Below the pieces are notes generated by a model that was given only the letters and a program-made list of their open reading frames with translations, was not told the DNA's origin and made no database searches. Below, piece after piece: positions 1 through 63,360 of a stretch of DNA of 63,360 bases (its first letter is position 1; each line of letters opens with the position of its first letter). Both the position numbers and the translations under genes were made by a program. Source of the stretch: a virus; IMG/VR virus record IMGVR_UViG_3300009103_001409, positions 1 through 63,360 of that record; one strand, given 5' to 3'.

Positions 1-1145
1 TTGAGCTTGAGCATACGAAATAAACCCTCGCTGGATATACGTGCTAAATAATCGTCGGCAGTATAACCAGCAGGAACCACAAAATTAGGTAAACGAACGG
101 TATCATCAGGATAGAATCTTTCAATACGCCCAAAAGCAATAGCATGAGATTCTTCGATAGATTTAAGCACAAGTTCATCATCATATTCTACTCCGCACTC
201 TTTCGAGTAATGTTTATAAGACTCCCACATCTGATCGCCATTCTTGGGATACAATTCGTATTCAAGTTCTTGAATAGATTGTGGAAGATTCATGTCAAGC
301 CACTCAGGTTTTCCCCTACCAAGCCAGCCTAACCTTTTATATAGTTCTCTGTCTTCCCAAGCGACAGGTGTTGGGTAATGAGAATCACATGTCGATACAA
401 GCTTTATGCCTGTTTCTTTTGCAATGTCAATAATGTATTGGTTGAGTTCATGCTGTTCTGGTACTTGGTTCCATTGGAGTTCCCCGTACCATCTGTCGCC
501 AAGAATGCTGACCATTCGGCTTGTTGTTTCCCGCATAGCCTGTAGTACAGCTTCTTTGCCTTCTTCACGATGATTCCAGTAGCAACCAGCATATACACCG
601 CCAAGACAAGCGGAAAGGCAAATAACGCCGCCGCTATATTTGTTAAGTAATGCATAATCAATTCTAGGTTTCCTATAGAAGTAGTCTCCGGTGTAAGACT
701 CAGAGACCATCTTGTAAATGTTATTGAGTCCTTCTTGGTTCATCGCAAGAAGAACGATGTGTCGAGAACGATTGAGAGCCGTTCCTTTGCTCTTGCTAGC
801 GCCTTCAGCTTCGATGTTAGTGCCAGACTGTGTATTCGAAAGAGCACGGGCTTTCTTTTTGTCAGCCTTGTGCTCTTCGTAAGTCTTGCGCCACTCAACA
901 ACATCTGGGATGAAGTAAGCCTCCACACCATAAATAGGTTTGAAATCCTTACCTTGCTTTTCCATCTTCTTGCCATGGAGAACTTGATAAGCTGTTCCAT
1001 TCATGCAACCATGATCGGTTAAGGCGAGTGCCTTGCATCCATTCTCGTATGCAAAGTCCATATGATCTTGTGGATAGCCGAAGCCATCGAATGGAGAACC
1101 AACTCCTGAATGAGCATGGAGCCCAACAAATTTAATGCTACTCAT
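1..1145 (-). CDS. dnaE: DNA polymerase III alpha subunit (PHP domain, C-terminus cut by window edge)
   Basis: About 381 residues are visible before the reading frame leaves the window at position 1. The protein opens with a PHP domain: LHAHSGVGSPFDG a few residues in, then ALTDHG and YGVEAYF, the arrangement of metal-binding histidines and acids seen at the N terminus of bacterial replicative polymerase alpha subunits (family C). The role is template-directed DNA synthesis at the phage fork. The palm and catalytic aspartates lie outside the window, so activity cannot be judged. The start at 1145 is supported by CGGAGG seven bases upstream. It has its own strong promoter (1182-1210) and is the last gene of the leftward run seen here. 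A second polymerase of family A is encoded at 17153-18346. Confidence 0.85.
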   Translation of the reverse strand, partial: MSSIKFVGLHAHSGVGSPFDGFGYPQDHMDFAYENGCKALALTDHGCMNGTAYQVLHGKKMEKQGKDFKPIYGVEAYFIPDVVEWRKTYEEHKADKKKARALSNTQSGTNIEAEGASKSKGTALNRSRHIVLLAMNQEGLNNIYKMVSESYTGDYFYRKPRIDYALLNKYSGGVICLSACLGGVYAGCYWNHREEGKEAVLQAMRETTSRMVSILGDRWYGELQWNQVPEQHELNQYIIDIAKETGIKLVSTCDSHYPTPVAWEDRELYKRLGWLGRGKPEWLDMNLPQSIQELEYELYPKNGDQMWESYKHYSKECGVEYDDELVLKSIEESHAIAFGRIERFYPDDTVRLPNFVVPAGYTADDYLARISSEGLFRMLKL

Positions 1146-1181
1146 ATACGAACCTCCGAAGTTCTTTGTGATGATATATAT

Positions 1182-1210
1182 TATATAACCTATTCAATCT
1201 TGTTTGTCAA
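1182..1210 (-). promoter_or_regulatory. Strong sigma-70-type promoter for the polymerase gene
   Basis: On the minus strand TTGACA (1210-1205) is followed after 17 bases by TATATA (1187-1182), with TATAAT available two bases further on. The -35 box lies inside the 3' end of the phosphoesterase gene and the start codon of the polymerase gene is 37 bases beyond the -10 box. This is seen directly; that host RNA polymerase uses it is inferred. Confidence 0.75.
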
Positions 1211-1874
1211 ATTTTTTAAGCCTTAGCTGTCCATCTTTTATTATAACATAGGTACTATGCTCTACCCAGTCGCCACAATTGACATATGTTTTAAGATTCT
1301 CACTATCATCTAACCATATCACAACCTCAGGAACATGAGTATGGCCCATTATGAACACATCTGCTTCCTCATTCCACTTGAGTATATCCCATATCCTTTT
1401 AAGCTTCCTCTTCCTAAACTTCCAGTTGACATACCACGTTGCAAGGTTCCATCCAAATGCTCGTTCTGCCCAATCCTGAAGGACGGACAGAATCTTCATG
1501 AAAACTCTCCAAGTCACAACCCCTGTTTCAAACTGGTGTCCATGAACAATTTTGTACTTCCTGTTTGCATATTCAAATTCATACTTATGAACAAACTTGA
1601 CACCCGCTATTGTCTTGCCGGCAAACTTACTTAGGCCAATATCGTGGTTACCAATAACATATATAACCTTCTTTCCAAGTTTGTTTATTTTGTCGAAAAT
1701 TGCCGCTGTTGTTTCTGTAAATGTTGGAACTCTTATGAAGTCTATTATGTCTCCTGCTAATATAAGCTCATCGAATTCAATACTGGAAATAAACTCTAAG
1801 AGGCTGGTTTCTTTGGAATTCAAACTTCCAAGATGCAAATCAGATATAACCAATCTCACGTAATCACTATTCAT
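1194..1874 (-). CDS. Calcineurin-like metallophosphoesterase (LpxH/UDP-diacylglucosamine hydrolase-like)
   Basis: A 226-residue protein with the full metallophosphoesterase signature: SDLHLGS near residue 11, AGDIIDF near 40, GNHDIGL near 75, HGHQFE near 111 and MGHTHVPE near 177. These supply the Asp, His and Asn ligands of a two-metal centre. Length and motif spacing fit small bacterial phosphoesterases related to LpxH. The substrate cannot be told from sequence; nucleic-acid ends, nucleotides or lipid-A precursors are all possible. The start ATG overlaps the stop of the upstream small gene (ATGA), which indicates translational coupling. The promoter of the next gene sits within its 3' end. 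Confidence 0.8.
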   Translation of the reverse strand: MNSDYVRLVISDLHLGSLNSKETSLLEFISSIEFDELILAGDIIDFIRVPTFTETTAAIFDKINKLGKKVIYVIGNHDIGLSKFAGKTIAGVKFVHKYEFEYANRKYKIVHGHQFETGVVTWRVFMKILSVLQDWAERAFGWNLATWYVNWKFRKRKLKRIWDILKWNEEADVFIMGHTHVPEVVIWLDDSENLKTYVNCGDWVEHSTYVIIKDGQLRLKKFDKQD

Positions 1875-2134
1875 ACAAAATCCATAGTCTCTACGTCAAA
1901 ATTATCAAGCAGTAAATCCGGAACCACCTCAACTGTCCCGTCATATACCCAATATACCTTTACGTCATATATTACCATTTCTTTGTTTTTGTGCTCAAAG
2001 GCGATGTCCTTTATCTCTATAATTTCAAGCACTATGCCCACCTGATTTTCTATTGAAATCCATGCTCCATCTCCGTCATACCACGATCTATACTTTACCA
2101 ATTGCCCTATTTCAAATTCACAAACACATTGCAC
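1871..2134 (-). CDS. Small hypothetical protein, SH3-like beta-rich
   Basis: An 87-residue protein of unknown function with alternating hydrophobic strands and the pattern EIGQLVKYRSW...GIVLEI, typical of small SH3-like barrel proteins in phages. A GTG start at 2134 is chosen because GGGGGGTG lies six bases upstream; a GTG three codons earlier (2143) lacks a spaced ribosome site. The stop overlaps the phosphoesterase start. A CCTATTTAAA stretch (2151-2160) about 17 bases upstream resembles the late-gene motif described elsewhere but is one base off. Confidence 0.55.
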   Translation of the reverse strand: MQCVCEFEIGQLVKYRSWYDGDGAWISIENQVGIVLEIIEIKDIAFEHKNKEMVIYDVKVYWVYDGTVEVVPDLLLDNFDVETMDFV

Positions 2135-2195
2135 ATGAGGCACCCCCCAATTTAAATAGGCGACATTCTCGCATATTTTTCAATGCCCACAACTA

Positions 2196-2339
2196 TCATT
2201 TATGATGATGGCATACCTTTGGTGGGTGTTTGCTCTCCAAAAGCCCAACCCTATATTCCAAATAATACATACAAACCAATATCACTATATTCATTCCTAT
2301 GCCGAGCAGAACTCCGCTCCTAACTAATTTGTTTTCCAT
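2196..2339 (-). CDS. 47-residue single-span membrane protein
   Basis: A short frame starting at ATG 2339 with AAGGTG five bases upstream. The product has basic residues near the N terminus (MENKLVRSG), a hydrophobic span of about 19 residues (GVLLGIGMNIVILVCMYYL) and a short tail ending in three histidines and lysine. It starts just after the stop of the 2344-2526 gene. It could be an inner-membrane accessory protein; nothing links it to a named family. Confidence 0.5.
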   Translation of the reverse strand: MENKLVRSGVLLGIGMNIVILVCMYYLEYRVGLLESKHPPKVCHHHK

Positions 2340-2343
2340 TTTT

Positions 2344-2526
2344 TCACCTTATTGCCACAAAGCAATTCATTAATTTTTTTGATAACTTTATCTCTTGAAC
2401 ATTATATTTGCCAGTGCTATTGTGTAGATAAAAATATTCGTCATCTTCCCTAGTGCAATAATATTTATGCCCAAGAGTAAACACAAAAAATTCTTCTACA
2501 CAAACTAACACCTGCCCTCTGTACAT
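2344..2526 (-). CDS. Small hypothetical protein (60 aa)
   Basis: Starts at ATG 2526 with AGGTAGGG six bases upstream. It is rich in aromatic and acidic residues, with a DDEYFYLHN segment and the strand pattern of a small beta barrel, like its neighbours at 1871, 2548 and 6825. No family is recognised. It sits in a run of very small genes, a usual place for phage host-takeover proteins, but no function can be assigned. Confidence 0.5.
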   Translation of the reverse strand: MYRGQVLVCVEEFFVFTLGHKYYCTREDDEYFYLHNSTGKYNVQEIKLSKKLMNCFVAIR

Positions 2527-2547
2527 TAGAAACCCTACCTGTAATAA

Positions 2548-2757
2548 CTATGCGTAGAGAGCTATTTCGTCCTCAAAAACATACAATTCATTGCCATTTA
2601 TTACAATTTTGTAATCAAAATTTGTGAAAAAATGTTCCTCGGCTACCAATTCGTTCTCCACTATTATACCAACATCGCCTTTCTCGATTCGAGTACCGTC
2701 AATCAACTCTACCCCCACCAGCGATATCACCAATGTCCCCACTTCCATCTTCATCAT
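2548..2757 (-). CDS. Small hypothetical protein (69 aa), SH3-like
   Basis: A 69-residue acidic protein with GTLVISL, GDVGIIVE and YKIVINGNELYVFEDE, the strand-turn pattern of a small SH3-like barrel. It overlaps the 3' end of the amidohydrolase gene by 59 bases in another frame, more than is usual here. The ribosome site is weak, so a start at the Met four codons on is possible. Function unknown. Confidence 0.45.
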   Translation of the reverse strand: MMKMEVGTLVISLVGVELIDGTRIEKGDVGIIVENELVAEEHFFTNFDYKIVINGNELYVFEDEIALYA

Positions 2758-3733
2758 TGAATCCGCACACCTCTAATCCATTGTGTCTTGCAATTTTAAT
2801 TAGAACGCCTTCATCGTAAATGTGTGTAGCTTCAAGAAGAAATTTCAGTTCTGTTCTCATATCTCCGGTTGAGTATGGCTTATAGACATCGTGAATATTA
2901 TCTGACCCAAGAGCTACCACCAAATCGTGTTCAAGCATTTCATCAACAGGGGTTACGGCATTATGTGTCGGAGTCAACTCCTCAGTCCTACGAGCATCTA
3001 TCCACGCAGTTGGGCATGCCACAAAAGACAGCCCGGCATCTTTCGCCATCTTGTAAACCTCTTTGCGATACCACTTAGGGTGACAAGCAAGGCTTATAGA
3101 GTGGATTGCTGTAACTCTGCCCTCCATCCCAGCGCTTATTGTTTTTCTTGCTAACATTTCGGTTTCTTTCTCGGTTGCTGTGTTTAGTTGATCAACATGA
3201 ACATGAACTCTCTTACTGTAGGCACTTCCCATAAGTAACATATACTCCATATGTTTCTCTTCATACCCCTTATCTGCGCCTGGTAATGAGCCAATGATAT
3301 CAAACAAATCCTGTTCCATACTATCTGCTAGCATAACCTGACATTCGTAAGGGACAACCCCCTTTAATGTTTGGCATGCAATTTTGAAATTTATCCCAAC
3401 AGACTTAGCATATTGTTTAGCTCGATGTGCTGCGTTGACTGCCTTGTATCCCACGACTGGATCAATATCAATAAACGACATACAGTGGGTTGTAAGCTTG
3501 CTTTTTTGCTGAAGGAGTGCATTTCGGATGTTTTTGTAAAAATCATCTTCGGTGGCGTTTGCTTTATAATCATCAACGTACTTCCATTTTTGATGAAGGT
3601 GGTTGTATACCACATCTCTCATATTCATTGAAGTTACAGTGTACGCCCTATCGAAATGAGCATGAGCATTAACAAAACCGCCTGCTTGCCATATAGCATT
3701 GTTTAGGTTCTCTAGCGGATTATAATGTGTCAT
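2699..3733 (-). CDS. Amidohydrolase-superfamily protein, cytosine-deaminase-like
   Basis: A 344-residue protein with the metal-ligand set of the amidohydrolase superfamily: NAHAHFDRAY near residue 22 (HxH), HVHVDQ near 176, AIHSISLA near 209 and GSDNIHD near 276. The order and spacing are those of cytosine deaminase-type enzymes, which remove an amine from a ring. Two oddities are visible. It begins directly with the barrel and lacks the usual N-terminal beta sandwich. The catalytic Glu of the cytosine-deaminase HCDE segment is Gln (HVDQ), so the substrate may differ or catalysis may be altered. The start at 3733 follows GGGG, overlapping the previous gene by 14 bases. A role in pyrimidine salvage or base chemistry is inferred only. 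Confidence 0.72.
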   Translation of the reverse strand: MTHYNPLENLNNAIWQAGGFVNAHAHFDRAYTVTSMNMRDVVYNHLHQKWKYVDDYKANATEDDFYKNIRNALLQQKSKLTTHCMSFIDIDPVVGYKAVNAAHRAKQYAKSVGINFKIACQTLKGVVPYECQVMLADSMEQDLFDIIGSLPGADKGYEEKHMEYMLLMGSAYSKRVHVHVDQLNTATEKETEMLARKTISAGMEGRVTAIHSISLACHPKWYRKEVYKMAKDAGLSFVACPTAWIDARRTEELTPTHNAVTPVDEMLEHDLVVALGSDNIHDVYKPYSTGDMRTELKFLLEATHIYDEGVLIKIARHNGLEVCGFNDEDGSGDIGDIAGGGRVD

Positions 3734-3929
3734 CTTTTGCCCCTTTTGTAAAATTCGGACTTTTCCAATCTTTGACTATTTTTTCCCAAGCTTTCATCGG
3801 TATTTTAATCTTGACGGAACTTCTCTTTTCATCAGACAATTCCCAAAGCTCAAAACAGCACTCTGAAATGTCACTCATTTCAAGATAAACAGCCTTCTTG
3901 TCACTGGAAACTTTTATTTTCTTGCTCAT
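3720..3929 (-). CDS. Small hypothetical protein (69 aa)
   Basis: Starts at ATG 3929 after AGGTGATGAG. A basic, strand-rich 69-residue protein with SVKIKIPMKAWEKIV toward the C terminus. It overlaps the amidohydrolase start by 14 bases, so the two are probably co-translated. No family recognised. Confidence 0.5.
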   Translation of the reverse strand: MSKKIKVSSDKKAVYLEMSDISECCFELWELSDEKRSSVKIKIPMKAWEKIVKDWKSPNFTKGAKDDTL

Positions 3930-3941
3930 CTCATCACCTCG

Positions 3942-4598
3942 CTATATTCTTATGATTGTTGCCTCGACATCATACCCAAACAATTGTAGTAGAAAGTCCT
4001 TCATAAGAGAGTCTTTGCACTTCTTATCCTCTTCGCACTCAAAAAGTCTCCAACTAAAAGATTTCTTTTGTTCGTATGTCAAGTTGTTCAGCTTCAATAT
4101 CTCTTGTCTAATTATTTCCATCACTTTCGTATATCTAGTAGGTAATATATCAAGTTTATCGCAAATGTCAAGAAATTTTCCCCACTTTTTATCATTATAC
4201 GAAGAAGTAATCTCTTTAAACATTTCAATTTTCGCCAATACTTCAGGAGTTTGCTCAACATTGGAAAATTTGTCGGGATGAATTTTCACTGCTGCTGTTC
4301 TGTACATCTTTTGTAATGATTTATCAACTGGGGTGTCATCGGTGTTGCCTTTGTTACATTTTACCAAGCCATCTTCATCTACTTCTTGTGTTTTTTTGGG
4401 ATACACTTTATTAAGCATGTCTTTATTTTCACTATTCAGCTTCTCAATTGGGATACTGTATTCGGAACAAAACTTTTGATAAAAAATTTCAAATTCTACG
4501 TGGGCGTCCTTCAATGTATCCAGAACGTATTCATATTCTGAATTGGCAAACTCCAGTTCCTTAACCAGTCTCCTATATCTTTTTTCCATCAACGACAT
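3942..4598 (-). CDS. J-domain (DnaJ-like) protein
   Basis: The N-terminal half is a predicted long coiled coil (EKRYRRLVKELEF...). The middle carries a J-domain core: a basic helix MYRTAAVKI, the invariant HPDK loop, and a following helix containing MFKEITSSYND. J domains stimulate Hsp70 ATP hydrolysis through HPD, so this protein probably recruits host DnaK to a phage target, for example during replisome or capsid assembly (inference). An in-frame TTG at 4625 would add nine residues but lacks a ribosome site; the ATG at 4598 is preferred. The C-terminal third matches nothing I recognise. Confidence 0.65.
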   Translation of the reverse strand: MSLMEKRYRRLVKELEFANSEYEYVLDTLKDAHVEFEIFYQKFCSEYSIPIEKLNSENKDMLNKVYPKKTQEVDEDGLVKCNKGNTDDTPVDKSLQKMYRTAAVKIHPDKFSNVEQTPEVLAKIEMFKEITSSYNDKKWGKFLDICDKLDILPTRYTKVMEIIRQEILKLNNLTYEQKKSFSWRLFECEEDKKCKDSLMKDFLLQLFGYDVEATIIRI

Positions 4599-4605
4599 GC
4601 TATAA

Positions 4606-5517
4606 TTAGTCTCTGTCTTGTCCAATTCTGTTGAACTCGCGATAAGAAAACAGTTGTCTTGTTGGGCGTTGGGTATCTCTTGCCAAGTCAGACATCATGT
4701 ATTCTCGATATGACTCCCAGGTATCAACATTGTAGAATGACTCAGTTGAATGAAGATATCCATCATTGACATCAACACCGACAAAAACATCCTCTGGTTC
4801 GAAGAACCTTGCGCTCCATCGCTCTTCAATTGGCATCTTGCTCCTTGGTAACCCCCTCTCATCCACAACCTCTGTGGTATACATGCCGGTGCCTTTCCTC
4901 ACATTGCGCCTGTAGATGATGAACTCTTCTCTGCCGAAGGTGAAGCTTGAGTACTGGTTGTCTTGTACTGTCTTTCCTTCGGAGACTACATAGAAATTCT
5001 TTTTGTTCTTTATCTGTCTCCGAACCTTCTGAAGCTCTCGGGGATCCATAATGCCATAAGGGAAGGACACATAGTACTTGTCTGGTATCATCCACTTGGA
5101 TATCTGATCGGAAACCTTAAGGGCTGTGATTGCTCCATGAAGAACGCTCCAGGATAGACAGTCTCTCTTGTCTCTGTCCTTGGGATGCAGAGGAACCCAG
5201 AAGATTGGGATACGCTTTCGTCGTTCGGTTGGCAAGGCATCGAACTTGTTGTAGAAGTGGATGGGGTCTTGGATGTAGTCTCCAACCCTGTACCTGACAA
5301 GAGGGGCGATGTCATCATTGCACACAATCCATATTGTGTCACACCCTGCAAACGCTGCCTCGATTACTGCTGCCTCTATCATCGTATAGTCTGGTGCTAT
5401 TGGCAGCAGGCAATCTGGATATGGCATTCCATACTCTAAAGGTTGGCCGGCAAGCGGAATGACTCCTGCAAGATGGAAATTTGCTTGTGACGAAAAAGCT
5501 TTTTCGCTAACTTCCAT
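4606..5517 (-). CDS. Divergent nucleotidyltransferase (sugar-nucleotide type)
   Basis: The N terminus reads AGVIPLAGQPLEYG then CLLPIAPDYTMIEAAV and EAAFAGCDTIWIVCNDD, the beta-strand, P-loop-like turn, LLPI segment and helix order of NTP_transferase-fold enzymes such as glucose-1-phosphate thymidylyl- or uridylyltransferases. The usual GGxGTR nucleotide loop is degenerate (AGQPLEYG), so either the active site has drifted or the protein binds rather than makes a nucleotide sugar. At 303 residues it is of normal length for the fold. It overlaps the upstream 5436-6278 gene by 82 bases, so the two are probably made together. A role in glycosylation or DNA-base modification is speculation. Confidence 0.55.
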   Translation of the reverse strand: MEVSEKAFSSQANFHLAGVIPLAGQPLEYGMPYPDCLLPIAPDYTMIEAAVIEAAFAGCDTIWIVCNDDIAPLVRYRVGDYIQDPIHFYNKFDALPTERRKRIPIFWVPLHPKDRDKRDCLSWSVLHGAITALKVSDQISKWMIPDKYYVSFPYGIMDPRELQKVRRQIKNKKNFYVVSEGKTVQDNQYSSFTFGREEFIIYRRNVRKGTGMYTTEVVDERGLPRSKMPIEERWSARFFEPEDVFVGVDVNDGYLHSTESFYNVDTWESYREYMMSDLARDTQRPTRQLFSYREFNRIGQDRD

Positions 5518-6278
5518 GATTTGCCCTCCTTGTTCCTGTTCGTTATAATCTCATCGAATGTTCGCTTTGGTTTGTAATCGTGTATCGTCTCTCTGTAAGC
5601 GTGTTCTATCTTAAGGGAGTAGTGGTTGTGTTTGCCGTTAGGAGCATAGCCGTTCTTAAGCCCTCTTATTCCAGCGTGTTGCATCATTTTAAGCGTCTTC
5701 AGTCGAGCCATACCTTCGGTACAGTGAGGGCTCGAAAGCTCGTTTTTGAGCAAGCGTGAGGCGGCACAGACATCCTTCTTGGCACTACTTGAGCCAATGC
5801 GAGTTGGTTGATAAAAGTGCAGAGTGTGAACGAAATCGTAATCAGGATCTATGATGGTGTTGTGCTGGTGATTGTTACCAGAGCGAACATGAAACCAGTC
5901 ATAGACATTTGCAGTCTCATAGTCTACCTCTTCAAAGATAACAGCTTCATCATACGAGATGTTTATTCTCTTGTTGTGTTCTGTTATCAGAGTAATCTTG
6001 TTCTTGTCTTTGCGATTAGTTATAACGATGTTAGGCATAATGATTTGTCCTGTCATTGACATCAGGAAGGTGAGCCTATCCCACATCTCCGACTTGTATA
6101 TCTTCCTCTTGTTGTCATAGCCCAGGAACTTTATCTCCTCTTCATATTCAACCGTTGATAGCTGAAACGGATAGAGAGATTCCACAAGAAGAACCTGCTC
6201 ATCGTTAAGAAAGCTATGTAGAAGACACTCCAATGAGCCGCCAAAGTTTAACTTTTCAAAGTGGTAGTCTGTCTTCAC
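5436..6278 (-). CDS. Unknown protein with a possible Rossmann-like N terminus
   Basis: A 280-residue protein translated from a GTG start at 6278, preceded by AGAGGAAG. The opening FGGSLECLLHSFLNDEQVLLVE resembles a glycine-turn, helix, second strand ending in Glu, as in dinucleotide-binding folds (inference). Later segments such as YDWFHVRSGNNHQHN and HCTEGMARLKTLKMMQHAG are rich in His, Cys and aromatics and look like an active-site or metal region. It is bracketed by the nucleotidyltransferase downstream and a small protein upstream, with overlaps on both sides. I do not recognise the family. Confidence 0.55.
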   Translation of the reverse strand: MKTDYHFEKLNFGGSLECLLHSFLNDEQVLLVESLYPFQLSTVEYEEEIKFLGYDNKRKIYKSEMWDRLTFLMSMTGQIIMPNIVITNRKDKNKITLITEHNKRINISYDEAVIFEEVDYETANVYDWFHVRSGNNHQHNTIIDPDYDFVHTLHFYQPTRIGSSSAKKDVCAASRLLKNELSSPHCTEGMARLKTLKMMQHAGIRGLKNGYAPNGKHNHYSLKIEHAYRETIHDYKPKRTFDEIITNRNKEGKSWKLAKKLFRHKQISILQESFRLPANL

Positions 6279-6880
6279 TTCTTCCTCTTGTTTTTAAGCC
6301 ACATGTCCTTATTCATTTGAATCAGCTTCTCTGGTGACCATGCCATTTGCGAAGCAAACTTGCCTGACTTTTTGTCAGCAAGGGGAGCGCTAGCTGCATG
6401 GTAATTGGGCTTGATATAATAGATGTAAACCTCCTCGATGTCTGCATCGGAAGGGATGCTCTGTTCCATTTGGAAATCCAAGTCCTGGAGGACTGCGTCT
6501 ATCTTTTCAACTGGTGAGCCTGTTACCTTTGGAGAGTTATCAAAAATAACTCCCGTTCTAACATTATCGGTGTCCATTATTTCATAAGGTGTCCTGCCCA
6601 TGTAAATATACCTCATCACATGTAAGTCCTTTACTGCTCTGGCTTTTTCATCGTCCGATAGTTTCGCTACGAAACTTTCCATCTGCCCAAAGGCTTGGCT
6701 GCTGTACATAAAATTCTTCAGCACTGATTTGAAAGTCGAACGCATATCTTTCTGGCGTAGATTATCAGGAGTAGCTCTATCGTGTGGGTTGTTCCTTCGG
6801 TATTCAGGTTGGCCAGCCCACTTTTCAGTCGGTGCTGTCTCCATTATCCACTTCTTCCATTCTTGTATTATCTTCTTCAT
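6275..6880 (-). CDS. Hypothetical protein with capsid-targeting-like N terminus
   Basis: A 201-residue protein of unknown function. Its start MKKIIQEWKKWIMETAP is an amphipathic helix with I-x-E sites at IQE and IME, similar to N termini of several other proteins in this window that may be processed by the gp21-type protease. The rest is helical with charged linkers and a basic end (WLKNKRKK). It overlaps both neighbours. Confidence 0.5.
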   Translation of the reverse strand: MKKIIQEWKKWIMETAPTEKWAGQPEYRRNNPHDRATPDNLRQKDMRSTFKSVLKNFMYSSQAFGQMESFVAKLSDDEKARAVKDLHVMRYIYMGRTPYEIMDTDNVRTGVIFDNSPKVTGSPVEKIDAVLQDLDFQMEQSIPSDADIEEVYIYYIKPNYHAASAPLADKKSGKFASQMAWSPEKLIQMNKDMWLKNKRKK

Positions 6881-7100
6881 CGTTTGTCATCCTTCTTAAG
6901 AACTCTGCTGGAACTTTTCTCATTGTTTCATCACCTATCAAAATATCATAGGCTATGTAATAAGTAGTTACTTCATCACCTGTTTTGATTGATAAATCAT
7001 ATGGTCCTGCCAATATCATCCCCACGTCCGTATCCATCTCTCCCGTTATCAGTTTTCCAAATTCGCTAAGAACCACCAAGTCGCCCTTCTTATAGTCCAC
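6825..7100 (-). CDS. Small acidic hypothetical protein, SH3-like
   Basis: A 91-residue protein from a GTG start at 7100. KKGDLVVLSEFGK followed by DVGMILAG is the opening of small phage SH3-like barrels, and the C-terminal tail is strongly acidic and probably disordered. It overlaps the thyX end by 11 bases and the next gene by 56. No function known. Confidence 0.5.
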   Translation of the reverse strand: MDYKKGDLVVLSEFGKLITGEMDTDVGMILAGPYDLSIKTGDEVTTYYIAYDILIGDETMRKVPAEFLRRMTNDEEDNTRMEEVDNGDSTD

Positions 7101-7815
7101 CTCGAATTTTCCTGTAGGAGTTAACTGCTACTGGCCACAAGTCTGTGGCAATTTCCAAGACAGCTTGGGCAGCTTGTTGTATTTCCCATTGTGCTCCTTC
7201 ATGCGTCCTAAGACTAACAAACTTAAGAAGGTTATTGAGATTAACAGTGCCGTAATACTCTGTATATAGGTTCTGCGGTAGTACTCCTCTAGCTTGCTCT
7301 CGGCATACACCGTTTTTTATCAATCTGTTGTATAGTTTGAGGCTATTCTTGTGGTGCCATAATACCTCGTCAGAAGCATATGAACAACTAGGCGGTATTA
7401 AAGTTGCGCCATAGCCTTCCGAAAGGTTCGGGTTAATCAACTCGCTCGGGTTTGATGCTTGCCTGTTTGATTCATGCTGTGTTCTGAAGGCTTCTGGTTC
7501 ATAAAACTGCAAATCTTTGTCCGTATACCTACGAGAGATTTCGTTATAGCTCCACGTTCGGTGGCGGTGATGCTGAGAACGAACAAAAAGAGGAACAATA
7601 AATTTAAAGGTAACAAGATTATGTTCCAAGGTGCTGGTATGCTTATGTTTGATAAGGTAGTTAATAAGTCGCTTGTCGCTCCCATCCAAACTAGACTTTT
7701 CGACACCAAAGCTAACCCTTGCACTATTGACGATGGTAATGTCACTGCCCATATGCTGAACATAAGCCACGCTACCGACATTATCATCATATATCTTAAT
7801 TTCTCTCTCATACAT
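7090..7815 (-). CDS. thyX: Flavin-dependent thymidylate synthase ThyX
   Basis: A 241-residue protein, the usual ThyX length. The diagnostic RHRxxS motif is present as RHRTWS at residues 84-89, followed by NEISRRY. ThyX makes dTMP from dUMP using methylene-tetrahydrofolate, FAD and NADPH, feeding phage DNA synthesis. STLEHNLVTF upstream and REQARGVLPQNLYTEYYGT downstream match the folate/dUMP-binding core. The start overlaps the stop of the previous gene (TAATG). It belongs with the ribonucleotide reductase and thioredoxin genes as the nucleotide-supply set. Confidence 0.93.
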   Translation of the reverse strand: MYEREIKIYDDNVGSVAYVQHMGSDITIVNSARVSFGVEKSSLDGSDKRLINYLIKHKHTSTLEHNLVTFKFIVPLFVRSQHHRHRTWSYNEISRRYTDKDLQFYEPEAFRTQHESNRQASNPSELINPNLSEGYGATLIPPSCSYASDEVLWHHKNSLKLYNRLIKNGVCREQARGVLPQNLYTEYYGTVNLNNLLKFVSLRTHEGAQWEIQQAAQAVLEIATDLWPVAVNSYRKIRGGL

Positions 7816-8501
7816 TACTTCATTTCCGTTGGATCAACGGGATTAGGAGGCAAACCTTGAGGCACTTCGTGCTCTTCGCCACCAATGTTCTTAGAATCAT
7901 CAAAAAAGGGAATATAAAATTTCTTCCCCCCAGCTTGTGAGAACATATCTGTTCTTTTTTGTATTTCTGCGTTTTTGAAAATGGACGTTCTATAGTCTGT
8001 GATTTCATAACCTGCCATCTCATAGGAGTCGTCATATCTCATTTCGACAAAATAATAGTGTACATGCTTATCGTCACCAACACTATCTTTCTTGCCGAAG
8101 ATAAAAGAGTGTTGTGGCCAGTCTTTGTGACTAGAGTATGTTGCCATTGCGCGTATATCAACATCCGAAATTACCAATGAATTCTCTTCATTGTTAAAGA
8201 ATTTGCCCTTTACCTCCTCAAAGGACTTCCCATCCCCTTTAAGCATATCCTTAAGTTGTATCATCCTTCTTTCATTATCGAAAGAAGATGATTGTTGCCC
8301 TAAGGGGTTTTCAGCAGACATCACTCCAAAACCTTTAGTGGACTCATCAGAAGGTCCTAATATTTGCATGACTCTTTTGAATTTCCCTGGGTTTTGTCCT
8401 TTACCTCTCCCTTCTTCAACTGAAGGCTCTTCAATTATCACGGATGTTTTCTCCATTTGTTCCACTATCAGTTGCCTAAGAACCTCTTTATTCAATTTCA
8501 T
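7815..8501 (-). CDS. Hypothetical protein with capsid-targeting-like N terminus
   Basis: The ATG at 8501 is chosen over one at 8516 because GGGAGA precedes it at normal spacing and because the resulting start, MKLNKEVLRQLIVEQ, matches the helical N termini of other proteins here (LIVE gives an I-x-E site). The next part is low-complexity and glycine/serine rich; the C-terminal half is more ordered, with HKDWPQHSFIFGKKD and HYYFVEMRYDDSY. No family is recognised. The start overlaps the GroES-like gene by 14 bases. Confidence 0.55.
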   Translation of the reverse strand: MKLNKEVLRQLIVEQMEKTSVIIEEPSVEEGRGKGQNPGKFKRVMQILGPSDESTKGFGVMSAENPLGQQSSSFDNERRMIQLKDMLKGDGKSFEEVKGKFFNNEENSLVISDVDIRAMATYSSHKDWPQHSFIFGKKDSVGDDKHVHYYFVEMRYDDSYEMAGYEITDYRTSIFKNAEIQKRTDMFSQAGGKKFYIPFFDDSKNIGGEEHEVPQGLPPNPVDPTEMK

Positions 8502-8778
8502 TGCTAATTCTCCCATAAATATAATTTTCTAACACTAAATAGGTAGTTTCTCCATCTAAATCAATTGTCAACATCATTCTTCTTTCAATAATTATCTCAC
8601 TTCCCTGTTTGAGGAGGTGGAGGTATTTTGATTCAGATGATATAGATAACACCTCACATTTGAGGAATGGGTTAACTGGTTTGGAATAATTGTCCGGCAA
8701 AACGATGGCAAGATCGCTTCCCTCTTCGGGTTCTTCTATTGGTTTCACGCTAATATAGCGATTAAAGGGTTGTAACAT
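8488..8778 (-). CDS. GroES-like co-chaperonin
   Basis: A 96-residue protein with the GroES layout: FNRYISVKPIEEPEEG at the start, AIVLPDN in place of the mobile loop flank, a turn and PFLKCEVLSIS strand, then KQGSEIIIERR, TTYLVLENYIYGRI at the end. Phage co-chaperonins (T4 gp31 is the classic case) replace GroES so that host GroEL can fold the capsid protein. The glycine-rich IVL of GroES is not obvious and identity is low. Its own sigma-70-type promoter and a GGAGGAAGC ribosome site suggest early, strong expression. Confidence 0.6.
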   Translation of the reverse strand: MLQPFNRYISVKPIEEPEEGSDLAIVLPDNYSKPVNPFLKCEVLSISSESKYLHLLKQGSEIIIERRMMLTIDLDGETTYLVLENYIYGRISNEIE

Positions 8779-8809
8779 GCTTCCTCCAAAAAAATATTCA
8801 ACATGCTAT

Positions 8810-8838
8810 AATATAACACGTTGAAAGTGAAAAGTCAA
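8810..8838 (-). promoter_or_regulatory. Sigma-70-type promoter for the GroES-like gene
   Basis: TTGACT (8838-8833), a 17-base spacer, then TATATT (8815-8810) on the minus strand, in the only gap between the reductase stop (8847) and the GroES-like start (8778). One mismatch in each box. It would drive the run of genes from 8778 leftwards. Confidence 0.72.
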
Positions 8839-8846
8839 GTTATTTT

Positions 8847-10706
8847 TCAAAACATAATTTCGCAAGCACCAGCGGCACATGCAATTTCGCCTTTTAAATC
8901 GGTATTGTCCTCATTCTCCGTTACCTTTTTCAGATTAATTGTCTCTAGTGATTTAAACATCTCATTGTATTTAGCTTCATCACAATCCTCAAAGGGTGCC
9001 TGTTTATATGTGTGGTCAGAGTGAGGTAAAATTGCTAAACCATTATAATACTTACGATTTTCCCACATCCATTTGCCAACCTCATCCCACTCATGAGGCT
9101 TAACGGTAATGGTGGCTGAAACATTATTGGTGTTCTGTCCCTTTCTGTGTCCGTTTGTTACCCAATCAGTATGAACCACCTTAACCCTTGACAGTAAATC
9201 AATTGCTGATTCTTTTCTTGTGATAGCTCCGCTGGGTGCCTTTTGGGGCACTGATATGACTGCCGTATCGTGGGCTCGAAAGAACTCATCCTCAACCAAA
9301 TCTGAATGGGATTGGACGAGGTAATTGTATATTGCCTCATTTTTTCCAACCCGGATTCTGCGGATGTAATGCTCGTTATGCCACGCATGAATGCCGCTAG
9401 ACGTGCCAAGGACAAGAGACGTGGTTCCTGCTGGTTTTGTTGTAGTGCAACGGGCGGCTGGGCCGATATCAATAAGACTTGCTACTCTTTCGTTTTCTTC
9501 CTTAACTGCTTGGGCAGCAGAAGCCATATCAAGCCTTAGCACATTCCCAGATGCTATCCCAGTCATCGAAACACCGATTAAATAATCTTTTTCTGTGTTG
9601 CGTTGCCACACAGGGCGCAAGTAGTGGAAGTCTGTATATGAGGCTTGTAGGGTGCCTATAAGCGATGCTGCACGGGCTCTTGTTTCATATTCCTCTTGGG
9701 TATCAATATCACTTACGTTGATTTCTGTTAGATTGCAGAATTGGTAAGGACGGAGGCTTATCTCGCAACAGGGATTACAACCATACTCCTTATCATTGGT
9801 AAAGTAGATGCCTGGCTCTCCTGCTCCGGATGCCTTGATTCGTTCCCAGAGCTTAAGGAATTCTTTTTTCTTTATTCTGTGTCTCATGATGACTACGGAA
9901 TTGTTGGCTCTGCCTCGTTGTGGGTTTGTCTCCCACCAATTGCCTGCCTTAGCAGCAATCATCTCTTCATCGTCAATTGAAAAAAGAGATATGAGCGCAG
10001 CCCTACGAATTCCACCAGCAAGAACCGCATCTGCAACATAGCACACCATATCGTGAACTTCAATTGGTGCCAATTTGTCTCCATTCTCTTTGTGTTCCAA
10101 GAGCCCTTCAATTTTCATGAGACACTCCTTGAGGGGCTGTGGCCCTGGGGCTTTGCCTCCGCTTGTAACAAGGCGCTCACCCTTCGCCCTGATATCTGAA
10201 AAGTCAAAACGAAGCTTCGATGTGCCCTTGAAATATGACTTAATGAGCGCACTTACTGCATCTGCCCATCCCTCAATTGAATCGCCAATTAGAAATCGCC
10301 TAGTACGCTTGGCATTAGGCTTAAGAATTGGAGGCAACTTCTCAACATGGTGAGACTGAACTGAATATCCGACACCGGTGCCACCAAGCAACAACAACAT
10401 TATCTCCCCAAAGACGCGCATGTCATCTATCGGAGCATAGGCGCAATTAAAAATCCTGTTTGGACTAATTTCAATTGGCTTACCAGCGAACTGCATAGAT
10501 CTCATAGATGGTAGAACCTTTTTATCATATACCAAAGTATACGCCTCTTCTATCTCTTTTTTGAGATGTGGAAATTTCTTAATGTGCATTTTCTTATTCC
10601 TTGTCACCAACTCTGCCCATGTTTCTCGTCGATTTTTGTCTGGTAGGTAACGTGCATACTTCATATGCACGGTAATATCTGATAAGATTTTGTTTGCTTT
10701 GTTCAT
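8847..10706 (-). CDS. nrdJ: Class II (adenosylcobalamin-dependent) ribonucleotide reductase
   Basis: A 619-residue single-chain reductase of the B12-dependent type. FNCAYAP supplies the first redox cysteine (C88); LLLGGTGVGYSVQ and GGKAPGPQPL follow; NPCCEISL at 311-318 holds the thiyl-radical cysteine and the conserved Glu; FCNLTE holds the second redox cysteine (C324). PAGTTSLVLGTSSGIHAWH forms the conserved barrel loop. The C terminus carries a C-x4-C pair (C610, C615) for re-reduction, plausibly by the thioredoxin encoded nearby. It makes deoxynucleotides without oxygen dependence but needs cobalamin from the host or environment. AGGGG precedes the start. No separate activator gene is seen, as expected for class II. 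Confidence 0.9.
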   Translation of the reverse strand: MNKANKILSDITVHMKYARYLPDKNRRETWAELVTRNKKMHIKKFPHLKKEIEEAYTLVYDKKVLPSMRSMQFAGKPIEISPNRIFNCAYAPIDDMRVFGEIMLLLLGGTGVGYSVQSHHVEKLPPILKPNAKRTRRFLIGDSIEGWADAVSALIKSYFKGTSKLRFDFSDIRAKGERLVTSGGKAPGPQPLKECLMKIEGLLEHKENGDKLAPIEVHDMVCYVADAVLAGGIRRAALISLFSIDDEEMIAAKAGNWWETNPQRGRANNSVVIMRHRIKKKEFLKLWERIKASGAGEPGIYFTNDKEYGCNPCCEISLRPYQFCNLTEINVSDIDTQEEYETRARAASLIGTLQASYTDFHYLRPVWQRNTEKDYLIGVSMTGIASGNVLRLDMASAAQAVKEENERVASLIDIGPAARCTTTKPAGTTSLVLGTSSGIHAWHNEHYIRRIRVGKNEAIYNYLVQSHSDLVEDEFFRAHDTAVISVPQKAPSGAITRKESAIDLLSRVKVVHTDWVTNGHRKGQNTNNVSATITVKPHEWDEVGKWMWENRKYYNGLAILPHSDHTYKQAPFEDCDEAKYNEMFKSLETINLKKVTENEDNTDLKGEIACAAGACEIMF

Positions 10707-10711
10707 TCCTG

Positions 10712-12067
10712 TTATCCCCTCGCTTCTGCGTATTTATTTCTTAAGTAAGTCAAATTATCCTTTTGTGACATTTGAGGCTTTTCCGAGTCTGCCTCATCAC
10801 GCTCCAATACCTTTATTGATACATTTGAAGTATCCATGAATATTGGAAAAACCAATCCGTCTGGTCCGTTCCTGTTCTTGGCAATAAAGAATCTTCCGGT
10901 ATTTGCTTGTTTGTCTTGTGGTGTTCTCGATAGCGAGAAGATAAAATCAGCCACAAAACACTTGTTGAACGCTTCAGAGATTGACTCCATAGTGATAACC
11001 TCTGCATTTAATCCACCCCGATTAGTTTGAGAACATGTCCAGACTGGACATTCGTGCGTTTGTGCGATTGAGCGAAGCTCTTCATAAATACCTTCTAAGT
11101 CGTGCCGCTTTTCTCCGTAGCTCTTTACTGGCTTGAGCAAATCAGCATAGTCTACTATTATTGTATCGGGTTTAATTCCTCGTTTTTTGAGGCGCTCAAG
11201 GTGACTCTTAAGTGTTTGAGTGCTAGCTGATTTTGTTGGATACTCCTTTATAATTAGGTGCCCCTTTATATCTTTTACTTGCTCTACGATATTAAATTTG
11301 TTTCTCAAATGATCGTTAAGTTTAACGCCAGTCAAACAACAGTCAAATCGTTGTCCAACAACAGTGTCTGCAAGCTCCAAGGTGTAATAAACAACGGTTT
11401 TGCCTTCCCTGAGGGCTGCGGCTCCAAGATGTACCATTAACATGGATTTGCCTGCTCCAGTCGGGGCTATGGCGACACCAAGCTCTGATTTACCCAAACC
11501 GCCCTGAGTTATTTCGTCGAGCCTTTTCCAGCCTGTTGTGACTGGATCTCGGCTCTTAAGACGAAATCTTTCATCTATATCCATATGCCAATCATGCCCA
11601 AAATCCACATTAGTTCCAAGTTTCATGGCATCTTCAATAACAGATTGTATTTCTTCGAATGAAGAAGATTTCAAAAGCTTAACCGACTGTATCATTGCTT
11701 TTTTAAGGACTTGCTTTCGACAAAAATCGATAGCATTATCCTTAATAAATTCTGCTCCATTAACCTCATGCTCCTGTATAACCTTAGAATAAAACTGCCT
11801 GAGTTGCTTTTGGCATGCCTCAGTATACGAACCAATGCCAGAAGTAATATTAGACGCCATTATTTCATAAGACGGATGTTGTCTATATTTTGTTCTGTAA
11901 TCGAGTAGCATTTGCACAAACACCTTGAGATGTTCATATTGAAGAAATTCAACATCAAGAACCTCACTGATTTGATCGCAAAATGTTCTATCCTGAATCA
12001 TTAAATGACACAGATTCTCTTGAAATGATTTTCCAAACTTCTGGAATGTTTCCTGTTTTAACTCCAT
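10712..12067 (-). CDS. Replicative DNA helicase, DnaB/gp41 type
   Basis: A 451-residue protein with a helical N-terminal domain and a RecA-fold SF4 helicase domain. Walker A is APTGAGKS at 201-208, Walker B is TIIVDYADLL, and WTCSQTNRGG with the later FIAKNRNG-PDG segment match the sensor and DNA-binding loops of DnaB-type helicases. It unwinds the fork 5'-3' as a hexameric ring. The start follows CGGAGG. It sits five bases upstream of the reductase gene in transcription order and directly after the exonuclease gene, consistent with one replication operon. Confidence 0.88.
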   Translation of the reverse strand: MELKQETFQKFGKSFQENLCHLMIQDRTFCDQISEVLDVEFLQYEHLKVFVQMLLDYRTKYRQHPSYEIMASNITSGIGSYTEACQKQLRQFYSKVIQEHEVNGAEFIKDNAIDFCRKQVLKKAMIQSVKLLKSSSFEEIQSVIEDAMKLGTNVDFGHDWHMDIDERFRLKSRDPVTTGWKRLDEITQGGLGKSELGVAIAPTGAGKSMLMVHLGAAALREGKTVVYYTLELADTVVGQRFDCCLTGVKLNDHLRNKFNIVEQVKDIKGHLIIKEYPTKSASTQTLKSHLERLKKRGIKPDTIIVDYADLLKPVKSYGEKRHDLEGIYEELRSIAQTHECPVWTCSQTNRGGLNAEVITMESISEAFNKCFVADFIFSLSRTPQDKQANTGRFFIAKNRNGPDGLVFPIFMDTSNVSIKVLERDEADSEKPQMSQKDNLTYLRNKYAEARG

Positions 12068-12088
12068 TTTATCCTCCGAGTGTTATAA

Positions 12089-13069
12089 CTATAATATGGT
12101 TTTCCTAAAAGCAACCCACAAGTCCCCTAAATGAAGGGAGCCTTGCCCATCTTGCATGAGCATTTTGGTAATATTCAGCTTAGATAACAAGGGGTTAAAG
12201 TTATCCAAAGCAAAGTCAATTTTTTGTTTTCCTTGATGTGAAATATTTGGCTCATATAATTGCATAATTCTGTAATTACTCTTAACATGTTCTTTGTATT
12301 CTAGCAACCTTTTGTGTGCAACTTTTTTATCAATTGTCATAAAACAGTGCGTCATAAGCTCATCACAAGAATATGCCCTTTCTTCCTCCAAGAAAGGAAA
12401 ATACTTCACCATAGTCTTTATCCCAATCCGAGGAACGCCCTTGAGATTATCTGATGAATCTCCCTCAATTGCCCTAACAAGAGCAAAATTATTTGGATGA
12501 ACGCCAAACTTCATCCTAAGCATTGTTCCATTAATCAATTCTTTTTGGATTGGTCTCCAGATGAACGTATTCTCATTTCCACATAACTGATAGAAGTCTT
12601 TGTCTGAGGATACAATCACCTTTGTGTAATCACTGTATTTCTTGTGTTCATTGACATATGCTACAACATCATCAGCTTCAACATAATCCAGCATCAATTG
12701 AATAACAGGCATCTCATTAAGGTACTCGTGAAGTCTAAGTTGTTGATCTGCCCTATTCTTATAAACTTCATCTTCAGACAATTCAATCATTCTGCGGTTG
12801 AATCTAACGGGGCGTCTACCTTGTTTGTAATTCTTATTCATAAGCCTCTTCTTCTCTGAGCCTCCATGCCCATCCCAGCATATAACAACCTCATGAGGAC
12901 GAAAATCCCGACAAAGCTTCTGTAGTGATTTCATGAATCCGATGGTTCCACCATTTGGTAAGCCCTGTGCGTTCATACTCGGTATGATTGTGTAACTTCT
13001 GAGAAACATATTTAGAGCATCAATAATCAATACTCGTTTTTTATTGTCTGTCTCGATTGCTGGTCGCAT
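12089..13069 (-). CDS. 5'-3' exonuclease / flap endonuclease (T4 RNase H-like)
   Basis: The core matches the FEN/5'-3' exonuclease family: VLIIDALNMFLRSY near the N terminus (first metal Asp), VICWDGHGGSEKKRL, DYVEADDVVAYV, VSSDKDFYQL, and a helix-hairpin-helix segment RAIEGDSSDNLKGVPRIG. These enzymes remove RNA primers and flaps on lagging strands. The frame stays open to an ATG at 13153, but that would run translation through a terminator; the ATG at 13069, with CGGAG five bases upstream, is preferred and gives a 326-residue protein. Confidence 0.87.
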   Translation of the reverse strand: MRPAIETDNKKRVLIIDALNMFLRSYTIIPSMNAQGLPNGGTIGFMKSLQKLCRDFRPHEVVICWDGHGGSEKKRLMNKNYKQGRRPVRFNRRMIELSEDEVYKNRADQQLRLHEYLNEMPVIQLMLDYVEADDVVAYVNEHKKYSDYTKVIVSSDKDFYQLCGNENTFIWRPIQKELINGTMLRMKFGVHPNNFALVRAIEGDSSDNLKGVPRIGIKTMVKYFPFLEEERAYSCDELMTHCFMTIDKKVAHKRLLEYKEHVKSNYRIMQLYEPNISHQGKQKIDFALDNFNPLLSKLNITKMLMQDGQGSLHLGDLWVAFRKTIL

Positions 13070-13087
13070 ATTAACTCCGTTGCTTAT

Positions 13088-13116
13088 AACGTAATTCGTT
13101 CCTACTCTTTTGTCAA
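13088..13116 (-). promoter_or_regulatory. Candidate promoter before the exonuclease-helicase genes
   Basis: TTGACA (13116-13111) and, 17 bases on, TACGTT (13093-13088). The -35 box is perfect; the -10 matches at T, A and final T only. Its position, directly after the recA terminator and just before the start codon at 13069, supports it. Confidence 0.5.
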
Positions 13117-13117
13117 G

Positions 13118-13152
13118 AAAAAAAATGCCCCCGGCCATAAAAACCGAGAGCA
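13118..13152 (-). terminator. Rho-independent terminator after recA
   Basis: On the minus strand a nine-base stem, TGCTCTCGG with CCGGGGGCA (two G-U pairs), closes a nine-base loop and is followed by eight T residues. It lies 24 bases after the recA stop. Confidence 0.85.
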
Positions 13153-13176
13153 CCCAAGGAGAAAAACAAATGCAAA

Positions 13177-14262
13177 CTATTGTTTGTATTTATCTATAAG
13201 GACTTCATTCATAATAGCTATCACGCTGTCTCTGAACTCTTCCTCATTTAACTTGTTAAGCCATTGTTTTGCTTGAAATTTCGCCGTTTTTCCGCTTTGC
13301 AGTGTAAGGGTATACCAAGCACCGGAAAGCGTTAATTTCGGCGTTTTTGCAAGCTTAAGAACCTCAAGCCAAGACTCTTTATCTTGAATGCAGACGTTAT
13401 TATTCGCCCACATAATCTTGAAGTTACAATCCCTCCCTTCGGAACCAAATCGAGACTTCTTGAGGAAGCAACGAACATGAGAACCGACACGAACACCATC
13501 TTCATCAATGGCAAATGAAGCTTTCGCTTTGCGCTTGGTTAACCAAATACGCAAAGATGAAAAATACTCAATAGCCTTTCCTCCGGGAGCTATATATGGC
13601 TCCACAAGCATTTCTGCTGGACGAGAGGATATGTTTGTCTTGAGTTGGTTAATCAACAACAAGGTTGATTCGGTATTCGCAAGAGGAATCGTAAGTTTGG
13701 GAAATGCTTTCGAAAAAATTCTTGGCTTCACAGCCATTGAGGACTGAGGGTTGTAGTCTCCTTCCACATCCTTTTCCGAAGGCGTTGCAGCAATGGAGTC
13801 CCATATAAACAAGACACGCTGATCTGCGTATTCATTCATGATATATTCCATTGTTTCTAATGTTTTCTCAACACTAACTGCTTGAATGTAGAGCATTCCC
13901 TCCTTAGAGCAGCCTGCTCTCTCTAAGAACTCTACATCAATCGCTGACTCTGCATCGAAGTAAACAACAAACATGCCTTTCTTCTGTGCGTTCGCTGCTA
14001 TCTGTACTGCCATGAATGACTTCCCAGCACCTGATAATCCAGCTAGTTCAGTGATTTTGCCAACAGGTATCCCGGCTTCTTCACCAGGCTTAATAATACA
14101 ATCAAGCCATCGTGAACCTGTTGGTATCCAGTCTCGAACATTCACAGGGTTCGACTGGTTCAAATCATGGGCCATCTCAAGCCCAATCTTCTTATTAATC
14201 TTCTTGGCTAAATCGCCAACGTTTATCTTGCCGGGTTGTTTCATTTGTACTACCTTGCCCAT
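13177..14262 (-). CDS. RecA/UvsX-type recombinase
   Basis: A 361-residue RecA-fold protein. Walker A is GLSGAGKS at residues 75-82, Walker B is VLFIWDSIAA, and LLLINQLKTNIS matches the end of the RecA core (L2 region upstream). It catalyses strand exchange for recombination-dependent replication and repair, acting with the gp32-type protein nearby. The frame extends upstream to 14322, but ATG 14262, preceded by AAGGGA and lying two bases after the thioredoxin stop, gives the expected length. The terminator at 13118-13152 ends its transcript. Confidence 0.9.
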   Translation of the reverse strand: MGKVVQMKQPGKINVGDLAKKINKKIGLEMAHDLNQSNPVNVRDWIPTGSRWLDCIIKPGEEAGIPVGKITELAGLSGAGKSFMAVQIAANAQKKGMFVVYFDAESAIDVEFLERAGCSKEGMLYIQAVSVEKTLETMEYIMNEYADQRVLFIWDSIAATPSEKDVEGDYNPQSSMAVKPRIFSKAFPKLTIPLANTESTLLLINQLKTNISSRPAEMLVEPYIAPGGKAIEYFSSLRIWLTKRKAKASFAIDEDGVRVGSHVRCFLKKSRFGSEGRDCNFKIMWANNNVCIQDKESWLEVLKLAKTPKLTLSGAWYTLTLQSGKTAKFQAKQWLNKLNEEEFRDSVIAIMNEVLIDKYKQ

Positions 14263-14263
14263 G

Positions 14264-14587
14264 CTAAATAGTCCCTTTAGTTGAATTAACAAACTCAAGA
14301 ATTTGTTGTTCATTACCAGCACCTGTTTGTCTGTTTACCACTTTTCCATCTTTGATAACAATCAAGGTTGGGATGCTTCGAACACCAAACTTCTGGGCTA
14401 CATTAGGGCTCTCATCAATATTAATCTTTGCTACTGTCACTTTGCCTTCCAGAGTCTGCGATAGAGAATCCAGAACAGGAGATAGCCTCTTACAGGGCAT
14501 ACACCAATCGGCATAAAAATCAACTAGCGTTGTACCAGTTGACGTTTCAGTATCAAAATTGCTTTCATTTAGCCTTTTTACGCTCAT
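14264..14587 (-). CDS. Thioredoxin
   Basis: A 107-residue thioredoxin: VDFYADWCMPCKRLSP with the redox pair C29/C32, and the cis-proline segment SIPTLIVIKDG. The active-site dipeptide is MP rather than GP of E. coli thioredoxin. It probably re-reduces the class II reductase encoded in the same module. AGGAGG precedes the start. It is followed at once by recA and preceded by a tiny lipoprotein frame. Confidence 0.93.
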   Translation of the reverse strand: MSVKRLNESNFDTETSTGTTLVDFYADWCMPCKRLSPVLDSLSQTLEGKVTVAKINIDESPNVAQKFGVRSIPTLIVIKDGKVVNRQTGAGNEQQILEFVNSTKGTI

Positions 14588-14596
14588 ATTACCTCC

Positions 14597-14707
14597 TTAA
14601 TGATATCGAACGGTTGCTTCCACTTCTTCGACTGCTGTATCATCTGATCCAGAGTCTACTTCTTCATCTTCGCCACATGCGAACATTGTTAATATAAATA
14701 TTATCAC
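14597..14707 (-). CDS. Tiny predicted lipoprotein (36 aa)
   Basis: A GTG at 14707 with CGGAGG four bases upstream opens a 36-residue frame. It reads a hydrophobic stretch IIFILTM, a lipobox-like MFAC, then a strongly acidic tail with EDEEVD and SGSDD. This is the layout of a small lipoprotein, cysteine at residue 11, although the signal lacks the usual positive N terminus. It lies between the single-strand-binding-protein terminator and thioredoxin, whose start follows the stop by nine bases. Lipoprotein export is inferred. Confidence 0.5.
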   Translation of the reverse strand: MIIFILTMFACGEDEEVDSGSDDTAVEEVEATVRYH

Positions 14708-14720
14708 TATTCCTCCGTTT

Positions 14721-14751
14721 AAAAATTAAGGCATCTGTAAACCCATGCCTT
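14721..14751 (-). terminator. Rho-independent terminator after the ssb gene
   Basis: Minus strand AAGGCAT and ATGCCTT pair across a ten-base loop, followed by AATTTTT. A second GC-rich hairpin (AGCGCC/GGCGCT, 14793-14814) without a T-run lies between it and the ssb stop and may protect the 3' end. Confidence 0.65.
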
Positions 14752-14828
14752 CCTGCGGTGGGGGTTAAAAGATGGTGCCCTATTTACTAAGAAGCGCCGG
14801 GCTACCAAGGCGCTCATCACTAAACCTT

Positions 14829-15590
14829 CTAGCCGTTTTGGTTCATGAAGTTTTTTAACGCTCCATCAACAGCATCCTTCGCACTATACATCTGCTTTTC
14901 AGACGAGGCATTCTCGGAGGTAATATCGGAGGATAAATAATCATCCAACAGCGCTTGTACTTCGGAGGTAGTCTGGCGTTGGAATAATGTCTCAATGTCT
15001 GGAACAGAATTAATAAGTTCATCACAATTTTCCACATCTTCACATAAAAGCGAAGGACGCCGACGAGGTTTTAATGATGTTTTCGGAAACGACCCTGGGG
15101 TACCCGGAATTGTATAAGTCATAACAATATCAGTACCTGTTTCCTCATGGGTTAAGTCCCCATAGTCGGGATCAAGAACATAAGACAAAAGTGTCTCATA
15201 TGCAGTCTTACCATAAGACCACACTCTTACGCCCTTAGATTCCTCTCCACGAACCAAAATTGGAGAGAAGTATCGTTTACGAGCAAAGAGTTTCTTTGCT
15301 TCTCGTTTAGCTGTATCATCATTGTTTTCTACACCTTCGCGCCACAGCTTTGACGCAAAGTCACAAATTGGACACTCTTCTCCATGATTACGCTTTGGAC
15401 AAAGAATGCCAGGATTTCTTCCCACATTATAGTGGAAATGAAATTCTTTGAAAGGGTCACCATCAGATGCTGGCATCAGCCGGATAGTTTGATCACCCTC
15501 AGATGGTCGCCATTTGTTATTATCTTGTTTTTTGCCACCGTTACGTGACGCTTCGAGCTTAGCTCTCATAGCTTCTAAATTAATAGCCAT
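14829..15590 (-). CDS. Single-stranded DNA-binding protein, T4 gp32 type
   Basis: A 253-residue protein with the gp32 plan: a basic N-terminal arm (MRAKLEASRNGGKKQ), an OB-fold core beginning at FHYNVG, and a zinc-binding loop with C64, H69, C73 and C76 in CPKRNHGEECPICDF. KLFARKRYFSPILV is the DNA-binding segment seen in gp32 homologues. The C-terminal region is acidic, as in proteins that recruit replication partners. It coats single strands at the fork and assists RecA. AAGAGG precedes the start; the leader is structured (see 15622-15671). Confidence 0.9.
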   Translation of the reverse strand: MAINLEAMRAKLEASRNGGKKQDNNKWRPSEGDQTIRLMPASDGDPFKEFHFHYNVGRNPGILCPKRNHGEECPICDFASKLWREGVENNDDTAKREAKKLFARKRYFSPILVRGEESKGVRVWSYGKTAYETLLSYVLDPDYGDLTHEETGTDIVMTYTIPGTPGSFPKTSLKPRRRPSLLCEDVENCDELINSVPDIETLFQRQTTSEVQALLDDYLSSDITSENASSEKQMYSAKDAVDGALKNFMNQNG

Positions 15591-15621
15591 AGTGTTTTAC
15601 CTCTTGTTAGTTAAGTTTTTT

Positions 15622-15671
15622 GTCCTTAAGGACTAAGGTCGGGGGGATTTTAACCCCCCGCCATATTTATA
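15622..15671 (-). promoter_or_regulatory. Structured leader of the ssb gene with TATAAATA box
   Basis: Minus strand order: TATAAATA (15671-15664, identical to the T4 late -10 consensus), then at once a hairpin of seven G-C pairs with a seven-base loop (15660-15640), then GTCCTTAAGGAC (15633-15622), a small hairpin. No T-run follows, so this is not a terminator. A hairpin at the very 5' end of the message would stabilise it or serve self-regulation, as the gp32 message leader does in T4. Promoter use is inferred. Confidence 0.5.
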
Positions 15672-15703
15672 TATCCCAAATTACATAGATTCCACAAAGC
15701 AAA

Positions 15704-15949
15704 TTAGGATTTTGGGAATGAATAATTCACACTTCTTGAATTCACAGAACCTACGATACGACTTCGATTAAAAGTTCGAAATCCATGCTTATCAGTATCC
15801 CAAACAGTCCGCATGTCGCCAGAGCTTTCTTTACGTTGTTTAGAAGAAAACTGTGAACTTGGTAAGTCAGAAACTTGAATATAATTCATAGTTCGTGTAG
15901 TTCCATCAGTCTTAGTAAAGGTTCCGGTGTATTGTGTAAATGTGCTCAT
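15704..15949 (-). CDS. Small paralogous protein A, possible WYL_2/Sm-like barrel
   Basis: An 81-residue protein sharing its N terminus (MSTFTQYTGTFTK) and overall plan with the next gene to the right (16106-16360). The pattern F-x-K-x-D-G-x-x-R then a tryptophan or tyrosine-Asp segment and GFRTFNRSRIVG recalls small Sm/SH3-like barrel proteins of phages (DUF2693/WYL_2 type); this is my impression only. It has a long leader, a consensus promoter and repeats upstream. The start follows TGGAGG. Confidence 0.6.
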   Translation of the reverse strand: MSTFTQYTGTFTKTDGTTRTMNYIQVSDLPSSQFSSKQRKESSGDMRTVWDTDKHGFRTFNRSRIVGSVNSRSVNYSFPKS

Positions 15950-15967
15950 GTTTACCTCCAGTGATTT

Positions 15968-16020
15968 ATGAGTTAAGTTGCGAAATTAAAAGATATTTAT
16001 TGTTCATGAGTTAAGTTGCG
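15968..16020. repeat. Direct repeat in the leader of protein A
   Basis: ATGAGTTAAGTTGCG occurs exactly twice, at 15968-15982 and 16006-16020, 38 bases apart. Its core AGTTAAGTT occurs a third time in the ssb leader (15609-15617). All three are within leaders of minus-strand messages, reading AACTTAACT there. Confidence 0.75.
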
Positions 16021-16090
16021 GCATTTGGGTTGTGATATATGCCGACAAGGACTCAATACTTAATAAGATTTTTCTTTTTCCTTCTCTTAT

Positions 16091-16119
16091 ATTATAACCG
16101 ATCGGTTATGATTTGTCAA
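16091..16119 (-). promoter_or_regulatory. Perfect sigma-70 promoter with embedded palindromic operator
   Basis: TTGACA (16119-16114), 17 bases, TATAAT (16096-16091) on the minus strand: both boxes and spacing are the full consensus. A perfect 16-base palindrome, ATAACCGATCGGTTAT, occupies 16094-16109, covering the 3' spacer and half of the -10 box. A dimeric repressor bound there would block polymerase. The -35 box is inside the end of the preceding gene. Confidence 0.85.
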
Positions 16120-16360
16120 ATTGTTTTTTGATATATTTTGAAGAAAGTTTGCCAACCAATGTACCGTGATTGAATCTGCGGATTCCTTTCACATTAACAT
16201 CGTAAACAACTTCCATTTTGCCATCAGAGCTAATATGGTTTTCGCGCATTTCATTAGAAACCATATGTTTTGGCAAGTCAAGAATTTTAATATAATTCAT
16301 TAGTCGATTGACACCATTCCTTTTGCGAAATATGCCAGTGTATTGTGTGTATGTACTCAT
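16106..16360 (-). CDS. Small paralogous protein B, possible WYL_2/Sm-like barrel
   Basis: An 84-residue paralogue of the gene to its left: MSTYTQYTGIFRK, MNYIKILDLP and IRRFNHGTLVGKL line up with MSTFTQYTGTFTK, MNYIQVSDLP and FRTFNRSRIVGSV. The two arose by tandem duplication and have diverged to roughly one-third to one-half identity. It starts two bases after the tubulin-like gene ends, so it belongs to that transcript, whereas its paralogue has a private promoter. Function unknown; small-barrel nucleic-acid binding is possible. Confidence 0.6.
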   Translation of the reverse strand: MSTYTQYTGIFRKRNGVNRLMNYIKILDLPKHMVSNEMRENHISSDGKMEVVYDVNVKGIRRFNHGTLVGKLSSKYIKKQFDKS

Positions 16361-16361
16361 A

Positions 16362-17165
16362 TTACCTCCAATCTTGAATATGATGAGTATATTTGAGAGA
16401 ATAAAAGAATGATTGCTTATGCTCGGACGGGTAGACTGCGAACGAAGATGTTATTTTGTTTTTCTCATCGTCAGTGACACGGCTCTTGATAAGTTTTAGC
16501 AAGTCTTTGTTACTCTCCAGTTGTTGTTTGCTTATACTGTAAATGTATCCTGTTTCAGTGATATTGTCAAGAAAAAACATTAAGTTTTCTTCTTTTTTCT
16601 TGAGAACCCCCGTTGAAACTGTACTAATTCGAGACACCTCTTTCGGTATATGCTGGGAGCCTAAAACGGGCTGTTGTGTTCTAAACCACTCTATTGTCTC
16701 TATTGTGTTTGCAATCTGTTTGTTTATCATGTCGAACATCTTCGTTATGGATTGATCACCAATTATGTTCAATATATCTTTGTTTGAGAATACGGTGAGC
16801 CTGTTCAATAATCCTGACCTTGCATATTCCTGTAGTACGTTGAATACCACCTTGTGTCTCTTAGCTACTTGTGGAGATGCCCACTCTAAGTCGGGGAATA
16901 CATATCCAACATTAATCTTTTTATTCTTTATAGTCTCCAACAGACGCAATGTAGCGGAAGAGCATTTGCTTCCACCGCAAAGGAAGAACCAACACTCGCC
17001 TTCGGCAAACTTCAGTTTCTTGAATTTTGGACAATGCATCTCGAAATCTTCTTCAATTTTGCACTTCTTTGGAAAGTCAGACTCAACTATCGTCACCTTT
17101 TTGTACAAATCAGAGAAGTGATTTGCGATTCCTGCTCCTGCTGAACCTAATCCTATGACAACCAT
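16362..17165 (-). CDS. Divergent tubulin/FtsZ-superfamily protein
   Basis: A 267-residue protein whose landmarks follow FtsZ in order: VVIGLGSAGAGIANHF at the start (glycine-rich nucleotide loop), a strand then FLCGGSKCSS at 61-70 where FtsZ has its GGGTGTG phosphate loop, helix, NVGYVFPDLEWASP (FtsZ VVTKPF segment), a long helix, LTVFSNKDIL (FtsZ VIPND-RLL), and KMFDMINKQIANTI (FtsZ AF-x-x-ADEVL helix). The tubulin signature is degenerate and the T7-loop aspartates are not evident, so GTPase activity is uncertain. An ordinary dinucleotide-binding Rossmann protein is the alternative, favoured by KVTIVESD. GGAGGAGG precedes the start. It overlaps the polymerase stop by 13 bases. Confidence 0.6.
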   Translation of the reverse strand: MVVIGLGSAGAGIANHFSDLYKKVTIVESDFPKKCKIEEDFEMHCPKFKKLKFAEGECWFFLCGGSKCSSATLRLLETIKNKKINVGYVFPDLEWASPQVAKRHKVVFNVLQEYARSGLLNRLTVFSNKDILNIIGDQSITKMFDMINKQIANTIETIEWFRTQQPVLGSQHIPKEVSRISTVSTGVLKKKEENLMFFLDNITETGYIYSISKQQLESNKDLLKLIKSRVTDDEKNKITSSFAVYPSEHKQSFFYSLKYTHHIQDWR

Positions 17166-18346
17166 AATACCTCCTCCATATCTCTAAGGTTTCTTCCTGC
17201 TGTTGCTGAAGATTTGAACCAACCGAGTTGAGTATCTTCAAATATCTCTTGGATTTGGGGAAGCATATGCCTATCATCAAACGCCAAATCAATTGTTATT
17301 GAGTCATGAACGACAGAATGAACAAACGACTTTGTATTCTGAACAAATTTGTTTATTTTAACCGCTTGTTTCATACAATTGTCTGAAGATGAAGACTGCA
17401 AGAGATAGTTCAGAGCATGAAAGTCATCAGCTTCAATGTGTCTGCCGAATGGGGTGGAGACAACACCATCAGTATAATATTTATTTAACAGTAGTCTCCT
17501 ATCATAGTGCTCTGAGTCTATGGCGTCAGAGTTGGGGTTGTAGAGCCACGCTAAGAACTTCGTCTTGGCTGTCTTTCTATCGTACTTGCCATCGAAGAGG
17601 TGTTCCATATTCCACTCATGTATGTCTACACGGGGGTGGGTACCAGTAGATAAAGAGATGAAGGCTCGAACCTCCGCTCCGTTCAAATCAAAGGAGACGA
17701 ATATATCATTCTTCGGCACAACACAGTTGGCAATTTCCTTCTTGAGATTCATTATCGGAAAGGAACCTTTCTTCGTTGTCAATCGTCCAGTTTTTGAACC
17801 CCACACATCGTACAGAATCGGCTTGTTTTTGCCGTTTAGTGAACTAAGCAGCACCCTTGCCTTGTTATCCGTCTTGGATGCTTTTTTGAGGGTACCTTGA
17901 GCGATTAACACATCATTTTGGGATATGTCGTGAGCCATTTCAAACATGTCAACCAAGAAGCCATGATTCTGAGGTTTATCATGGTTGGAGAACACATGTT
18001 CACATATCTCATTCTTTACTTCACAATAGTGCATAAGATGTTGTTCTGGGACCAAATCAAACATGCAAAGTTCACCAAGCTTAAGTTTGGCATTTGCTGC
18101 TGAGTTGATGAATGCTCTTATCTTCTTTTCTCTCTTTTCAAGTCGAGACTTAAGATGCTCGGGGCATACTTCCTCTAACGACTTTCCGTTAACATAAACG
18201 CTAGCATAATCAACAGGAACACCATTGAGACGGCTATGCCAGTTCCATGTTCGATTAGAAGTTGTAGGTATTCTATCATAAATAAACTCTCCATTACTGT
18301 AAATGCCAAAGCATTCTTTTCTATCATCCAATATCTGAAATATCAT
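17153..18346 (-). CDS. Short family-A (PolA-like) DNA polymerase
   Basis: A 397-residue protein containing the family-A palm and fingers. YDVWGSKTGRLTT near 179, motif A VSFDLNGAEVRAF with catalytic D220, motif B RKTAKTKFLAWLYNP at 257-271, a TPFGRHI turn near 298, NYLLQSSSSDNCMKQAV matching the Q-helix, and motif C VHDSITID with D348. In PolA motif C is HDE; here Glu is Ser. It has no exonuclease domain and is shorter than T7-like or host enzymes (about 600-930 residues). Both catalytic aspartates are present, so polymerisation is plausible. AGGAGGTT-type ribosome site upstream (GGAGG). It lies between a structural gene and the tubulin-like gene. Confidence 0.8.
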   Translation of the reverse strand: MIFQILDDRKECFGIYSNGEFIYDRIPTTSNRTWNWHSRLNGVPVDYASVYVNGKSLEEVCPEHLKSRLEKREKKIRAFINSAANAKLKLGELCMFDLVPEQHLMHYCEVKNEICEHVFSNHDKPQNHGFLVDMFEMAHDISQNDVLIAQGTLKKASKTDNKARVLLSSLNGKNKPILYDVWGSKTGRLTTKKGSFPIMNLKKEIANCVVPKNDIFVSFDLNGAEVRAFISLSTGTHPRVDIHEWNMEHLFDGKYDRKTAKTKFLAWLYNPNSDAIDSEHYDRRLLLNKYYTDGVVSTPFGRHIEADDFHALNYLLQSSSSDNCMKQAVKINKFVQNTKSFVHSVVHDSITIDLAFDDRHMLPQIQEIFEDTQLGWFKSSATAGRNLRDMEEVLWLS

Positions 18347-19620
18347 TAATAACCTCCGCCAGAACCTCCGGATTTTTTGTTTGTAGTCGAAGGTTGATTT
18401 GGTACATCGCTCAATAAAACTCTTCTTCGCTCTAGTCTCTTAGTCCAACCACTCAATCCGAACGGCTTTGAGAATAGCTTATTTCTGAAGATGTCATTAA
18501 TGTAACCTGCTTTGCCTGCTTTGTCAAGAAATTTGTTTGAGTTTGTTATTATTTGCCTTAGGACTGGTTTTGTGAATTCATTATTATTTTCAATGTTTCT
18601 TAATTCTGCATAAATTGATACCCAATGTCTAGAAAATCGATAGTTTGTGTTGTATTCGTCTAAAAGTTGTCTTCTAAAAGTATTAACTCTAGTTTTATTG
18701 TTACAAGATACTGATATTGTTCTTTTTTCTTCATTAAAGATTACAAAATCATTATAATATTTAATTATATAATTAATTAATAAATTAATATCATTTACAT
18801 CTGTTCTATAATAATTCTGACTGAATAGTCCTAATATGTTTCGAGTGGCGGTTTTATCACCAGGGAAAAACTTACTGGCTGCTGGTGAGGACAAGTCAGC
18901 AACCAATACCCATGGAGCTTGTTTAATTATGGAAAACCCTTTGTTCAAGGCAATTTTCTTATAGTAAGGATAGGCTGGACTGTTGATAAAATTTACGCTT
19001 TGTTCATCGTTTCCGCCTTTGAAATTTTCTATTGCAAATGCCAAACCAGTAGAGAAAATCGAATTATATTTCGACGTATACCACCCAGTATATGTAATTG
19101 GATCACCAGGGTTTTGTTCTCTGAAATATACCATTAAATACTTGACATACATATCAAAAGAGGTTATTTTTTTGATATCACTATCTGATAAATAATCCGT
19201 ATTAAACCTCATTAAGATACCTCTTAAGTAATCTATATACTTAAACGTTGGATTTTCCCATGCTCTCACAGGCTCCAACAGCGCAATGCTTCTAGTTGCC
19301 GGGCTTAACACACCAGACATAATTTTCAAGCTGATATTCATTCTCATTTCATTATACATCTCGTTGACAAGTGGCAATATTTGAAATTGAGAAGAAGAAT
19401 CACTCGCTGGTGCCGTTTGCATTGTTGTCATTGCGGTGTCTTTGGGTTGCACCACCACTCCGTTTGTATTAATTCTTCCGTAATAATTGAATTCAGCAAA
19501 GTTTAAGTCCTTTATAACCTTGGAGCCCTGTCCACCGTTTTCCGGATGGGCTTTCGCTTGGTACATAGACCTTAACGTTGCAATCTCTGCTGCTGAATTT
19601 ATATTGTTTTTACCCCACAT
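18346..19620 (-). CDS. Putative baseplate/virion structural protein
   Basis: A 424-residue protein I do not recognise by motif. It has an ordered body with many aromatic residues (SKYNSIFSTGLAFAIENF, QAPWVLVADLSSPA) and a disordered Gly/Ser-rich end (KKSGGSGGGY). It follows the 1676-residue protein by three bases in the tail region, so a baseplate role is likely by position. Confidence 0.55.
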   Translation of the reverse strand: MWGKNNINSAAEIATLRSMYQAKAHPENGGQGSKVIKDLNFAEFNYYGRINTNGVVVQPKDTAMTTMQTAPASDSSSQFQILPLVNEMYNEMRMNISLKIMSGVLSPATRSIALLEPVRAWENPTFKYIDYLRGILMRFNTDYLSDSDIKKITSFDMYVKYLMVYFREQNPGDPITYTGWYTSKYNSIFSTGLAFAIENFKGGNDEQSVNFINSPAYPYYKKIALNKGFSIIKQAPWVLVADLSSPAASKFFPGDKTATRNILGLFSQNYYRTDVNDINLLINYIIKYYNDFVIFNEEKRTISVSCNNKTRVNTFRRQLLDEYNTNYRFSRHWVSIYAELRNIENNNEFTKPVLRQIITNSNKFLDKAGKAGYINDIFRNKLFSKPFGLSGWTKRLERRRVLLSDVPNQPSTTNKKSGGSGGGY

Positions 19621-19623
19621 TTA

Positions 19624-22600
19624 TCATTGTACTCCTTTTTCGTAATCTTCCTCGTCGTTGATTTTCATATCGGTTGTATAAAACTCGACCCTCTTGTCCT
19701 TCGGATTATACACTGCCATAACCCACAACCCATTAGATATCAATACATATACGGTATTACCATTATGGTCCGTTGCATTTCTATCCCAGCCCATCCAATC
19801 ATTCTCTGTTGGTTTTACGTTGCTCCTCCAATGGACAAAATCGTTACCACTTCCCCCCTCAATCTGTATCCCCAATGTTCTATAGCCCTTCAGATCTGGG
19901 AACGTGGATATGCTCCCATACTCGTATTTACTATATTCATCCTTTCCTCGCATTTCAAAATCTTTTGAAAGCGTAATTGTGTCCAACTCGCCTTCTTTGG
20001 CAATCTTCCCCTCAAAATTTATTGTATCTCCTGCCCTGAGTCCTACGGTGGAGGATGTCAAAGCCGGGGGCACCGTCTTTTTCGGAACAGAGCCACCAGA
20101 TGAGCCACCAGATGAACCACCGCCACCACCTATTTTTGGATTCTTCTTTGTGTTATGTGAACCAGCCCCTTGCAACGCCTTTAATGCTGCTGCCTGCCCT
20201 TTCCATGGCCCACTGAAGTTGGAATTGCAATTTGCAACTTTTTGATTAACCTTTGTCTTCTTTTTTGGTAATCTGAACCTGTCTACTCCTGCGTTGTTCG
20301 CTTTATCTTCGGATTTCAGTCCGTAATTTACCCAAGCAGCCTCAACCGTAGTGGTACATAGTGGTGATTTACCACCAGAAAATTTCATTTTATGATTAAC
20401 TGATATAATTTGATAATACCCACCAATACCCAAATGGAATGCCATCGAATTCAATTTGTTTGGGGCATCACCGAGTCCACCATCTACCCAACACAACTGC
20501 CCAGGATAAAGAAAAAAGCAAGCCCCTCCCATTTCAATTTTCACGTTATAAACTCCTGCGATTTGTGCAAGATTTCCTTGATTTGATGCAAAAAACTTTA
20601 CTTCTCTTCTGTATGGGGCGTCTTTCTTTGAGAAAGACATTTTGCTTATTAGTGAACCAACCCCCAATTCGTCATCACCGTTAACAAGAATCTCATCCAC
20701 AATAGTTCTGTACTTAAATTCTGGAATGCCGTTTTGGTGGGCACTCGAATCTCCCTGTGCTGATTGAAATTCAAACGATCTTGCATTTGCTGGGTATAAT
20801 ATTAAATAATTATAATATTCATCGCGATATCGCATAGAGTTTTTCTTTAATAAGGGGAATTTCTTTACTGACTTGGTATCACTATACTTGTACTCTAGCA
20901 CCCCATTTACTAATCTCTTGCTTATACGAGCAGCAGAATAGCTATCAAGGATATTTTCAAAACACATTAACTTACCCCTTATTGCCTCTTTTCTTTTTGT
21001 CCCAACCAAACCAATATCCATTGATGCTCTAAATAATACTTTATTTTCTGAGGCGATATCAAAGCACACCTCACCCATAAGCCTTGTTATAATATTTTGA
21101 GCAAGAGACTTTAAAAATGTTGCAACTGGATAGTAGCTAAGTTTTTTGTTTATAATTTCTTTGCGGAACCAATCTGCAAACCACTCTAAGTGAATTGGTA
21201 CATCTGCCAAATTACTATCCATCTCCTCATACACACCATCATTATTTGGTAAATACCACCGAAAAGAAGGAAGAATGACTTTTGTTCGTGGGGGTGAATA
21301 ATAATATCCACCTAAAGATTTAGACAGCTTTCTGTCTCTGACTGGGTGGGGAAATGAAAATGTTTTATCAGCCTCCAGAGTTTGTCTTAATGACCTTCTA
21401 TCAACATCCGTTTTCTTTCCACCCTGAGTCAGCCACATATTCTCATGCATTCCATCCAACAAAACATCCACCAAATCCCCAAAAAAGAAGAATTGAATAT
21501 CGGAAAAATCTTGCTTTTTGATAGGTGGCGGCTTGGTTTTGCCTTTATAACTAGAATCCTGCCCGGATGTGGTAAATTCCTGCCGCCATTTCGCATTAAA
21601 ATCAGATGCTATCCCTGTGTCTGCGTTTAAAGATTTGTACTTTTCAAGTATTTTTGTTCCATGCGGAAGAACGCCTTTAATCCATCCCTTTTCTTTAGTC
21701 AACTGCCTATACAGGAATATTTGTTTTGCCAAATTTGCAAAGTTGTGAGTTTTTTGTAAATGTTCTGTTATTTCTTTTGGTTTTATTATTGAAGTTCCAA
21801 GGGTAGATAATGCACTTGTCACAACTTTATTTTGAATTCCGACTGTAAAAAGTCTATCGCTATCGTTAAGTGCCGATATAATCCTAGGTAATGTTTCAAA
21901 AGTATCCGTATGTGCGTTATTTCTTAAAGAGCGAATTTTATCTTGAATCTTTTTTGGATTGCAGCCCTGCATCATTGCGCCTCTTAAGTTCATTTCTCTT
22001 CCTATCCTGTCCTTCACAGTTTTTTGTCCTGCAAGTGCATCCATTGAGGGGTCCGTTAAGACAGAATCAACATATCCCCTATACTCTACTGTTACTGTGG
22101 TTTTGTTGGTTTTTTCATCTTTCTTTATTTCATGATCCACAACAGCGATATCCAATGCCAATGGAACGTTTGATAACATTTTGTTCATCGCCTTATAATG
22201 AGCAGGAGAGTATGAATCGTCTTCCCCCGGATCATGATAAACATAACTTTTCAATAATAATCGATTATAATCGGGGTGGTATTGGTTCCGAAACGCACTA
22301 GAAAAGCCCGTTGGGTTTGAATTATTTGTATAGGTTATTAAATCCAAAAAAGAAAACTCGTATTTGACATCTTGCATTTTCCCATCCCATCCTTCAATTT
22401 CATATTCATATTCAAAAACTTGCTCTAAAAGCCTTATGTCCGGTAAATGAAAGTCGATTTTAACAGTGACATCAGATTTTGCCGTTGCCGTGTTTCCACC
22501 CTTAAAGTTGATGTCAATAGAATTCATGGTTATTATGTCACCACGATATAAATCTTTTATATCTTTTCGAAATGCCTTTTCAATGAAAATTTCTTTTGCA

Positions 22601-24654
22601 ACATTTGTGCCGCTACCGTCTTCTATCAGTCTAGAAAACGGAAACAACATTGGCAATTCAACTTCTTCTCCATTGTTTATCAATTTGCCATTCTTATCAG
22701 TATAATTTTTAACAATTTTTGATAACCTTACAAAGGTACGAACACCACGAGTAAAATATTCTGAACAATTCAAATAATCATTAATGCTTACTGTCGCATC
22801 TCCTTCCGAAGTCATAGGGGGAAGCGTTAGTGCATTAATGAAATTTTGATATGGCTTTATCGACAATGGGATAACTCTCCCCCCATATGGCAAATGTGCA
22901 TCATCTGCTGGGATTTTAATTGTGGTACCAGCAGCGATTTCCCCTCGGATTGCACCACCACTTTTATCTTGATATGTTCTTAACATAATGGATAAGTTTT
23001 CCAATTCCGACATACCAGCCAACAAAACACATTGTTTGATATTTTTTCTCAATTCTTCCTTTTTTTGTTTTATTTTATGAGCAGTGCTTTTTGATCTTGG
23101 ACTCATTTTGGCTGAGACATCATTTATGCCTTGGAGCATTTTTTTCAAAGCGGCAGTTTTAGCCTTTTCTGCATCTGCCCACTGTGAGGTGGCGAAATCA
23201 TCTTGTTGTGGGTATTCTGGGAGTACGCCTATCATTAAACTTTCTGCGAGGTAATTGGGGTGATGATGCACAACCGGCGTCTTTCTATTCTGCATCACGG
23301 CCCAGTCAAACGCATCTCTCATCTCCTGAGTCCAATTAAGGGTTTCTTCCATGGTTTTGAGGTGCGAATCTATAATAACTTTGCTTGCCTCATCAAACCC
23401 TTTCACCGTGCCCGTCTGAGTAGTGGTTGTCGTGTTCGTAATGTGATCGTGTTGCATGGTGACGTCCGCCCCCCCATGGACTTCCATGGCATTATATTGG
23501 GCTTCGAGGGATTGCCAATATCTTAAAGCAGCCCCCCATTTCAGCCCCTGCACAAAATCAGCCTTGGTAAGTTCGCTTACTCTTTTGTAATACATCTCGT
23601 CAGTAGAAAAAGTGAAAATATGAGACGAATCTTCATCGTTAGGATCCGTTGGCGCAAATTGAAAGTATTGATTCTTCTGATTTTTTACGGTGTTCTGCTT
23701 AACAACACCAGTCGGCATACTATCACGAGCCGTAGCACCAACAAGGCCAAGGTAAACAAGACATATCACATCAGTGAAAGCTTTATCTACCCAAGAAGGC
23801 TGATACTTCTTACCTGTATGGCCAGATTGTACGGAATGCATAAGTCCATCCCCCTCAATCTTTCCGAAATCCTCATAGGCTTTGTTTTTTGCCTCTATCT
23901 CTTTTGGGGTGTCTTCTGGCATTGCGGCTATTTTATCTTCACCGCCCTCAAATATTTTCACAATTGCTGCCTGGAAATCACTTTTCATATCCTCACTTTC
24001 ATTGCTGAGTGCGCCACCGTAATATTCTGAAGCTTCGTATTGTACGTGGGTATCGGGCGAAGCCTTCCCCTTATAAAACTGTTCTGTTTTCTTTTTATTC
24101 GCAAGTTGGGGTTTTTTCGCAGCCTTGCCAGTGTATTCGCCCGCTCCCCTTGCCTGTTGTGAAAAAGTGCCACCCACATTTTGCCAAATTGGAGACATTA
24201 TTTCTGTTACCATCACAGCAGTATCTTCAGCCAAACCTGACCTTGTAACACCGGGAACTGCCTTCCGTATTACCCATTCTACCAAAGCTGCGGATGATGT
24301 CCTATTATCATCCGCCTTGTGAAGTTTGTCGGGCTTACTGATGAGCAATTTGTGTAGGATATAAATAAGAGCTTTTTCGCCACCACCATCCGACGTCAGC
24401 GCAGAAGTTGTATTGAGATACCCTCCTGCTCCCTCTAAGCAGTTCATTAGACATTCATCCCCAGTCCACTTTATGCCTCCGGGGGTTTTCCGTCCTTCAA
24501 TATCAAACTTAGGCTGACTCTGAAGTAATGACCACTCTGCTACAAGTTCAAGATCATCGGCATATCCGAGTTGGGTTGTCCAGTGATCTTTTGCATCTTC
24601 AAAGGTTATTGTCGGGATTGCCGTCAAACGTCCACTATAATTTTGTCCGCTCAT
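19624..24654 (-). CDS. Very large tail/baseplate structural protein (1676 aa)
   Basis: The largest gene in the window. The body has no enzyme motif I can name; it has alternating helical and strand-rich segments. Around residue 1400 there is MGGACFFLYPGQLCWVDGG and GGYYQIISVNHKMKFSGG, a strand-rich block followed by a Gly/Ser linker (GGGGGSSGGSSGGS) and a C-terminal domain of about 130 residues that looks independently folded, with WRSNVKPTENDWMGWDRNA. The linker-plus-domain layout suggests a tip or binding module on a hub or wedge protein. Only GGTGG precedes the start, so the ribosome site is weak. Confidence 0.6.
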   Translation of the reverse strand: MSGQNYSGRLTAIPTITFEDAKDHWTTQLGYADDLELVAEWSLLQSQPKFDIEGRKTPGGIKWTGDECLMNCLEGAGGYLNTTSALTSDGGGEKALIYILHKLLISKPDKLHKADDNRTSSAALVEWVIRKAVPGVTRSGLAEDTAVMVTEIMSPIWQNVGGTFSQQARGAGEYTGKAAKKPQLANKKKTEQFYKGKASPDTHVQYEASEYYGGALSNESEDMKSDFQAAIVKIFEGGEDKIAAMPEDTPKEIEAKNKAYEDFGKIEGDGLMHSVQSGHTGKKYQPSWVDKAFTDVICLVYLGLVGATARDSMPTGVVKQNTVKNQKNQYFQFAPTDPNDEDSSHIFTFSTDEMYYKRVSELTKADFVQGLKWGAALRYWQSLEAQYNAMEVHGGADVTMQHDHITNTTTTTQTGTVKGFDEASKVIIDSHLKTMEETLNWTQEMRDAFDWAVMQNRKTPVVHHHPNYLAESLMIGVLPEYPQQDDFATSQWADAEKAKTAALKKMLQGINDVSAKMSPRSKSTAHKIKQKKEELRKNIKQCVLLAGMSELENLSIMLRTYQDKSGGAIRGEIAAGTTIKIPADDAHLPYGGRVIPLSIKPYQNFINALTLPPMTSEGDATVSINDYLNCSEYFTRGVRTFVRLSKIVKNYTDKNGKLINNGEEVELPMLFPFSRLIEDGSGTNVAKEIFIEKAFRKDIKDLYRGDIITMNSIDINFKGGNTATAKSDVTVKIDFHLPDIRLLEQVFEYEYEIEGWDGKMQDVKYEFSFLDLITYTNNSNPTGFSSAFRNQYHPDYNRLLLKSYVYHDPGEDDSYSPAHYKAMNKMLSNVPLALDIAVVDHEIKKDEKTNKTTVTVEYRGYVDSVLTDPSMDALAGQKTVKDRIGREMNLRGAMMQGCNPKKIQDKIRSLRNNAHTDTFETLPRIISALNDSDRLFTVGIQNKVVTSALSTLGTSIIKPKEITEHLQKTHNFANLAKQIFLYRQLTKEKGWIKGVLPHGTKILEKYKSLNADTGIASDFNAKWRQEFTTSGQDSSYKGKTKPPPIKKQDFSDIQFFFFGDLVDVLLDGMHENMWLTQGGKKTDVDRRSLRQTLEADKTFSFPHPVRDRKLSKSLGGYYYSPPRTKVILPSFRWYLPNNDGVYEEMDSNLADVPIHLEWFADWFRKEIINKKLSYYPVATFLKSLAQNIITRLMGEVCFDIASENKVLFRASMDIGLVGTKRKEAIRGKLMCFENILDSYSAARISKRLVNGVLEYKYSDTKSVKKFPLLKKNSMRYRDEYYNYLILYPANARSFEFQSAQGDSSAHQNGIPEFKYRTIVDEILVNGDDELGVGSLISKMSFSKKDAPYRREVKFFASNQGNLAQIAGVYNVKIEMGGACFFLYPGQLCWVDGGLGDAPNKLNSMAFHLGIGGYYQIISVNHKMKFSGGKSPLCTTTVEAAWVNYGLKSEDKANNAGVDRFRLPKKKTKVNQKVANCNSNFSGPWKGQAAALKALQGAGSHNTKKNPKIGGGGGSSGGSSGGSVPKKTVPPALTSSTVGLRAGDTINFEGKIAKEGELDTITLSKDFEMRGKDEYSKYEYGSISTFPDLKGYRTLGIQIEGGSGNDFVHWRSNVKPTENDWMGWDRNATDHNGNTVYVLISNGLWVMAVYNPKDKRVEFYTTDMKINDEEDYEKGVQ

Positions 24655-24658
24655 TTTG

Positions 24659-24988
24659 TCAACCCACCAATTCTCTATAAATTTCTAATGCTGGATACGG
24701 AATTTCTATAACATCTCCGTAATTATAGTGGGCATCTGTTGGTTTGTCATTCCATAATGCAATTATCCACCAATATTCAACACTATCATAATATATATTT
24801 GCTAACTTGAAAAGCCTATCACCTTTTGCCCAAACGTGCTCTCTTGTTGCAAAAGCTCCTTTGAAATATCTCCTATTAAAGAAAAAGGTAGCATATTGAT
24901 CTATATTTTGAAGTCCCCTATTATCAAACCACTCTTTGTAGCTGTCATCGTCATTTAAAACGACTTTTCTATCTGTATATTTAGGCAT
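24659..24988 (-). CDS. LysM-like baseplate wedge protein (T4 gp53-like)
   Basis: A 109-residue protein whose C-terminal half is a LysM-type module: GDRLFKLANIYYDSVEYWWIIALWN then a YGDVIEIPYPALEIYREL ending. That pattern of GD-x-L-x-x-LA-x-x-YY and WW-I-A-x-x-N is the one found in small baseplate wedge/hub proteins of contractile tails. It lies between two large tail proteins. Confidence 0.65.
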   Translation of the reverse strand: MPKYTDRKVVLNDDDSYKEWFDNRGLQNIDQYATFFFNRRYFKGAFATREHVWAKGDRLFKLANIYYDSVEYWWIIALWNDKPTDAHYNYGDVIEIPYPALEIYRELVG

Positions 24989-25001
24989 ACTTTTTCCTCA
25001 T

Positions 25002-26585
25002 TTAATTTTTAAACCCCATATCATTAACTTCTAGTGAGAATGACAAATCAAAAGATTTCATGAAAAGCATCCCTTTGTCTTCGAAATAACCAAGCTCAGG
25101 ATTTGGTTTAACCGACAACTTAGTACACACACACCTTACAAATTCGCCTTCATTTTCATATATTTGCCCGTTACTTATTAAATTTGCAAATTTGACAGAC
25201 ATTTCCGCCGTAGATGTTGTTGTTCCGCCTTCTGCTGGCATTATCATCCTCATTAGCTTTTGCAACTGTAGGTGGTGAAATCTTGCTTGGGCAAGATTAT
25301 GAGAAGCCACAGTAAAGCCCAAATTATAAATTGGCATTTTGGCATCAAAAACCAGCCTGTTTTTTCCCGTTAAGTGTCTAAATTCTTGAATATTTTTGTT
25401 GTCTATCTTCCTTTCTATAGAAAAAGATTTTAACAACGGAAGATATTCTATGTTAACACCCCACTTTTTAAACTTGATAGTACCATTATTTTGTTTAGTG
25501 TATCTGTCCTCAAACCCAGGAACATCTTTTGCACTCGAAACACCAAAAGGCCACGTCTTGATATCATTTTGGTGGTATGGCCCACGAGAATAGCCCCCAC
25601 CGGCAGTTCCAGCATCACCTTTTCCAAGATTCCCAAACCCAAGTATGTTTGATTTAACACCTGTTAAATCACTGTTGATTAAGTGTAAATCAAATGTCAG
25701 TGTATGTGCTTTTGGGTACAACTCCCCGTTGCTTTCAAAGAATCCCATATCCAAGTTTACATCGTCCTTTGCATTCGTCATAAAGCATCTTAAACCATAT
25801 GTTGACATGTGTTTGTGAGTTTTCTTACTACTTGAATTCATAATTTGATGAAGTTCGGTGTATCTCCCACTTTGTATTAGGTTTGCAAAACTAACTAGCA
25901 ACACAATTTGCTTCCCTGTGAATGATGGCGAATATCCGCTCCCAATCGCTTTTTTGAGCTTTTGAACGTCTATTACAATATTCTTTTCTGACTTTTTCTC
26001 TTCTGCTTTCTTTCCATTTGCTTTTGTCACTCCACCGGGGCCACTGTCCACGGGTGGATTTTTTGTTTTTTTTCCTTTGCCATATGCTGACATACACCGC
26101 TTTATTTTAGCTAATCTGGCAGCGGACAGCTTACTTTCATCAATTTGTTTTCCTGATCCTTTTGTGGGGACTTTGCTAATAGCCGCTTTACACCATTCCA
26201 TTGAAGGGGCGTTCTTCTTCTTAGTGGCTTCATTATATTTTTTCGGCCGAAGCCACCCCATTAATGTTCTGATTTTTCCGGCATTAGCAATAGATTCATT
26301 CACGCTTACTGCCGGCATTTCCATTGAAACTTTTATCATCAAATCAACACCAGTTATAGCTTGGGCTGGATTGGCATTTTGGATGGAAGATATAATATCT
26401 TCTGTTTTGACATTAAGGCTGTAAGTCATATCTTTGATAAATGGCTTAAATGCTAGCAATTCCCCCGATAATCCTTCCTTTGCTATATAAAAGTAGGCGT
26501 TCTTATTTTGAACATATCTAGCAGAAAAGTCATCCCCAAGATCCAAAGTGCTATCGAAGCTATTTAAGTCATTCCACCACGCCAT
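25002..26585 (-). CDS. Putative baseplate/tail structural protein
   Basis: A 527-residue protein with ordered ends and a lysine-rich, Gly/Pro-rich middle (about 165-200: GKGKKTKNPPVDSG...KKAEEKKSEK) that is probably a flexible linker. GGAG precedes the start. The C-terminal half has FEDKGMLFMKSFDLSFSLEVND-type strands, as in tail-tube-like beta barrels, so a hub or tube-interface protein is possible. It directly follows the tape measure gene. Family not recognised. Confidence 0.55.
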   Translation of the reverse strand: MAWWNDLNSFDSTLDLGDDFSARYVQNKNAYFYIAKEGLSGELLAFKPFIKDMTYSLNVKTEDIISSIQNANPAQAITGVDLMIKVSMEMPAVSVNESIANAGKIRTLMGWLRPKKYNEATKKKNAPSMEWCKAAISKVPTKGSGKQIDESKLSAARLAKIKRCMSAYGKGKKTKNPPVDSGPGGVTKANGKKAEEKKSEKNIVIDVQKLKKAIGSGYSPSFTGKQIVLLVSFANLIQSGRYTELHQIMNSSSKKTHKHMSTYGLRCFMTNAKDDVNLDMGFFESNGELYPKAHTLTFDLHLINSDLTGVKSNILGFGNLGKGDAGTAGGGYSRGPYHQNDIKTWPFGVSSAKDVPGFEDRYTKQNNGTIKFKKWGVNIEYLPLLKSFSIERKIDNKNIQEFRHLTGKNRLVFDAKMPIYNLGFTVASHNLAQARFHHLQLQKLMRMIMPAEGGTTTSTAEMSVKFANLISNGQIYENEGEFVRCVCTKLSVKPNPELGYFEDKGMLFMKSFDLSFSLEVNDMGFKN

Positions 26586-29285
26586 TTATCTATTCTCCAC
26601 TATCATTTCTGATATCAAGTGCCTCAGTTCTTCCCCGTCTAAGACAACAGTAACATTAACCTCGGGGGCAGAAATTTTTGCCTCATCCATATTAACATCG
26701 ACTGTGATATTGTTTGGCATCATCATGAACATTCCGCCTTGCCCAGCAACAACAGTTGTCATCGTCCCATCAGATTGAATCATTAAACTTCCATCTCCCA
26801 TTGCGCTCCTTATTCCACTAGCTGCTGTTCCCAATCCAGATAGTCCTGCTCTAAGGTTTTTGATTCCTTCTCCCATAGCCCCGACAGCTTGCCCTATAGA
26901 TATCAAATCTGCAAAGCTTGTTCCGCTAAGCGCCATTGACGCCCTAAGAGCAAACAGAGCAATTGTACCAGCGGCGATGCCCAATGTTGCCATTAAAGCC
27001 ATCTTGCCCAAGAAAAAGAACCCAGCCCCAATAGCCACGAGTGCCCCAGCCATAGCAAACATTGGGCCTACTGCGGATATCACTGTTTCCAGAAGCCCAG
27101 ATATTGCATCTATCAAAGGCGGCAAGACATAGAATATCCCAACAAGCCCTGCCATAATCACGATAAGAGCAGGTAGAGCAGCCATCATAGCCGGTCCGGC
27201 GAAGTAAAACGCTGCACCAAGAGCAATAATTCCAATAGCCATTATTGCTCCCATTTCCCACAAAGCAGGAGAACCAGACAAAAGAAAAGCTGCCATGAGG
27301 CCTATTAATACAGCCGCCAAGACAATTCCAGCACTAACTGCAAACCACGAAGCACTTCCAAAAGCAAATTTTGATGCTGTTGCTGCCTGTTCCAGCGTCA
27401 TACCAGATGCCAGTGCTGCCATATAACTAGCTTGATGGACAGTATATGCTAATTGTGCCAATTTTAATCCGACATAAGCGAATGTTACTTTGCCGATATT
27501 GTTTCCCATCCAGCCAAATATCGAAGCCAGTTTTTCAGCCAAGTTAAGCAATGTTGGGGTGGCTGCGATTAATGCTTCCAGGACTTTCTCGAACCCACCA
27601 CCCTTCATCATCGCTTCTTTGAATTTATTCATCAACTGTGTTAGAGCCGGTACCATATCCATTACATTACCTTGTAACTCTGCTAGAGATTCTGCGTGAG
27701 CTTTCTGTTTTGCAATTGCTTCCTCGTCAACCTCAACACCGTGCTCCAAATATCCCTGAAGTAACTGAACATTGTCTCCAAACCCAAGTATTTCAGCAGC
27801 AGCCAATCTTTGGTGCTTTGTCATCGCTTCATAGCCACCAGTAGCATTTATCAGAGACATCCTCATCTCTTCGTTAATCTCGCTAGCAGTCATGGACTGC
27901 ATAGAAATTGCACTAATGCTTGTTCCAAATACTGCGTTCATCTGAGCAGCTTTATCTGCACCACTGCTGAACTTATTGAACGCTTTTGCAACGTTAAGCA
28001 TTTGAGTTATCGATACACCAGTCTTTTGGGATGCCTTGCCCAAATTCAAGATTTCGGTTTTTGCATCTCCACCCATACTCATTACGGTTCCTGCGAAGCT
28101 TTCAAAATCAGAAGCAGCCTGTTGAGCATCCAAACCCATATTTCGAGCAGTTGCTATGAATTGAACCATTGCCTTATTACCAGCTTCAGCGCCCTTCTTG
28201 ACGCCTCCGAACTCATAAGACATCATCCTAGTGAGTTTTGCGGTTTTCTTCTCGGAGATACCCAGCTTGGCAACAAGGGTATTTGTTTTCGTAATGCTAT
28301 CACGGACACTTTCATCCTGCTCGGCAAATCCTGCTAATTCCAGCCTTGCTGCCGTATACGCCTTGCCCATGTCTTTAACTGAGATGTTGTATTTCCCCAA
28401 TTGTTCGCTCTGTGCTGCAACCAAGATTCCTTGCATTTCATCTCTTGCTGCACCGGTGGCTTTGGTTAGCGCTATCGTCGCTTCTTCAATTGCGAAAAAC
28501 TGTTCAACCATTATAGTTGCCACGTTACCCAAGATATTCATTGGAGAGAACAACGACATAACCCCACCAGCCAGCAATTTGGTTGCGCCCCAAGCGTCAT
28601 TCCTAAACGCCATCGCAACATTGGAAGCACCTTGAACCATTTTCCCAAGTGTAGTATCTGAGGCTTTCGCTGTGATTCCCAGTTTCTTTGACATGAAATT
28701 GAAGGCATTGTTGACATCATCAGCGGCATTCTCTACATGATCAAGGTCCCCTTTCATTTTTCCTAAACCGGCTGACGCACTATCGAGCTTTTCATTGTCC
28801 AAAATATCAGTATCTGACATTTCTTGCAATTGTTTTGCAATTCTTGGAGGCAGATTTCCCATCTCAACAAGCTTTTTCATCATATCGGTTAAAGCTTTCC
28901 CGTGTTCCTCTGCTGCTCCTTTTGCTGCTATGAGTCTTTTTCCTGCTATTATTGCTTCTCTTGAATCATCCCCCTTTTCTTGTTGGACTTTTGCAAGTGC
29001 CTTTTCAGCATTGATTTTCTCTTGATTTAGCTGCTTCTGTTTATCAGTCATTTTGCTTATAGCATCAACTTCAAGCTTTTGCATCTTTATGGTGTTTTTG
29101 TATGCTGCGATTCTATCATCCATTACAGCATTGATTCTTTGCTCAATTCGTTCTTGTTCTTTACGTCTTTCCAATTCGGCTTTTTGAAAATCCGCAATTT
29201 CAGCAGCAGTTAGTCCGCCTGAACCACCGCCACCATCATCACCGCCGCCACCTTCATCGTCTGCTGGACCTTCCCATTCCCACAT
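26586..29285 (-). CDS. Tail tape measure protein
   Basis: 899 residues. An acidic Gly-rich start is followed by a long charged coiled coil (ERRKEQERIEQRIN...), a helical region, and then several hydrophobic segments around residues 640-800 (GIVLAAVLIGLMAAFLL, IMAIGIIALGAAFYFAG, MAGALVAIGAGFFFLG), ending in a strand-rich tail. This is the standard plan of tape measure proteins, which set tail length and insert into the host membrane at ejection. At about 0.15 nm per residue the tail would be roughly 135 nm (inference). It comes after the gp26-like gene and its overlapping frame, the position of tail chaperones in many phages. Confidence 0.82.
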   Translation of the reverse strand: MWEWEGPADDEGGGGDDGGGGSGGLTAAEIADFQKAELERRKEQERIEQRINAVMDDRIAAYKNTIKMQKLEVDAISKMTDKQKQLNQEKINAEKALAKVQQEKGDDSREAIIAGKRLIAAKGAAEEHGKALTDMMKKLVEMGNLPPRIAKQLQEMSDTDILDNEKLDSASAGLGKMKGDLDHVENAADDVNNAFNFMSKKLGITAKASDTTLGKMVQGASNVAMAFRNDAWGATKLLAGGVMSLFSPMNILGNVATIMVEQFFAIEEATIALTKATGAARDEMQGILVAAQSEQLGKYNISVKDMGKAYTAARLELAGFAEQDESVRDSITKTNTLVAKLGISEKKTAKLTRMMSYEFGGVKKGAEAGNKAMVQFIATARNMGLDAQQAASDFESFAGTVMSMGGDAKTEILNLGKASQKTGVSITQMLNVAKAFNKFSSGADKAAQMNAVFGTSISAISMQSMTASEINEEMRMSLINATGGYEAMTKHQRLAAAEILGFGDNVQLLQGYLEHGVEVDEEAIAKQKAHAESLAELQGNVMDMVPALTQLMNKFKEAMMKGGGFEKVLEALIAATPTLLNLAEKLASIFGWMGNNIGKVTFAYVGLKLAQLAYTVHQASYMAALASGMTLEQAATASKFAFGSASWFAVSAGIVLAAVLIGLMAAFLLSGSPALWEMGAIMAIGIIALGAAFYFAGPAMMAALPALIVIMAGLVGIFYVLPPLIDAISGLLETVISAVGPMFAMAGALVAIGAGFFFLGKMALMATLGIAAGTIALFALRASMALSGTSFADLISIGQAVGAMGEGIKNLRAGLSGLGTAASGIRSAMGDGSLMIQSDGTMTTVVAGQGGMFMMMPNNITVDVNMDEAKISAPEVNVTVVLDGEELRHLISEMIVENR

Positions 29286-29320
29286 TTAGTGTACCTCTTT
29301 AATGATAATTAGTTATAGAG

Positions 29321-29350
29321 AAAAATACCCGGTTTATTCCGGGTATTTTT
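29321..29350. terminator. Bidirectional rho-independent terminator before the tape measure
   Basis: AAAAATACCCGG pairs with CCGGGTATTTTT around a six-base loop, giving A and T runs on both sides, so it can work in either direction. It splits the gp26-like/overlap pair from the tape measure gene, which would then need its own promoter or read-through. Confidence 0.88.
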
Positions 29351-29595
29351 TATCTTCTCATAGCTTTTTTCTGCTGTTCTGCTTCTTTCTCATATTCTTT
29401 CATTGTTCTCTTTATCCACCATGACCGCAACCCTATGGGCAATGAGTACATTTCAGACAGAGACCAACCACCATAATGCTTTAAAATGAAAAAAGACTCA
29501 TAGACTTGTTCCATGTATTCATCGTTCAGGCCAAAAAAAGTCTGTCCCCAAGGACACCTCCATCTCCTGCTCATATCCGCACTCATCACACTCAA
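29350..29595 (-). CDS. Small overlapping tail protein, possibly a frameshift extension
   Basis: An open frame overlapping the end of the gp26-like gene by 77 bases in the +1 frame. The part beyond the overlap encodes about 55 residues (NDEYMEQVYESFFILKHYGG, WSLSEMYSLPIGLRSWW, then a charged helix). No good ribosome site precedes any start codon in it; the only start at 29595 is a TTG. The frames cross at a run of seven T residues (just before the gp26-like stop), so it may be reached by ribosomal frameshift. Tail-assembly chaperone extension is inferred from its place directly before the tape measure. Confidence 0.5.
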   Translation of the reverse strand: MSVMSADMSRRWRCPWGQTFFGLNDEYMEQVYESFFILKHYGGWSLSEMYSLPIGLRSWWIKRTMKEYEKEAEQQKKAMRR

Positions 29596-30361
29596 AATCT
29601 CGTGTGATACGGATACTAGGAGTCAGCCGTTCGTAAGCGTCCCGAAGGTACCTACTTTGCGCTGAGGGTATATTTTCAACAAAATGTTTAATAACATTAC
29701 GCTGACTGTGCCCTTCTACGGACACAATGAACATCATCATCTGCTTGGTTATGAGGGTGGAATCCTTCTTCTTGTTATTTAACATCTTGAAGATTTCCGA
29801 TTCGTCAGAGCCCTTAAGAAGTCTGACTTCCACATTAAATCCAGAAACCGGCAACACAATCGAGTAATTACCGTTATCCAAAGCTTCGACTTGATAATCT
29901 TCCCACTCATCACCATGATAAACGGATGCGTCTTCCAAGTCAAATGCTTTCTTTGCAACCACAGAACAGTTAGGACAAGTAACCTTTGTGTTATATTCAT
30001 TACCATATCCTGTTGCACGAGCAGAAATAATAATTGCATTTCTATCGCAGAGAAGCATTTCAGATGATTTGACGTTTCCATCACAAATTAAACTTGAAAT
30101 TAGCTTCTCTAGTGCTTTACCACTCTTCAACAAAGAGCGAGAGGATAAGATATCTTCATGCTTTGCTGTCATATGTTTTATTTCAATTGTGTCTTGTCCA
30201 TTGAGTGGGTGCCCATTTGGGTACCCTATGCCCCTCGACGGCAAATCTATGTACTCTGTTGGTGTGACAAACTGCAATATGCTTTCTGCATCAGAGGTTT
30301 GTGGTGCTTCATCTGATGAGTTTCCTCTTGGACCAAATCGATCCTCGTTTTTCCTTACCAT
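29519..30361 (-). CDS. gp26-like tail/baseplate assembly protein with two zinc ribbons
   Basis: A 280-residue protein with the LPSRGIGYPNGHPL opening that typifies the T4 gp26/baseplate-assembly family. It has CPNC near residue 129 and CDECGYEQ near 260, so a zinc ribbon is likely. AGGAGAAATA precedes the start at 30361. In T4 this class acts in hub assembly. It ends within a T7 run that also opens the overlapping frame at 29350-29595. Confidence 0.72.
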   Translation of the reverse strand: MVRKNEDRFGPRGNSSDEAPQTSDAESILQFVTPTEYIDLPSRGIGYPNGHPLNGQDTIEIKHMTAKHEDILSSRSLLKSGKALEKLISSLICDGNVKSSEMLLCDRNAIIISARATGYGNEYNTKVTCPNCSVVAKKAFDLEDASVYHGDEWEDYQVEALDNGNYSIVLPVSGFNVEVRLLKGSDESEIFKMLNNKKKDSTLITKQMMMFIVSVEGHSQRNVIKHFVENIPSAQSRYLRDAYERLTPSIRITRDFECDECGYEQEMEVSLGTDFFWPER

Positions 30362-30413
30362 TATTTCTCCTGTTTAAATATAATTAGATTGTTAGAAAAT
30401 TACTCTAAGTCCC

Positions 30414-31388
30414 TTACGTGCCTGGAATTTTATACGTACCACCATAAGTCGGCCAAATTTTATCCTTTTGCTCCTTTTCTCGCTGAGCCTTTTCTTTGGC
30501 CGCCTTGTCCGCCGCCGCCTTGTCCGCCGCCGCCTTTAACTCGGCCATAACGTCTCGTGCCGGGGGTTCTGGTGGGCCCATTGGTGTTTCTGACTTTGAA
30601 GTTGGTGAACCACCAGACTTTGTGTTTGTATTCGGTTTGTTGCTCTTTCTCCTGCTTCGTTTCTTTTTGTTTGATTTTTTCCTTTTATTGGCATTGTCGT
30701 TAGCAGAACCACCCTTATTATCACCAGCAACATATGTGCTCGTTCCTGGTGGCTCCCCAGACTCGAAGCCATTAGCCTTGTTAATCTCTTGAATTCTTTT
30801 GTTTTTTGCTTCAAGATATAAATGTTCATCAGTAACAAACCCTTCTTGTCCTGCTTTTTTGCCTTTATTCATGGATTTTGCCTTCGCTGACATTCCCATT
30901 AAATCCTTCTTACTAAGGCCGGATGGATATTCTTTGCCGTCAAATGTCCACAAATATTGCTTCTTCTTGCCTTTGCCTCTGGTTATTAATTCAACGTCTT
31001 TGCCCTTAGCGTCTTTTATAATCTTATTTCGATACGCTATTTTCTCTGGCTTGTCCCTCGCGGCTTTCGCTCTGGCGTTTGCGGCGGCATTCTTGGCAGC
31101 TTGAATTCGCTGCTGTTCTAGCCTTATTTCTTCTGGTGTTTTCTCAGAAAACTCATGATTGCCGCCCTTATCATAACGGAAAAACTTTATCTTTTTCTCT
31201 TCATCTGTCTCCTTACCAATCATATCCAAATCGGAAGAACTACCTTTGGAAGTAGCAGTTCCTTTTTCATCAATATTTAAAGTAAAATTCTGCCACAAAT
31301 TGCCAATTGTGGAACTCTGTAGTCCTTGTTTTGGAAAGTTAGTGTAGTGCAGTGATATCTTTGGTTTAGTCAAGTTTTTTTTAGCCAT
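30414..31388 (-). CDS. Basic low-complexity structural protein
   Basis: A 324-residue lysine-rich protein with disordered and Ala/Lys repeat tracts (AAADKAAADKAAKEKAQREK near the end, KRKKSNKKKRSRRKSNK in the middle). It lies between the tail-tube gene and the gp26-like gene and overlaps the tube stop by one base. The composition suggests a disordered linker or nucleic-acid-binding part. Family not recognised. Confidence 0.55.
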   Translation of the reverse strand: MAKKNLTKPKISLHYTNFPKQGLQSSTIGNLWQNFTLNIDEKGTATSKGSSSDLDMIGKETDEEKKIKFFRYDKGGNHEFSEKTPEEIRLEQQRIQAAKNAAANARAKAARDKPEKIAYRNKIIKDAKGKDVELITRGKGKKKQYLWTFDGKEYPSGLSKKDLMGMSAKAKSMNKGKKAGQEGFVTDEHLYLEAKNKRIQEINKANGFESGEPPGTSTYVAGDNKGGSANDNANKRKKSNKKKRSRRKSNKPNTNTKSGGSPTSKSETPMGPPEPPARDVMAELKAAADKAAADKAAKEKAQREKEQKDKIWPTYGGTYKIPGT

Positions 31389-31990
31389 TATCCTTCACCG
31401 AGTACTGCGAAATCATATATTATTTCCATAGTATATTCAACCGCCTCATCACTGTCGTATGCTAACTCACCAAATTTAATAGACTTAATCAGCGGATTCG
31501 CCAATGTCCATGACTCATTAACTTCACCAGATGGAGATAACATTTGAATTTTAACATTTTGCTTTTGGTATGCGGCGGCAGTATTATCTTTGGAACCAGC
31601 AAGCCCACCACCAAAAGCGTTAGCAATAGTGGAAGATTTCTCAGGCGAAGAAATTTGACTTGCTCCACCTCCCTTTGTGGCTATGTTGTGTCCACCCATC
31701 GACGGATTTGCATAGCCAGTGTTATTTAACATTTGCATCAAGAAACCTGCTGTATCAAATTGATCACCATTGGCATTAAAATCAATAAAAGTGATTGTTA
31801 TTGGATTCCACTTTGCTATGCCTGGGTAATTAAACACATGATTTAATAATTTGAAATCTTTTGTTACAATATCTACACTTGGCTTTGTAACTGATTTAAC
31901 ATTTGGGAGATAAAAATCATTAGCAAAAGAAACAATAAACTTGCTCTTTTGCTTTAATTCAAATTTGCCTTGGATACCCCAAAAAGACAC
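31388..31990 (-). CDS. Tail tube protein (gp19-like), copy 2
   Basis: A 200-residue protein parallel to the gene at 32002-32577: an opening MSFWGIQGKFELK, the strand FNYPGIAKWNPITITFIDF matching YYWPGRVEWQTITITFVDP, and NPLIKSIKFGELAYDSDEAVEYTMEIIYDFAVLG matching NPWIKKISYGELDYENDELTQFEVELRYDWAVCG. It forms stacked hexameric rings of the inner tube. A Gly/Ser loop of about 40 residues is inserted between. Confidence 0.82.
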   Translation of the reverse strand: MSFWGIQGKFELKQKSKFIVSFANDFYLPNVKSVTKPSVDIVTKDFKLLNHVFNYPGIAKWNPITITFIDFNANGDQFDTAGFLMQMLNNTGYANPSMGGHNIATKGGGASQISSPEKSSTIANAFGGGLAGSKDNTAAAYQKQNVKIQMLSPSGEVNESWTLANPLIKSIKFGELAYDSDEAVEYTMEIIYDFAVLGEG

Positions 31991-32001
31991 TATTTACCTT
32001 C

Positions 32002-32577
32002 CTATGCTGCTGGTCCAGCCAAGCCAGCATCAAAATGAACACCAACGGAATCGCTAGAGCCACACACTGCCCAATCATAACGAAGCTCTACTTCAAACTG
32101 TGTTAGTTCATCATTTTCATAATCCAATTCGCCATAAGAGATTTTTTTGATCCATGGATTATGTAAAGTCCAATACTCTATTGGCTGTCCAGCAGAATCG
32201 AGTTGCACAATATTAACAGGTCCTAACCCCGTAGCAGCAGATGCTTTACTTTGAGTAACTAATTCATCAGCTTTTGATGGAGGCCTGTAACCTGACTCCT
32301 GAAATATCTTATTTAATCTTTGGACTGTTCCATCGGCAGTGGTTTGAATATCTACTGGATCCACAAAAGTGATTGTTATTGTTTGCCACTCCACCCTTCC
32401 AGGCCAGTAATAAGTGTGATTCAAATAAGAATGCTTGGACTCTGCAACTGTAAAATTGGGCTTGGTTGCTTTTTTTGCCCACCATATAGTTCCACTATCA
32501 TCGCCGATTCCGCCAATCATCACTTTAAATCTAAAATTTCTCTTTGGGTCTTTCCCAGCAGTATTCCAAAATCCCAT
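32002..32577 (-). CDS. Tail tube protein (gp19-like), copy 1
   Basis: A 191-residue tube protein directly after the sheath gene, the normal gp18-gp19 order. Shared core with its paralogue (WPGRVEWQTITITFVD and GELDYENDEL) shows the pair arose by duplication; copy 1 may make the tube and copy 2 its end or initiator (inference). The start follows AGGAGA; an ACTATTTA motif lies 24 bases upstream. Confidence 0.85.
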   Translation of the reverse strand: MGFWNTAGKDPKRNFRFKVMIGGIGDDSGTIWWAKKATKPNFTVAESKHSYLNHTYYWPGRVEWQTITITFVDPVDIQTTADGTVQRLNKIFQESGYRPPSKADELVTQSKASAATGLGPVNIVQLDSAGQPIEYWTLHNPWIKKISYGELDYENDELTQFEVELRYDWAVCGSSDSVGVHFDAGLAGPAA

Positions 32578-32600
32578 TTAATAAAATCTCCTATATATTT

Positions 32601-32609
32601 TAAATAGTT
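32601..32609 (-). promoter_or_regulatory. ACTATTTA late-gene motif before the tube gene
   Basis: AAACTATTTA in the 34-base gap between the sheath stop and the tube start. One of six instances of ACTATTTA lying just upstream of structural gene starts. Confidence 0.5.
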
Positions 32610-32611
32610 TC

Positions 32612-35600
32612 CTATGCAAAAGATGCACCTGTTCTTGTTACCATAAAGTCAATCGCTATATATTCAATCGCTCTCGCAGGCTTTAAGTATACTTGAGCGT
32701 ACAGAATATTTTGATCTATCATCGCGGCTGTTGTCGTAGTTGTGTCTAAAACCAACTTAAAGTCTGTTAGTCCAAATCTTGCTTTCACATCATCCAAAAT
32801 AGGAGTAGCCTCTGAGATAAATCTTGCCCATGTTGAATCAACATTCTGATCAAAAAGAATATTTTTTGCAACATGCGATATTTTTTCCTTAAGGAACAAG
32901 AGCAACCTTCTAACATTAATCCTACTAAGAGCAGAATTGATACCAGGCGATTGTAGTGTTTTTTGTCCGAAAATCACAACACCTTCATTCGGAAATGTAG
33001 CGATAGGATTAATATGCATTTCGTATAGTTCATCCCTTTCGTCCGAATCCAGCCTCATTCTTGCTTGAGTTACCATTGGCCCAGTAGGACCACCTAAAGC
33101 TCCAAGCCCACCTCTATTAAACCCAGCAGGCGCAAACCAAGCAGCCGATAAGGCTTCAGATTGTGCCATTCCACCAAGACCAGCAATCGATGAAGGTAAC
33201 CAAACACGGTTGTTATTGTTCATTCTATCGATAGCCTGTACGGCTGGGTAGAAAGTACACGCGAATGTTGAGTTAAACATCCTAGTATTCTCAGCATGAT
33301 CTACAACAGTTGCAACAGAACCTTGTCGTGTCGCGGCATCATCTTCACTTTCATATTCTGAAAGATAGTCTCCAACCAAATCCACAATAGCTAGCATATC
33401 TTGTCTATCATCTGCTAGTGAAATAATTCTATCAGTTATTGTTGCATCCTGAATACCTGGAGCAAGAATAAGATTAGCAGGAACAACTTCTGGATCCTTA
33501 ACAGTCTCAACTGCCTTTAGCAAGGTGTGTCTGAGGTAGTTTGTGGATTCTGATGCTCCCAAGTCGCCAATCAGAGGATTCCTGAATGGTTCAGCTTGAG
33601 TAATATCAAGTCCGTGTCTTCCGCCAAACATTGGCATGATAAACTGCTTTACCTTTTTGGTAAGAAGTGCAGATGTTCCACCGCTCAAAGCAGTATAAGA
33701 TGTGTTGCCTTTGCGAGAACCAGAAACATATGTAATGACGTTGTTGGCTGTGTCGATTTTGATATTGTCTAGCGAAAAGATAAAGCTGTACTCAAAATCA
33801 CCCGATGGTTCGTGTGTGCTAGAGTCAAATTCCGATGGCAATGCTCTTAAATAATCAACATAATCGTTATCGTGAACTCTTGACGTTGTACTATCTTTGG
33901 GGCGAATTCCGTATAAAGCTTTATATGGGTTCGCCGGATTTCCATCAGAACCAGAATTTCTGAGTATTAGTGATGGAAATTTGAACATAGCTGTTGCATT
34001 CGAAGGCAAACCTCCTGCGAAATCATTAATACCTGAATGGCCACTGGCGGGAACTGAACCGGAACCTTTTACAAATACACCAGCAAATGAAGCCCCTGTA
34101 CCTAGTGCCCTTGCAGAAGATACACCTTCACTTATATCAAACCCTTTTGGTCGTCCTGGCCCGGTAAAGCCAAAGGGAAGATCGTTTGGTTGATATCCGC
34201 CATCTGATTTTTTCATTTCAACCCAGATATAACTTGAACGATTCTCAATATCTCCAATATAAATATATTTCTTAAGTGATTCGCTCCATGATGATATACG
34301 GAAATTACCAATTCTATCCTCAATATAATTTGAAGAGTTGTTGTTCAGGTTGCAGTTTGTGAATTTCTCAAGAAGATTACCAGCAACATCTCTAACTGTA
34401 ACTGAAAATGAAGGATAAGCATTAACATTGGCGTTTGGAGCCAATTTGATATCTTCAATTCCAACCATTATTTCTTTTTGCAAATCATCTCCACCATGAA
34501 GACAGTGGAACCTAAACAAAGGATTAGCAGCGTATGTTTCAATATTGTAATCTGTTGGCTCGTTACCTTCATCGTGAGAAATTACCCATCCAGTTTTTGC
34601 TTTAGTGTGTTCTTTTCTCTGGTATCCCCAATTTGCCTTATTTGCATCTCCATCTGCCTTGTGCAGTGGAAGCAAAACAGCATACTGATTGCCGCTGGTG
34701 CTACTTGTTACAAATTGCTTTAAGCTTCTTTCAAAAGTCTCTCCAAGCCAATATGTTGCTTGATCAGCGCTTGGCGTCATTGTGGTGTTAACCTTTTGGG
34801 GGTTGGTGTTGAGTACGTTTCTGATATATTTTGAGCTTGACTTGCTAAAATTGAACTTAAGAGTCGAGCCAATCTTTGCAGAAGCAGTATCATAAACATC
34901 AATCCCAAACATTAGTGAATCTCCAATAGACTCAATAAATGTACAGGCGCTTGATGACTTGTTTGAATTCCCGTCTGGAACGGTACCAGATAGTGTCATA
35001 TAACCAGAATCACAATAGAGAATTGCCCCAAGGGAACCATACTTCCCTCCGGTAATCGCAGCCAAAGTTACGGATATTTGATCGTAAGTACCAGGTGCGC
35101 TAGCATCTTCTAATCCGCAATGCAGCCCACTGCTTGACGCCAATGCCACCGTAGAAGCTCCTAAGTTTCTAATCACCATAACTTTTGCATTACCACCATC
35201 GACTTCAACATCGACATTTAGAGTGCCATCATCTATTTTAACTTGAATTGCAGCTATGAGCGCTAATACAACACCCTCCTCGCTTCCAGCCGAAGAGATA
35301 TCAACAGCGATGGCATCCGTTGTGGCCGCACCATTGGATGAATAATCAAACTCAAATATTGTTGTTCCAACAGTAATGGTTTGTCCCTCATAATTAGAGA
35401 GGGTTGAAGTTGTGATTCCCACTTTACTACTTGCACCACTGTCGGCTATACATGCAGCTTTATCAATAACAAAAAGCCCGTAAGCTGTTGAATTGTGTGC
35501 TGCGCTTGCACTTGGGACACACCCCGATGCTCCGCTTACTTGCCAACCAGCAAAACCATTACTTGAAGGAGTATCAACTTGATCACCCAACAACCGAACA

Positions 35601-35902
35601 ATTGTTACTGGGCTGTTGCCGGATGCTAACCACGCTTGAGCAGCATAAGAAGCGTATGTGGGAGCACTCATGTTCGGGCCGTCTCTCCATACGTCACCTG
35701 TGGCTGATAAGCCACCTGCGGTGGGTTTTCCGAAAACTTTTACATAGCTATCCCAGCTTGTAATCTTCACTGGTTCCATCGCTGGTCCCTTTAGTGTTCT
35801 TCCGATTATAATCGGTCCTAATTCATCTGGAACAGCCGGCATTGCCGAGTTGTCAATCTCACGTATGTTGATACCCGGTGATTGAAATGTGAATTCTGGC
35901 AT
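32612..35902 (-). CDS. Tail sheath protein (gp18-like, enlarged)
   Basis: A 1096-residue protein opening MPEFTFQSPGINIREID, the classic sheath start that places the N-terminal linker strand, then GPIIIGRTLKGPAMEP. The C-terminal third carries the conserved polymerisation core: NPIATFPNEGVVIFGQKTL, RINVRRLLLFLKEKI and a final strand ending in FMVTRTGASFA. T4 gp18 has 659 residues, so this is much larger; extra sequence in the first 700 residues is probably surface domains. The sheath contracts to drive the tube. It starts after AAGAGGAG. Confidence 0.92.
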   Translation of the reverse strand: MPEFTFQSPGINIREIDNSAMPAVPDELGPIIIGRTLKGPAMEPVKITSWDSYVKVFGKPTAGGLSATGDVWRDGPNMSAPTYASYAAQAWLASGNSPVTIVRLLGDQVDTPSSNGFAGWQVSGASGCVPSASAAHNSTAYGLFVIDKAACIADSGASSKVGITTSTLSNYEGQTITVGTTIFEFDYSSNGAATTDAIAVDISSAGSEEGVVLALIAAIQVKIDDGTLNVDVEVDGGNAKVMVIRNLGASTVALASSSGLHCGLEDASAPGTYDQISVTLAAITGGKYGSLGAILYCDSGYMTLSGTVPDGNSNKSSSACTFIESIGDSLMFGIDVYDTASAKIGSTLKFNFSKSSSKYIRNVLNTNPQKVNTTMTPSADQATYWLGETFERSLKQFVTSSTSGNQYAVLLPLHKADGDANKANWGYQRKEHTKAKTGWVISHDEGNEPTDYNIETYAANPLFRFHCLHGGDDLQKEIMVGIEDIKLAPNANVNAYPSFSVTVRDVAGNLLEKFTNCNLNNNSSNYIEDRIGNFRISSWSESLKKYIYIGDIENRSSYIWVEMKKSDGGYQPNDLPFGFTGPGRPKGFDISEGVSSARALGTGASFAGVFVKGSGSVPASGHSGINDFAGGLPSNATAMFKFPSLILRNSGSDGNPANPYKALYGIRPKDSTTSRVHDNDYVDYLRALPSEFDSSTHEPSGDFEYSFIFSLDNIKIDTANNVITYVSGSRKGNTSYTALSGGTSALLTKKVKQFIMPMFGGRHGLDITQAEPFRNPLIGDLGASESTNYLRHTLLKAVETVKDPEVVPANLILAPGIQDATITDRIISLADDRQDMLAIVDLVGDYLSEYESEDDAATRQGSVATVVDHAENTRMFNSTFACTFYPAVQAIDRMNNNNRVWLPSSIAGLGGMAQSEALSAAWFAPAGFNRGGLGALGGPTGPMVTQARMRLDSDERDELYEMHINPIATFPNEGVVIFGQKTLQSPGINSALSRINVRRLLLFLKEKISHVAKNILFDQNVDSTWARFISEATPILDDVKARFGLTDFKLVLDTTTTTAAMIDQNILYAQVYLKPARAIEYIAIDFMVTRTGASFA

Positions 35903-35936
35903 AATAGTGTATCTCCTCTTAATTTTTTCTATTCAC

Positions 35937-35946
35937 AATAAATAGT
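35937..35946 (-). promoter_or_regulatory. ACTATTTA late-gene motif before the sheath gene
   Basis: TTACTATTTATTG, 35 bases before the sheath start in a 117-base gap that contains no gene. The rest of the gap is AT-rich without other clear signals. Confidence 0.55.
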
Positions 35947-36019
35947 AAGTTTGAGCCTAAATGGAATAGTTTTTGTTTTTTATCATCTTTAAAATTGTAC
36001 TCACGGCTTTTTTTTGCTT

Positions 36020-37159
36020 TTAATCATCATCACAATCTGTCCCGTACACTTTTTCTCGATTATCTGGATTCCCATATTCGTTACCAGTTCCTTCCATATT
36101 TACCCACCCTTGTCCTGGAATTATATCCTGTGGGTTGACTAGCCTCCACGATGTTTCGTAAGACACTTCTGTGTCTGCTTGGTCTGCACCTGTTGTTGCA
36201 GTTGTGGCTGCTTGGCTTTCGGGATCTGCAAATTGAAGCGCAGATGCTGCAATATAACACTGATCATTAATTGTGATTTGGCTAGGCCCGCTGTAGCCGC
36301 TGCCGTTACTGTTGGATTCTCCGAACCCACTTGAGTTCAGTTGTCCAGTCCCAGGAGTATATTCCATTTCTGTTACGGCATGGAGCTTGGCAATGGTTTC
36401 CCTTTTCACAATTTTCGGACGAGGCTCGTTAACACCTTCCCCAATAACATATCCAAGTACCTTAATATCAACTTTTGTTTGAAACTTCCTCTCCTCTTCA
36501 TTCAAAGAGGCAAGATTGTTCTCTTGAGAGAATTCTTGTTGTATGAACGATTCAAACCTATGTCCATCCTGTTTGTAGACAAAATGATTAACTTGCCCCG
36601 TTTTGGATATAAATGGCAACACCATTTGATTCATTTGTTGTTGATATTCACAACGCAACGTGATAGAGTATGTTACTGCCACATATGTTGGTATGGGCAC
36701 TAGATACTCATCCATAACTATCTCTCTGCCGTAGTCTGTCGAAAATGGGTTTCCTTTCCAATCGGCATTATTGAAATTTTTTGCATGTTGCCGGGCTGAT
36801 GTCTTTTCTTGATTTATCTTTGACACAACTTTAAATGCGCCACCAACATAATCTCTACCTTGTCCTTTTCTTGGGCGTATGTCGGCTTGGATTGCCCCTT
36901 TGAAGGTAGGGTCTTTTTGCATCGATGTTCTTTCAACTGAGATTAGTGGCAATTTCAATTTACCGCTTGTGTCTCTCAATTGTACATCTGACTTTAATTG
37001 GTGTGCTCTTTCTGAACCTACCCAAATAACGGGAACTTTTCTGAACCCAGAATTCGTAAATACGTGTATATTGAATTCGTTTTTCAGATATTCTACGAGC
37101 CCAACGTCAATTGTCTCAAGCGTACATGGCTTTATTGGAAATACTTCATTATTCTGCAT
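36020..37159 (-). CDS. Putative tail completion / neck protein
   Basis: 379 residues starting at ATG 37159, which has GGAG six bases upstream; the frame continues to 37225 but that would overlap the previous gene by 77 bases. Lying between the neck genes and the sheath, it is where T4 keeps gp14-gp15 tail-terminator proteins. Visible pieces: PVIWVGSERAHQLK near 47, GREIVMDEYLVPIPTYV in the middle and a Ser/Gly-rich C-terminal part (GFGESNSNGSGYSG). Family not certain. Confidence 0.55.
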   Translation of the reverse strand: MQNNEVFPIKPCTLETIDVGLVEYLKNEFNIHVFTNSGFRKVPVIWVGSERAHQLKSDVQLRDTSGKLKLPLISVERTSMQKDPTFKGAIQADIRPRKGQGRDYVGGAFKVVSKINQEKTSARQHAKNFNNADWKGNPFSTDYGREIVMDEYLVPIPTYVAVTYSITLRCEYQQQMNQMVLPFISKTGQVNHFVYKQDGHRFESFIQQEFSQENNLASLNEEERKFQTKVDIKVLGYVIGEGVNEPRPKIVKRETIAKLHAVTEMEYTPGTGQLNSSGFGESNSNGSGYSGPSQITINDQCYIAASALQFADPESQAATTATTGADQADTEVSYETSWRLVNPQDIIPGQGWVNMEGTGNEYGNPDNREKVYGTDCDDD

Positions 37160-37640
37160 TGAAAACTCCATCTCTTGCTCTGATGCACTCAGCTTGAATC
37201 TCAAACCTATGCTCAGGTTGTCCAAAAAGCAATTTTGGCTCTATTAACTTAACTATCTCGTAAAATATTGAACCGTACCTTACAAAGTCTCCTTCTCTCA
37301 CATATAAGTCTTGATCTTCGGTGATTCTCTTCTTGTGAAACTTGACACTTATCTTGGTTGTCTTATCAATGCCAACATTTTCCATATATTCTGTTTCAAT
37401 TCCTTGATATTCAACCAAAGCAAAAACCCTAATGGGCGGAAGGAAGGTTTTTTCTATCGCTTCCCCATACAATGGGTGGAAATTTGTATGTTCGGCATCA
37501 ATTCCGAAATAGAGTATCTGTTGCCCAACAACTCGCTCAGCAATTTCATCATTTACCTGCTTAACAAGGTTGCGTTCTTTCTCCCCCAAGAACATTGGTG
37601 GTGGAGGCTGTTCAGATTTTTTCCATTTATCGTCTGCCAT
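37149..37640 (-). CDS. Putative head-tail connector protein
   Basis: A 163-residue protein with a Pro-rich N terminus (KSEQPPPPMFLGEKERNLV), a helical segment and a compact beta domain, HPLYGEAIEKTFLPPIRVFALVEY, REGDFVRYGSIFYEIVKL. This looks like small connector or stopper proteins beside gp13-like proteins. It overlaps its neighbour by 11 bases. Confidence 0.55.
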   Translation of the reverse strand: MADDKWKKSEQPPPPMFLGEKERNLVKQVNDEIAERVVGQQILYFGIDAEHTNFHPLYGEAIEKTFLPPIRVFALVEYQGIETEYMENVGIDKTTKISVKFHKKRITEDQDLYVREGDFVRYGSIFYEIVKLIEPKLLFGQPEHRFEIQAECIRARDGVFNAE

Positions 37641-37644
37641 AACG

Positions 37645-38886
37645 TTATCCTACGAATATCTTCAATGGAACCCGTTCCATAATAGCAGCAGAATTGTCAA
37701 TGATTCCCTTATCTGTTTCCGACAGTTTGGGATAAGTCATTTCTGCCAATTGCTCCTTAAGTTCATCTCTTAGAGCATTTTGTTCATCTTTAGCTTGGCT
37801 AAGTAAATCTGAGGCGTTCAGTGTAACCGATTCGCCCGGAATTGGTATAGCTCCTCCAAATTTGCCTCGAATCTGCCCAAGTGTCTCCTTTGAAAGCGCT
37901 AGTGCAAACCTCCTTATCCATTGTTTACCAATTGAATTAATATTTTCATATGGGATGTTCTGAAATGGAAGCGTATTCATGTTATTGATGCCATCCTCGC
38001 CACCTCCATCACTCTCAAACGGGCCAGTGTCTACACTAAATCGAACCCAGAACTTTTCTGGTGAGATAGAACTTGGGGTTGGGTATAATATCAGCTTGTT
38101 ATCAATGATTTCATATGAATAGTGCGATGTTCTTGTATATAAATGATCTTCATATTGAATTGCTTGTGCTTTGTTCTGCCAAGCAGGAATTACATTAAAG
38201 CTTGAATCATCGGCATACTGTCCATAGGTATGCATGTCACCAGTGACGTTTAATCCGCCGTAGTAACCGTAAAATCGCCACATTTGCCTTGGGGTGATAT
38301 AATATACCTGCCTAATCTTTACTCTATTAGTGCCAACTTTGCCATAAAATGGGAATGAAGATGAGTTATCAGATTGAGCCTTAAGCAAAGTCTGTAAATC
38401 ATATTCTTGCTTTTGATTTACTGTATCAAAGGATGCTGAATAGATGGGCTCAGTGCCTCCTACAACAGCTTCTGTGCTAAAGGTATCCCCTAACCTAAAG
38501 GCGTAATCAAAACGTAATTTTGGGTACTTTAAAGCCGCCCCTGTGCCTGTCTCAACTTCACCTTGGTAATCAAATGATGCTGTAGCTGCTCCAAGCGCAG
38601 ATCCAAGAGCATTTTTTGCTTGATGAAGGTTAATAAGATAAGAATACTCCAATACCGATTCTTCATAGTTAGCATATACATTCTTCTCTGTTAGTTCGAT
38701 GTCTAGGACATCTCCACCCAGCTTCTTGTACGTATAAGCAACCTGTGCTACTGCTCCTGTAATAAAAGCAACAGAACCAGTATATGTTCCGATGGGACAG
38801 GCACCGGTAACATTGGCATGTGTTCCGGTTACCGGTAATATAATGGCGCTAGTAGAAGACGCCGGTGTTAGTGTTGGTAAAGCCAT
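37645..38886 (-). CDS. Neck protein, T4 gp13-like
   Basis: 413 residues. The C-terminal part, IRRFALALSKETLGQIRGKF and AIPIPGESVTLNASDLLSQAKDEQNALRDELKEQL, is the conserved core of T4 gp13 neck proteins, which join the head portal to the tail. The N-terminal 60 residues are Thr/Gly/Ala-rich and look like an added strand-rich domain. GGAGG precedes the start, and an ACTATTTA motif lies about 20 bases further upstream. Confidence 0.8.
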   Translation of the reverse strand: MALPTLTPASSTSAIILPVTGTHANVTGACPIGTYTGSVAFITGAVAQVAYTYKKLGGDVLDIELTEKNVYANYEESVLEYSYLINLHQAKNALGSALGAATASFDYQGEVETGTGAALKYPKLRFDYAFRLGDTFSTEAVVGGTEPIYSASFDTVNQKQEYDLQTLLKAQSDNSSSFPFYGKVGTNRVKIRQVYYITPRQMWRFYGYYGGLNVTGDMHTYGQYADDSSFNVIPAWQNKAQAIQYEDHLYTRTSHYSYEIIDNKLILYPTPSSISPEKFWVRFSVDTGPFESDGGGEDGINNMNTLPFQNIPYENINSIGKQWIRRFALALSKETLGQIRGKFGGAIPIPGESVTLNASDLLSQAKDEQNALRDELKEQLAEMTYPKLSETDKGIIDNSAAIMERVPLKIFVG

Positions 38887-38906
38887 TCATGAAACCTCCA
38901 GTCAAC

Positions 38907-38917
38907 ATAAATAGTTT
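38907..38917 (-). promoter_or_regulatory. ACTATTTA late-gene motif before the neck gene
   Basis: AAACTATTTATGTTG, about 20 bases before the start at 38886 in a 46-base gap. Confidence 0.55.
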
Positions 38918-38932
38918 CTCAAATGAGAAAGA

Positions 38933-39322
38933 TTACTGTGCCGCTGTGATAGCTCTTATAATGGTTGCTTTGGATGAGTTTCTTCTGACATTACACCCAA
39001 TCTCCGAGGCAAGACTCAACAGTTCTTTCTTTGTCATTTTCTTCAAATCTTGAGTCTCCACTTGTTCTTCCTCTTCCAATTCGGGAGGAGGCTCTGTTGC
39101 CAAGAATTGCGGTTCGATAATAGCAGCGTTTGTGGGTTCGGTGGTTGTTTTTATATTGTCAATTGTTTGTAAAATTGTGTCACAAGTACTTGACACGCTT
39201 TTCATGCGTTCGAGGACAACTGAATTGTCTTCAACAACCTTTGTCATTTTTGCTTCTTGTTCTCTTATACGTCTTTGTTCAATTAGCCGCTTTCGTCTCA
39301 AGCGTTGTGATTTTCTAGCCAT
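38933..39322 (-). CDS. Coiled-coil protein with C-terminal SAP/HeH-like domain
   Basis: A 129-residue protein. The N-terminal half is a basic helix (RKSQRLRRKRLIEQRRIREQ) followed by a short coiled coil and an acidic linker; the last 40 residues, DLKKMTKKELLSLASEIG then SSKATIIRAI, form a helix-extended-loop-helix fold like SAP/LEM/HeH modules that bind DNA or protein. It lies between neck and capsid genes, so packaging or head decoration is plausible. Confidence 0.6.
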   Translation of the reverse strand: MARKSQRLRRKRLIEQRRIREQEAKMTKVVEDNSVVLERMKSVSSTCDTILQTIDNIKTTTEPTNAAIIEPQFLATEPPPELEEEEQVETQDLKKMTKKELLSLASEIGCNVRRNSSKATIIRAITAAQ

Positions 39323-39394
39323 TGTAACTCCTTGTTAGTTGCTGTAATTAGACTGAAATCTGAAAAATTGTCCGAAAATAAAATTCGGGAAATT

Positions 39395-39418
39395 AGAAAA
39401 AGCCCACCGAAGTGAGCT
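39395..39418 (-). terminator. Rho-independent terminator with TTCG loop
   Basis: AGCTCAC pairs with GTGGGCT (one G-U) around a TTCG tetraloop, followed by TTTTTC. A second stem CCGAA/TTCGG with ATTTTT (about 39370-39390) lies just beyond. They end the 39447-39878 transcript. Confidence 0.85.
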
Positions 39419-39446
39419 TAGTCTTAATATTATGGAGACTGTGGCG

Positions 39447-39878
39447 CTATTCTACTACGGCAGTGATAGCATTTACCTTCTGCGATTGCCCTGACATGAA
39501 GTAGTTTGTCCCATCAGACCAAATCTTAACATGGTCACCAGCACAGCAACCGGTTGTAAGAGTGATTTGCTCAGTACCTGTTTCGACCGCTGGCGGGTTG
39601 ATTTGTACGTTGGGATCATTATCATCGATAGTTATGACAAATCCAAATACTAAATTTGTGCCTTGTGCTTGGATAGTAGTTTCAGCGGGGCTGGCTTTAT
39701 CTACCCAAAATTCAGCCCACCAGCCTTTGCCACATTCGGCAACTGTTGGTAGTGTAAGGGTAGCAGTAGCTCCGCCACATGTAAACATAGTACCACAATC
39801 GGCAGCATTTAAAGTCTTAGTAGCAGTAACGTCTTCAACTTTTCGTCGTTGAGCAGAATATCTTCCTAATTTAGCCAT
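39447..39878 (-). CDS. Small virion protein (possible head decoration)
   Basis: A 143-residue strand-rich protein with the run ATLTLPTVAECGKGW, then a Val/Thr-rich body ending TGCCAGDHVKIWSDGTNYFMSG. The same LTLP turn and IW-SDG-x-Y-F ending appear in the C-terminal domains of the fibre proteins here, so the fold may be shared. It is flanked by terminators on both sides and has an ACTATTTA motif upstream, making it a single-gene unit transcribed strongly, as expected for a high-copy decoration protein (inference). Confidence 0.6.
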   Translation of the reverse strand: MAKLGRYSAQRRKVEDVTATKTLNAADCGTMFTCGGATATLTLPTVAECGKGWWAEFWVDKASPAETTIQAQGTNLVFGFVITIDDNDPNVQINPPAVETGTEQITLTTGCCAGDHVKIWSDGTNYFMSGQSQKVNAITAVVE

Positions 39879-39934
39879 TTATTCAATCTCCTTATAATCA
39901 ATAAATCTTTTATGCGTTAACTCGCATTCAGTAG

Positions 39935-39943
39935 TAAATAGTA
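39935..39943 (-). promoter_or_regulatory. ACTATTTA late-gene motif between terminator and gene
   Basis: CTACTATTTACTAC lies just after the capsid terminator (39951-39992) and 57 bases before the start at 39878. The terminator-motif-gene order is what a promoter would produce. Confidence 0.6.
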
Positions 39944-39950
39944 GCCACAA

Positions 39951-39992
39951 AAAGAAAACCCCCAACCAAAATGGAAGGGGGTTTGTTTTTAA
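39951..39992 (-). terminator. Rho-independent terminator after the capsid gene
   Basis: AAACCCCC pairs with GGGGGTTT around a 13-base loop, followed by TCTTTTTG. It lies 15 bases after the capsid stop. Confidence 0.85.
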
Positions 39993-40006
39993 CTTCTCAG
40001 TTTAGA

Positions 40007-41803
40007 TTAGCTTGAGCCGCTCTCACCAAGGAGTCCTCGAACGATGACAATGCCGTACATATCAGGACGTACCATTTTCTTCGCATAACGAGTCATGACC
40101 CCTTTACGAGGCACGAAGTCTTCAGGTCCGAAGATGGTAGGTGTGGTTTGTAGAGGCACGTAAGGTGCATACACATAACCAGACTCAAGGAAACTGTTTC
40201 CTTTACGTCCAATAAGAGCAACATTTCTTGGGAAGTAAGGATCAACGATAACGTCGAACTTACGACTTAGAGAACCAACCTTAACTGCTCCGATTTCGCC
40301 TTTGTCTGCGTCAGCAGTAACATTGGCACGGAACCCAGAGGTAAACTCAAGAATGTTAGCAATTTCAGGCCCACAAACTACGAAGTTTGCACCACCACGA
40401 AGTGTTTTCAAGTGGATTTGAGCAGAAACGTCATTGATGGTTTCAATAAGAGTCTCATACCATTCGCTTACGGTACCGGTGAAGTCAGGAGAAGCAGCAG
40501 TTGCTCCCAATTCTAAACCAGTTTGACGATTTACAAACAAACCAGGAGAACGACTCCAGTAATAAGTACCAGCAGTTGCGCCATTCACCAAATCAGCCAA
40601 GATTTCTCTGTCGATTTCAAGAGCAATTTGCTCCGAAAGGATAGAGGTAAGCTCAACTTCAGCATCCAAGTTATGATAAGCATTCAAGTCTTGTCCCAAT
40701 TCGGGAGTCCACTTGGCTTTCAGCTTCTTGGTTTGTGCTGTAATGGCGATTGAATCAACCTTGATGTCGATTTCTGGAATTTCTTCAAGTCCTTCCATAA
40801 CCATACCACTAGTCCACAAAAGTCCACCAGCAGCAGCGCCGGTTGTGGTTGTTGAGTCTTGAACAGGGACTTCAATATCTATATCAGCGGCAAGGCTTAC
40901 GGTGGTTGTGGTTGCTTCTACAACTACAAAACGAACAGCAGCAGCGGCGGCGGTGAGAGAACTCTCTCCACTAGCTAATGATACTACACTAGTTAAGCGG
41001 CGGATAATTCTAGGATCGTCACTGGCTGCCAAATTTGTTTGAGCAGCCAACTCGCTTTCTATAATATTAAAAGCAGCCAGATTATTAAAATCGGCATTAC
41101 CTGTATCGAATACTGATTTTGCAGCATCAATAACTACGGCTTTTGTACCAGTAAGCGTAAGAAGATCGGGATCATAATTAATCAGCTTCTTTTGAGCTTC
41201 AGTTGCAGCAGAAAGGGTGAATTGGTCCTTAATAGCTAAGGTGGCACCAGCATTTGCGGCTGTTACTGAACCAGTTGGAGAAGACCATGCGCCTCCAACA
41301 GCTTGACGCATACCGATGTTCTCTTTCAAAGTTGCACCAACGATGTCAACACCACCAGTAACCTCTGAACCAACTTGGTTAGTGCCATAAATTGACTTAT
41401 CATAAAGATTACCGAATCTGTCACCACCATCAGCAGTGGAAGCATCAGCACCAGATCCACCGCTTGGTGAATATTTAAAATCAAGGAAGAAGATGAGGCC
41501 AGATGGCAAACTCATCGGTTGAACGCTAACTAAGTCATTAGCGATAAGTCCGGCGAATACTCGTCGAACGATTGGGAATGCTACAGCGGCGAAACCTTCA
41601 ACATCACCAGCACCCATAGATGAACTCTCACGAAGTAGTTCTTTTGCTTGGTTTTCAAGCAAGCGAGCCATAGTTGATTTCTTATGGTCGCTATCAAGGC
41701 CTTCAAGTAAACCGGTTTGTGTCCATTTATTAAGAAGAGCTTCCCCTTCCTGTTTCATGTCTCGGTTCACAATGCCTTCGGTAAGTTTTTGTACAATAGA
41801 CAT
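40007..41803 (-). CDS. Major capsid protein, T4 gp23-like
   Basis: 598 residues. The N-terminal 60 residues are a helical propeptide ending ELLRE-SSS; L-R-E59 matches the (I/L)-x-E rule of T4 gp21, so maturation probably starts the mature protein at S60. FAAVAFPIVRRVFAGLIAND then PSGLIFFLDFKYS is the gp23 core. EIALEIDREILADLVNG and the GFRANVTAD/KVGSLSRKFDVIVDPYFP segments match the HK97 fold. T4 gp23 has 521 residues; the extra length falls around residues 215-330 and is probably an insertion domain. The start follows TAGGAGG, and a terminator follows the stop. Confidence 0.93.
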   Translation of the reverse strand: MSIVQKLTEGIVNRDMKQEGEALLNKWTQTGLLEGLDSDHKKSTMARLLENQAKELLRESSSMGAGDVEGFAAVAFPIVRRVFAGLIANDLVSVQPMSLPSGLIFFLDFKYSPSGGSGADASTADGGDRFGNLYDKSIYGTNQVGSEVTGGVDIVGATLKENIGMRQAVGGAWSSPTGSVTAANAGATLAIKDQFTLSAATEAQKKLINYDPDLLTLTGTKAVVIDAAKSVFDTGNADFNNLAAFNIIESELAAQTNLAASDDPRIIRRLTSVVSLASGESSLTAAAAAVRFVVVEATTTTVSLAADIDIEVPVQDSTTTTGAAAGGLLWTSGMVMEGLEEIPEIDIKVDSIAITAQTKKLKAKWTPELGQDLNAYHNLDAEVELTSILSEQIALEIDREILADLVNGATAGTYYWSRSPGLFVNRQTGLELGATAASPDFTGTVSEWYETLIETINDVSAQIHLKTLRGGANFVVCGPEIANILEFTSGFRANVTADADKGEIGAVKVGSLSRKFDVIVDPYFPRNVALIGRKGNSFLESGYVYAPYVPLQTTPTIFGPEDFVPRKGVMTRYAKKMVRPDMYGIVIVRGLLGESGSS

Positions 41804-41826
41804 TTTAATACCTCCTACAGTATGTT

Positions 41827-43050
41827 CTATTTGATACCAGCCAATTTCTTCATATGCTCTGCAAATGTGTACTCTTGTGCTGGTTTCTTTCTTCGTGGCA
41901 TAATACCTGACAAATTCGACTTTCTGTTTACTGACTCGCTCAGTGATTTTGGCCCATCCTTCTTGGAGGTGCCCACTGTAGCCTTTAGAGTCTCATGGAG
42001 AGTCCTTGCTTCATCTGGTGTTTTTGCCGATGCGATGGCTTCAACAATTTTGTTTTTTTGTCGCTCATTCAAGGAGGCATCGCTTAATGTTTTGTTGCAA
42101 TACAGCAACTTTGCGTTACTTAATAACGTTTCGTTGAGACTAGAGCTAAGCTCCTCAACGATTTTCAATAAATCTTTTGTTTGTGTTTTCTGCTTTTGAA
42201 TTGTCTCGTCGAGTTCTTCGATTTTCTTCTTATATTCTTCGTTCTCTTCGTTCTCTTCTTCATCGGACTCTTCTTTAGCCATTTGTTTTTCCTGATCATG
42301 CTTTAGGGTGCCCTGATCAGTGGTAATCCACCCTTTCTTATCTTCACCCATATCAACCACTACTTCTTCGCTCAAAGCATCAAAAATCTCTTTCAATAAA
42401 TCTTCTTCAAAGAGTGTGTCTGGTGTTTCTGCTTCAGGCTCTTCGGTGGCTTCTTCTTCAGGAGCAGCAAGCAAATCTTCCTCTCCGCCTTCTTCAGGAG
42501 CAGCAAGCAAATCTTCCTCTCCGCCTTCTTCAGGTGTCTCAAGGGTTTCTTTCTCTTCATCACTTAAGTGAAGGGTTTCCAAATCAATATCAAAATCCTC
42601 TGGATTAAATTCATATACGCTCATTCTTGCGTTTATCTCGCCGCCTGGAGTAACCCCTGCTGCCATTGGTATACTGTCGAGAACACTCGGTTCAGGGGAA
42701 GCAGTTGCTCCCATTCCCATATCCATTCCTGCGTCTTCTTCTTGCAAAAGAGCCTCATCAGCTTCTTGTACATCAGCTTCCAAGACTAAACTTGTCTTGT
42801 CTTCTCCGATGTATTGAATTCCAACTTTTCCGTCTTCGCTTTCTGTTGTAACTCTTGCAAATTTACCTTCATGCTGCACCAGTTGGTTGCGAGTCCAACG
42901 AGACTCTGAAACTTCTGACTCTATCATGCTATCCACCGCTTCTTTAATTTGTGGTGCATATTTTTCGATTATCGCTTGTTCAGCATTTTTTAGGGCAGCT
43001 TCTCTAAGCGCGGCCGCATCGACAATTGCTTGTTCTAACATTGAAGACAT
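41827..43050 (-). CDS. Prohead core/scaffold protein, T4 gp22-like
   Basis: 407 residues starting at ATG 43050, with TAGGAG eight bases upstream (an earlier ATG at 43083 has no site). N-terminal helix SMLEQAIVDAAALREAALK, then an acidic middle with repeated EEGGEEDLLAAP, a coiled coil (EEYKKKIEELDETIQKQKTQ), and KLLYCNKTLSDASLNERQKN followed by VEAIASAKTPDEA, which fits the gp22 C-terminal pattern. Scaffold proteins fill the prohead and are cut by the gp21 protease. It is directly upstream of the capsid gene in transcription, as in T4. Confidence 0.8.
   Translation of the reverse strand: MSSMLEQAIVDAAALREAALKNAEQAIIEKYAPQIKEAVDSMIESEVSESRWTRNQLVQHEGKFARVTTESEDGKVGIQYIGEDKTSLVLEADVQEADEALLQEEDAGMDMGMGATASPEPSVLDSIPMAAGVTPGGEINARMSVYEFNPEDFDIDLETLHLSDEEKETLETPEEGGEEDLLAAPEEGGEEDLLAAPEEEATEEPEAETPDTLFEEDLLKEIFDALSEEVVVDMGEDKKGWITTDQGTLKHDQEKQMAKEESDEEENEENEEYKKKIEELDETIQKQKTQTKDLLKIVEELSSSLNETLLSNAKLLYCNKTLSDASLNERQKNKIVEAIASAKTPDEARTLHETLKATVGTSKKDGPKSLSESVNRKSNLSGIMPRRKKPAQEYTFAEHMKKLAGIK
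42454..42534. repeat. 36-base tandem repeat within the scaffold gene
   Basis: A 36-base unit occurs twice exactly (42454-42489, 42490-42525), with the first bases of a third copy. It encodes the 12-residue unit EEGGEEDLLAAP. The sequence identity shows recent duplication. Confidence 0.85.
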
Positions 43051-43085
43051 CAAATTTACTCCTAGGATTAATATATATATCAATC

Positions 43086-43095
43086 ATAAATAGTC
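43086..43095 (-). promoter_or_regulatory. ACTATTTA late-gene motif before the scaffold gene
   Basis: AGACTATTTATGATTG, about 36 bases before the scaffold start at 43050 and 28 after the stop of the fibre gene. Confidence 0.55.
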
Positions 43096-43122
43096 TTGAC
43101 TTGTAGAAAAGGAACCAAAAGC

Positions 43123-45951
43123 TTATGATTGCAATCCTTGAGCGTTTGTAGCAGCCCCACCACCTATGAATGTCCAGCCAGAACCATTACTAACAAACAT
43201 ATATGTACCGTCTGCTTTCATTTTGTTAGCAGCGGCATTCAGCCCATTTACTCTTGAGCTTGAGCCATCGAATGTCAAATCACCAGTAGAACCAACAGCG
43301 ACGATTAAAATTTGGCCATTAGTTCCGTTGTCGTTAAACCTGATGCCTGTTTTGTCTCCGCCGTTAGAATCCACCCTTACAACAAGATTGTTTGTGTTTA
43401 TCGAACTATCATTATTCATGCCAACAGAGCCAGCAGGATCACCAATCAGGGTTCCGTAAACTGTTGTCGGCTTGCCGATACCAGAGCCAATCCCTAGCGC
43501 TGTTCCATGGGAATTGACTGATGCTCCGGTGCCTGGCCCTGCTTCTGCTACTTGAAATGAGATACTTCCACCGTCACCAGTCCCGGTTCCAGCACCACCT
43601 TGAATAGTCAAATTCCTTCCATCGACATCTGTGCCGGAAGAATCTGCAACTGTAAGAGTTGCTGTGCTTCCAAATGTTAGTGTGTTAGAATTGAACGTTA
43701 AATCTGATTCACATGTTACTGTTCCATCACCATCATCTGTTACAATCCTGTTCGCTCCTCCACCAAAACCAACATCTGTAAGGTCAAGATTAATTGCCGA
43801 AATTGAATTTACCCCACCAGAGTATCCCAAACCTGTCCCTGCGATAGAGCCTGTGATGCCAAGCTTATTCGCCACTGGTGTCCCACACACCAATGAGCCA
43901 GTTGTTTCGATATAGAGAGTACCAGAGCTATTAGCTAAGCCACCACCAGCCATGGCAGTAATCAAATCGTTAATAGACTCCTTCTTGGTAACATTGTCAG
44001 AACCATCAATGAACGCAAAACTATCATCAAGAGTATCCACACCAGCACCAGCCAATTCGTTCAAATCAATATTCAAAGCAAGGATGCTATTAACTCCTCC
44101 GGTGTATGAAAGCCCATCACCAGCAATAGAGCCTGATATACCAACCCTATCGGAGACGACAATCGCAGCACCAGTAACAGCCACCTCTAGTCTACCAGTT
44201 CCACTATTAACCAAGCCATCACCAGCAATGTTGGTTACGAAAGTGCTAATTGTCATTTTCTTAGAAGCGTTGCCGTCATCAGCATCAATAAATGCAATAC
44301 TATCTGCGCTGTATAGTGGGGTGCCTGACGGTAGTCCTGCTAAGTTAAGAGTTAATGCGCCACCAGCAGCAATAGTACCATCACCAGAGACATCAGCAAA
44401 GATTGCATCTTGAAGATTCGAGAATGTAATCTTTTTCTCTGTTCCATCATCTGAGAACATGAAGTGGTCGTCTGTTTGGTGAAGCCCTGTTCCACCAAGG
44501 GCAGAAAGGGCATCAATATCTGTTGTCCCTCCGCCTGCTGATGCGGTTACCTTCACTATTTGATTTGAACTGTTAACGCCCAGATAACTATTGGCATTTG
44601 CAAGAGTACCAGTAACAACATTAGGGATTGTTATGGCTATTGGGTTGATTGTCAGTGCATCACCACCAGCGTCACCTATTGTTGCATTTCCGTGTATGGC
44701 AACATTGGCTGCTAAATCAATATCTCCACCACTTGGTGTAACCGTAAGTTTTCCTGCACTATTGACGGCAAATGTTGATGATGTGCTAGCATCATATGAA
44801 AGCTTAAGTTGAGTTGTTGAGCTAAGAACTTCCAATTTGGAGTCTGGATCTGTTACGCCGATGCCGACATTTCCGTTAGAATTCAATGCAGTGATGGCAT
44901 TAATTCCACTGCCCATAGCTAATTTAAAATCACCACTGGCATTTTGGAATTGAAGATCTACCCCGGCACCCATATCAGTAAGCCCCAAAGTAAGTGATGG
45001 GGTTGAACCGGCTGTTCCATATATCTTTATATCACCCGGAACTGTGCTGTCTCCAAATTGGCCGACACCCGATACGTGAAGTGGGCGCTGTGGATTGTCC
45101 GTTCCAATACCCACTCTGCCGCTTGTTGAATCAACGTATAGAGTTCCAGAACCGGAGATATCACCTGCAACGTTAAGGGTGCCGCCAATTTGGTAATTCC
45201 CAGAACCTGACATATTGCCTGTCAATGCTAACATACTGTTATCAAAGGACAAGTTGGATTGAACCTTTACTCCAGTTGAGTCAACCGAGACAACAACCTT
45301 ATCTGCTAACGCACTTCCGTTTGTATATGATGATATCGGAACAACTGCACGGGATGCAACCTGTGCAACGGTAGCCTTCCGAGGGGCAGAGTCTGATGTA
45401 CTATAAATTATAATTGAATCACTGTCTGCAATGGAACCAACCAGTGTGGCTGCTCCGTTTGGATTAACCCTTAATCCGCTTGAGTCCTCAAGTCCAGAAT
45501 TTGTCGCTAAAGTGATAGCACTAGCTAAGCCAGTAAGTCCAGCCGCAGAGCCATAGAATATGGAACCAGAGACATTTCCAGAACCAGAGATTGATGAGTT
45601 TTTGAAGTTCAGAACAGAACCGTCAAATGTCAAATTGGATTCTACTGTCGCTTCGTCTGCATCCTTATACGTCAAGATGCCATCCGCCGTGCTTCCATCG
45701 AAGTTAACAGTTCCGATATTACTTAGTGTGCTCCCATCACCATAGAACGCAGATGCAGAAACATTAACAGATGCAGAAACGTTCCCAATAACTGTTAAGT
45801 CGTTCTTAATCCTTCCTACTGATGCTGTTAATGAAAGAAAGTCTTTACTTCCAGATATAGATTGGTTGGTATGAGTATCGACGATATCTTCTACCGTACC
45901 TTGGGTTGCGCCTTGAAAATTGACGTTCTTGTTAAGAATATTGTATGACAT
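43123..45951 (-). CDS. Large fibre/appendage structural protein with internal repeats
   Basis: 942 residues, Gly/Ser/Thr/Asn-rich, low in lysine. Typical fibre modules such as VGIGTDNPQRPLHVSG and VGIGVTDPDSKLEVLS occur, and roughly 85-residue segments repeat near residues 560-760 (GSIAGDGLSYTGGVNS... and GSIAGTGLGYSGGVNS..., each preceded by a KESIND or KKMTIS-type Asp-rich strand). The C terminus is a short strand-rich domain (WTFIGGGAATNAQG). It lies in the fibre block between the scaffold and protease genes. Host-receptor or appendage role inferred. Confidence 0.7.
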   Translation of the reverse strand: MSYNILNKNVNFQGATQGTVEDIVDTHTNQSISGSKDFLSLTASVGRIKNDLTVIGNVSASVNVSASAFYGDGSTLSNIGTVNFDGSTADGILTYKDADEATVESNLTFDGSVLNFKNSSISGSGNVSGSIFYGSAAGLTGLASAITLATNSGLEDSSGLRVNPNGAATLVGSIADSDSIIIYSTSDSAPRKATVAQVASRAVVPISSYTNGSALADKVVVSVDSTGVKVQSNLSFDNSMLALTGNMSGSGNYQIGGTLNVAGDISGSGTLYVDSTSGRVGIGTDNPQRPLHVSGVGQFGDSTVPGDIKIYGTAGSTPSLTLGLTDMGAGVDLQFQNASGDFKLAMGSGINAITALNSNGNVGIGVTDPDSKLEVLSSTTQLKLSYDASTSSTFAVNSAGKLTVTPSGGDIDLAANVAIHGNATIGDAGGDALTINPIAITIPNVVTGTLANANSYLGVNSSNQIVKVTASAGGGTTDIDALSALGGTGLHQTDDHFMFSDDGTEKKITFSNLQDAIFADVSGDGTIAAGGALTLNLAGLPSGTPLYSADSIAFIDADDGNASKKMTISTFVTNIAGDGLVNSGTGRLEVAVTGAAIVVSDRVGISGSIAGDGLSYTGGVNSILALNIDLNELAGAGVDTLDDSFAFIDGSDNVTKKESINDLITAMAGGGLANSSGTLYIETTGSLVCGTPVANKLGITGSIAGTGLGYSGGVNSISAINLDLTDVGFGGGANRIVTDDGDGTVTCESDLTFNSNTLTFGSTATLTVADSSGTDVDGRNLTIQGGAGTGTGDGGSISFQVAEAGPGTGASVNSHGTALGIGSGIGKPTTVYGTLIGDPAGSVGMNNDSSINTNNLVVRVDSNGGDKTGIRFNDNGTNGQILIVAVGSTGDLTFDGSSSRVNGLNAAANKMKADGTYMFVSNGSGWTFIGGGAATNAQGLQS

Positions 45952-45972
45952 TTATAAACCTCTGTGCTTTTA

Positions 45973-45985
45973 CTATAAATAGTTT
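45973..45985 (-). promoter_or_regulatory. ACTATTTA late-gene motif before the 942-residue fibre gene
   Basis: AAACTATTTATAGTA, about 22 bases before the start at 45951. This copy is a near-palindrome and overlaps the end of the preceding gene. Confidence 0.55.
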
Positions 45986-47615
45986 AGTTCTGCAAAGCAG
46001 CAACTTGTGCTTTTAGTTCATCAATTTGCTCTTGTTGTTCTTGAATTGCTTTTGTTAAAATCGGAATCAAGGATGTATACGACATGGTTTTCAAATTATC
46101 AGGCATATCATCATTGGTTTCTGGACCTGTGTATATGGCGTCTGGGTATATTAACTCCACCTCTTGTGCGATAAAGCCAAAATCGTGGTTTGATGTTCTA
46201 TCTGGATCAGTATTTTGTATTGGATCTGCCCAGTCGAACTCAACAGGGTTTAGCAATTTCACCTTGTCAAGCACAGTGCCTAATGTAGATATGTTTTCTT
46301 TTACTCTGGAATCTGAAACACTTCCAACCGAGCCGCCTGTTACCTTAACATTTCCGTTCGCATCAACCTGTATTGCCTCTAAGCCGCTTCCTGCATCATG
46401 TTGCTCTAATCTTAGAACGAATGTTCCACGATTTGTAGTACCAGTGTCACCTCTAGAAACTATCCTTGCACCTCTTTTGCTGTTGTACGCTGCGGAGTAA
46501 GAATCAAATGCGGCGCCTTGCCAACTATTTGTTCCCTCTCCTATTGTGACACCGGCTGCTGCGCTTTTTACGATAATTGCTCCATTTTCCAAAACAACAT
46601 TCTGCCCTTCATCTATTCTCATTGCCTCTGTTAAAGAAACCGCTCCGTCTTGTGTTGTGGAAAACACAATTTTGCCGGGCATATCGTTGTTGCCGGGCGA
46701 ACTAAATCCCACCTTTGCTGTTATTGCTGCGGCATTGACAAATTCATCGCCATCAGAGCCTTTAAATACAATTTCCCCAAGTATGTCACCAGACTGGACA
46801 ACTGTATGAGATCCGTCTGTTGCGTTTCTACTTTTTGTAAACTGTAGCTCTGTTGAAAATTCATTATTGTTATTATGCTGTAGAACAAGATTACCATCTT
46901 GAATGTGCAACAATTGGTCTGGGGATGCTGTTCCAATGCCAACATTTCCAGCTTGCTCTATTGACATTCTAACAGCAGAATTGGTTTTAAATGCGAGATT
47001 ATCATTAGTATAATCATTATACACAATCCACTTTCTTGTGCCGTTCTCATAAAGTTCTAACCCTGGATGACTATCAGTGTCTCCATTTATCTTGATTCTG
47101 GGATCATCGCCCTGAAGTTTGATGTTGCCATCAACATGTAATGCTTCGTCTGGGGAGCCAACGCCATTAATCCCAACCCTATTTGCAGAAGCATCCACTT
47201 TAAATGCCGGGTTCCCTTCTCCGGAGCCGTTGCCCTTAACAATAAAGTCAATATTATTGCTTCCATCGTTAATAGTAAGCTCATGTGGAGCAGAACTCTT
47301 TTCTTCTAAAGTGAGGAATGCCTTGCCTCCTGCTTTGACAGTTATATCGTCATCACTAAATCTTATCCATGTATCGGCATCTCCGTTGTGATAAATATAT
47401 TGATCGACACCGATGTTTCCAGCTACATCAAGCGTATAGTCAGGGGTGGTGGTTCCAATACCAACAGCAGAACCAGAGATTACCATGACAGTAGAGCCGC
47501 TAGCCTCAAAGCCAATATAGTCTTCCTCGAAATCAATTCCTGTATTTCTATTGGCGTCATCGGAGCCGGATAAGTCCCCTATTATTTGATATCCTTTTGA
47601 ATATTTGTAACTCAT
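45984..47615 (-). CDS. Fibre protein with S74 intramolecular chaperone
   Basis: 543 residues. The body is the usual fibre style (VGIGTTTPDYTLDVAGNIG, several similar modules). From residue 434 on is a peptidase S74 domain, starting SDSRVKENI, with FGFIAQEVELIYPDA in the middle and a coiled coil at the end (IQEQQEQIDELKAQVAAL). The S74 domain trimerises the fibre and cuts itself off before the Ser of SDSR; that Ser is present (S434). The start is weakly supported by a GGAG four bases upstream. The next gene downstream is the 942-residue fibre. Confidence 0.82.
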   Translation of the reverse strand: MSYKYSKGYQIIGDLSGSDDANRNTGIDFEEDYIGFEASGSTVMVISGSAVGIGTTTPDYTLDVAGNIGVDQYIYHNGDADTWIRFSDDDITVKAGGKAFLTLEEKSSAPHELTINDGSNNIDFIVKGNGSGEGNPAFKVDASANRVGINGVGSPDEALHVDGNIKLQGDDPRIKINGDTDSHPGLELYENGTRKWIVYNDYTNDNLAFKTNSAVRMSIEQAGNVGIGTASPDQLLHIQDGNLVLQHNNNNEFSTELQFTKSRNATDGSHTVVQSGDILGEIVFKGSDGDEFVNAAAITAKVGFSSPGNNDMPGKIVFSTTQDGAVSLTEAMRIDEGQNVVLENGAIIVKSAAAGVTIGEGTNSWQGAAFDSYSAAYNSKRGARIVSRGDTGTTNRGTFVLRLEQHDAGSGLEAIQVDANGNVKVTGGSVGSVSDSRVKENISTLGTVLDKVKLLNPVEFDWADPIQNTDPDRTSNHDFGFIAQEVELIYPDAIYTGPETNDDMPDNLKTMSYTSLIPILTKAIQEQQEQIDELKAQVAALQN

Positions 47616-47641
47616 GTTTTATCTCCATCTTAATTAGCTCC

Positions 47642-47680
47642 AAAAACAAAAAAGGGCTGGTGCCCATAGGACACCAACCA
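47642..47680 (-). terminator. Rho-independent terminator after the 1005-residue fibre gene
   Basis: GGTTGGTG-T-CC pairs with GGCACCAGCC around TATG, followed by CTTTTTTGTTTTT. It lies about 25 bases after the stop of the long fibre gene. Confidence 0.85.
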
Positions 47681-47705
47681 CAATATTTGCACATCCAATC
47701 TTAGA

Positions 47706-50700
47706 TTAGAATACTCTCCATGTATCAGCAGCAACGTATACCAATTCGACAGCAGCGAATGGTGATTCTAAACGAATTGAGGTAGCACCATCAATTGTTT
47801 GAGAACCAGCTTTGTTGATTGTGATATAACGAGCAGCAGAGCAGTCAGAAGGAGCTTTAACCTTGACAGATTCACCAATAGTCATTCCAGCAGAAGCAGG
47901 AAGGGTTACGGAATCTTCACCATCATCGCTCATGTCAGCAAAATAGTTAACACCAACTGCAAGGGTTCCGCCATTAGCTTTAGTAGCAACAGCAACAGAA
48001 CCCATATAAGTCTTAAGACGAGCCATGGTACATTTACGGTTAGTTCCGCCGGCACCATTGTCAACAATGAGCAAGTCAGCATCAACAAGAGCTTCCCCGA
48101 TATCGGTTCCACCATCAATGTCAAGAGCAGCTATTGAAAGTGCGCCACCGTTACAAGCCAAAGTGGTAAAAGTACCAGCAGCAGCAGAAGCAGCACCAAT
48201 TGCTACACCATCAATAGAACCACCGTTCATGTCAGCATTAGTAATTGTAACCGCAGAAGCAGCACCTAATGTCGCACCATCGATTGAACCACCATTAATA
48301 TCTATAGTTGTAACGGTACCCAAGTTTGCACAAGTCATACCAACTACAGTCCAAGTATCGCTAGCACTAATAGTAAGAGCCTTTGAAGTCTCAGCGGTAC
48401 CAATAGTTGTAATATCAAGATAGTTCACCTCGGCAGGTGTAGCAGTAATAAGTGTAGCGCTAGAATTAGCGGGATTTGCAGCGAAAGCAGCAACCCAACC
48501 TTCATCAGACGAGTTACCTAAGTCAGGAAGGTGATAGGTGTGATCAGCAGTCGGATTTTCTGCTTTTAAGGTTGTCTCATATGCATCATCAGAAGAACCT
48601 TCAAATATAATACCGTTAGAAGTATCAATCATCTCAACATTAACAGTTTTGGTGGTTCCCTGTACAGTTAAGTCACCAACTATAGTCAAGTCATCAGCAA
48701 CAGTAACTACTGAAGTGCTATGCCCGAGGGTGATTGCAACTCCTGATGTTTCGGTAGCAATCTTAAGAGTACCGGTTTTGTTTTTAATGTATGAGTGAGT
48801 GCCATCATGCACCAATTCCATATCTGTAGAAGCGCCAATTTTAATACTTTTGCTATCGCCAATGTTGACATGACTTGTTACAGTTAAATCACCAGCAATA
48901 GATGTAATGGAATTGGCACCTTTGGCAACAGTTACGTCAATCTCGTTATCTTCAGAGCCATCCTCAATCAAAAGACCAACTCCCTCGCCGCCATCATGAT
49001 TGGCAACGCTAAAAGCCATTTTACCACCTTCATTATTATTAGAAGCATCAGACACTTGAACTTGAATTTGTCCGAACTTAATATTGTCTTGGTTATCATC
49101 ATCTGCGTAGAAAGAAATCATACCAGCAGAATCATTGTCAGCACCAGCAGCACCTTTATCCATTACGAAACGAAGTTCAGGACCATCTAAACCACTGTAT
49201 GTGTTCTTAAGTGTAATAACTGGTTTATCTTCAGCAGAGCTAGCTACAGTGAAAGACGGTGTATCCATCGTAACAGCAGTTGATGCGTTTAAATCAATAG
49301 TAGGTGCAGTCATATCCAAAGTTGTTCCTGCATTGACTTCCATGTGTCCGGAGCCATCGGCACTGATGTTTTCTCCACCAGCGGCATCATAGAAAGATAT
49401 TTTAGTGTTAGCACCAGCAAGCACCAATTCATCACCAGACTGATCCCACAATAAATATTTACCTGTTGTATCGCCAAACATTTTAACATCTTGGCCGGTG
49501 CCATCAACACCAACGGTAACAGCACCATCAATTTGAACTGCTCCGTCGATGTCAACAGCATCAAGGTTAGCGATTCCATCGACATCGATGTTACCAGAAA
49601 AATCACCAGAAGCAGCATCTATCTCACCAGTAATAGTGACGTTTCTAGCGCCTGAAATATCTGCATTGGCATCTAAAACCATTGCCTTAGAAGCAGCAGC
49701 AGTACCATTGGTAATGCCATCAAGCTTTTCTAAATCTGCTTCGCTCATATCAGCACTACCAATGATAAAAGAGCCAACTGCGGTTATAGAACCAGCAGTA
49801 GTCAAATTACCAGTAGAGGCTAATGTCATTTTAGCTGTTGCAGAAGCAGCAGCAGTTTCAGAATCAGCCGTTGTGAACACTAATTTTGTAGCATTAGCGT
49901 CTGCTGCGAAGGTTTCTTCTGCGATTGCATGAATACCAGCAGCAACTGTTGCTCCATCTGTACCATCAGAGTCACCAGCGGCGAATTCCATTGAAGCAAT
50001 AACTTCATCTGCAATAACTGCGTCTTCTTCAGATTTCAATTGTAAAACAACAGGTAAATTATCCCCTGTTCCAGTATGTGTTATTGTAAGCCCGACATCA
50101 GCAACATGAGTCAGGGTAACATCTTTATTAGCACCAAAGTGAATCACAGCAGCATCAGATAAAAGAATTAAATCATCACCGATAACAGCATCGGCTGCAA
50201 CACTCAATCCACCGTCTGTCTGCAAGGAGCCATCAGTAGTAGAAGTTGCGTTAGTAGTGTCGTCCGTTTTAAGAATACCACTAAAAGTACCAGTGCTTCC
50301 AGCAACAGTAGTAAAAGTAGCAGCACCAGCAGAAGCCGCACCGATAGTAACACCATCCATTGAACCACCGTTGATATCCACTGTGGTAAGTATTCCCATA
50401 TCTGCGACAGTACGACCAACGTTTGTCCAGTTACCAGCCATCGATGCGATGGTAGCTGCGCCGGCATCAGTTAAACCGTAAGCACCAACTGTCAAATTAC
50501 CAGTGTCGATATCCAAGGCAACTTGGCCAGAAGTACCAACAATTTTCAGTTGTTCTTCACTAGCATCCCACATCATGTAGTCGCCTGTGGTATCTGAGTG
50601 AAACGTAACATCCGCCCCAGCACCGTCCGAACCAACAGTTAAGGTGCCCTCGGATTCGACAGCGCCTTCTTGGGTTAAAGAACCGGATGCCGTGTAAGCA

Positions 50701-50723
50701 CCCAGTTGAAATTTATAAGCCAT
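47706..50723 (-). CDS. Large repetitive fibre/appendage protein (1005 aa)
   Basis: 1005 residues, very rich in Ala, Gly, Thr, Asp. A repeated module, DINGGSMDGVTIGAASAGAA-TFTT, appears near residue 113 and twice near 800-860 (DINGGSIDGATLGAASA, DMNGGSIDGVAIGAASA). The C-terminal 70 residues, DSVTLPASAGMTIGESVKV ... IDGATSIRLESPFAAVELVY, match the ends of the two genes to its right. GGAGG precedes the start. A terminator closes it. A role as a tail or head fibre is inferred from composition and context. Confidence 0.7.
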   Translation of the reverse strand: MAYKFQLGAYTASGSLTQEGAVESEGTLTVGSDGAGADVTFHSDTTGDYMMWDASEEQLKIVGTSGQVALDIDTGNLTVGAYGLTDAGAATIASMAGNWTNVGRTVADMGILTTVDINGGSMDGVTIGAASAGAATFTTVAGSTGTFSGILKTDDTTNATSTTDGSLQTDGGLSVAADAVIGDDLILLSDAAVIHFGANKDVTLTHVADVGLTITHTGTGDNLPVVLQLKSEEDAVIADEVIASMEFAAGDSDGTDGATVAAGIHAIAEETFAADANATKLVFTTADSETAAASATAKMTLASTGNLTTAGSITAVGSFIIGSADMSEADLEKLDGITNGTAAASKAMVLDANADISGARNVTITGEIDAASGDFSGNIDVDGIANLDAVDIDGAVQIDGAVTVGVDGTGQDVKMFGDTTGKYLLWDQSGDELVLAGANTKISFYDAAGGENISADGSGHMEVNAGTTLDMTAPTIDLNASTAVTMDTPSFTVASSAEDKPVITLKNTYSGLDGPELRFVMDKGAAGADNDSAGMISFYADDDNQDNIKFGQIQVQVSDASNNNEGGKMAFSVANHDGGEGVGLLIEDGSEDNEIDVTVAKGANSITSIAGDLTVTSHVNIGDSKSIKIGASTDMELVHDGTHSYIKNKTGTLKIATETSGVAITLGHSTSVVTVADDLTIVGDLTVQGTTKTVNVEMIDTSNGIIFEGSSDDAYETTLKAENPTADHTYHLPDLGNSSDEGWVAAFAANPANSSATLITATPAEVNYLDITTIGTAETSKALTISASDTWTVVGMTCANLGTVTTIDINGGSIDGATLGAASAVTITNADMNGGSIDGVAIGAASAAAGTFTTLACNGGALSIAALDIDGGTDIGEALVDADLLIVDNGAGGTNRKCTMARLKTYMGSVAVATKANGGTLAVGVNYFADMSDDGEDSVTLPASAGMTIGESVKVKAPSDCSAARYITINKAGSQTIDGATSIRLESPFAAVELVYVAADTWRVF

Positions 50724-50840
50724 ATATATTTTCCTCCTTTGTAATATATGTTTATAGAGGTAGACAAACTACCCCAATATAGACTTGAGGGGTGTGACGC
50801 CCCTCGTTTATATATAGAGAGAGAAAACCAAATCTCCTAA
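50724..50840 (-). other. Non-coding gap with two hairpins between fibre genes
   Basis: A 117-base gap. Minus strand GAGGGG/CCCCTC hairpin (around 50786-50804) and GGTAG/CTACC hairpin (around 50758-50775) without T-runs. The AT-rich stretch CTCTATAAACATATATTAC just before the fibre start could hold a promoter. No gene seen. Confidence 0.45.
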
Positions 50841-51920
50841 CTAGTAAATGAAAAACTTATTAGACCCATTGGTGTAGATATTCACCGCAGCATAGGGACT
50901 TTCCAATATTAAAGCCCCAACACCGTCAATAGTATCAGTAGAACTTGCACTAATTATAATATTGTGAGTGTGTGATGCCCCACCTTCGTCCTTTACAATG
51001 AATGATTGCCCATTTAAGCAAACTGACGCTGAAGGTAGCGTTAGTGTCACAGCAGAGTCCACAGTATCTGTTTGAACAGAGACAATAAAGTCTGTTTTCA
51101 GCATTTGATAATTGGCTGCAACCACATTTCTCTTGTATGCAATTCCACCACCGAATTTCATTTGGAACGCATTTAAACCGAAGACTCTGTTTGGAGCCAT
51201 ATCGATGCCATGATTCAAGAGGTGCATAAAGCCAACTCGCATACCCTTAGTTGCACTACCAGAGCCGAACTTCATGCTTCCGTCTTTAACGCTTAATGAC
51301 TCTCCACCAAAATAAATCGTGCTGCTAGAAACATACAACGATCTCCATTGCTTAGTTGGAGAGCCCAAGTCGTATATATCACCAGTCCCAGGATACATAT
51401 GTCCAGTCACAGACATAGCCTCACCACCACTTCCGCTTCCTGATACCTGTAAGGTGGAGCCACTGAATATAAGCCCAGCCGAGCCACTAATATCTCCTGA
51501 ACCAGAATGAAATTGAATTGAATTGACTGGACCCTGGGCTGTTGCAGAGCCACCACCACCTGCACCAACGGATGATGTTAATACAACGTTGTTATTTGAG
51601 TCTAAAGCTAAATAGCTGCCGGTGCTAGCCGCAGTCCCGGCAACCACACCAGCTAGGTTCAATCCAGCAGATGCAGTCGTAGCTGGGATATTTAGCACAT
51701 TGTTTGTGCCAAAAGTAAGACCAGCATTGGCATCTAAGGAATAATCAGCACCAGATTGATTATAAAACAAGATTCTTCTATTGCCTTGATTAGTGGTGCT
51801 GTTTGTGATTCCTAAAACTTTTTGTATTCCGGTTCCATCTCCAGTATAAGAACCACTAAAAGATCCAGTCGCTATTAAATCGGGGGCAGATATTGTTCCA
51901 CTTAATGCATTGAATGCCAT
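50841..51920 (-). CDS. Fibre protein with shared C-terminal tip domain
   Basis: 359 residues. Gly/Ser-rich N-terminal shaft (FSGSYTGDGTGIQKVLG and similar), then a C-terminal domain of about 80 residues: VTLTLPSASVCLNGQSFIV, KDEGGASHTHNIIISASSTD, TIDGVGALILESPYAAVNIY, ending KFFIY. This end is shared with the 51936 and 47706 genes. Function as a fibre tip or trimeriser is inferred. Confidence 0.65.
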   Translation of the reverse strand: MAFNALSGTISAPDLIATGSFSGSYTGDGTGIQKVLGITNSTTNQGNRRILFYNQSGADYSLDANAGLTFGTNNVLNIPATTASAGLNLAGVVAGTAASTGSYLALDSNNNVVLTSSVGAGGGGSATAQGPVNSIQFHSGSGDISGSAGLIFSGSTLQVSGSGSGGEAMSVTGHMYPGTGDIYDLGSPTKQWRSLYVSSSTIYFGGESLSVKDGSMKFGSGSATKGMRVGFMHLLNHGIDMAPNRVFGLNAFQMKFGGGIAYKRNVVAANYQMLKTDFIVSVQTDTVDSAVTLTLPSASVCLNGQSFIVKDEGGASHTHNIIISASSTDTIDGVGALILESPYAAVNIYTNGSNKFFIY

Positions 51921-51935
51921 TCAAGACTGCCTCCC

Positions 51936-52547
51936 TTAGTAAATGAACCACTTGCTTATCCCATCAGCGTATAATGTTAAAGCAACTGAATCTCCTTCTA
52001 TTATGTAATTAGTTTGATGATCAATCTTATCTGCACCTGATGCTGTTATTGCGATATGGGTATTTCCAGCTTGCGTTCTTGTCACCTGATATTCGTCTTT
52101 AATTGTGAGAATTCTCCCAGCGCCCTGAGTGCTGGCAGAAGGCAAAGTCAATGATACATACGCACTGGAGCTTATACCAATTATTGAATCGCAAGATGCC
52201 ACAGCATAAGAAGCCGCTGTTACTTTATTGTAATACTGCCTAAAGGAACCAGATGCCATAATTAGACTACCAGTTAGTACATGGGTATCATCGCAATCAT
52301 CACCAAACACAGTGCTACCGCTTAAGTTTATTTCTATCGTGTTTGTTTGGATAATATCAAATTGGTGCGCCTGAATTCCGCCGCTAATGATTAAGGAGCC
52401 CGTGAGGTAGACAGTTTTACTACCAGTGGCAAAAGTAAGGTTAGGACTACCAGTAAGAACCTGATTTACACCCGTATATTGGATGCTGCCTGTCGGACCT
52501 TGCCCTGTCACGGCACCAGAAAGATGTATCCACCCCATCATGCTCAT
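51936..52547 (-). CDS. Short fibre protein with shared C-terminal tip domain
   Basis: 203 residues. The C-terminal half is homologous to the previous gene: VSLTLPSASTQGAGRIL, TIKDEYQ, TASGADKIDHQTNYIIEGD and KWFIY. The N-terminal half has repeated GSLIISGG/GSLIMASG strands. Gene order and fold suggest the fibre genes arose from duplication of a tip domain with different shafts. Confidence 0.65.
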   Translation of the reverse strand: MSMMGWIHLSGAVTGQGPTGSIQYTGVNQVLTGSPNLTFATGSKTVYLTGSLIISGGIQAHQFDIIQTNTIEINLSGSTVFGDDCDDTHVLTGSLIMASGSFRQYYNKVTAASYAVASCDSIIGISSSAYVSLTLPSASTQGAGRILTIKDEYQVTRTQAGNTHIAITASGADKIDHQTNYIIEGDSVALTLYADGISKWFIY

Positions 52548-52585
52548 TACATTTTACTCCGATTGTTATTCATTGGTATATCCTG

Positions 52586-52990
52586 CTAAAAAGTGCTAAA
52601 AGCTGCATACGGGTCGCCATTGCCAGCGAACGCAATTACGTCTGCGCCGGCTATTTCTACAACAATAGATTGATTGTCTCCGCAAACAACAGCGGATCGT
52701 GATCCATCAGCAGGATTTACGTGCATTAGCTCACTCCATCGCTGAGTAGCGTACAAATACGTATAAACATGTGTTACATTCTGACTTGAGCCCGAGCAAT
52801 GAATAGTTACAAATCTTTGGTTTTCTGTTTTATACATCCCATTAGTAGGAGTTAAGTTTGATGCGGTATTTGCTATATCTTTACCGGTAAGAGTAGCAAT
52901 GGTTGTTACAACAACCTCCACCCCGTCTGTTGCTGTTATATTTTTTGGTCTTCTTGTTCTTCCCCAACTGTTATAATTGTGTACTGCCAT
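52586..52990 (-). CDS. Small virion protein
   Basis: 134 residues, strand-rich (VEVVVTTIATLTGKDIAN, YLYATQRWSELMHVNP). It sits at the edge of the fibre block, two genes from bS21, with start at 52990. Family unknown; a minor structural role is inferred from position. Confidence 0.5.
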   Translation of the reverse strand: MAVHNYNSWGRTRRPKNITATDGVEVVVTTIATLTGKDIANTASNLTPTNGMYKTENQRFVTIHCSGSSQNVTHVYTYLYATQRWSELMHVNPADGSRSAVVCGDNQSIVVEIAGADVIAFAGNGDPYAAFSTF

Positions 52991-53019
52991 AATTAAATCT
53001 CCAATCTCTTATAAGTAGT

Positions 53020-53226
53020 CTATCTCTTCTGTTTTGCGAGTTCTTTCGCCCTTCTTCTGTCGGAGCGCTTATTTCTTCGTCTTCTTTTTTCTGATGGTTT
53101 CAAATAGCGCTGCTTTTCTCGATATTCGTCTATAATTCCAAGTTTCTTGACTTTTTTGCCAAATCTCTTTATTACTCTTTCGATGTTTTCGTTGCGTCTT
53201 GGGTAAACGACTAAGTTTGTTGCCAT
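53020..53226 (-). CDS. rpsU: Ribosomal protein bS21 homologue
   Basis: A 68-residue, strongly basic protein. RRNENIERVIKRFGKKVKK then GIIDEYREKQRYLKPSEKRR and RRAKELAKQKR line up with the whole of bS21 (NEPFDVALRRFKR..., REFYEKPTTERKR, AKKLARE). bS21 is a small-subunit protein important for mRNA selection at initiation; phage copies are thought to replace host bS21 and favour phage messages. Start overlaps the stop of the next gene upstream (TAATG). Placement among head genes suggests late expression with them. Confidence 0.88.
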   Translation of the reverse strand: MATNLVVYPRRNENIERVIKRFGKKVKKLGIIDEYREKQRYLKPSEKRRRRNKRSDRRRAKELAKQKR

Positions 53227-53663
53227 TATTTTTTCTCCATCATTCTTTTGAATATTGTATTAGACTTGGTGCTTACCAAGTTTGATATGTCCACGCCTGG
53301 ATCATTAGAATCAACTCCCGACAATGGCCCTTGTCCAGAATTACCAGTAGGTGATGGAGCAGGAGTTGTACCTTCAAAGACGTTTACTCCGCCATATGCG
53401 TCTGATCCGATGGCACCGAGAAGCTTTTTCTTTCTTTCAAGTAAAGCCTGTTTGCTAGAGCTACCGGCCGCTGCCTTGGCATTAGCTATCCACCTTTCTT
53501 CACTAGTTTGTTCTCTTACAACTTTCTTCTGGGAGGGCGCTTTCAAGCCACGGGCAACCTCCGATATGATATGAGATAAAGCACCTTTATCTTCAAATAT
53601 CACTTCCCTAATGCACTCCTTAATAAGAGGTTTGAGTATTTTTTTCAATTCATCTTTTTTCAT
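53226..53663 (-). CDS. Putative prohead internal protein with capsid-targeting-like N terminus
   Basis: 145 residues. The start MKKDELKKILKPLIKECIREV carries an I-R-E site and belongs to the shared N-terminal family. The rest is helical then Gly/Pro/Ser-rich (TTPAPSPTGNSGQGPLSG), as in small core proteins. It directly follows the protease gene in transcription. Core function inferred. Confidence 0.6.
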   Translation of the reverse strand: MKKDELKKILKPLIKECIREVIFEDKGALSHIISEVARGLKAPSQKKVVREQTSEERWIANAKAAAGSSSKQALLERKKKLLGAIGSDAYGGVNVFEGTTPAPSPTGNSGQGPLSGVDSNDPGVDISNLVSTKSNTIFKRMMEKK

Positions 53664-54289
53664 CAGTTTCTCAATATTTTGTTAAACAAGCCATCCAATA
53701 TAATGCCTCTCTTCTCGTTGATTTTGTTTTCATACACTCTTGAGCCAACCGCTATGGTTTTTTCAGGATAAATATACGCATTTGGAGTTGAAGGTTCCGA
53801 TACAATATCAAAGCAAATTAATTCAAAATCCTCTTGAACAACTGTATTGCCGGCAACTTCGTTAACTGACCCAAGTCCCCGAGAAGATATTCCAAGCTTA
53901 ATCCCAGAATTAATTAAGTCTTTTAAGATTCTTCCAGATGGAGTGTCAAGAACCTTAATCTTACCCATGACATCATTCCCTTCCCACCACATGTCAGTAA
54001 CAACATGAGATACATTTCTCAAGTTGATAACCGAGTCATCAGGATGATCAAGTTCACCTAAAGCTCTGTTGTCCTTAATAACGTTCATGTAATTTTTGAT
54101 TTCTTTTTGAAGAACCTTGCAAGGATATATTCTACCATTTCCGTTCTTCTTCTCACAAGTCTGGAGTCTACCAGACAAATAGAGGGCGCCATTTTCAACT
54201 TCCCTCTTTTCACGTTCGGTTAACAAATCTTGACAAATGCCATCTTTGCACAACTCGTAAAACTCTGTTAAAAGTTGCTTTACCGCCAT
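53663..54289 (-). CDS. Prohead maturation serine protease, T4 gp21-like
   Basis: 208 residues. ALGELDHPDD near residue 82 (catalytic His) and KLGISSRGLGSV near 135 (catalytic Ser) are the hallmarks of the T4 gp21 family, which cleaves core and capsid proteins after (I/L)-x-E. The N terminus itself has L-T-E at 7-9 and 23-25, consistent with self-cleavage. RIYP and SEPSTPNAYIY fit the family core. It overlaps its upstream neighbour by 10 bases. Confidence 0.88.
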   Translation of the reverse strand: MAVKQLLTEFYELCKDGICQDLLTEREKREVENGALYLSGRLQTCEKKNGNGRIYPCKVLQKEIKNYMNVIKDNRALGELDHPDDSVINLRNVSHVVTDMWWEGNDVMGKIKVLDTPSGRILKDLINSGIKLGISSRGLGSVNEVAGNTVVQEDFELICFDIVSEPSTPNAYIYPEKTIAVGSRVYENKINEKRGIILDGLFNKILRN

Positions 54290-54741
54290 CTTCTTCTCCT
54301 CACGTACATCTGATTAACATCAACGCCGTGCGGTTGCCAGCTTTCAACATCTCCATTGGAATAATCAACATCAATTATTCCACTTTGCATTTTGGTTACA
54401 TTTGTGATTTTAGGCAAACCTTCTATATCGGTACTCTCCGGATCCATGTCCCATGCGTTCTTCCATTTGGAATTAAGCATATAGAGACGGAAAAGCTCTC
54501 TACGCCCAAGACTTAGTGACTGAAGATATTCATCTCTCATGTTGTCGCGAATATAAGAATTGAGTAAATGCTTAACTGTCCCTGTCATAGGGGCACTTGA
54601 CGCTACAGGCGCCTCGGGTGCAGTCTGCGGCTCAGCCACGGCCTTGGGAGGCAAATCCATAGGCAGTTCCAATTGTGCATAATTTGCCTCTTTCATTACC
54701 TCTCTGACATATTGTTCCAATAGTTTTTTGGTTATCTTCAT
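54280..54741 (-). CDS. Small prohead protein with capsid-targeting-like N terminus
   Basis: 153 residues, opening MKITKKLLEQYVREVMKEA (V-R-E site), then a Pro/Ala linker (LPPKAVAEPQTAPEAP) and a compact helical/strand C-terminal part ending YVRRRRW. Sits in the run between portal and protease. Possible minor core protein. Confidence 0.55.
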   Translation of the reverse strand: MKITKKLLEQYVREVMKEANYAQLELPMDLPPKAVAEPQTAPEAPVASSAPMTGTVKHLLNSYIRDNMRDEYLQSLSLGRRELFRLYMLNSKWKNAWDMDPESTDIEGLPKITNVTKMQSGIIDVDYSNGDVESWQPHGVDVNQMYVRRRRWR

Positions 54742-55046
54742 TGTTCCCGATTGCCTCTCATAGCCGCCTTTGCTGCTCTTATCTTATCCATAATTTTTGC
54801 GGCTTCAGATGCACCGAAAAGATTCGCTAGCTCTTCTTCTTGTCTTTTCAAATTTTGCTCTTCTCTTGGATCATCCACATAAGTACCCTCATCGGGATCA
54901 CCAGCAGGAAGATTTCTTGGATCGGCATCTCCTCTCCTCATCCTTCCCATTCGTTTGTGGTGAACGTGGGCACCCATATCAAAATCATCCGATTCGGACA
55001 ATACTTCACGAATCATTTTCATAAGTTGTTCAGTTGTTAATTTCAT
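54738..55046 (-). CDS. Small acidic prohead protein with capsid-targeting-like N terminus
   Basis: 102 residues, opening MKLTTEQLMKMIREVLSES (I-R-E site), followed by a His/Arg/Asp-rich linker (HVHHKRMGRMRRGDADPRN) and a helical end (AAKIMDKIRAAKAAMRG). Overlaps the next gene by 4 bases (ATGA-type). Confidence 0.55.
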   Translation of the reverse strand: MKLTTEQLMKMIREVLSESDDFDMGAHVHHKRMGRMRRGDADPRNLPAGDPDEGTYVDDPREEQNLKRQEEELANLFGASEAAKIMDKIRAAKAAMRGNREQ

Positions 55047-55086
55047 TTTGTCAATTCCTATAAAATACCGGCGCTACCGGCGTGTG

Positions 55087-55140
55087 TCAACTTCCGCTAC
55101 AGCAGCGTCGAACAGGTTGTAACATCCATTTCTTACTCAT
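55087..55140 (-). CDS. Possible 17-residue peptide gene
   Basis: ATG 55140 with AGGAG seven bases upstream opens an 18-codon frame (MSKKWMLQPVRRCCSGS) ending TGA, in a 103-base gap. A weak stem (CCGG/CCGG) with TATTTTAT follows. Too short to be sure it is translated. Confidence 0.25.
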   Translation of the reverse strand: MSKKWMLQPVRRCCSGS

Positions 55141-55149
55141 AATAAACTC

Positions 55150-55455
55150 CTAGTTGTAAAAAAGATTTATGCCTTCATCTCCAATAGCCATGGAAAGGCT
55201 ATAAGAAGTTCCAGCAGATATAAAACCACAAATAAAGAAATTCGCGATTGTATAGTCAAAAGTAAATAGTTCAGTGCCGCCATTTATCAAGAAAAGAAAG
55301 CAACCGACCCAAAAACCCATACAAAGAGGGCAGTGGAATAACCAAGTCCACATTTTTTCAGGATTTTTCTCTGGCCTTATTGAGTGAAATATGCTGCCAT
55401 AAACCAAAATAAAGGTAAGCCCAAAAGAGGCAAGCACAAAATAAAGTAATTCCAT
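55150..55455 (-). CDS. Membrane protein with three predicted spans, CPLC motif
   Basis: Starts at ATG 55455, which has GGAG five bases upstream; an in-frame ATG 24 bases earlier lacks a site. Spans around ELLYFVLASFGLTFILVYG, LCMGFWVGCFLFLING and TIANFFICGFISAGTSY, with a conserved-looking MWTWLFHCPLCMGFWVG loop. Small membrane proteins of this kind occur in DUF1360-like families (uncertain). Its place in the head operon is unexplained. Confidence 0.6.
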   Translation of the reverse strand: MELLYFVLASFGLTFILVYGSIFHSIRPEKNPEKMWTWLFHCPLCMGFWVGCFLFLINGGTELFTFDYTIANFFICGFISAGTSYSLSMAIGDEGINLFYN

Positions 55456-55494
55456 TAAATCTCCAATTTTTTTCGTCAAATACTATCAAATACA

Positions 55495-56061
55495 TCAATA
55501 GATGTATCTTCCATAAAGATAAGGGGCAAATAAACCATGCTGCTTGATGGAGCCCTTCTCCTCTTCATGTGGCACCTCACCAAGCTCAGTTGATTCTTCT
55601 TGGTCAGGATTTAATATCAAGTCTTCTATTGTATCATTATAGCTATCATCCAAGAATGGCTTTTCTTCTATTAGCCATTTGCTTATTTCATACAATGCCA
55701 TCTTGACTGAATCCACCTCTTTTGATTCGAGGAGGATTCCTTGTAATGAACCATACACATTTCCGCCTTCAATCGAGTCATACTGTACGATTCCTTTTTT
55801 TCTTAAATACTCAAATAATCTTTTCTCTGCGCCATAAACCGAATCACACACAATATCTTTGGCAAAAGCCACAATCTTTTTCTTCTCAATCAAAACAATG
55901 ATGTCGATTTCCTTATGGTCAAACACCATAATATCGCCATTTAATGCTCTTCTCATATCGAGTTTGTACTCAACCACAGTGGTTTTCGGTCCAGAAATCT
56001 TAACTGTGATTGGTTCTGCTGTGGGTTGTAAGTTGCTTGATATTTTCACGTTAATAGCCAT
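55495..56061 (-). CDS. Hypothetical head-region protein (188 aa)
   Basis: Ordered N-terminal half with EYKLDMRRALNGDIMVFDHKEIDIIVLIEKKK (strand-rich), an acidic tail (NPDQEESTELGEVPHEEEKG). Start overlaps the stop of the next gene by one base. In the position T4 uses for small core proteins; not recognised further. Confidence 0.5.
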   Translation of the reverse strand: MAINVKISSNLQPTAEPITVKISGPKTTVVEYKLDMRRALNGDIMVFDHKEIDIIVLIEKKKIVAFAKDIVCDSVYGAEKRLFEYLRKKGIVQYDSIEGGNVYGSLQGILLESKEVDSVKMALYEISKWLIEEKPFLDDSYNDTIEDLILNPDQEESTELGEVPHEEEKGSIKQHGLFAPYLYGRYIY

Positions 56062-56873
56062 TATTTGTTTACCTCTGCAACCAAATCTTGGATATAAAAA
56101 ATCTCTTTAACCACCTGTTCTGTAATTGGTGTGTTGGAGTAAGCGTCAAGTTGCTTTAAAACTTGCTTAGTTTTAGTCAAAAAAGACTCATTTTCAGTGA
56201 TTTTTTGTTTATTGGTACACAAGTATACCTCAGCCTTAAGACGTGAAATTTCCTCGTTTATGAACGATTTAAGCCCTAGTCCATTATCGGAAAATGAGGT
56301 AATATAATTCATCAACAAATCTTTTTGTTCTTGCCTCAAGCTATTACCGTATGTTTGATTGAACTTCTTGGTGAATGTTTTGTAGGTGAGGTTATCAATA
56401 TGATTCATTTCTTTATTTTTTCGCCTTTCTGAAGACATGAGTCCAACCAGGCGGCTCTCCACAAGAATGCGATTCTTTGCCTTAAGGCTTGAATTGAAGT
56501 ATGCACCAACAGATGCAATGTCTTTATAGTTTGAAATAAAATTTGCAAAAGCAGAAGGGGACATTATTTCATTAATTTGCTTGATTAATTTTGTTTGCTG
56601 ATTGAATATTGCTTTACGATTAAGGCTTTCAAAGTCCTTCTTCGTCTCAATAAGAAGTCGATGGGCAAATTCCGCCGACACTTTCTTACTCTCTAAGACA
56701 GATCGATAAATGTCCAAATCCTGCTTGAGTACAGAACCTTTCTTGAAATTTTCTTTAACGATGTTCATTATTTTTTGCTTTTTGTCTTGTTGGTTTCTGA
56801 CGATTGCCTTTGTTAATTCTTTCATAAGACATTCGTAAAGAAAAGCGGTATTTCTTTTCTTATTGTGTTTCAT
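56061..56873 (-). CDS. Hypothetical helical protein after the portal gene
   Basis: 270 residues starting at ATG 56873 with AAGGAG seven bases upstream; an ATG-like start at 56906 has none. Almost wholly helical and basic at the N terminus (MKHNKKRNTAFLYECLMKEL), with long charged helices through the middle. Overlaps the portal stop by 14 bases. Function unknown; a structural or core role fits position. Confidence 0.55.
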   Translation of the reverse strand: MKHNKKRNTAFLYECLMKELTKAIVRNQQDKKQKIMNIVKENFKKGSVLKQDLDIYRSVLESKKVSAEFAHRLLIETKKDFESLNRKAIFNQQTKLIKQINEIMSPSAFANFISNYKDIASVGAYFNSSLKAKNRILVESRLVGLMSSERRKNKEMNHIDNLTYKTFTKKFNQTYGNSLRQEQKDLLMNYITSFSDNGLGLKSFINEEISRLKAEVYLCTNKQKITENESFLTKTKQVLKQLDAYSNTPITEQVVKEIFYIQDLVAEVNK

Positions 56874-58773
56874 CCTGTGTCTCCTTTGATTTAAACAGAC
56901 TCTCAACTAACTTGTTGATGTCGTGCTTTGTATTAAATAGTTTCTTTTCTTCGTTATCATGAGTCTCCATTATTCCACTTGCCATACTCTTTAGGCCGTC
57001 CTTACCACCATAGCCAGCCGGAAGAGATGCCCTTGGAGAAGAAGGTCTGCCAAACTCCCCAGCCGTCGCCACAGAAGAATAGTTTTGGCTTCTTCTGGAT
57101 TTTCTCTTCTTTCCTGACATGTTGTATGGCCCTCTAGGACTATCATCTCTCTTTGCTGGTGGCTCTGCTAAAAGAATGTCTTCTTCATCTCCACCGGTTT
57201 CCTCGGCTGGTTCTTCTCCACCCAAGTCACCACCTAAGTCACCTTCCAAATCACCACCAAGATCGCCGCCTAAGTCACCACCTAAGTCACCACCCAAATC
57301 TCCTCCTCCCTCTTCACCACCACCTTCTGCGGCACCTTCAAGTTTGGCTGTAAACTTTCTATCAAAGAACATTTCCCTTTGCATGCGAACAAACTCATCT
57401 TCTGATAGTCCTAGCAAATTTTCAGCAACCCATCGTTTGGAAAAGAATCCCTCCGTGGCTGAGCCTGCGATATCAAACTTTGCCTTCCAATGCTCTATTT
57501 CTTGAAGTTCGGCAATTTTGGATGGGTTATTGAGGCTGAGGCTAAATGAGAGCAAATCATCTCCTCTAAAGCCAAGCGTAAACAGGTGAACGATTCCTAT
57601 CTTTTCCAATTCTGAAATCACCGCTCTTTGGAGTCTTTGGATTGTTCTGGCGAATCGAATATCTTTTTGAGCTAATGTTGTTTTGTCTTCTGTTGCTCCC
57701 TCGCCCATTGTCAAATAAGACTGCGGTATCTTAAGGGCTGAGAATAGTTTATCTCGTAGATACTTGACATCATCTACTTGTCCAGAATAGTCGCCACCTT
57801 TTAGTGACTCTATCTTCGTGTTGGAGGTTCCACCACGAACTGGTATAAAATAATCCTCTTCTATTGATAATGGATTGTATCTCAAGTCAACTCTCCCTGT
57901 CTTTGGATCCACAACTTGGTGTCGTTTCATTTGAGTCATTACCTTCTGCATGTATTGTTCAACGTCCTGTGGAGCGATAGAACCAACATCAACATAAAAT
58001 GCTCGACGCTCTGGGGCACGAACAATTCGGTATGCCATCATCGCATCCTCAAGGAGCGTTAGTTGCCTCCAAATCCGTCGAGCAGGCTCAAGCACTGAGG
58101 TACCATAGGGAACGTGTTTGTCATTTCCCATAATCCTAAAGTGTGCTACCTGCCAGTTTTCCAACGTTAGGGCTGCGCTGTTCCACTGAAACTGTACATA
58201 ATTGGGATTTGATTCATCTTCGCCCTCCATTCGCTCAACTTCTTGCGGAGGCAAGCCAATTGCGCTCCGAATGCCTGCGTCATCGTCAATATCCAAATAC
58301 AAAAAGAAATCTCCATACTTACACATTGTTCTACACCAACCAAACAAGTTGTGTTCAATGTTCATCACATCATGATATAATGCATGCAAGATTGTTTTTA
58401 TTTCATCATTTGAACACTTTATCTTTAGCATATCGTGCAAGGCTGAATGTGTTGTCATCTCATCAGCATATATATCAAGGGACGAATTGATTTCGGGGGT
58501 GAACTCCATTTGATCAAAATCAACATAACGCTCAGAACGATTTCTATTAGATATCATATTGATAGTGGTTACGTTCATTGGGTTGTATTCTGATTTTTTG
58601 AATTGTTTCCCGGAAGCTGACTTAAATCTTTTAGCATATGTGTCCAAATGTCTTCGTTTTATTTGTCTACCTGACTGCGTTCGACGCTGGGTTATTGGTC
58701 CGGAAAAAAGCCTTGTTAACGCTCTGAATAATCCAGACTCCTCATTATACGGGTTTTTATTGTTTTTAGCCAT
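56860..58773 (-). CDS. Portal protein, T4 gp20-like
   Basis: 637 residues. RYVDFDQMEFTPEINSSLDIYADEM, LFGWCRTMCKYGDFFLYLDID, VPYGTSVLEPARRIWRQL and LFSALKIPQSYL are the hallmarks of gp20 portals, the dodecameric ring through which DNA is packaged and to which the neck binds. The C-terminal third carries a low-complexity Asp-Leu-Gly-Gly repeat (about 7 copies of a 12-base unit) and a basic end. It follows terminase directly, the usual order. Confidence 0.92.
   Translation of the reverse strand: MAKNNKNPYNEESGLFRALTRLFSGPITQRRTQSGRQIKRRHLDTYAKRFKSASGKQFKKSEYNPMNVTTINMISNRNRSERYVDFDQMEFTPEINSSLDIYADEMTTHSALHDMLKIKCSNDEIKTILHALYHDVMNIEHNLFGWCRTMCKYGDFFLYLDIDDDAGIRSAIGLPPQEVERMEGEDESNPNYVQFQWNSAALTLENWQVAHFRIMGNDKHVPYGTSVLEPARRIWRQLTLLEDAMMAYRIVRAPERRAFYVDVGSIAPQDVEQYMQKVMTQMKRHQVVDPKTGRVDLRYNPLSIEEDYFIPVRGGTSNTKIESLKGGDYSGQVDDVKYLRDKLFSALKIPQSYLTMGEGATEDKTTLAQKDIRFARTIQRLQRAVISELEKIGIVHLFTLGFRGDDLLSFSLSLNNPSKIAELQEIEHWKAKFDIAGSATEGFFSKRWVAENLLGLSEDEFVRMQREMFFDRKFTAKLEGAAEGGGEEGGGDLGGDLGGDLGGDLGGDLEGDLGGDLGGEEPAEETGGDEEDILLAEPPAKRDDSPRGPYNMSGKKRKSRRSQNYSSVATAGEFGRPSSPRASLPAGYGGKDGLKSMASGIMETHDNEEKKLFNTKHDINKLVESLFKSKETQDETQ
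57218..57303. repeat. 12-base tandem repeat within the portal gene
   Basis: About seven copies of a 12-base unit with small variations, encoding Asp-Leu-Gly-Gly tetrads (GGDLGGDLGGDLGGDLEGD region). It makes a flexible, acidic tail that may contact the scaffold. Length could vary by slippage. Confidence 0.8.
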
Positions 58774-58781
58774 AATTTATC

Positions 58782-60365
58782 TTATCCTTTGTAAATCCAC
58801 ATAAATTCTTTGATTTGTTCTATTTGTTCTTCATACTTCTGATTATGCGTTTGAGTATATCCACTCATGCCTTTTATAGCAGTATTCATGACACTATCAC
58901 TCTTATACATAGAATTTAACATCGCTTTTTTGTATTCTATGTCTCTTTTATTAACGTGCATAGCCGTATCCCTCACCCAGCAAGCAATTGCCAAAGCCAT
59001 TACTAAGTCATCATTATAAGAGCGCATTGCTTGCGGTTTACCATTATGCCAAATGAAAGTTTTAAGCTCATGGTATATTCTTGTTGAATATGTTTTAATC
59101 ATTTTGTTTCTTATAAACTCTTCAAGTTTGGCAACAATCAGTGGTCGTGTTTTAATCGAGGTTGTGAACCCTGCAACTGCATTTGTCATTGCTTCTCCTT
59201 GGTATGCCTCTACATACTCATGAGTTGATTTTATGGAATAATACAAGTTAGAATAACCCAAGGTAGTCAACTTCTCTAATATTGAAATACCAATGCCATT
59301 ATTCTCAACTACCAATAAACAATTTCCAAACTCCGTTCCCGCTGAAAATAGCATTTGAGAATACATATCCAAATTTGGCTTACCTTGATATTCGGCTACA
59401 ACTTCCATAGATTCCAGTTTAATAACGTGAAAAACAGAATTATCTGCACCGTCTCCTCTAGCCACATCTGCGACAAGTAAGTATGTATTGCCCTCATTAT
59501 ACTTCTCCCACATCCACATGTTTCTATCATACCCGACTCGATATTCGGGCTCTCTAGCGTTTGAATTAATCCAAGCTAAATCCTCGGGATGAATTACAGT
59601 ATCTCCAGAAGTGTTGAAGTTACAAAGCAATTCCTGAGCTATTTGCCTTTTGGACATATTTTTGGTTTCTTTTTCAAACCACCCTTTATCTCTCTCTGGG
59701 TGTACATCCCACATCAGCTTTATTGGGTTAAATTCATTCTCGGCATCCACAGCCCCTATATATGTCTTGTGAAACCAATTCCCTGTGCCTTTTGGTGTTG
59801 AAAGTGCAATGCAGCGGCCGCCTGTTGCTAAAGTGGAGTAAATCGCAGTCCAAATATCATCCATCTTCTCAACATGTGCAGCTTCGTCTACAACCAACAA
59901 AGACAATGCTTCTGAGCGGCCAGCATCCTCTGAGGTGGGTACTGCCTTAATTATTGAACCGTTTGACAATTCAAATGATGTTCTGTTATCAACAGAAATC
60001 TGAGCAACCTTCATCCAATCTGGTAGATTTTTCATCATACTCTTCACTTTCTTAACAAGATTGGCTGCTGTGCTGAATTTTGTTGCAAGAACAACGATGC
60101 TTTTTTCTTTGTGAAAGAGCATAAACCAAACACAATAAGCAGCAGTGATTGTTGAAATTCCAAGTTGTCTTGCTTTCAGTATTATATTGAAACGAAAATC
60201 ATTATAGTCATTAAGCAAATCATCTTGATAAGGATAAGTCTTAAAGCCTATTAGCCCTCTCATGGGATGACTTATACGACAATAGTTGTTAATAAAGTAT
60301 TGCGAATTCTTACCAGACTTAACAATTTCCTTTACTATTTCCTTTTTGGTTAAACGGAATGCCAT
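58782..60365 (-). CDS. Terminase large subunit, T4 gp17-like
   Basis: 527 residues. ATPase domain with Walker A-type KARQLGIST (R66-S71), VVLATKFSTAANLVKKVKS, and Walker B LLVVDEAAHV (158-161), then ALSTPKGTGNWFHK. Nuclease domain begins with VADVARGDGADNS (D300), as in the RNase H-like fold. It pumps DNA into the head through the portal and cuts concatemers. Fused ATPase and nuclease, normal length. Confidence 0.94.
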   Translation of the reverse strand: MAFRLTKKEIVKEIVKSGKNSQYFINNYCRISHPMRGLIGFKTYPYQDDLLNDYNDFRFNIILKARQLGISTITAAYCVWFMLFHKEKSIVVLATKFSTAANLVKKVKSMMKNLPDWMKVAQISVDNRTSFELSNGSIIKAVPTSEDAGRSEALSLLVVDEAAHVEKMDDIWTAIYSTLATGGRCIALSTPKGTGNWFHKTYIGAVDAENEFNPIKLMWDVHPERDKGWFEKETKNMSKRQIAQELLCNFNTSGDTVIHPEDLAWINSNAREPEYRVGYDRNMWMWEKYNEGNTYLLVADVARGDGADNSVFHVIKLESMEVVAEYQGKPNLDMYSQMLFSAGTEFGNCLLVVENNGIGISILEKLTTLGYSNLYYSIKSTHEYVEAYQGEAMTNAVAGFTTSIKTRPLIVAKLEEFIRNKMIKTYSTRIYHELKTFIWHNGKPQAMRSYNDDLVMALAIACWVRDTAMHVNKRDIEYKKAMLNSMYKSDSVMNTAIKGMSGYTQTHNQKYEEQIEQIKEFMWIYKG

Positions 60366-60371
60366 TAAACA

Positions 60372-60923
60372 TTAGCCCTTTTTCCTTGTATCGTTTTGAG
60401 GGCGCTTGTTCTTATTGTCTAAATCTAAGAATTTCCGCCATGAATCTTCGATATTTCTGTTCTCAGAGCCTCCAGCATCAGGGTCAGCCTTAACGCCCGA
60501 AATATTGAAATACTGATGTGCTTGAACAAAGTTGCGAACTCTCGAAACAGAAGAAGCCAAAATGTGAATATCCCCTTCTTTTGTGAGGGTTACACCTTTT
60601 CCGGTGATAACTTTGTATTCTTTCTGAAGAAACTTTTTAATCTCGTTTATCATTCGAGCCATCTCATCCTCAAAGCCGCCACCATATATTTCTTTTAACA
60701 TGATATCTGCTTGATAATGAATACAAAGCTGACTTCCAGCAAATTTGACACTAAAACCATCATTGATTCTCTTATCAATAAGGGCATCGCCCTCTTCTCT
60801 TTTCAAGCCAACCTTACGAATTTTGCCATCATGAGAAAATCTTTCGTCATGAGCGCCGTCATATCCATTGGCAGCAGCCTGTGCTATTCCTTGGATTATT
60901 TCCAAAATATTTGATTCAGCCAT
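60372..60923 (-). CDS. Hypothetical protein next to terminase (183 aa)
   Basis: The N-terminal half is strand and helix, AQAAANGYDGAHDERFSHDG, and the C-terminal part carries SRVRNFVQAHQYFNISG. The end is Lys/Arg-rich. It directly precedes the terminase large gene in transcription, the position of the small terminase in many phages; there is no clear sequence support for that. It overlaps its upstream neighbour by eight bases. Confidence 0.55.
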   Translation of the reverse strand: MAESNILEIIQGIAQAAANGYDGAHDERFSHDGKIRKVGLKREEGDALIDKRINDGFSVKFAGSQLCIHYQADIMLKEIYGGGFEDEMARMINEIKKFLQKEYKVITGKGVTLTKEGDIHILASSVSRVRNFVQAHQYFNISGVKADPDAGGSENRNIEDSWRKFLDLDNKNKRPQNDTRKKG

Positions 60924-61293
60924 TGTTGGGTCTCCATCCTAATGTCCATCGTTTCTCTCTGCCTTCTACCCATTGTATATAGCACTTAAAGCAACAATCA
61001 AACTTAGACATATAAACATCATCTTTTGACTTAAATGAGTACGTACTACACACAGGACAAGAACGCTTTGATTCTTTTGTAAGTAGTTTCTTGGATATGA
61101 AAACTCCATTTACCTCCTCTTCTGAAGACTCTTGCTCTATTTGATGAGAGTGAAGTGTTTTCAAATCATTAAGATATTTTTTTTCTTTATCGTCTGACCA
61201 TTCGCTTTTTGGGTGTTGGACTGTTTCGTTTCCGTATTTTTCCACTATTGCATTTTCAACCTTAATAGCATAATTGGGATCTTTACTTTTCAC
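60916..61293 (-). CDS. Small zinc-ribbon protein
   Basis: 125 residues from a GTG at 61293 with GGAG five bases upstream; the reading frame extends to a TTG at 61308 without a ribosome site. C-terminal third has CPVC and, 17 residues on, CCFKCYIQWVEGREKRW, a CxxC...CxxC zinc ribbon, ending WRPNN. N-terminal half is charged helix. Possible DNA/RNA-binding accessory. Confidence 0.6.
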   Translation of the reverse strand: MKSKDPNYAIKVENAIVEKYGNETVQHPKSEWSDDKEKKYLNDLKTLHSHQIEQESSEEEVNGVFISKKLLTKESKRSCPVCSTYSFKSKDDVYMSKFDCCFKCYIQWVEGREKRWTLGWRPNNG

Positions 61294-61304
61294 TCCTACT
61301 CCTA

Positions 61305-61568
61305 TCAACCAGCAGCCTGAATGGCGGCTTTGATTACTTTATCAACTGCGCCTGCTAGTGTTTCATCTCCAGCGGCTTTTGCAATTTCTATTGCCTTTTT
61401 CAATATGATATCGTTTATTTGACTGCCAACCTCTTCGGCTGCATCTCCTGCTTTATCTCCAATGTCACCAAAATCAACAGCGGCTTCTTCTTCTGCAAGT
61501 GTTATCTCATTATACAAATCAACTTCTTCTTTAATAATCTGCTTTAATCTTTGTTCTGTTATTTTCAT
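61305..61568 (-). CDS. Small helical protein with capsid-targeting-like N terminus
   Basis: 87 residues. MKITEQRLKQIIKEEVDLYNE gives an I-K-E site; the remainder is Ala-rich helix (AAEEVGSQINDIILKKA, GAVDKVIKAAIQAAG). Fits small internal head proteins cut to peptides. Its stop overlaps the frame of the next gene's leader. Confidence 0.6.
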   Translation of the reverse strand: MKITEQRLKQIIKEEVDLYNEITLAEEEAAVDFGDIGDKAGDAAEEVGSQINDIILKKAIEIAKAAGDETLAGAVDKVIKAAIQAAG

Positions 61569-61580
61569 TTTCTGTCTCCT

Positions 61581-61985
61581 TTATTTTACAGCATGCATGA
61601 TTCCAATTGATGTCAACACACCAGCAACAAAGCCACCTGCTAACCAAAAACCATCTTTACTTGGTTTAATTAGTTTCTTAAGTTGTTCATTCTCATCTTT
61701 CTTTATTGTAATCATATCATTCAGCCTCTGATCGTCAGCTTCACACCTTGCCTCTAATAAATCGTATTTATGCTTTTCTTCAGCTTTGGCTCTGCCTTTG
61801 TGGTACTCTATCTCAATGGTGCATTGTTGTGCTTTGTAGCGGTTCTCCACTATAAGCTTAGATACAGCCTCTGAATTAAATAGTCTTCCATCGAAGGGTG
61901 CTTTTTGGCCCTTCTTTAAGACAACAAATTCTGGCTCTGCTCCATATGCAACAGGAAAAGCCAGTAACAATAACATTAAAATCAT
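61581..61985 (-). CDS. Secreted/membrane protein with signal peptide, coiled coil and C-terminal span
   Basis: 134 residues. A hydrophobic signal (MLLLLAFPVAYGA then E) at the N terminus, KKGQKAPFDGRLFNSEA, a coiled coil (GRAKAEEKHKYDLLEARCEADDQRL), and a final hydrophobic segment WLAGGFVAGVLTSIGIMHAV. That layout resembles phage spanins or lysis-accessory proteins; assignment is not certain. TGAGGTAAAA precedes the start. It lies in a cluster of small secreted proteins at the right end. Confidence 0.55.
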   Translation of the reverse strand: MILMLLLLAFPVAYGAEPEFVVLKKGQKAPFDGRLFNSEAVSKLIVENRYKAQQCTIEIEYHKGRAKAEEKHKYDLLEARCEADDQRLNDMITIKKDENEQLKKLIKPSKDGFWLAGGFVAGVLTSIGIMHAVK

Positions 61986-61992
61986 TTTTACC

Positions 61993-62238
61993 TCACTGAA
62001 TATTTTTGGTTGATTGGTTAATCTCTAATGTAAAATCTTTTCTGAGTTTGATTAGTGGATTAAAGTTTGCCTTCTTTCTTTCCAAGACAAGTGCTCCTTG
62101 GGGCTTTACCAATTCACCCTCAAGCTCTAGGGCTTCAAAATCAATTTCTGTCTTATCCTTATAAACAACTTTTGGCTCATCGTTTGCAATGGAATATGGG
62201 CTGTACGCCAAGAGGGCTATAATAAAGCACTTTTTCAT
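61993..62238 (-). CDS. Secreted protein with signal peptide (81 aa)
   Basis: A signal peptide (MKKCFIIALLAYSPYSIANDE) and a short mature part with DFEALELEGELVKPQGALVL and a basic stretch NPLIKLRKDF. Start overlaps the stop of the next gene (ATGA). The mature part reads like proteins of unknown function in some Gram-negative bacteria, but I cannot name the family with confidence. Confidence 0.5.
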   Translation of the reverse strand: MKKCFIIALLAYSPYSIANDEPKVVYKDKTEIDFEALELEGELVKPQGALVLERKKANFNPLIKLRKDFTLEINQSTKNIQ

Positions 62239-63035
62239 TGTTCTTGCCTCATAGCTGCCATTTGTTCTCTGATTGCATCAATCAATTGTTCTTCCATCGT
62301 TGGGTCTTGAACATCTACGCTTCCAGTATCTCCTTTGCCCCACACGGCATCTCTATCAGGCGAGGGGCTTTCTCTTTCTGCTTCTAACGATTTATAAGTT
62401 ACTGGTGGAAGTCTGCTTGTCGGGCCGGACTTATCAGTCTTTACCATGTTGCCTCTTCTATCTATTGCCCAGTCTCCAACATAAACCCAGTTTTTGCCTA
62501 TGGAGCCTCCCATAGCATCATGGCCCTTTACCTTGCCATGTATATAGCCATATGGTGAAACATAAGCTTCATATTCTCTCCAACTGTCAAGGGATTTATC
62601 TCGCATGAAATTAGCAATTTCCCTGGTTGATGAAATTTTCCTAGATGGAAGATTCTCTTCGGGATATCCTTTCATGATTATTTCCACTGTTGAGCGAGGA
62701 GGATCATCATCAGGTAATGAACCCTCCCTTTCATAAGGATTCCAAGTTGCCATCTTGTGGCCTGCTCGGGCGTTATCATATACAGCTTGCTTCATATACT
62801 CTTCTTTTGTCATCGCCAATCTCTTGTGGGACTTTTCGCTTGCTGCATCCCATTCTTTCCCGGCAGAGACAGCTATCTGATATGCGGTAGACTTCGGATC
62901 AAGTTTTTCCCACCACTTAGCCTCATTTAAAAGTTGAAAGAAATCAATCTTACTCCAAGGCAATTTGCTTTCAACAACTGCTCTAATTCTTTCTTCTGTC
63001 ATTATTTTCTTGAGCAATTCGTTTGAAACTTTCAT
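62235..63035 (-). CDS. Hypothetical protein with capsid-targeting-like N terminus (266 aa)
   Basis: Opens MKVSNELLKKIMTEERIRAV (M-T-E site), then helices and a strand-rich middle (GKNWVYVGDWAIDRRGNMV), a Pro/Asp/Ser-rich tail (SLEAERESPSPDRD) and a terminal helix (EEQLIDAIREQMAAMRQEQ) with a second I-R-E. Two I/M-x-E sites in likely flexible parts would suit maturation by the gp21-type protease. Function unknown. Confidence 0.55.
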   Translation of the reverse strand: MKVSNELLKKIMTEERIRAVVESKLPWSKIDFFQLLNEAKWWEKLDPKSTAYQIAVSAGKEWDAASEKSHKRLAMTKEEYMKQAVYDNARAGHKMATWNPYEREGSLPDDDPPRSTVEIIMKGYPEENLPSRKISSTREIANFMRDKSLDSWREYEAYVSPYGYIHGKVKGHDAMGGSIGKNWVYVGDWAIDRRGNMVKTDKSGPTSRLPPVTYKSLEAERESPSPDRDAVWGKGDTGSVDVQDPTMEEQLIDAIREQMAAMRQEQ

Positions 63036-63205
63036 TTACTCTTTCTCCTTATAAGCTTGTTTGTTTTGGCAATCTCGGAGTGAAGCTCGCTAATTTCTTG
63101 TTCTATATTATCCAATCGCATCTGAGTTGTATAATAGAAGCCACCAAGTATTGCGATTACACTTCCAACTGTTAATGCTGTTTTGATATCAATTTCTGTT
63201 TTCAT
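63032..63205 (-). CDS. 57-residue membrane protein with coiled coil
   Basis: ATG 63205 opens a 57-residue frame whose TGA overlaps the start of the next gene (ATGA), so the two are coupled. MKTEIDIKTALTVGSVIAIL gives a membrane span, then a coiled coil (MRLDNIEQEISELHSEIAKT) and a basic end (RRKSK). A small holin- or spanin-like protein is possible. Confidence 0.6.
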   Translation of the reverse strand: MKTEIDIKTALTVGSVIAILGGFYYTTQMRLDNIEQEISELHSEIAKTNKLIRRKSK

Positions 63206-63360
63206 CCTTTTTGAATTCCCAATTCTTGTTCTAAAATCCTATCTATCTCTTCGGGGCTGTGTTTTGCTTTTTGTACCATTTTCTTGATTGCCTCTTTTTG
63301 GCTGTGGGTTGTGTTCCACTTGTCTTCTTCATACTTCTCTTCAATTTTCTTAACCGCTTC
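63202..63360 (-). CDS. C-terminal part of a helical protein (5' end outside window)
   Basis: The frame enters from the right edge and ends at TGA 63202, overlapping the next ATG (ATGA). The visible 52 residues are charged helix (KKIEEKYEEDKWNTTHSQ, then SPEEIDRILEQELGIQKG). No family can be named. Confidence 0.6.
   Translation of the reverse strand, partial: EAVKKIEEKYEEDKWNTTHSQKEAIKKMVQKAKHSPEEIDRILEQELGIQKG

Follow-up and report, generated by a model that had tools for sequence, protein, structure and literature searches.

What does a protein with the segment order of FtsZ do among the replication genes of a T4-like virus? The question was raised by an open reading frame of 267 codons, with an ATG start, in the window, the whole stretch of 63,360 bases analysed here, which is the IMG/VR record of a T4-like bacterial virus that has not been cultured. 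Most tubulins known from phages belong to jumbo phages that form a nucleus (PhuZ) or to plasmid-like prophages (TubZ). An initial annotation, made from the letters of the DNA, had described the product, here called Z, as a divergent tubulin/FtsZ-like protein of a T4-like phage. The position it gave for the gene was exact (Table 1) and the segments it named were all present in Z. The T4-type major head protein, portal, terminase and sheath, together with gp32 and UvsX, bear out the T4-like assignment, taken broadly. In the open-access literature searched, nothing was found on an FtsZ-like gene in phages of this kind, and the words "FtsZ" and "tubulin" are absent from the Far-T4, Bacteroidetes-virus and pelagimyophage papers.

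Table 1. Positions in the window of the Z gene, its nucleotide-site segments and the neighbouring genes
Feature	Position	Strand	Basis
Z, FtsZ/tubulin-superfamily protein (predicted), 267 aa	16362..17165	-	ORF; orthologs; AF2 pLDDT 94.8; Foldseek FtsZ/TubZ
T1 glycine loop, residues 5-12, GLGSAGAG (family consensus GLGxAGCN)	17130..17153	-	conservation
T4 phosphate-loop equivalent, residues 63-72, CGGSKCSSAT (family CG[SA]GKVSGAT)	16950..16979	-	
T6 loop, residues 127-130, SNKD	16776..16787	-	N128 conservation; hhalign register
H7 residue N148	16722..16724	-	conservation; hhalign register
T7-loop equivalent, residues 163-179 (TQQPVLGSQHIPKEVSR)	16629..16679	-	no NxDxx[DE]; no H8 in model
Compact family-A DNA polymerase, 397 aa, palm/fingers motifs	17153..18346	-	PF00476 E 2.6e-4; phrog_17 2.7e-10
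Small protein, 84 aa	16106..16360	-	ORF; no family match; resembles WYL_2 neighbour by eye
WYL_2 (Sm-like SH3 barrel) small protein, 81 aa	15704..15949	-	PF10902 E 9e-7
gp32-type single-strand DNA-binding protein	14829..15590	-	PF08804 E 1.6e-17

The Z family

The family was gathered by scanning the neighbourhoods of polymerase and gp32 genes on related viral contigs. Alignment of 67 non-redundant orthologs, with identities down to 26%, left nine invariant residues, and at least 596 members were found in IMG/VR by a profile scan. The dN/dS ratio had a median of 0.083 and a maximum of 0.16 (74 unsaturated pairs), and Z is a real gene under selection. One full copy was present in each of the 14 records that were searched whole. 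Outside this group, tblastn with five different queries gave no significant match in 50,697 annotated phage records. A tblastn match (E 0.03) to a stretch of a 656-aa protein of the SPN3US group was taken as chance, as was a weak HMM match to Rm378p006 of phage RM378 (E 0.0095, two short pieces). No cellular relative was found in a scan of genome contigs with one degenerate peptide pattern, which is a weak negative.

A dozen structural and replication proteins of the record matched the Far-T4 isolate Rhodothermus phage RM378, and the replication block of gp32, UvsX, 5'-3' exonuclease, gp41 helicase and RNR matched that of Microcystis phage Mel-JY01. The Z gene was absent from both phages.

Gene neighbourhood

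The initial annotation had placed Z beside two replication genes, and across relatives this arrangement proved to be strict. In loci collected with polymerase, gp32 and Z queries, some of which overlap on one contig so that the counts are not independent, a family-A DNA polymerase was found upstream of Z wherever there was room (135 of 135, with frames that overlap or abut in 89) and gp32 downstream (136 of 136 with room), while Z was present in all 81 gp32 loci having more than 4.5 kb upstream. No exception to the order polymerase-Z-gp32 was seen in the loci examined. Pairwise identities of Z and of the polymerase were correlated (r = 0.89, 94 loci).

The frame of the window polymerase overlaps the start of Z by 13 nt. 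No exonuclease domain was recognised in this short protein; its relatives scored above the Pfam cut-off, and the motif A D, the motif B R/K/Y and the motif C HD were invariant in 103 aligned rows. No family-B polymerase (PF00136) was found in eight relatives, and the compact family-A enzyme was the only DNA polymerase detected in the T4-like lineage of the window. The gp45 clamp (PF02916), which was matched in the T4 positive control, was found in none of six large relatives. In RM378 (L312/L313) a family-B polymerase is encoded as two genes, one for the exonuclease and one for the polymerase, which differs from the window lineage although the structural genes are related. A 408-aa protein without a Pfam match is encoded upstream of gp32 in Mel-JY01 (L196, 3712-4938). 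By eye it keeps the family-A-like motifs FDYDAFHIK, KKLIFKNIYGG and YDAFIFDI, and it may be the unannotated polymerase of that phage, without Z beside it.

Some further genes of the window were noted. The 84-aa and WYL_2 proteins share matching N-termini (MSTYTQYTGIF and MSTFTQYTGTF) and look like a tandem duplication. The gene of a phage thioredoxin (14264-14587, minus strand; PF00085, 4e-29) lies between those of gp32 and UvsX. The family-A polymerase of T7 uses thioredoxin as its processivity factor, and by analogy a similar use in this virus is conceivable. An 899-aa protein (26586-29285, minus strand) had no PHROG match.

Fold of Z

The best Pfam matches of the window protein were MurD-like_N (E = 0.011) and TrkA_N (0.045), weak glycine-loop matches that span mainly the first 30-50 residues. 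Nothing significant was found against PHROGs and PDB sequences; the PHROG matches of Z were scattered and were set aside as uninformative. The Tubulin family PF00091 had no match in the window protein, and in eight relatives no match passed the cut-off; of the 67 aligned members, 10 matched it weakly (E below 1, best 5.5e-4) and 17 matched TIGR00065 ftsZ weakly (best 1.2e-3). Sacchrp_dh_NADP was matched in 23 members (best 1.2e-4), and because such GxGxxG oxidoreductase models match Z comparably, the PF00091 and TIGR00065 matches would not alone decide the assignment. An hhalign alignment of Z with E. coli FtsZ was co-linear over 152 columns, with low and uncalibrated single-pair probabilities. 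Since shuffles reached the real score in 1 of 200 cases with the single FtsZ and in 5 of 200 with an FtsZ profile, the fold was not regarded as proven by the sequence.

Structure prediction followed by a Foldseek search, the check proposed in the initial annotation, was more decisive. The AF2 model made from the single sequence was useless (pLDDT 40), whereas the 67-sequence family alignment gave a confident model (pLDDT 94.8, pTM 0.91). All 50 PDB matches listed were FtsZ or TubZ (E 1.5e-10 to 8e-9, probability 1.00, TM 0.60-0.71 by query length), and none was a dinucleotide-binding Rossmann protein, the result that had been named as speaking against an FtsZ-like fold. In BFVD, a library of predicted virus structures, the best matches were A0A6J5RW92, an "FtsZ Cell division GTPase" (E 2.2e-11), and A0A8S5UFG9, a "Cell division protein" (E 6.2e-9), both FtsZ-like proteins of uncultured phages; phage tubulin-like proteins were matched as well. 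These two proteins, of 452 and 387 aa and 15% and 11% identical to Z, are set apart from it by length and identity and were treated as a separate family.

By DSSP, the order of elements in the model is S1-H1-S2-(short helix)-S4-H4-S5-H5-S6-H6-H7, and the C-terminal domain that follows is made up of strands plus two helices. Relative to FtsZ, only a short helix (residues 38-43) is left of the S3-H3 part with the T3 loop, and the DSSP string showed no helix H8 after H7. The model has the two-domain tubulin/FtsZ fold, with a Rossmann-like GTPase domain, H7 and the C-terminal domain. By prediction, Z has the fold of the tubulin/FtsZ superfamily and is a divergent member of it.

Nucleotide-site motifs

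Residue conservation was calculated from 123 distinct members of the family (effective number 76 at 80% identity). In T1, G5, G7 and G10 were kept in 99%, 100% and 95% of members. The T4 equivalent, CGGSKCSSAT in place of GGGTG[TS]G, had G64 in 100% and K67 in 66%. The strand and loop GYVFPDLEW (residues 87-95) is followed by the long helix (98-117). N128 of T6 was kept in 99% of members, and N148, in the helix FDMINKQI (144-151) that follows SNKD, in 97%. The hhalign alignment, made without being told what to look for, put them on N165 and N186 of E. coli FtsZ, the two positions by which FtsZ and tubulin read the guanine base. The guanine-contact residues of FtsZ were found in Z in both T6 and H7.

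Drift of key residues, remarked on in the initial annotation, extends to the whole family. Neither GGGTG[TS]G, also when relaxed to GGGTG[TSA]G, nor NxDxx[DE] in the T7 region was present in any of the 123 members, compared to both in 31 of 31 FtsZ controls. These signatures of GTP binding and of hydrolysis, respectively, are used as defined in PMC12583498. An acid was present at residue 173 in 51% of members and at residue 176, the last T7 position and the catalytic one, in 70%. Because the latter is kept, residual GTP hydrolysis may be possible and may not be fully lost. The segment of lowest entropy was the H5-S6 turn ARSG (1.08 versus 1.98 overall), which by topology sits at the end opposite the nucleotide, and R179-I180, after the T7 equivalent, was also strongly kept. 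Such conservation of the nucleotide face and of the opposite end would fit a head-to-tail contact. All members end 1-17 residues after Q264.

Proposed role of Z

Judged from the residues kept and lost, the parts that read guanine and close round the diphosphate look intact, while those needed for sensing the gamma-phosphate and for its hydrolysis in the adjacent subunit are gone or changed, which is why Z is read here as a scaffold or switch that would assemble weakly or statically. The explanation we prefer, put forward tentatively, is that Z is a guanine-nucleotide-binding structural or switch protein at the phage replication site, probably self-associating and with weak or no GTP hydrolysis. 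Taken separately, binding of a guanine nucleotide is quite likely and a role in replication somewhat less so but still probable, and self-association is evenly balanced. Z would be made together with the DNA polymerase from overlapping frames, alongside gp32, UvsX and the helicase, and would bind GTP or GDP in the usual tubulin/FtsZ pocket. Subunits would associate head to tail into at least dimers or short, slow-turnover polymers, weak or static, an association made probable because the most conserved regions include the nucleotide face as well as portions of the end opposite to it. Hydrolysis would be slow or none, because the hydrolysis motif and the gamma-phosphate (T3) segment are gone or remodelled, and such an assembly would serve to hold the replication complex or to position it. 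The phage gene neighbourhood is suggestive of a shared function, not proof of it. Taken together, the evidence suggests that Z is a viral protein of cytoskeletal type and of a new kind, linked to the replication of the virus DNA.

Two features speak against polymers. Judged from the model, Z may not polymerise, because H8 and the T7 signature, which are used in longitudinal contacts of FtsZ, are lost; Z is also without the long C-terminal tail that PhuZ needs for filaments (PMC7950403). In favour of the proposed role, PhuZ D190A shows that a phage tubulin can assemble although hydrolysis is lost, since it forms stable filaments (PMC4244570). A precedent for the replication role is another phage protein of cytoskeletal type, the actin-like AlpC of prophage CGP3, which is needed for efficient phage DNA replication (PMC4446434); it has an actin fold where Z is predicted to have a tubulin fold, and it has a DNA-binding adaptor, AlpA. 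A stronger form of the replication-site explanation, which we consider unlikely, is that Z founds a class of the tubulin superfamily that is obligatory in the viral replisome, a non-hydrolysing, guanine-nucleotide-gated scaffold or processivity element and not a classic cytoskeleton. It would be produced along with a minimal family-A polymerase, in those T4-like genomes where gp43 and gp45 are undetected.

Z and the polymerase are strictly adjacent, their frames overlap and they co-diverge. Together with the undetected gp45 clamp and the absence of H8 and of the T7 signature, this could point to a polymerase accessory switch, a monomeric or dimeric GTP/GDP-binding factor that would bind directly to the compact polymerase, for instance to serve processivity or the start of synthesis, and would never form filaments. 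This is rather unlikely: the conservation of ARSG at the opposite end fits self-association as well, and we know of no tubulin-superfamily protein that works in this way.

Phage inhibitors of FtsZ are known, and this counts for a host division poison, in which Z would mimic an FtsZ subunit, cap or co-assemble with host FtsZ filaments and halt division. With bacterial and archaeal FtsZ (PDB 1fsz, 5h5h, 2vap), the cell-division GTPase, Z shares the two-domain fold, the central helix H7, the glycine loop and, in register, the T6 Asn and the H7 Asn/Asp, with Foldseek E values of about 1e-10 and TM up to 0.71. Z differs from FtsZ in its core of 267 aa compared to 300-330 in the matched chains, in having S3-H3/T3 as one short helix, and in lacking H8 in the model, the long C-terminal tail and both signature motifs. 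A capping subunit could well have such an FtsZ fold, in which the nucleotide face is kept and T7 and H8 are absent. However, Z is only about 10% identical to FtsZ and no FtsZ-like surface conservation was demonstrated. The strict residence in a replication operon and the strong constraint are also unlike typical variable host-takeover genes, and a division poison is improbable.

PhuZ, the spindle tubulin of nucleus-forming jumbo phages, is like Z a phage-encoded member of the superfamily; the PhuZ of 201phi2-1 also falls under the PF00091 cut-off (27.8 bits), and the viral structure library gave a match to the tubulin-like protein of pEt-SU (E 6e-5). A dynamic spindle of this kind, centring the phage DNA or nucleus by GTP-driven dynamic instability, is nevertheless quite improbable for Z, which has neither the catalytic motif NxDxx[DE] in any of the 123 members nor the long C-terminal helix or knuckle of the PhuZ type, and which is closer to FtsZ and TubZ than to PhuZ in its structural matches. 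The phage lineage and the gene context of Z are also different from those of PhuZ. No sequence match to chimallin, the nuclear shell protein, was found in six relatives of 141-192 kb (possibly incomplete), where the positive control matched, and this weakens a link of Z to a phage nucleus.

That Z is a TubZRC (type III partition) protein, by which a plasmid-like prophage would be stably inherited, was rejected as very improbable. TubZ, the plasmid and phage partition tubulin (PDB 4ei7, 4ei8, 2xka), has the same fold and was the rank 1 PDB match (4ei8, E 1.5e-10); unlike it, Z has no hydrolysis motif. However, Z sits in a replication operon among virulent-type T4-like genes, with no iteron array at 13000-19700 and no match to an HTH-type or TubR-like protein among its neighbours. 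An ordinary Rossmann dinucleotide-binding enzyme misread as FtsZ, to which the GxGxxG matches given above would point, is refuted at the level of prediction by the full-length structural matches, all FtsZ or TubZ among those listed.

With Z, the tubulin superfamily reaches into an uncultured T4-like lineage that is widespread, and is coupled there to DNA replication, not to segregation or to a nucleus. Z keeps the base-recognition residues and has lost both signatures by which tubulins are found, and because of this loss the sequence libraries tried do not recognise it. Z is a natural test of what a tubulin is capable of without the hydrolysis motif, and a lead on how such phages copy their DNA with a very small polymerase.

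Variants within the family

Some members depart from the common form of the gene. In the record behind L096 (G005), an extra short partial match to profile positions 196-242 (69508-69648, E 8e-11) lies near the full Z gene and may have arisen by duplication of a piece of the C-terminal domain. In L183 (1858-2679), Z is broken into two ORFs, a possible frameshift or assembly error. An acidic C-terminal tail ending in DDQDIG/S is conserved in one sub-clade (L168, L164, L174, L192, L187, L167, L172 and L171) and resembles a protein-docking peptide.
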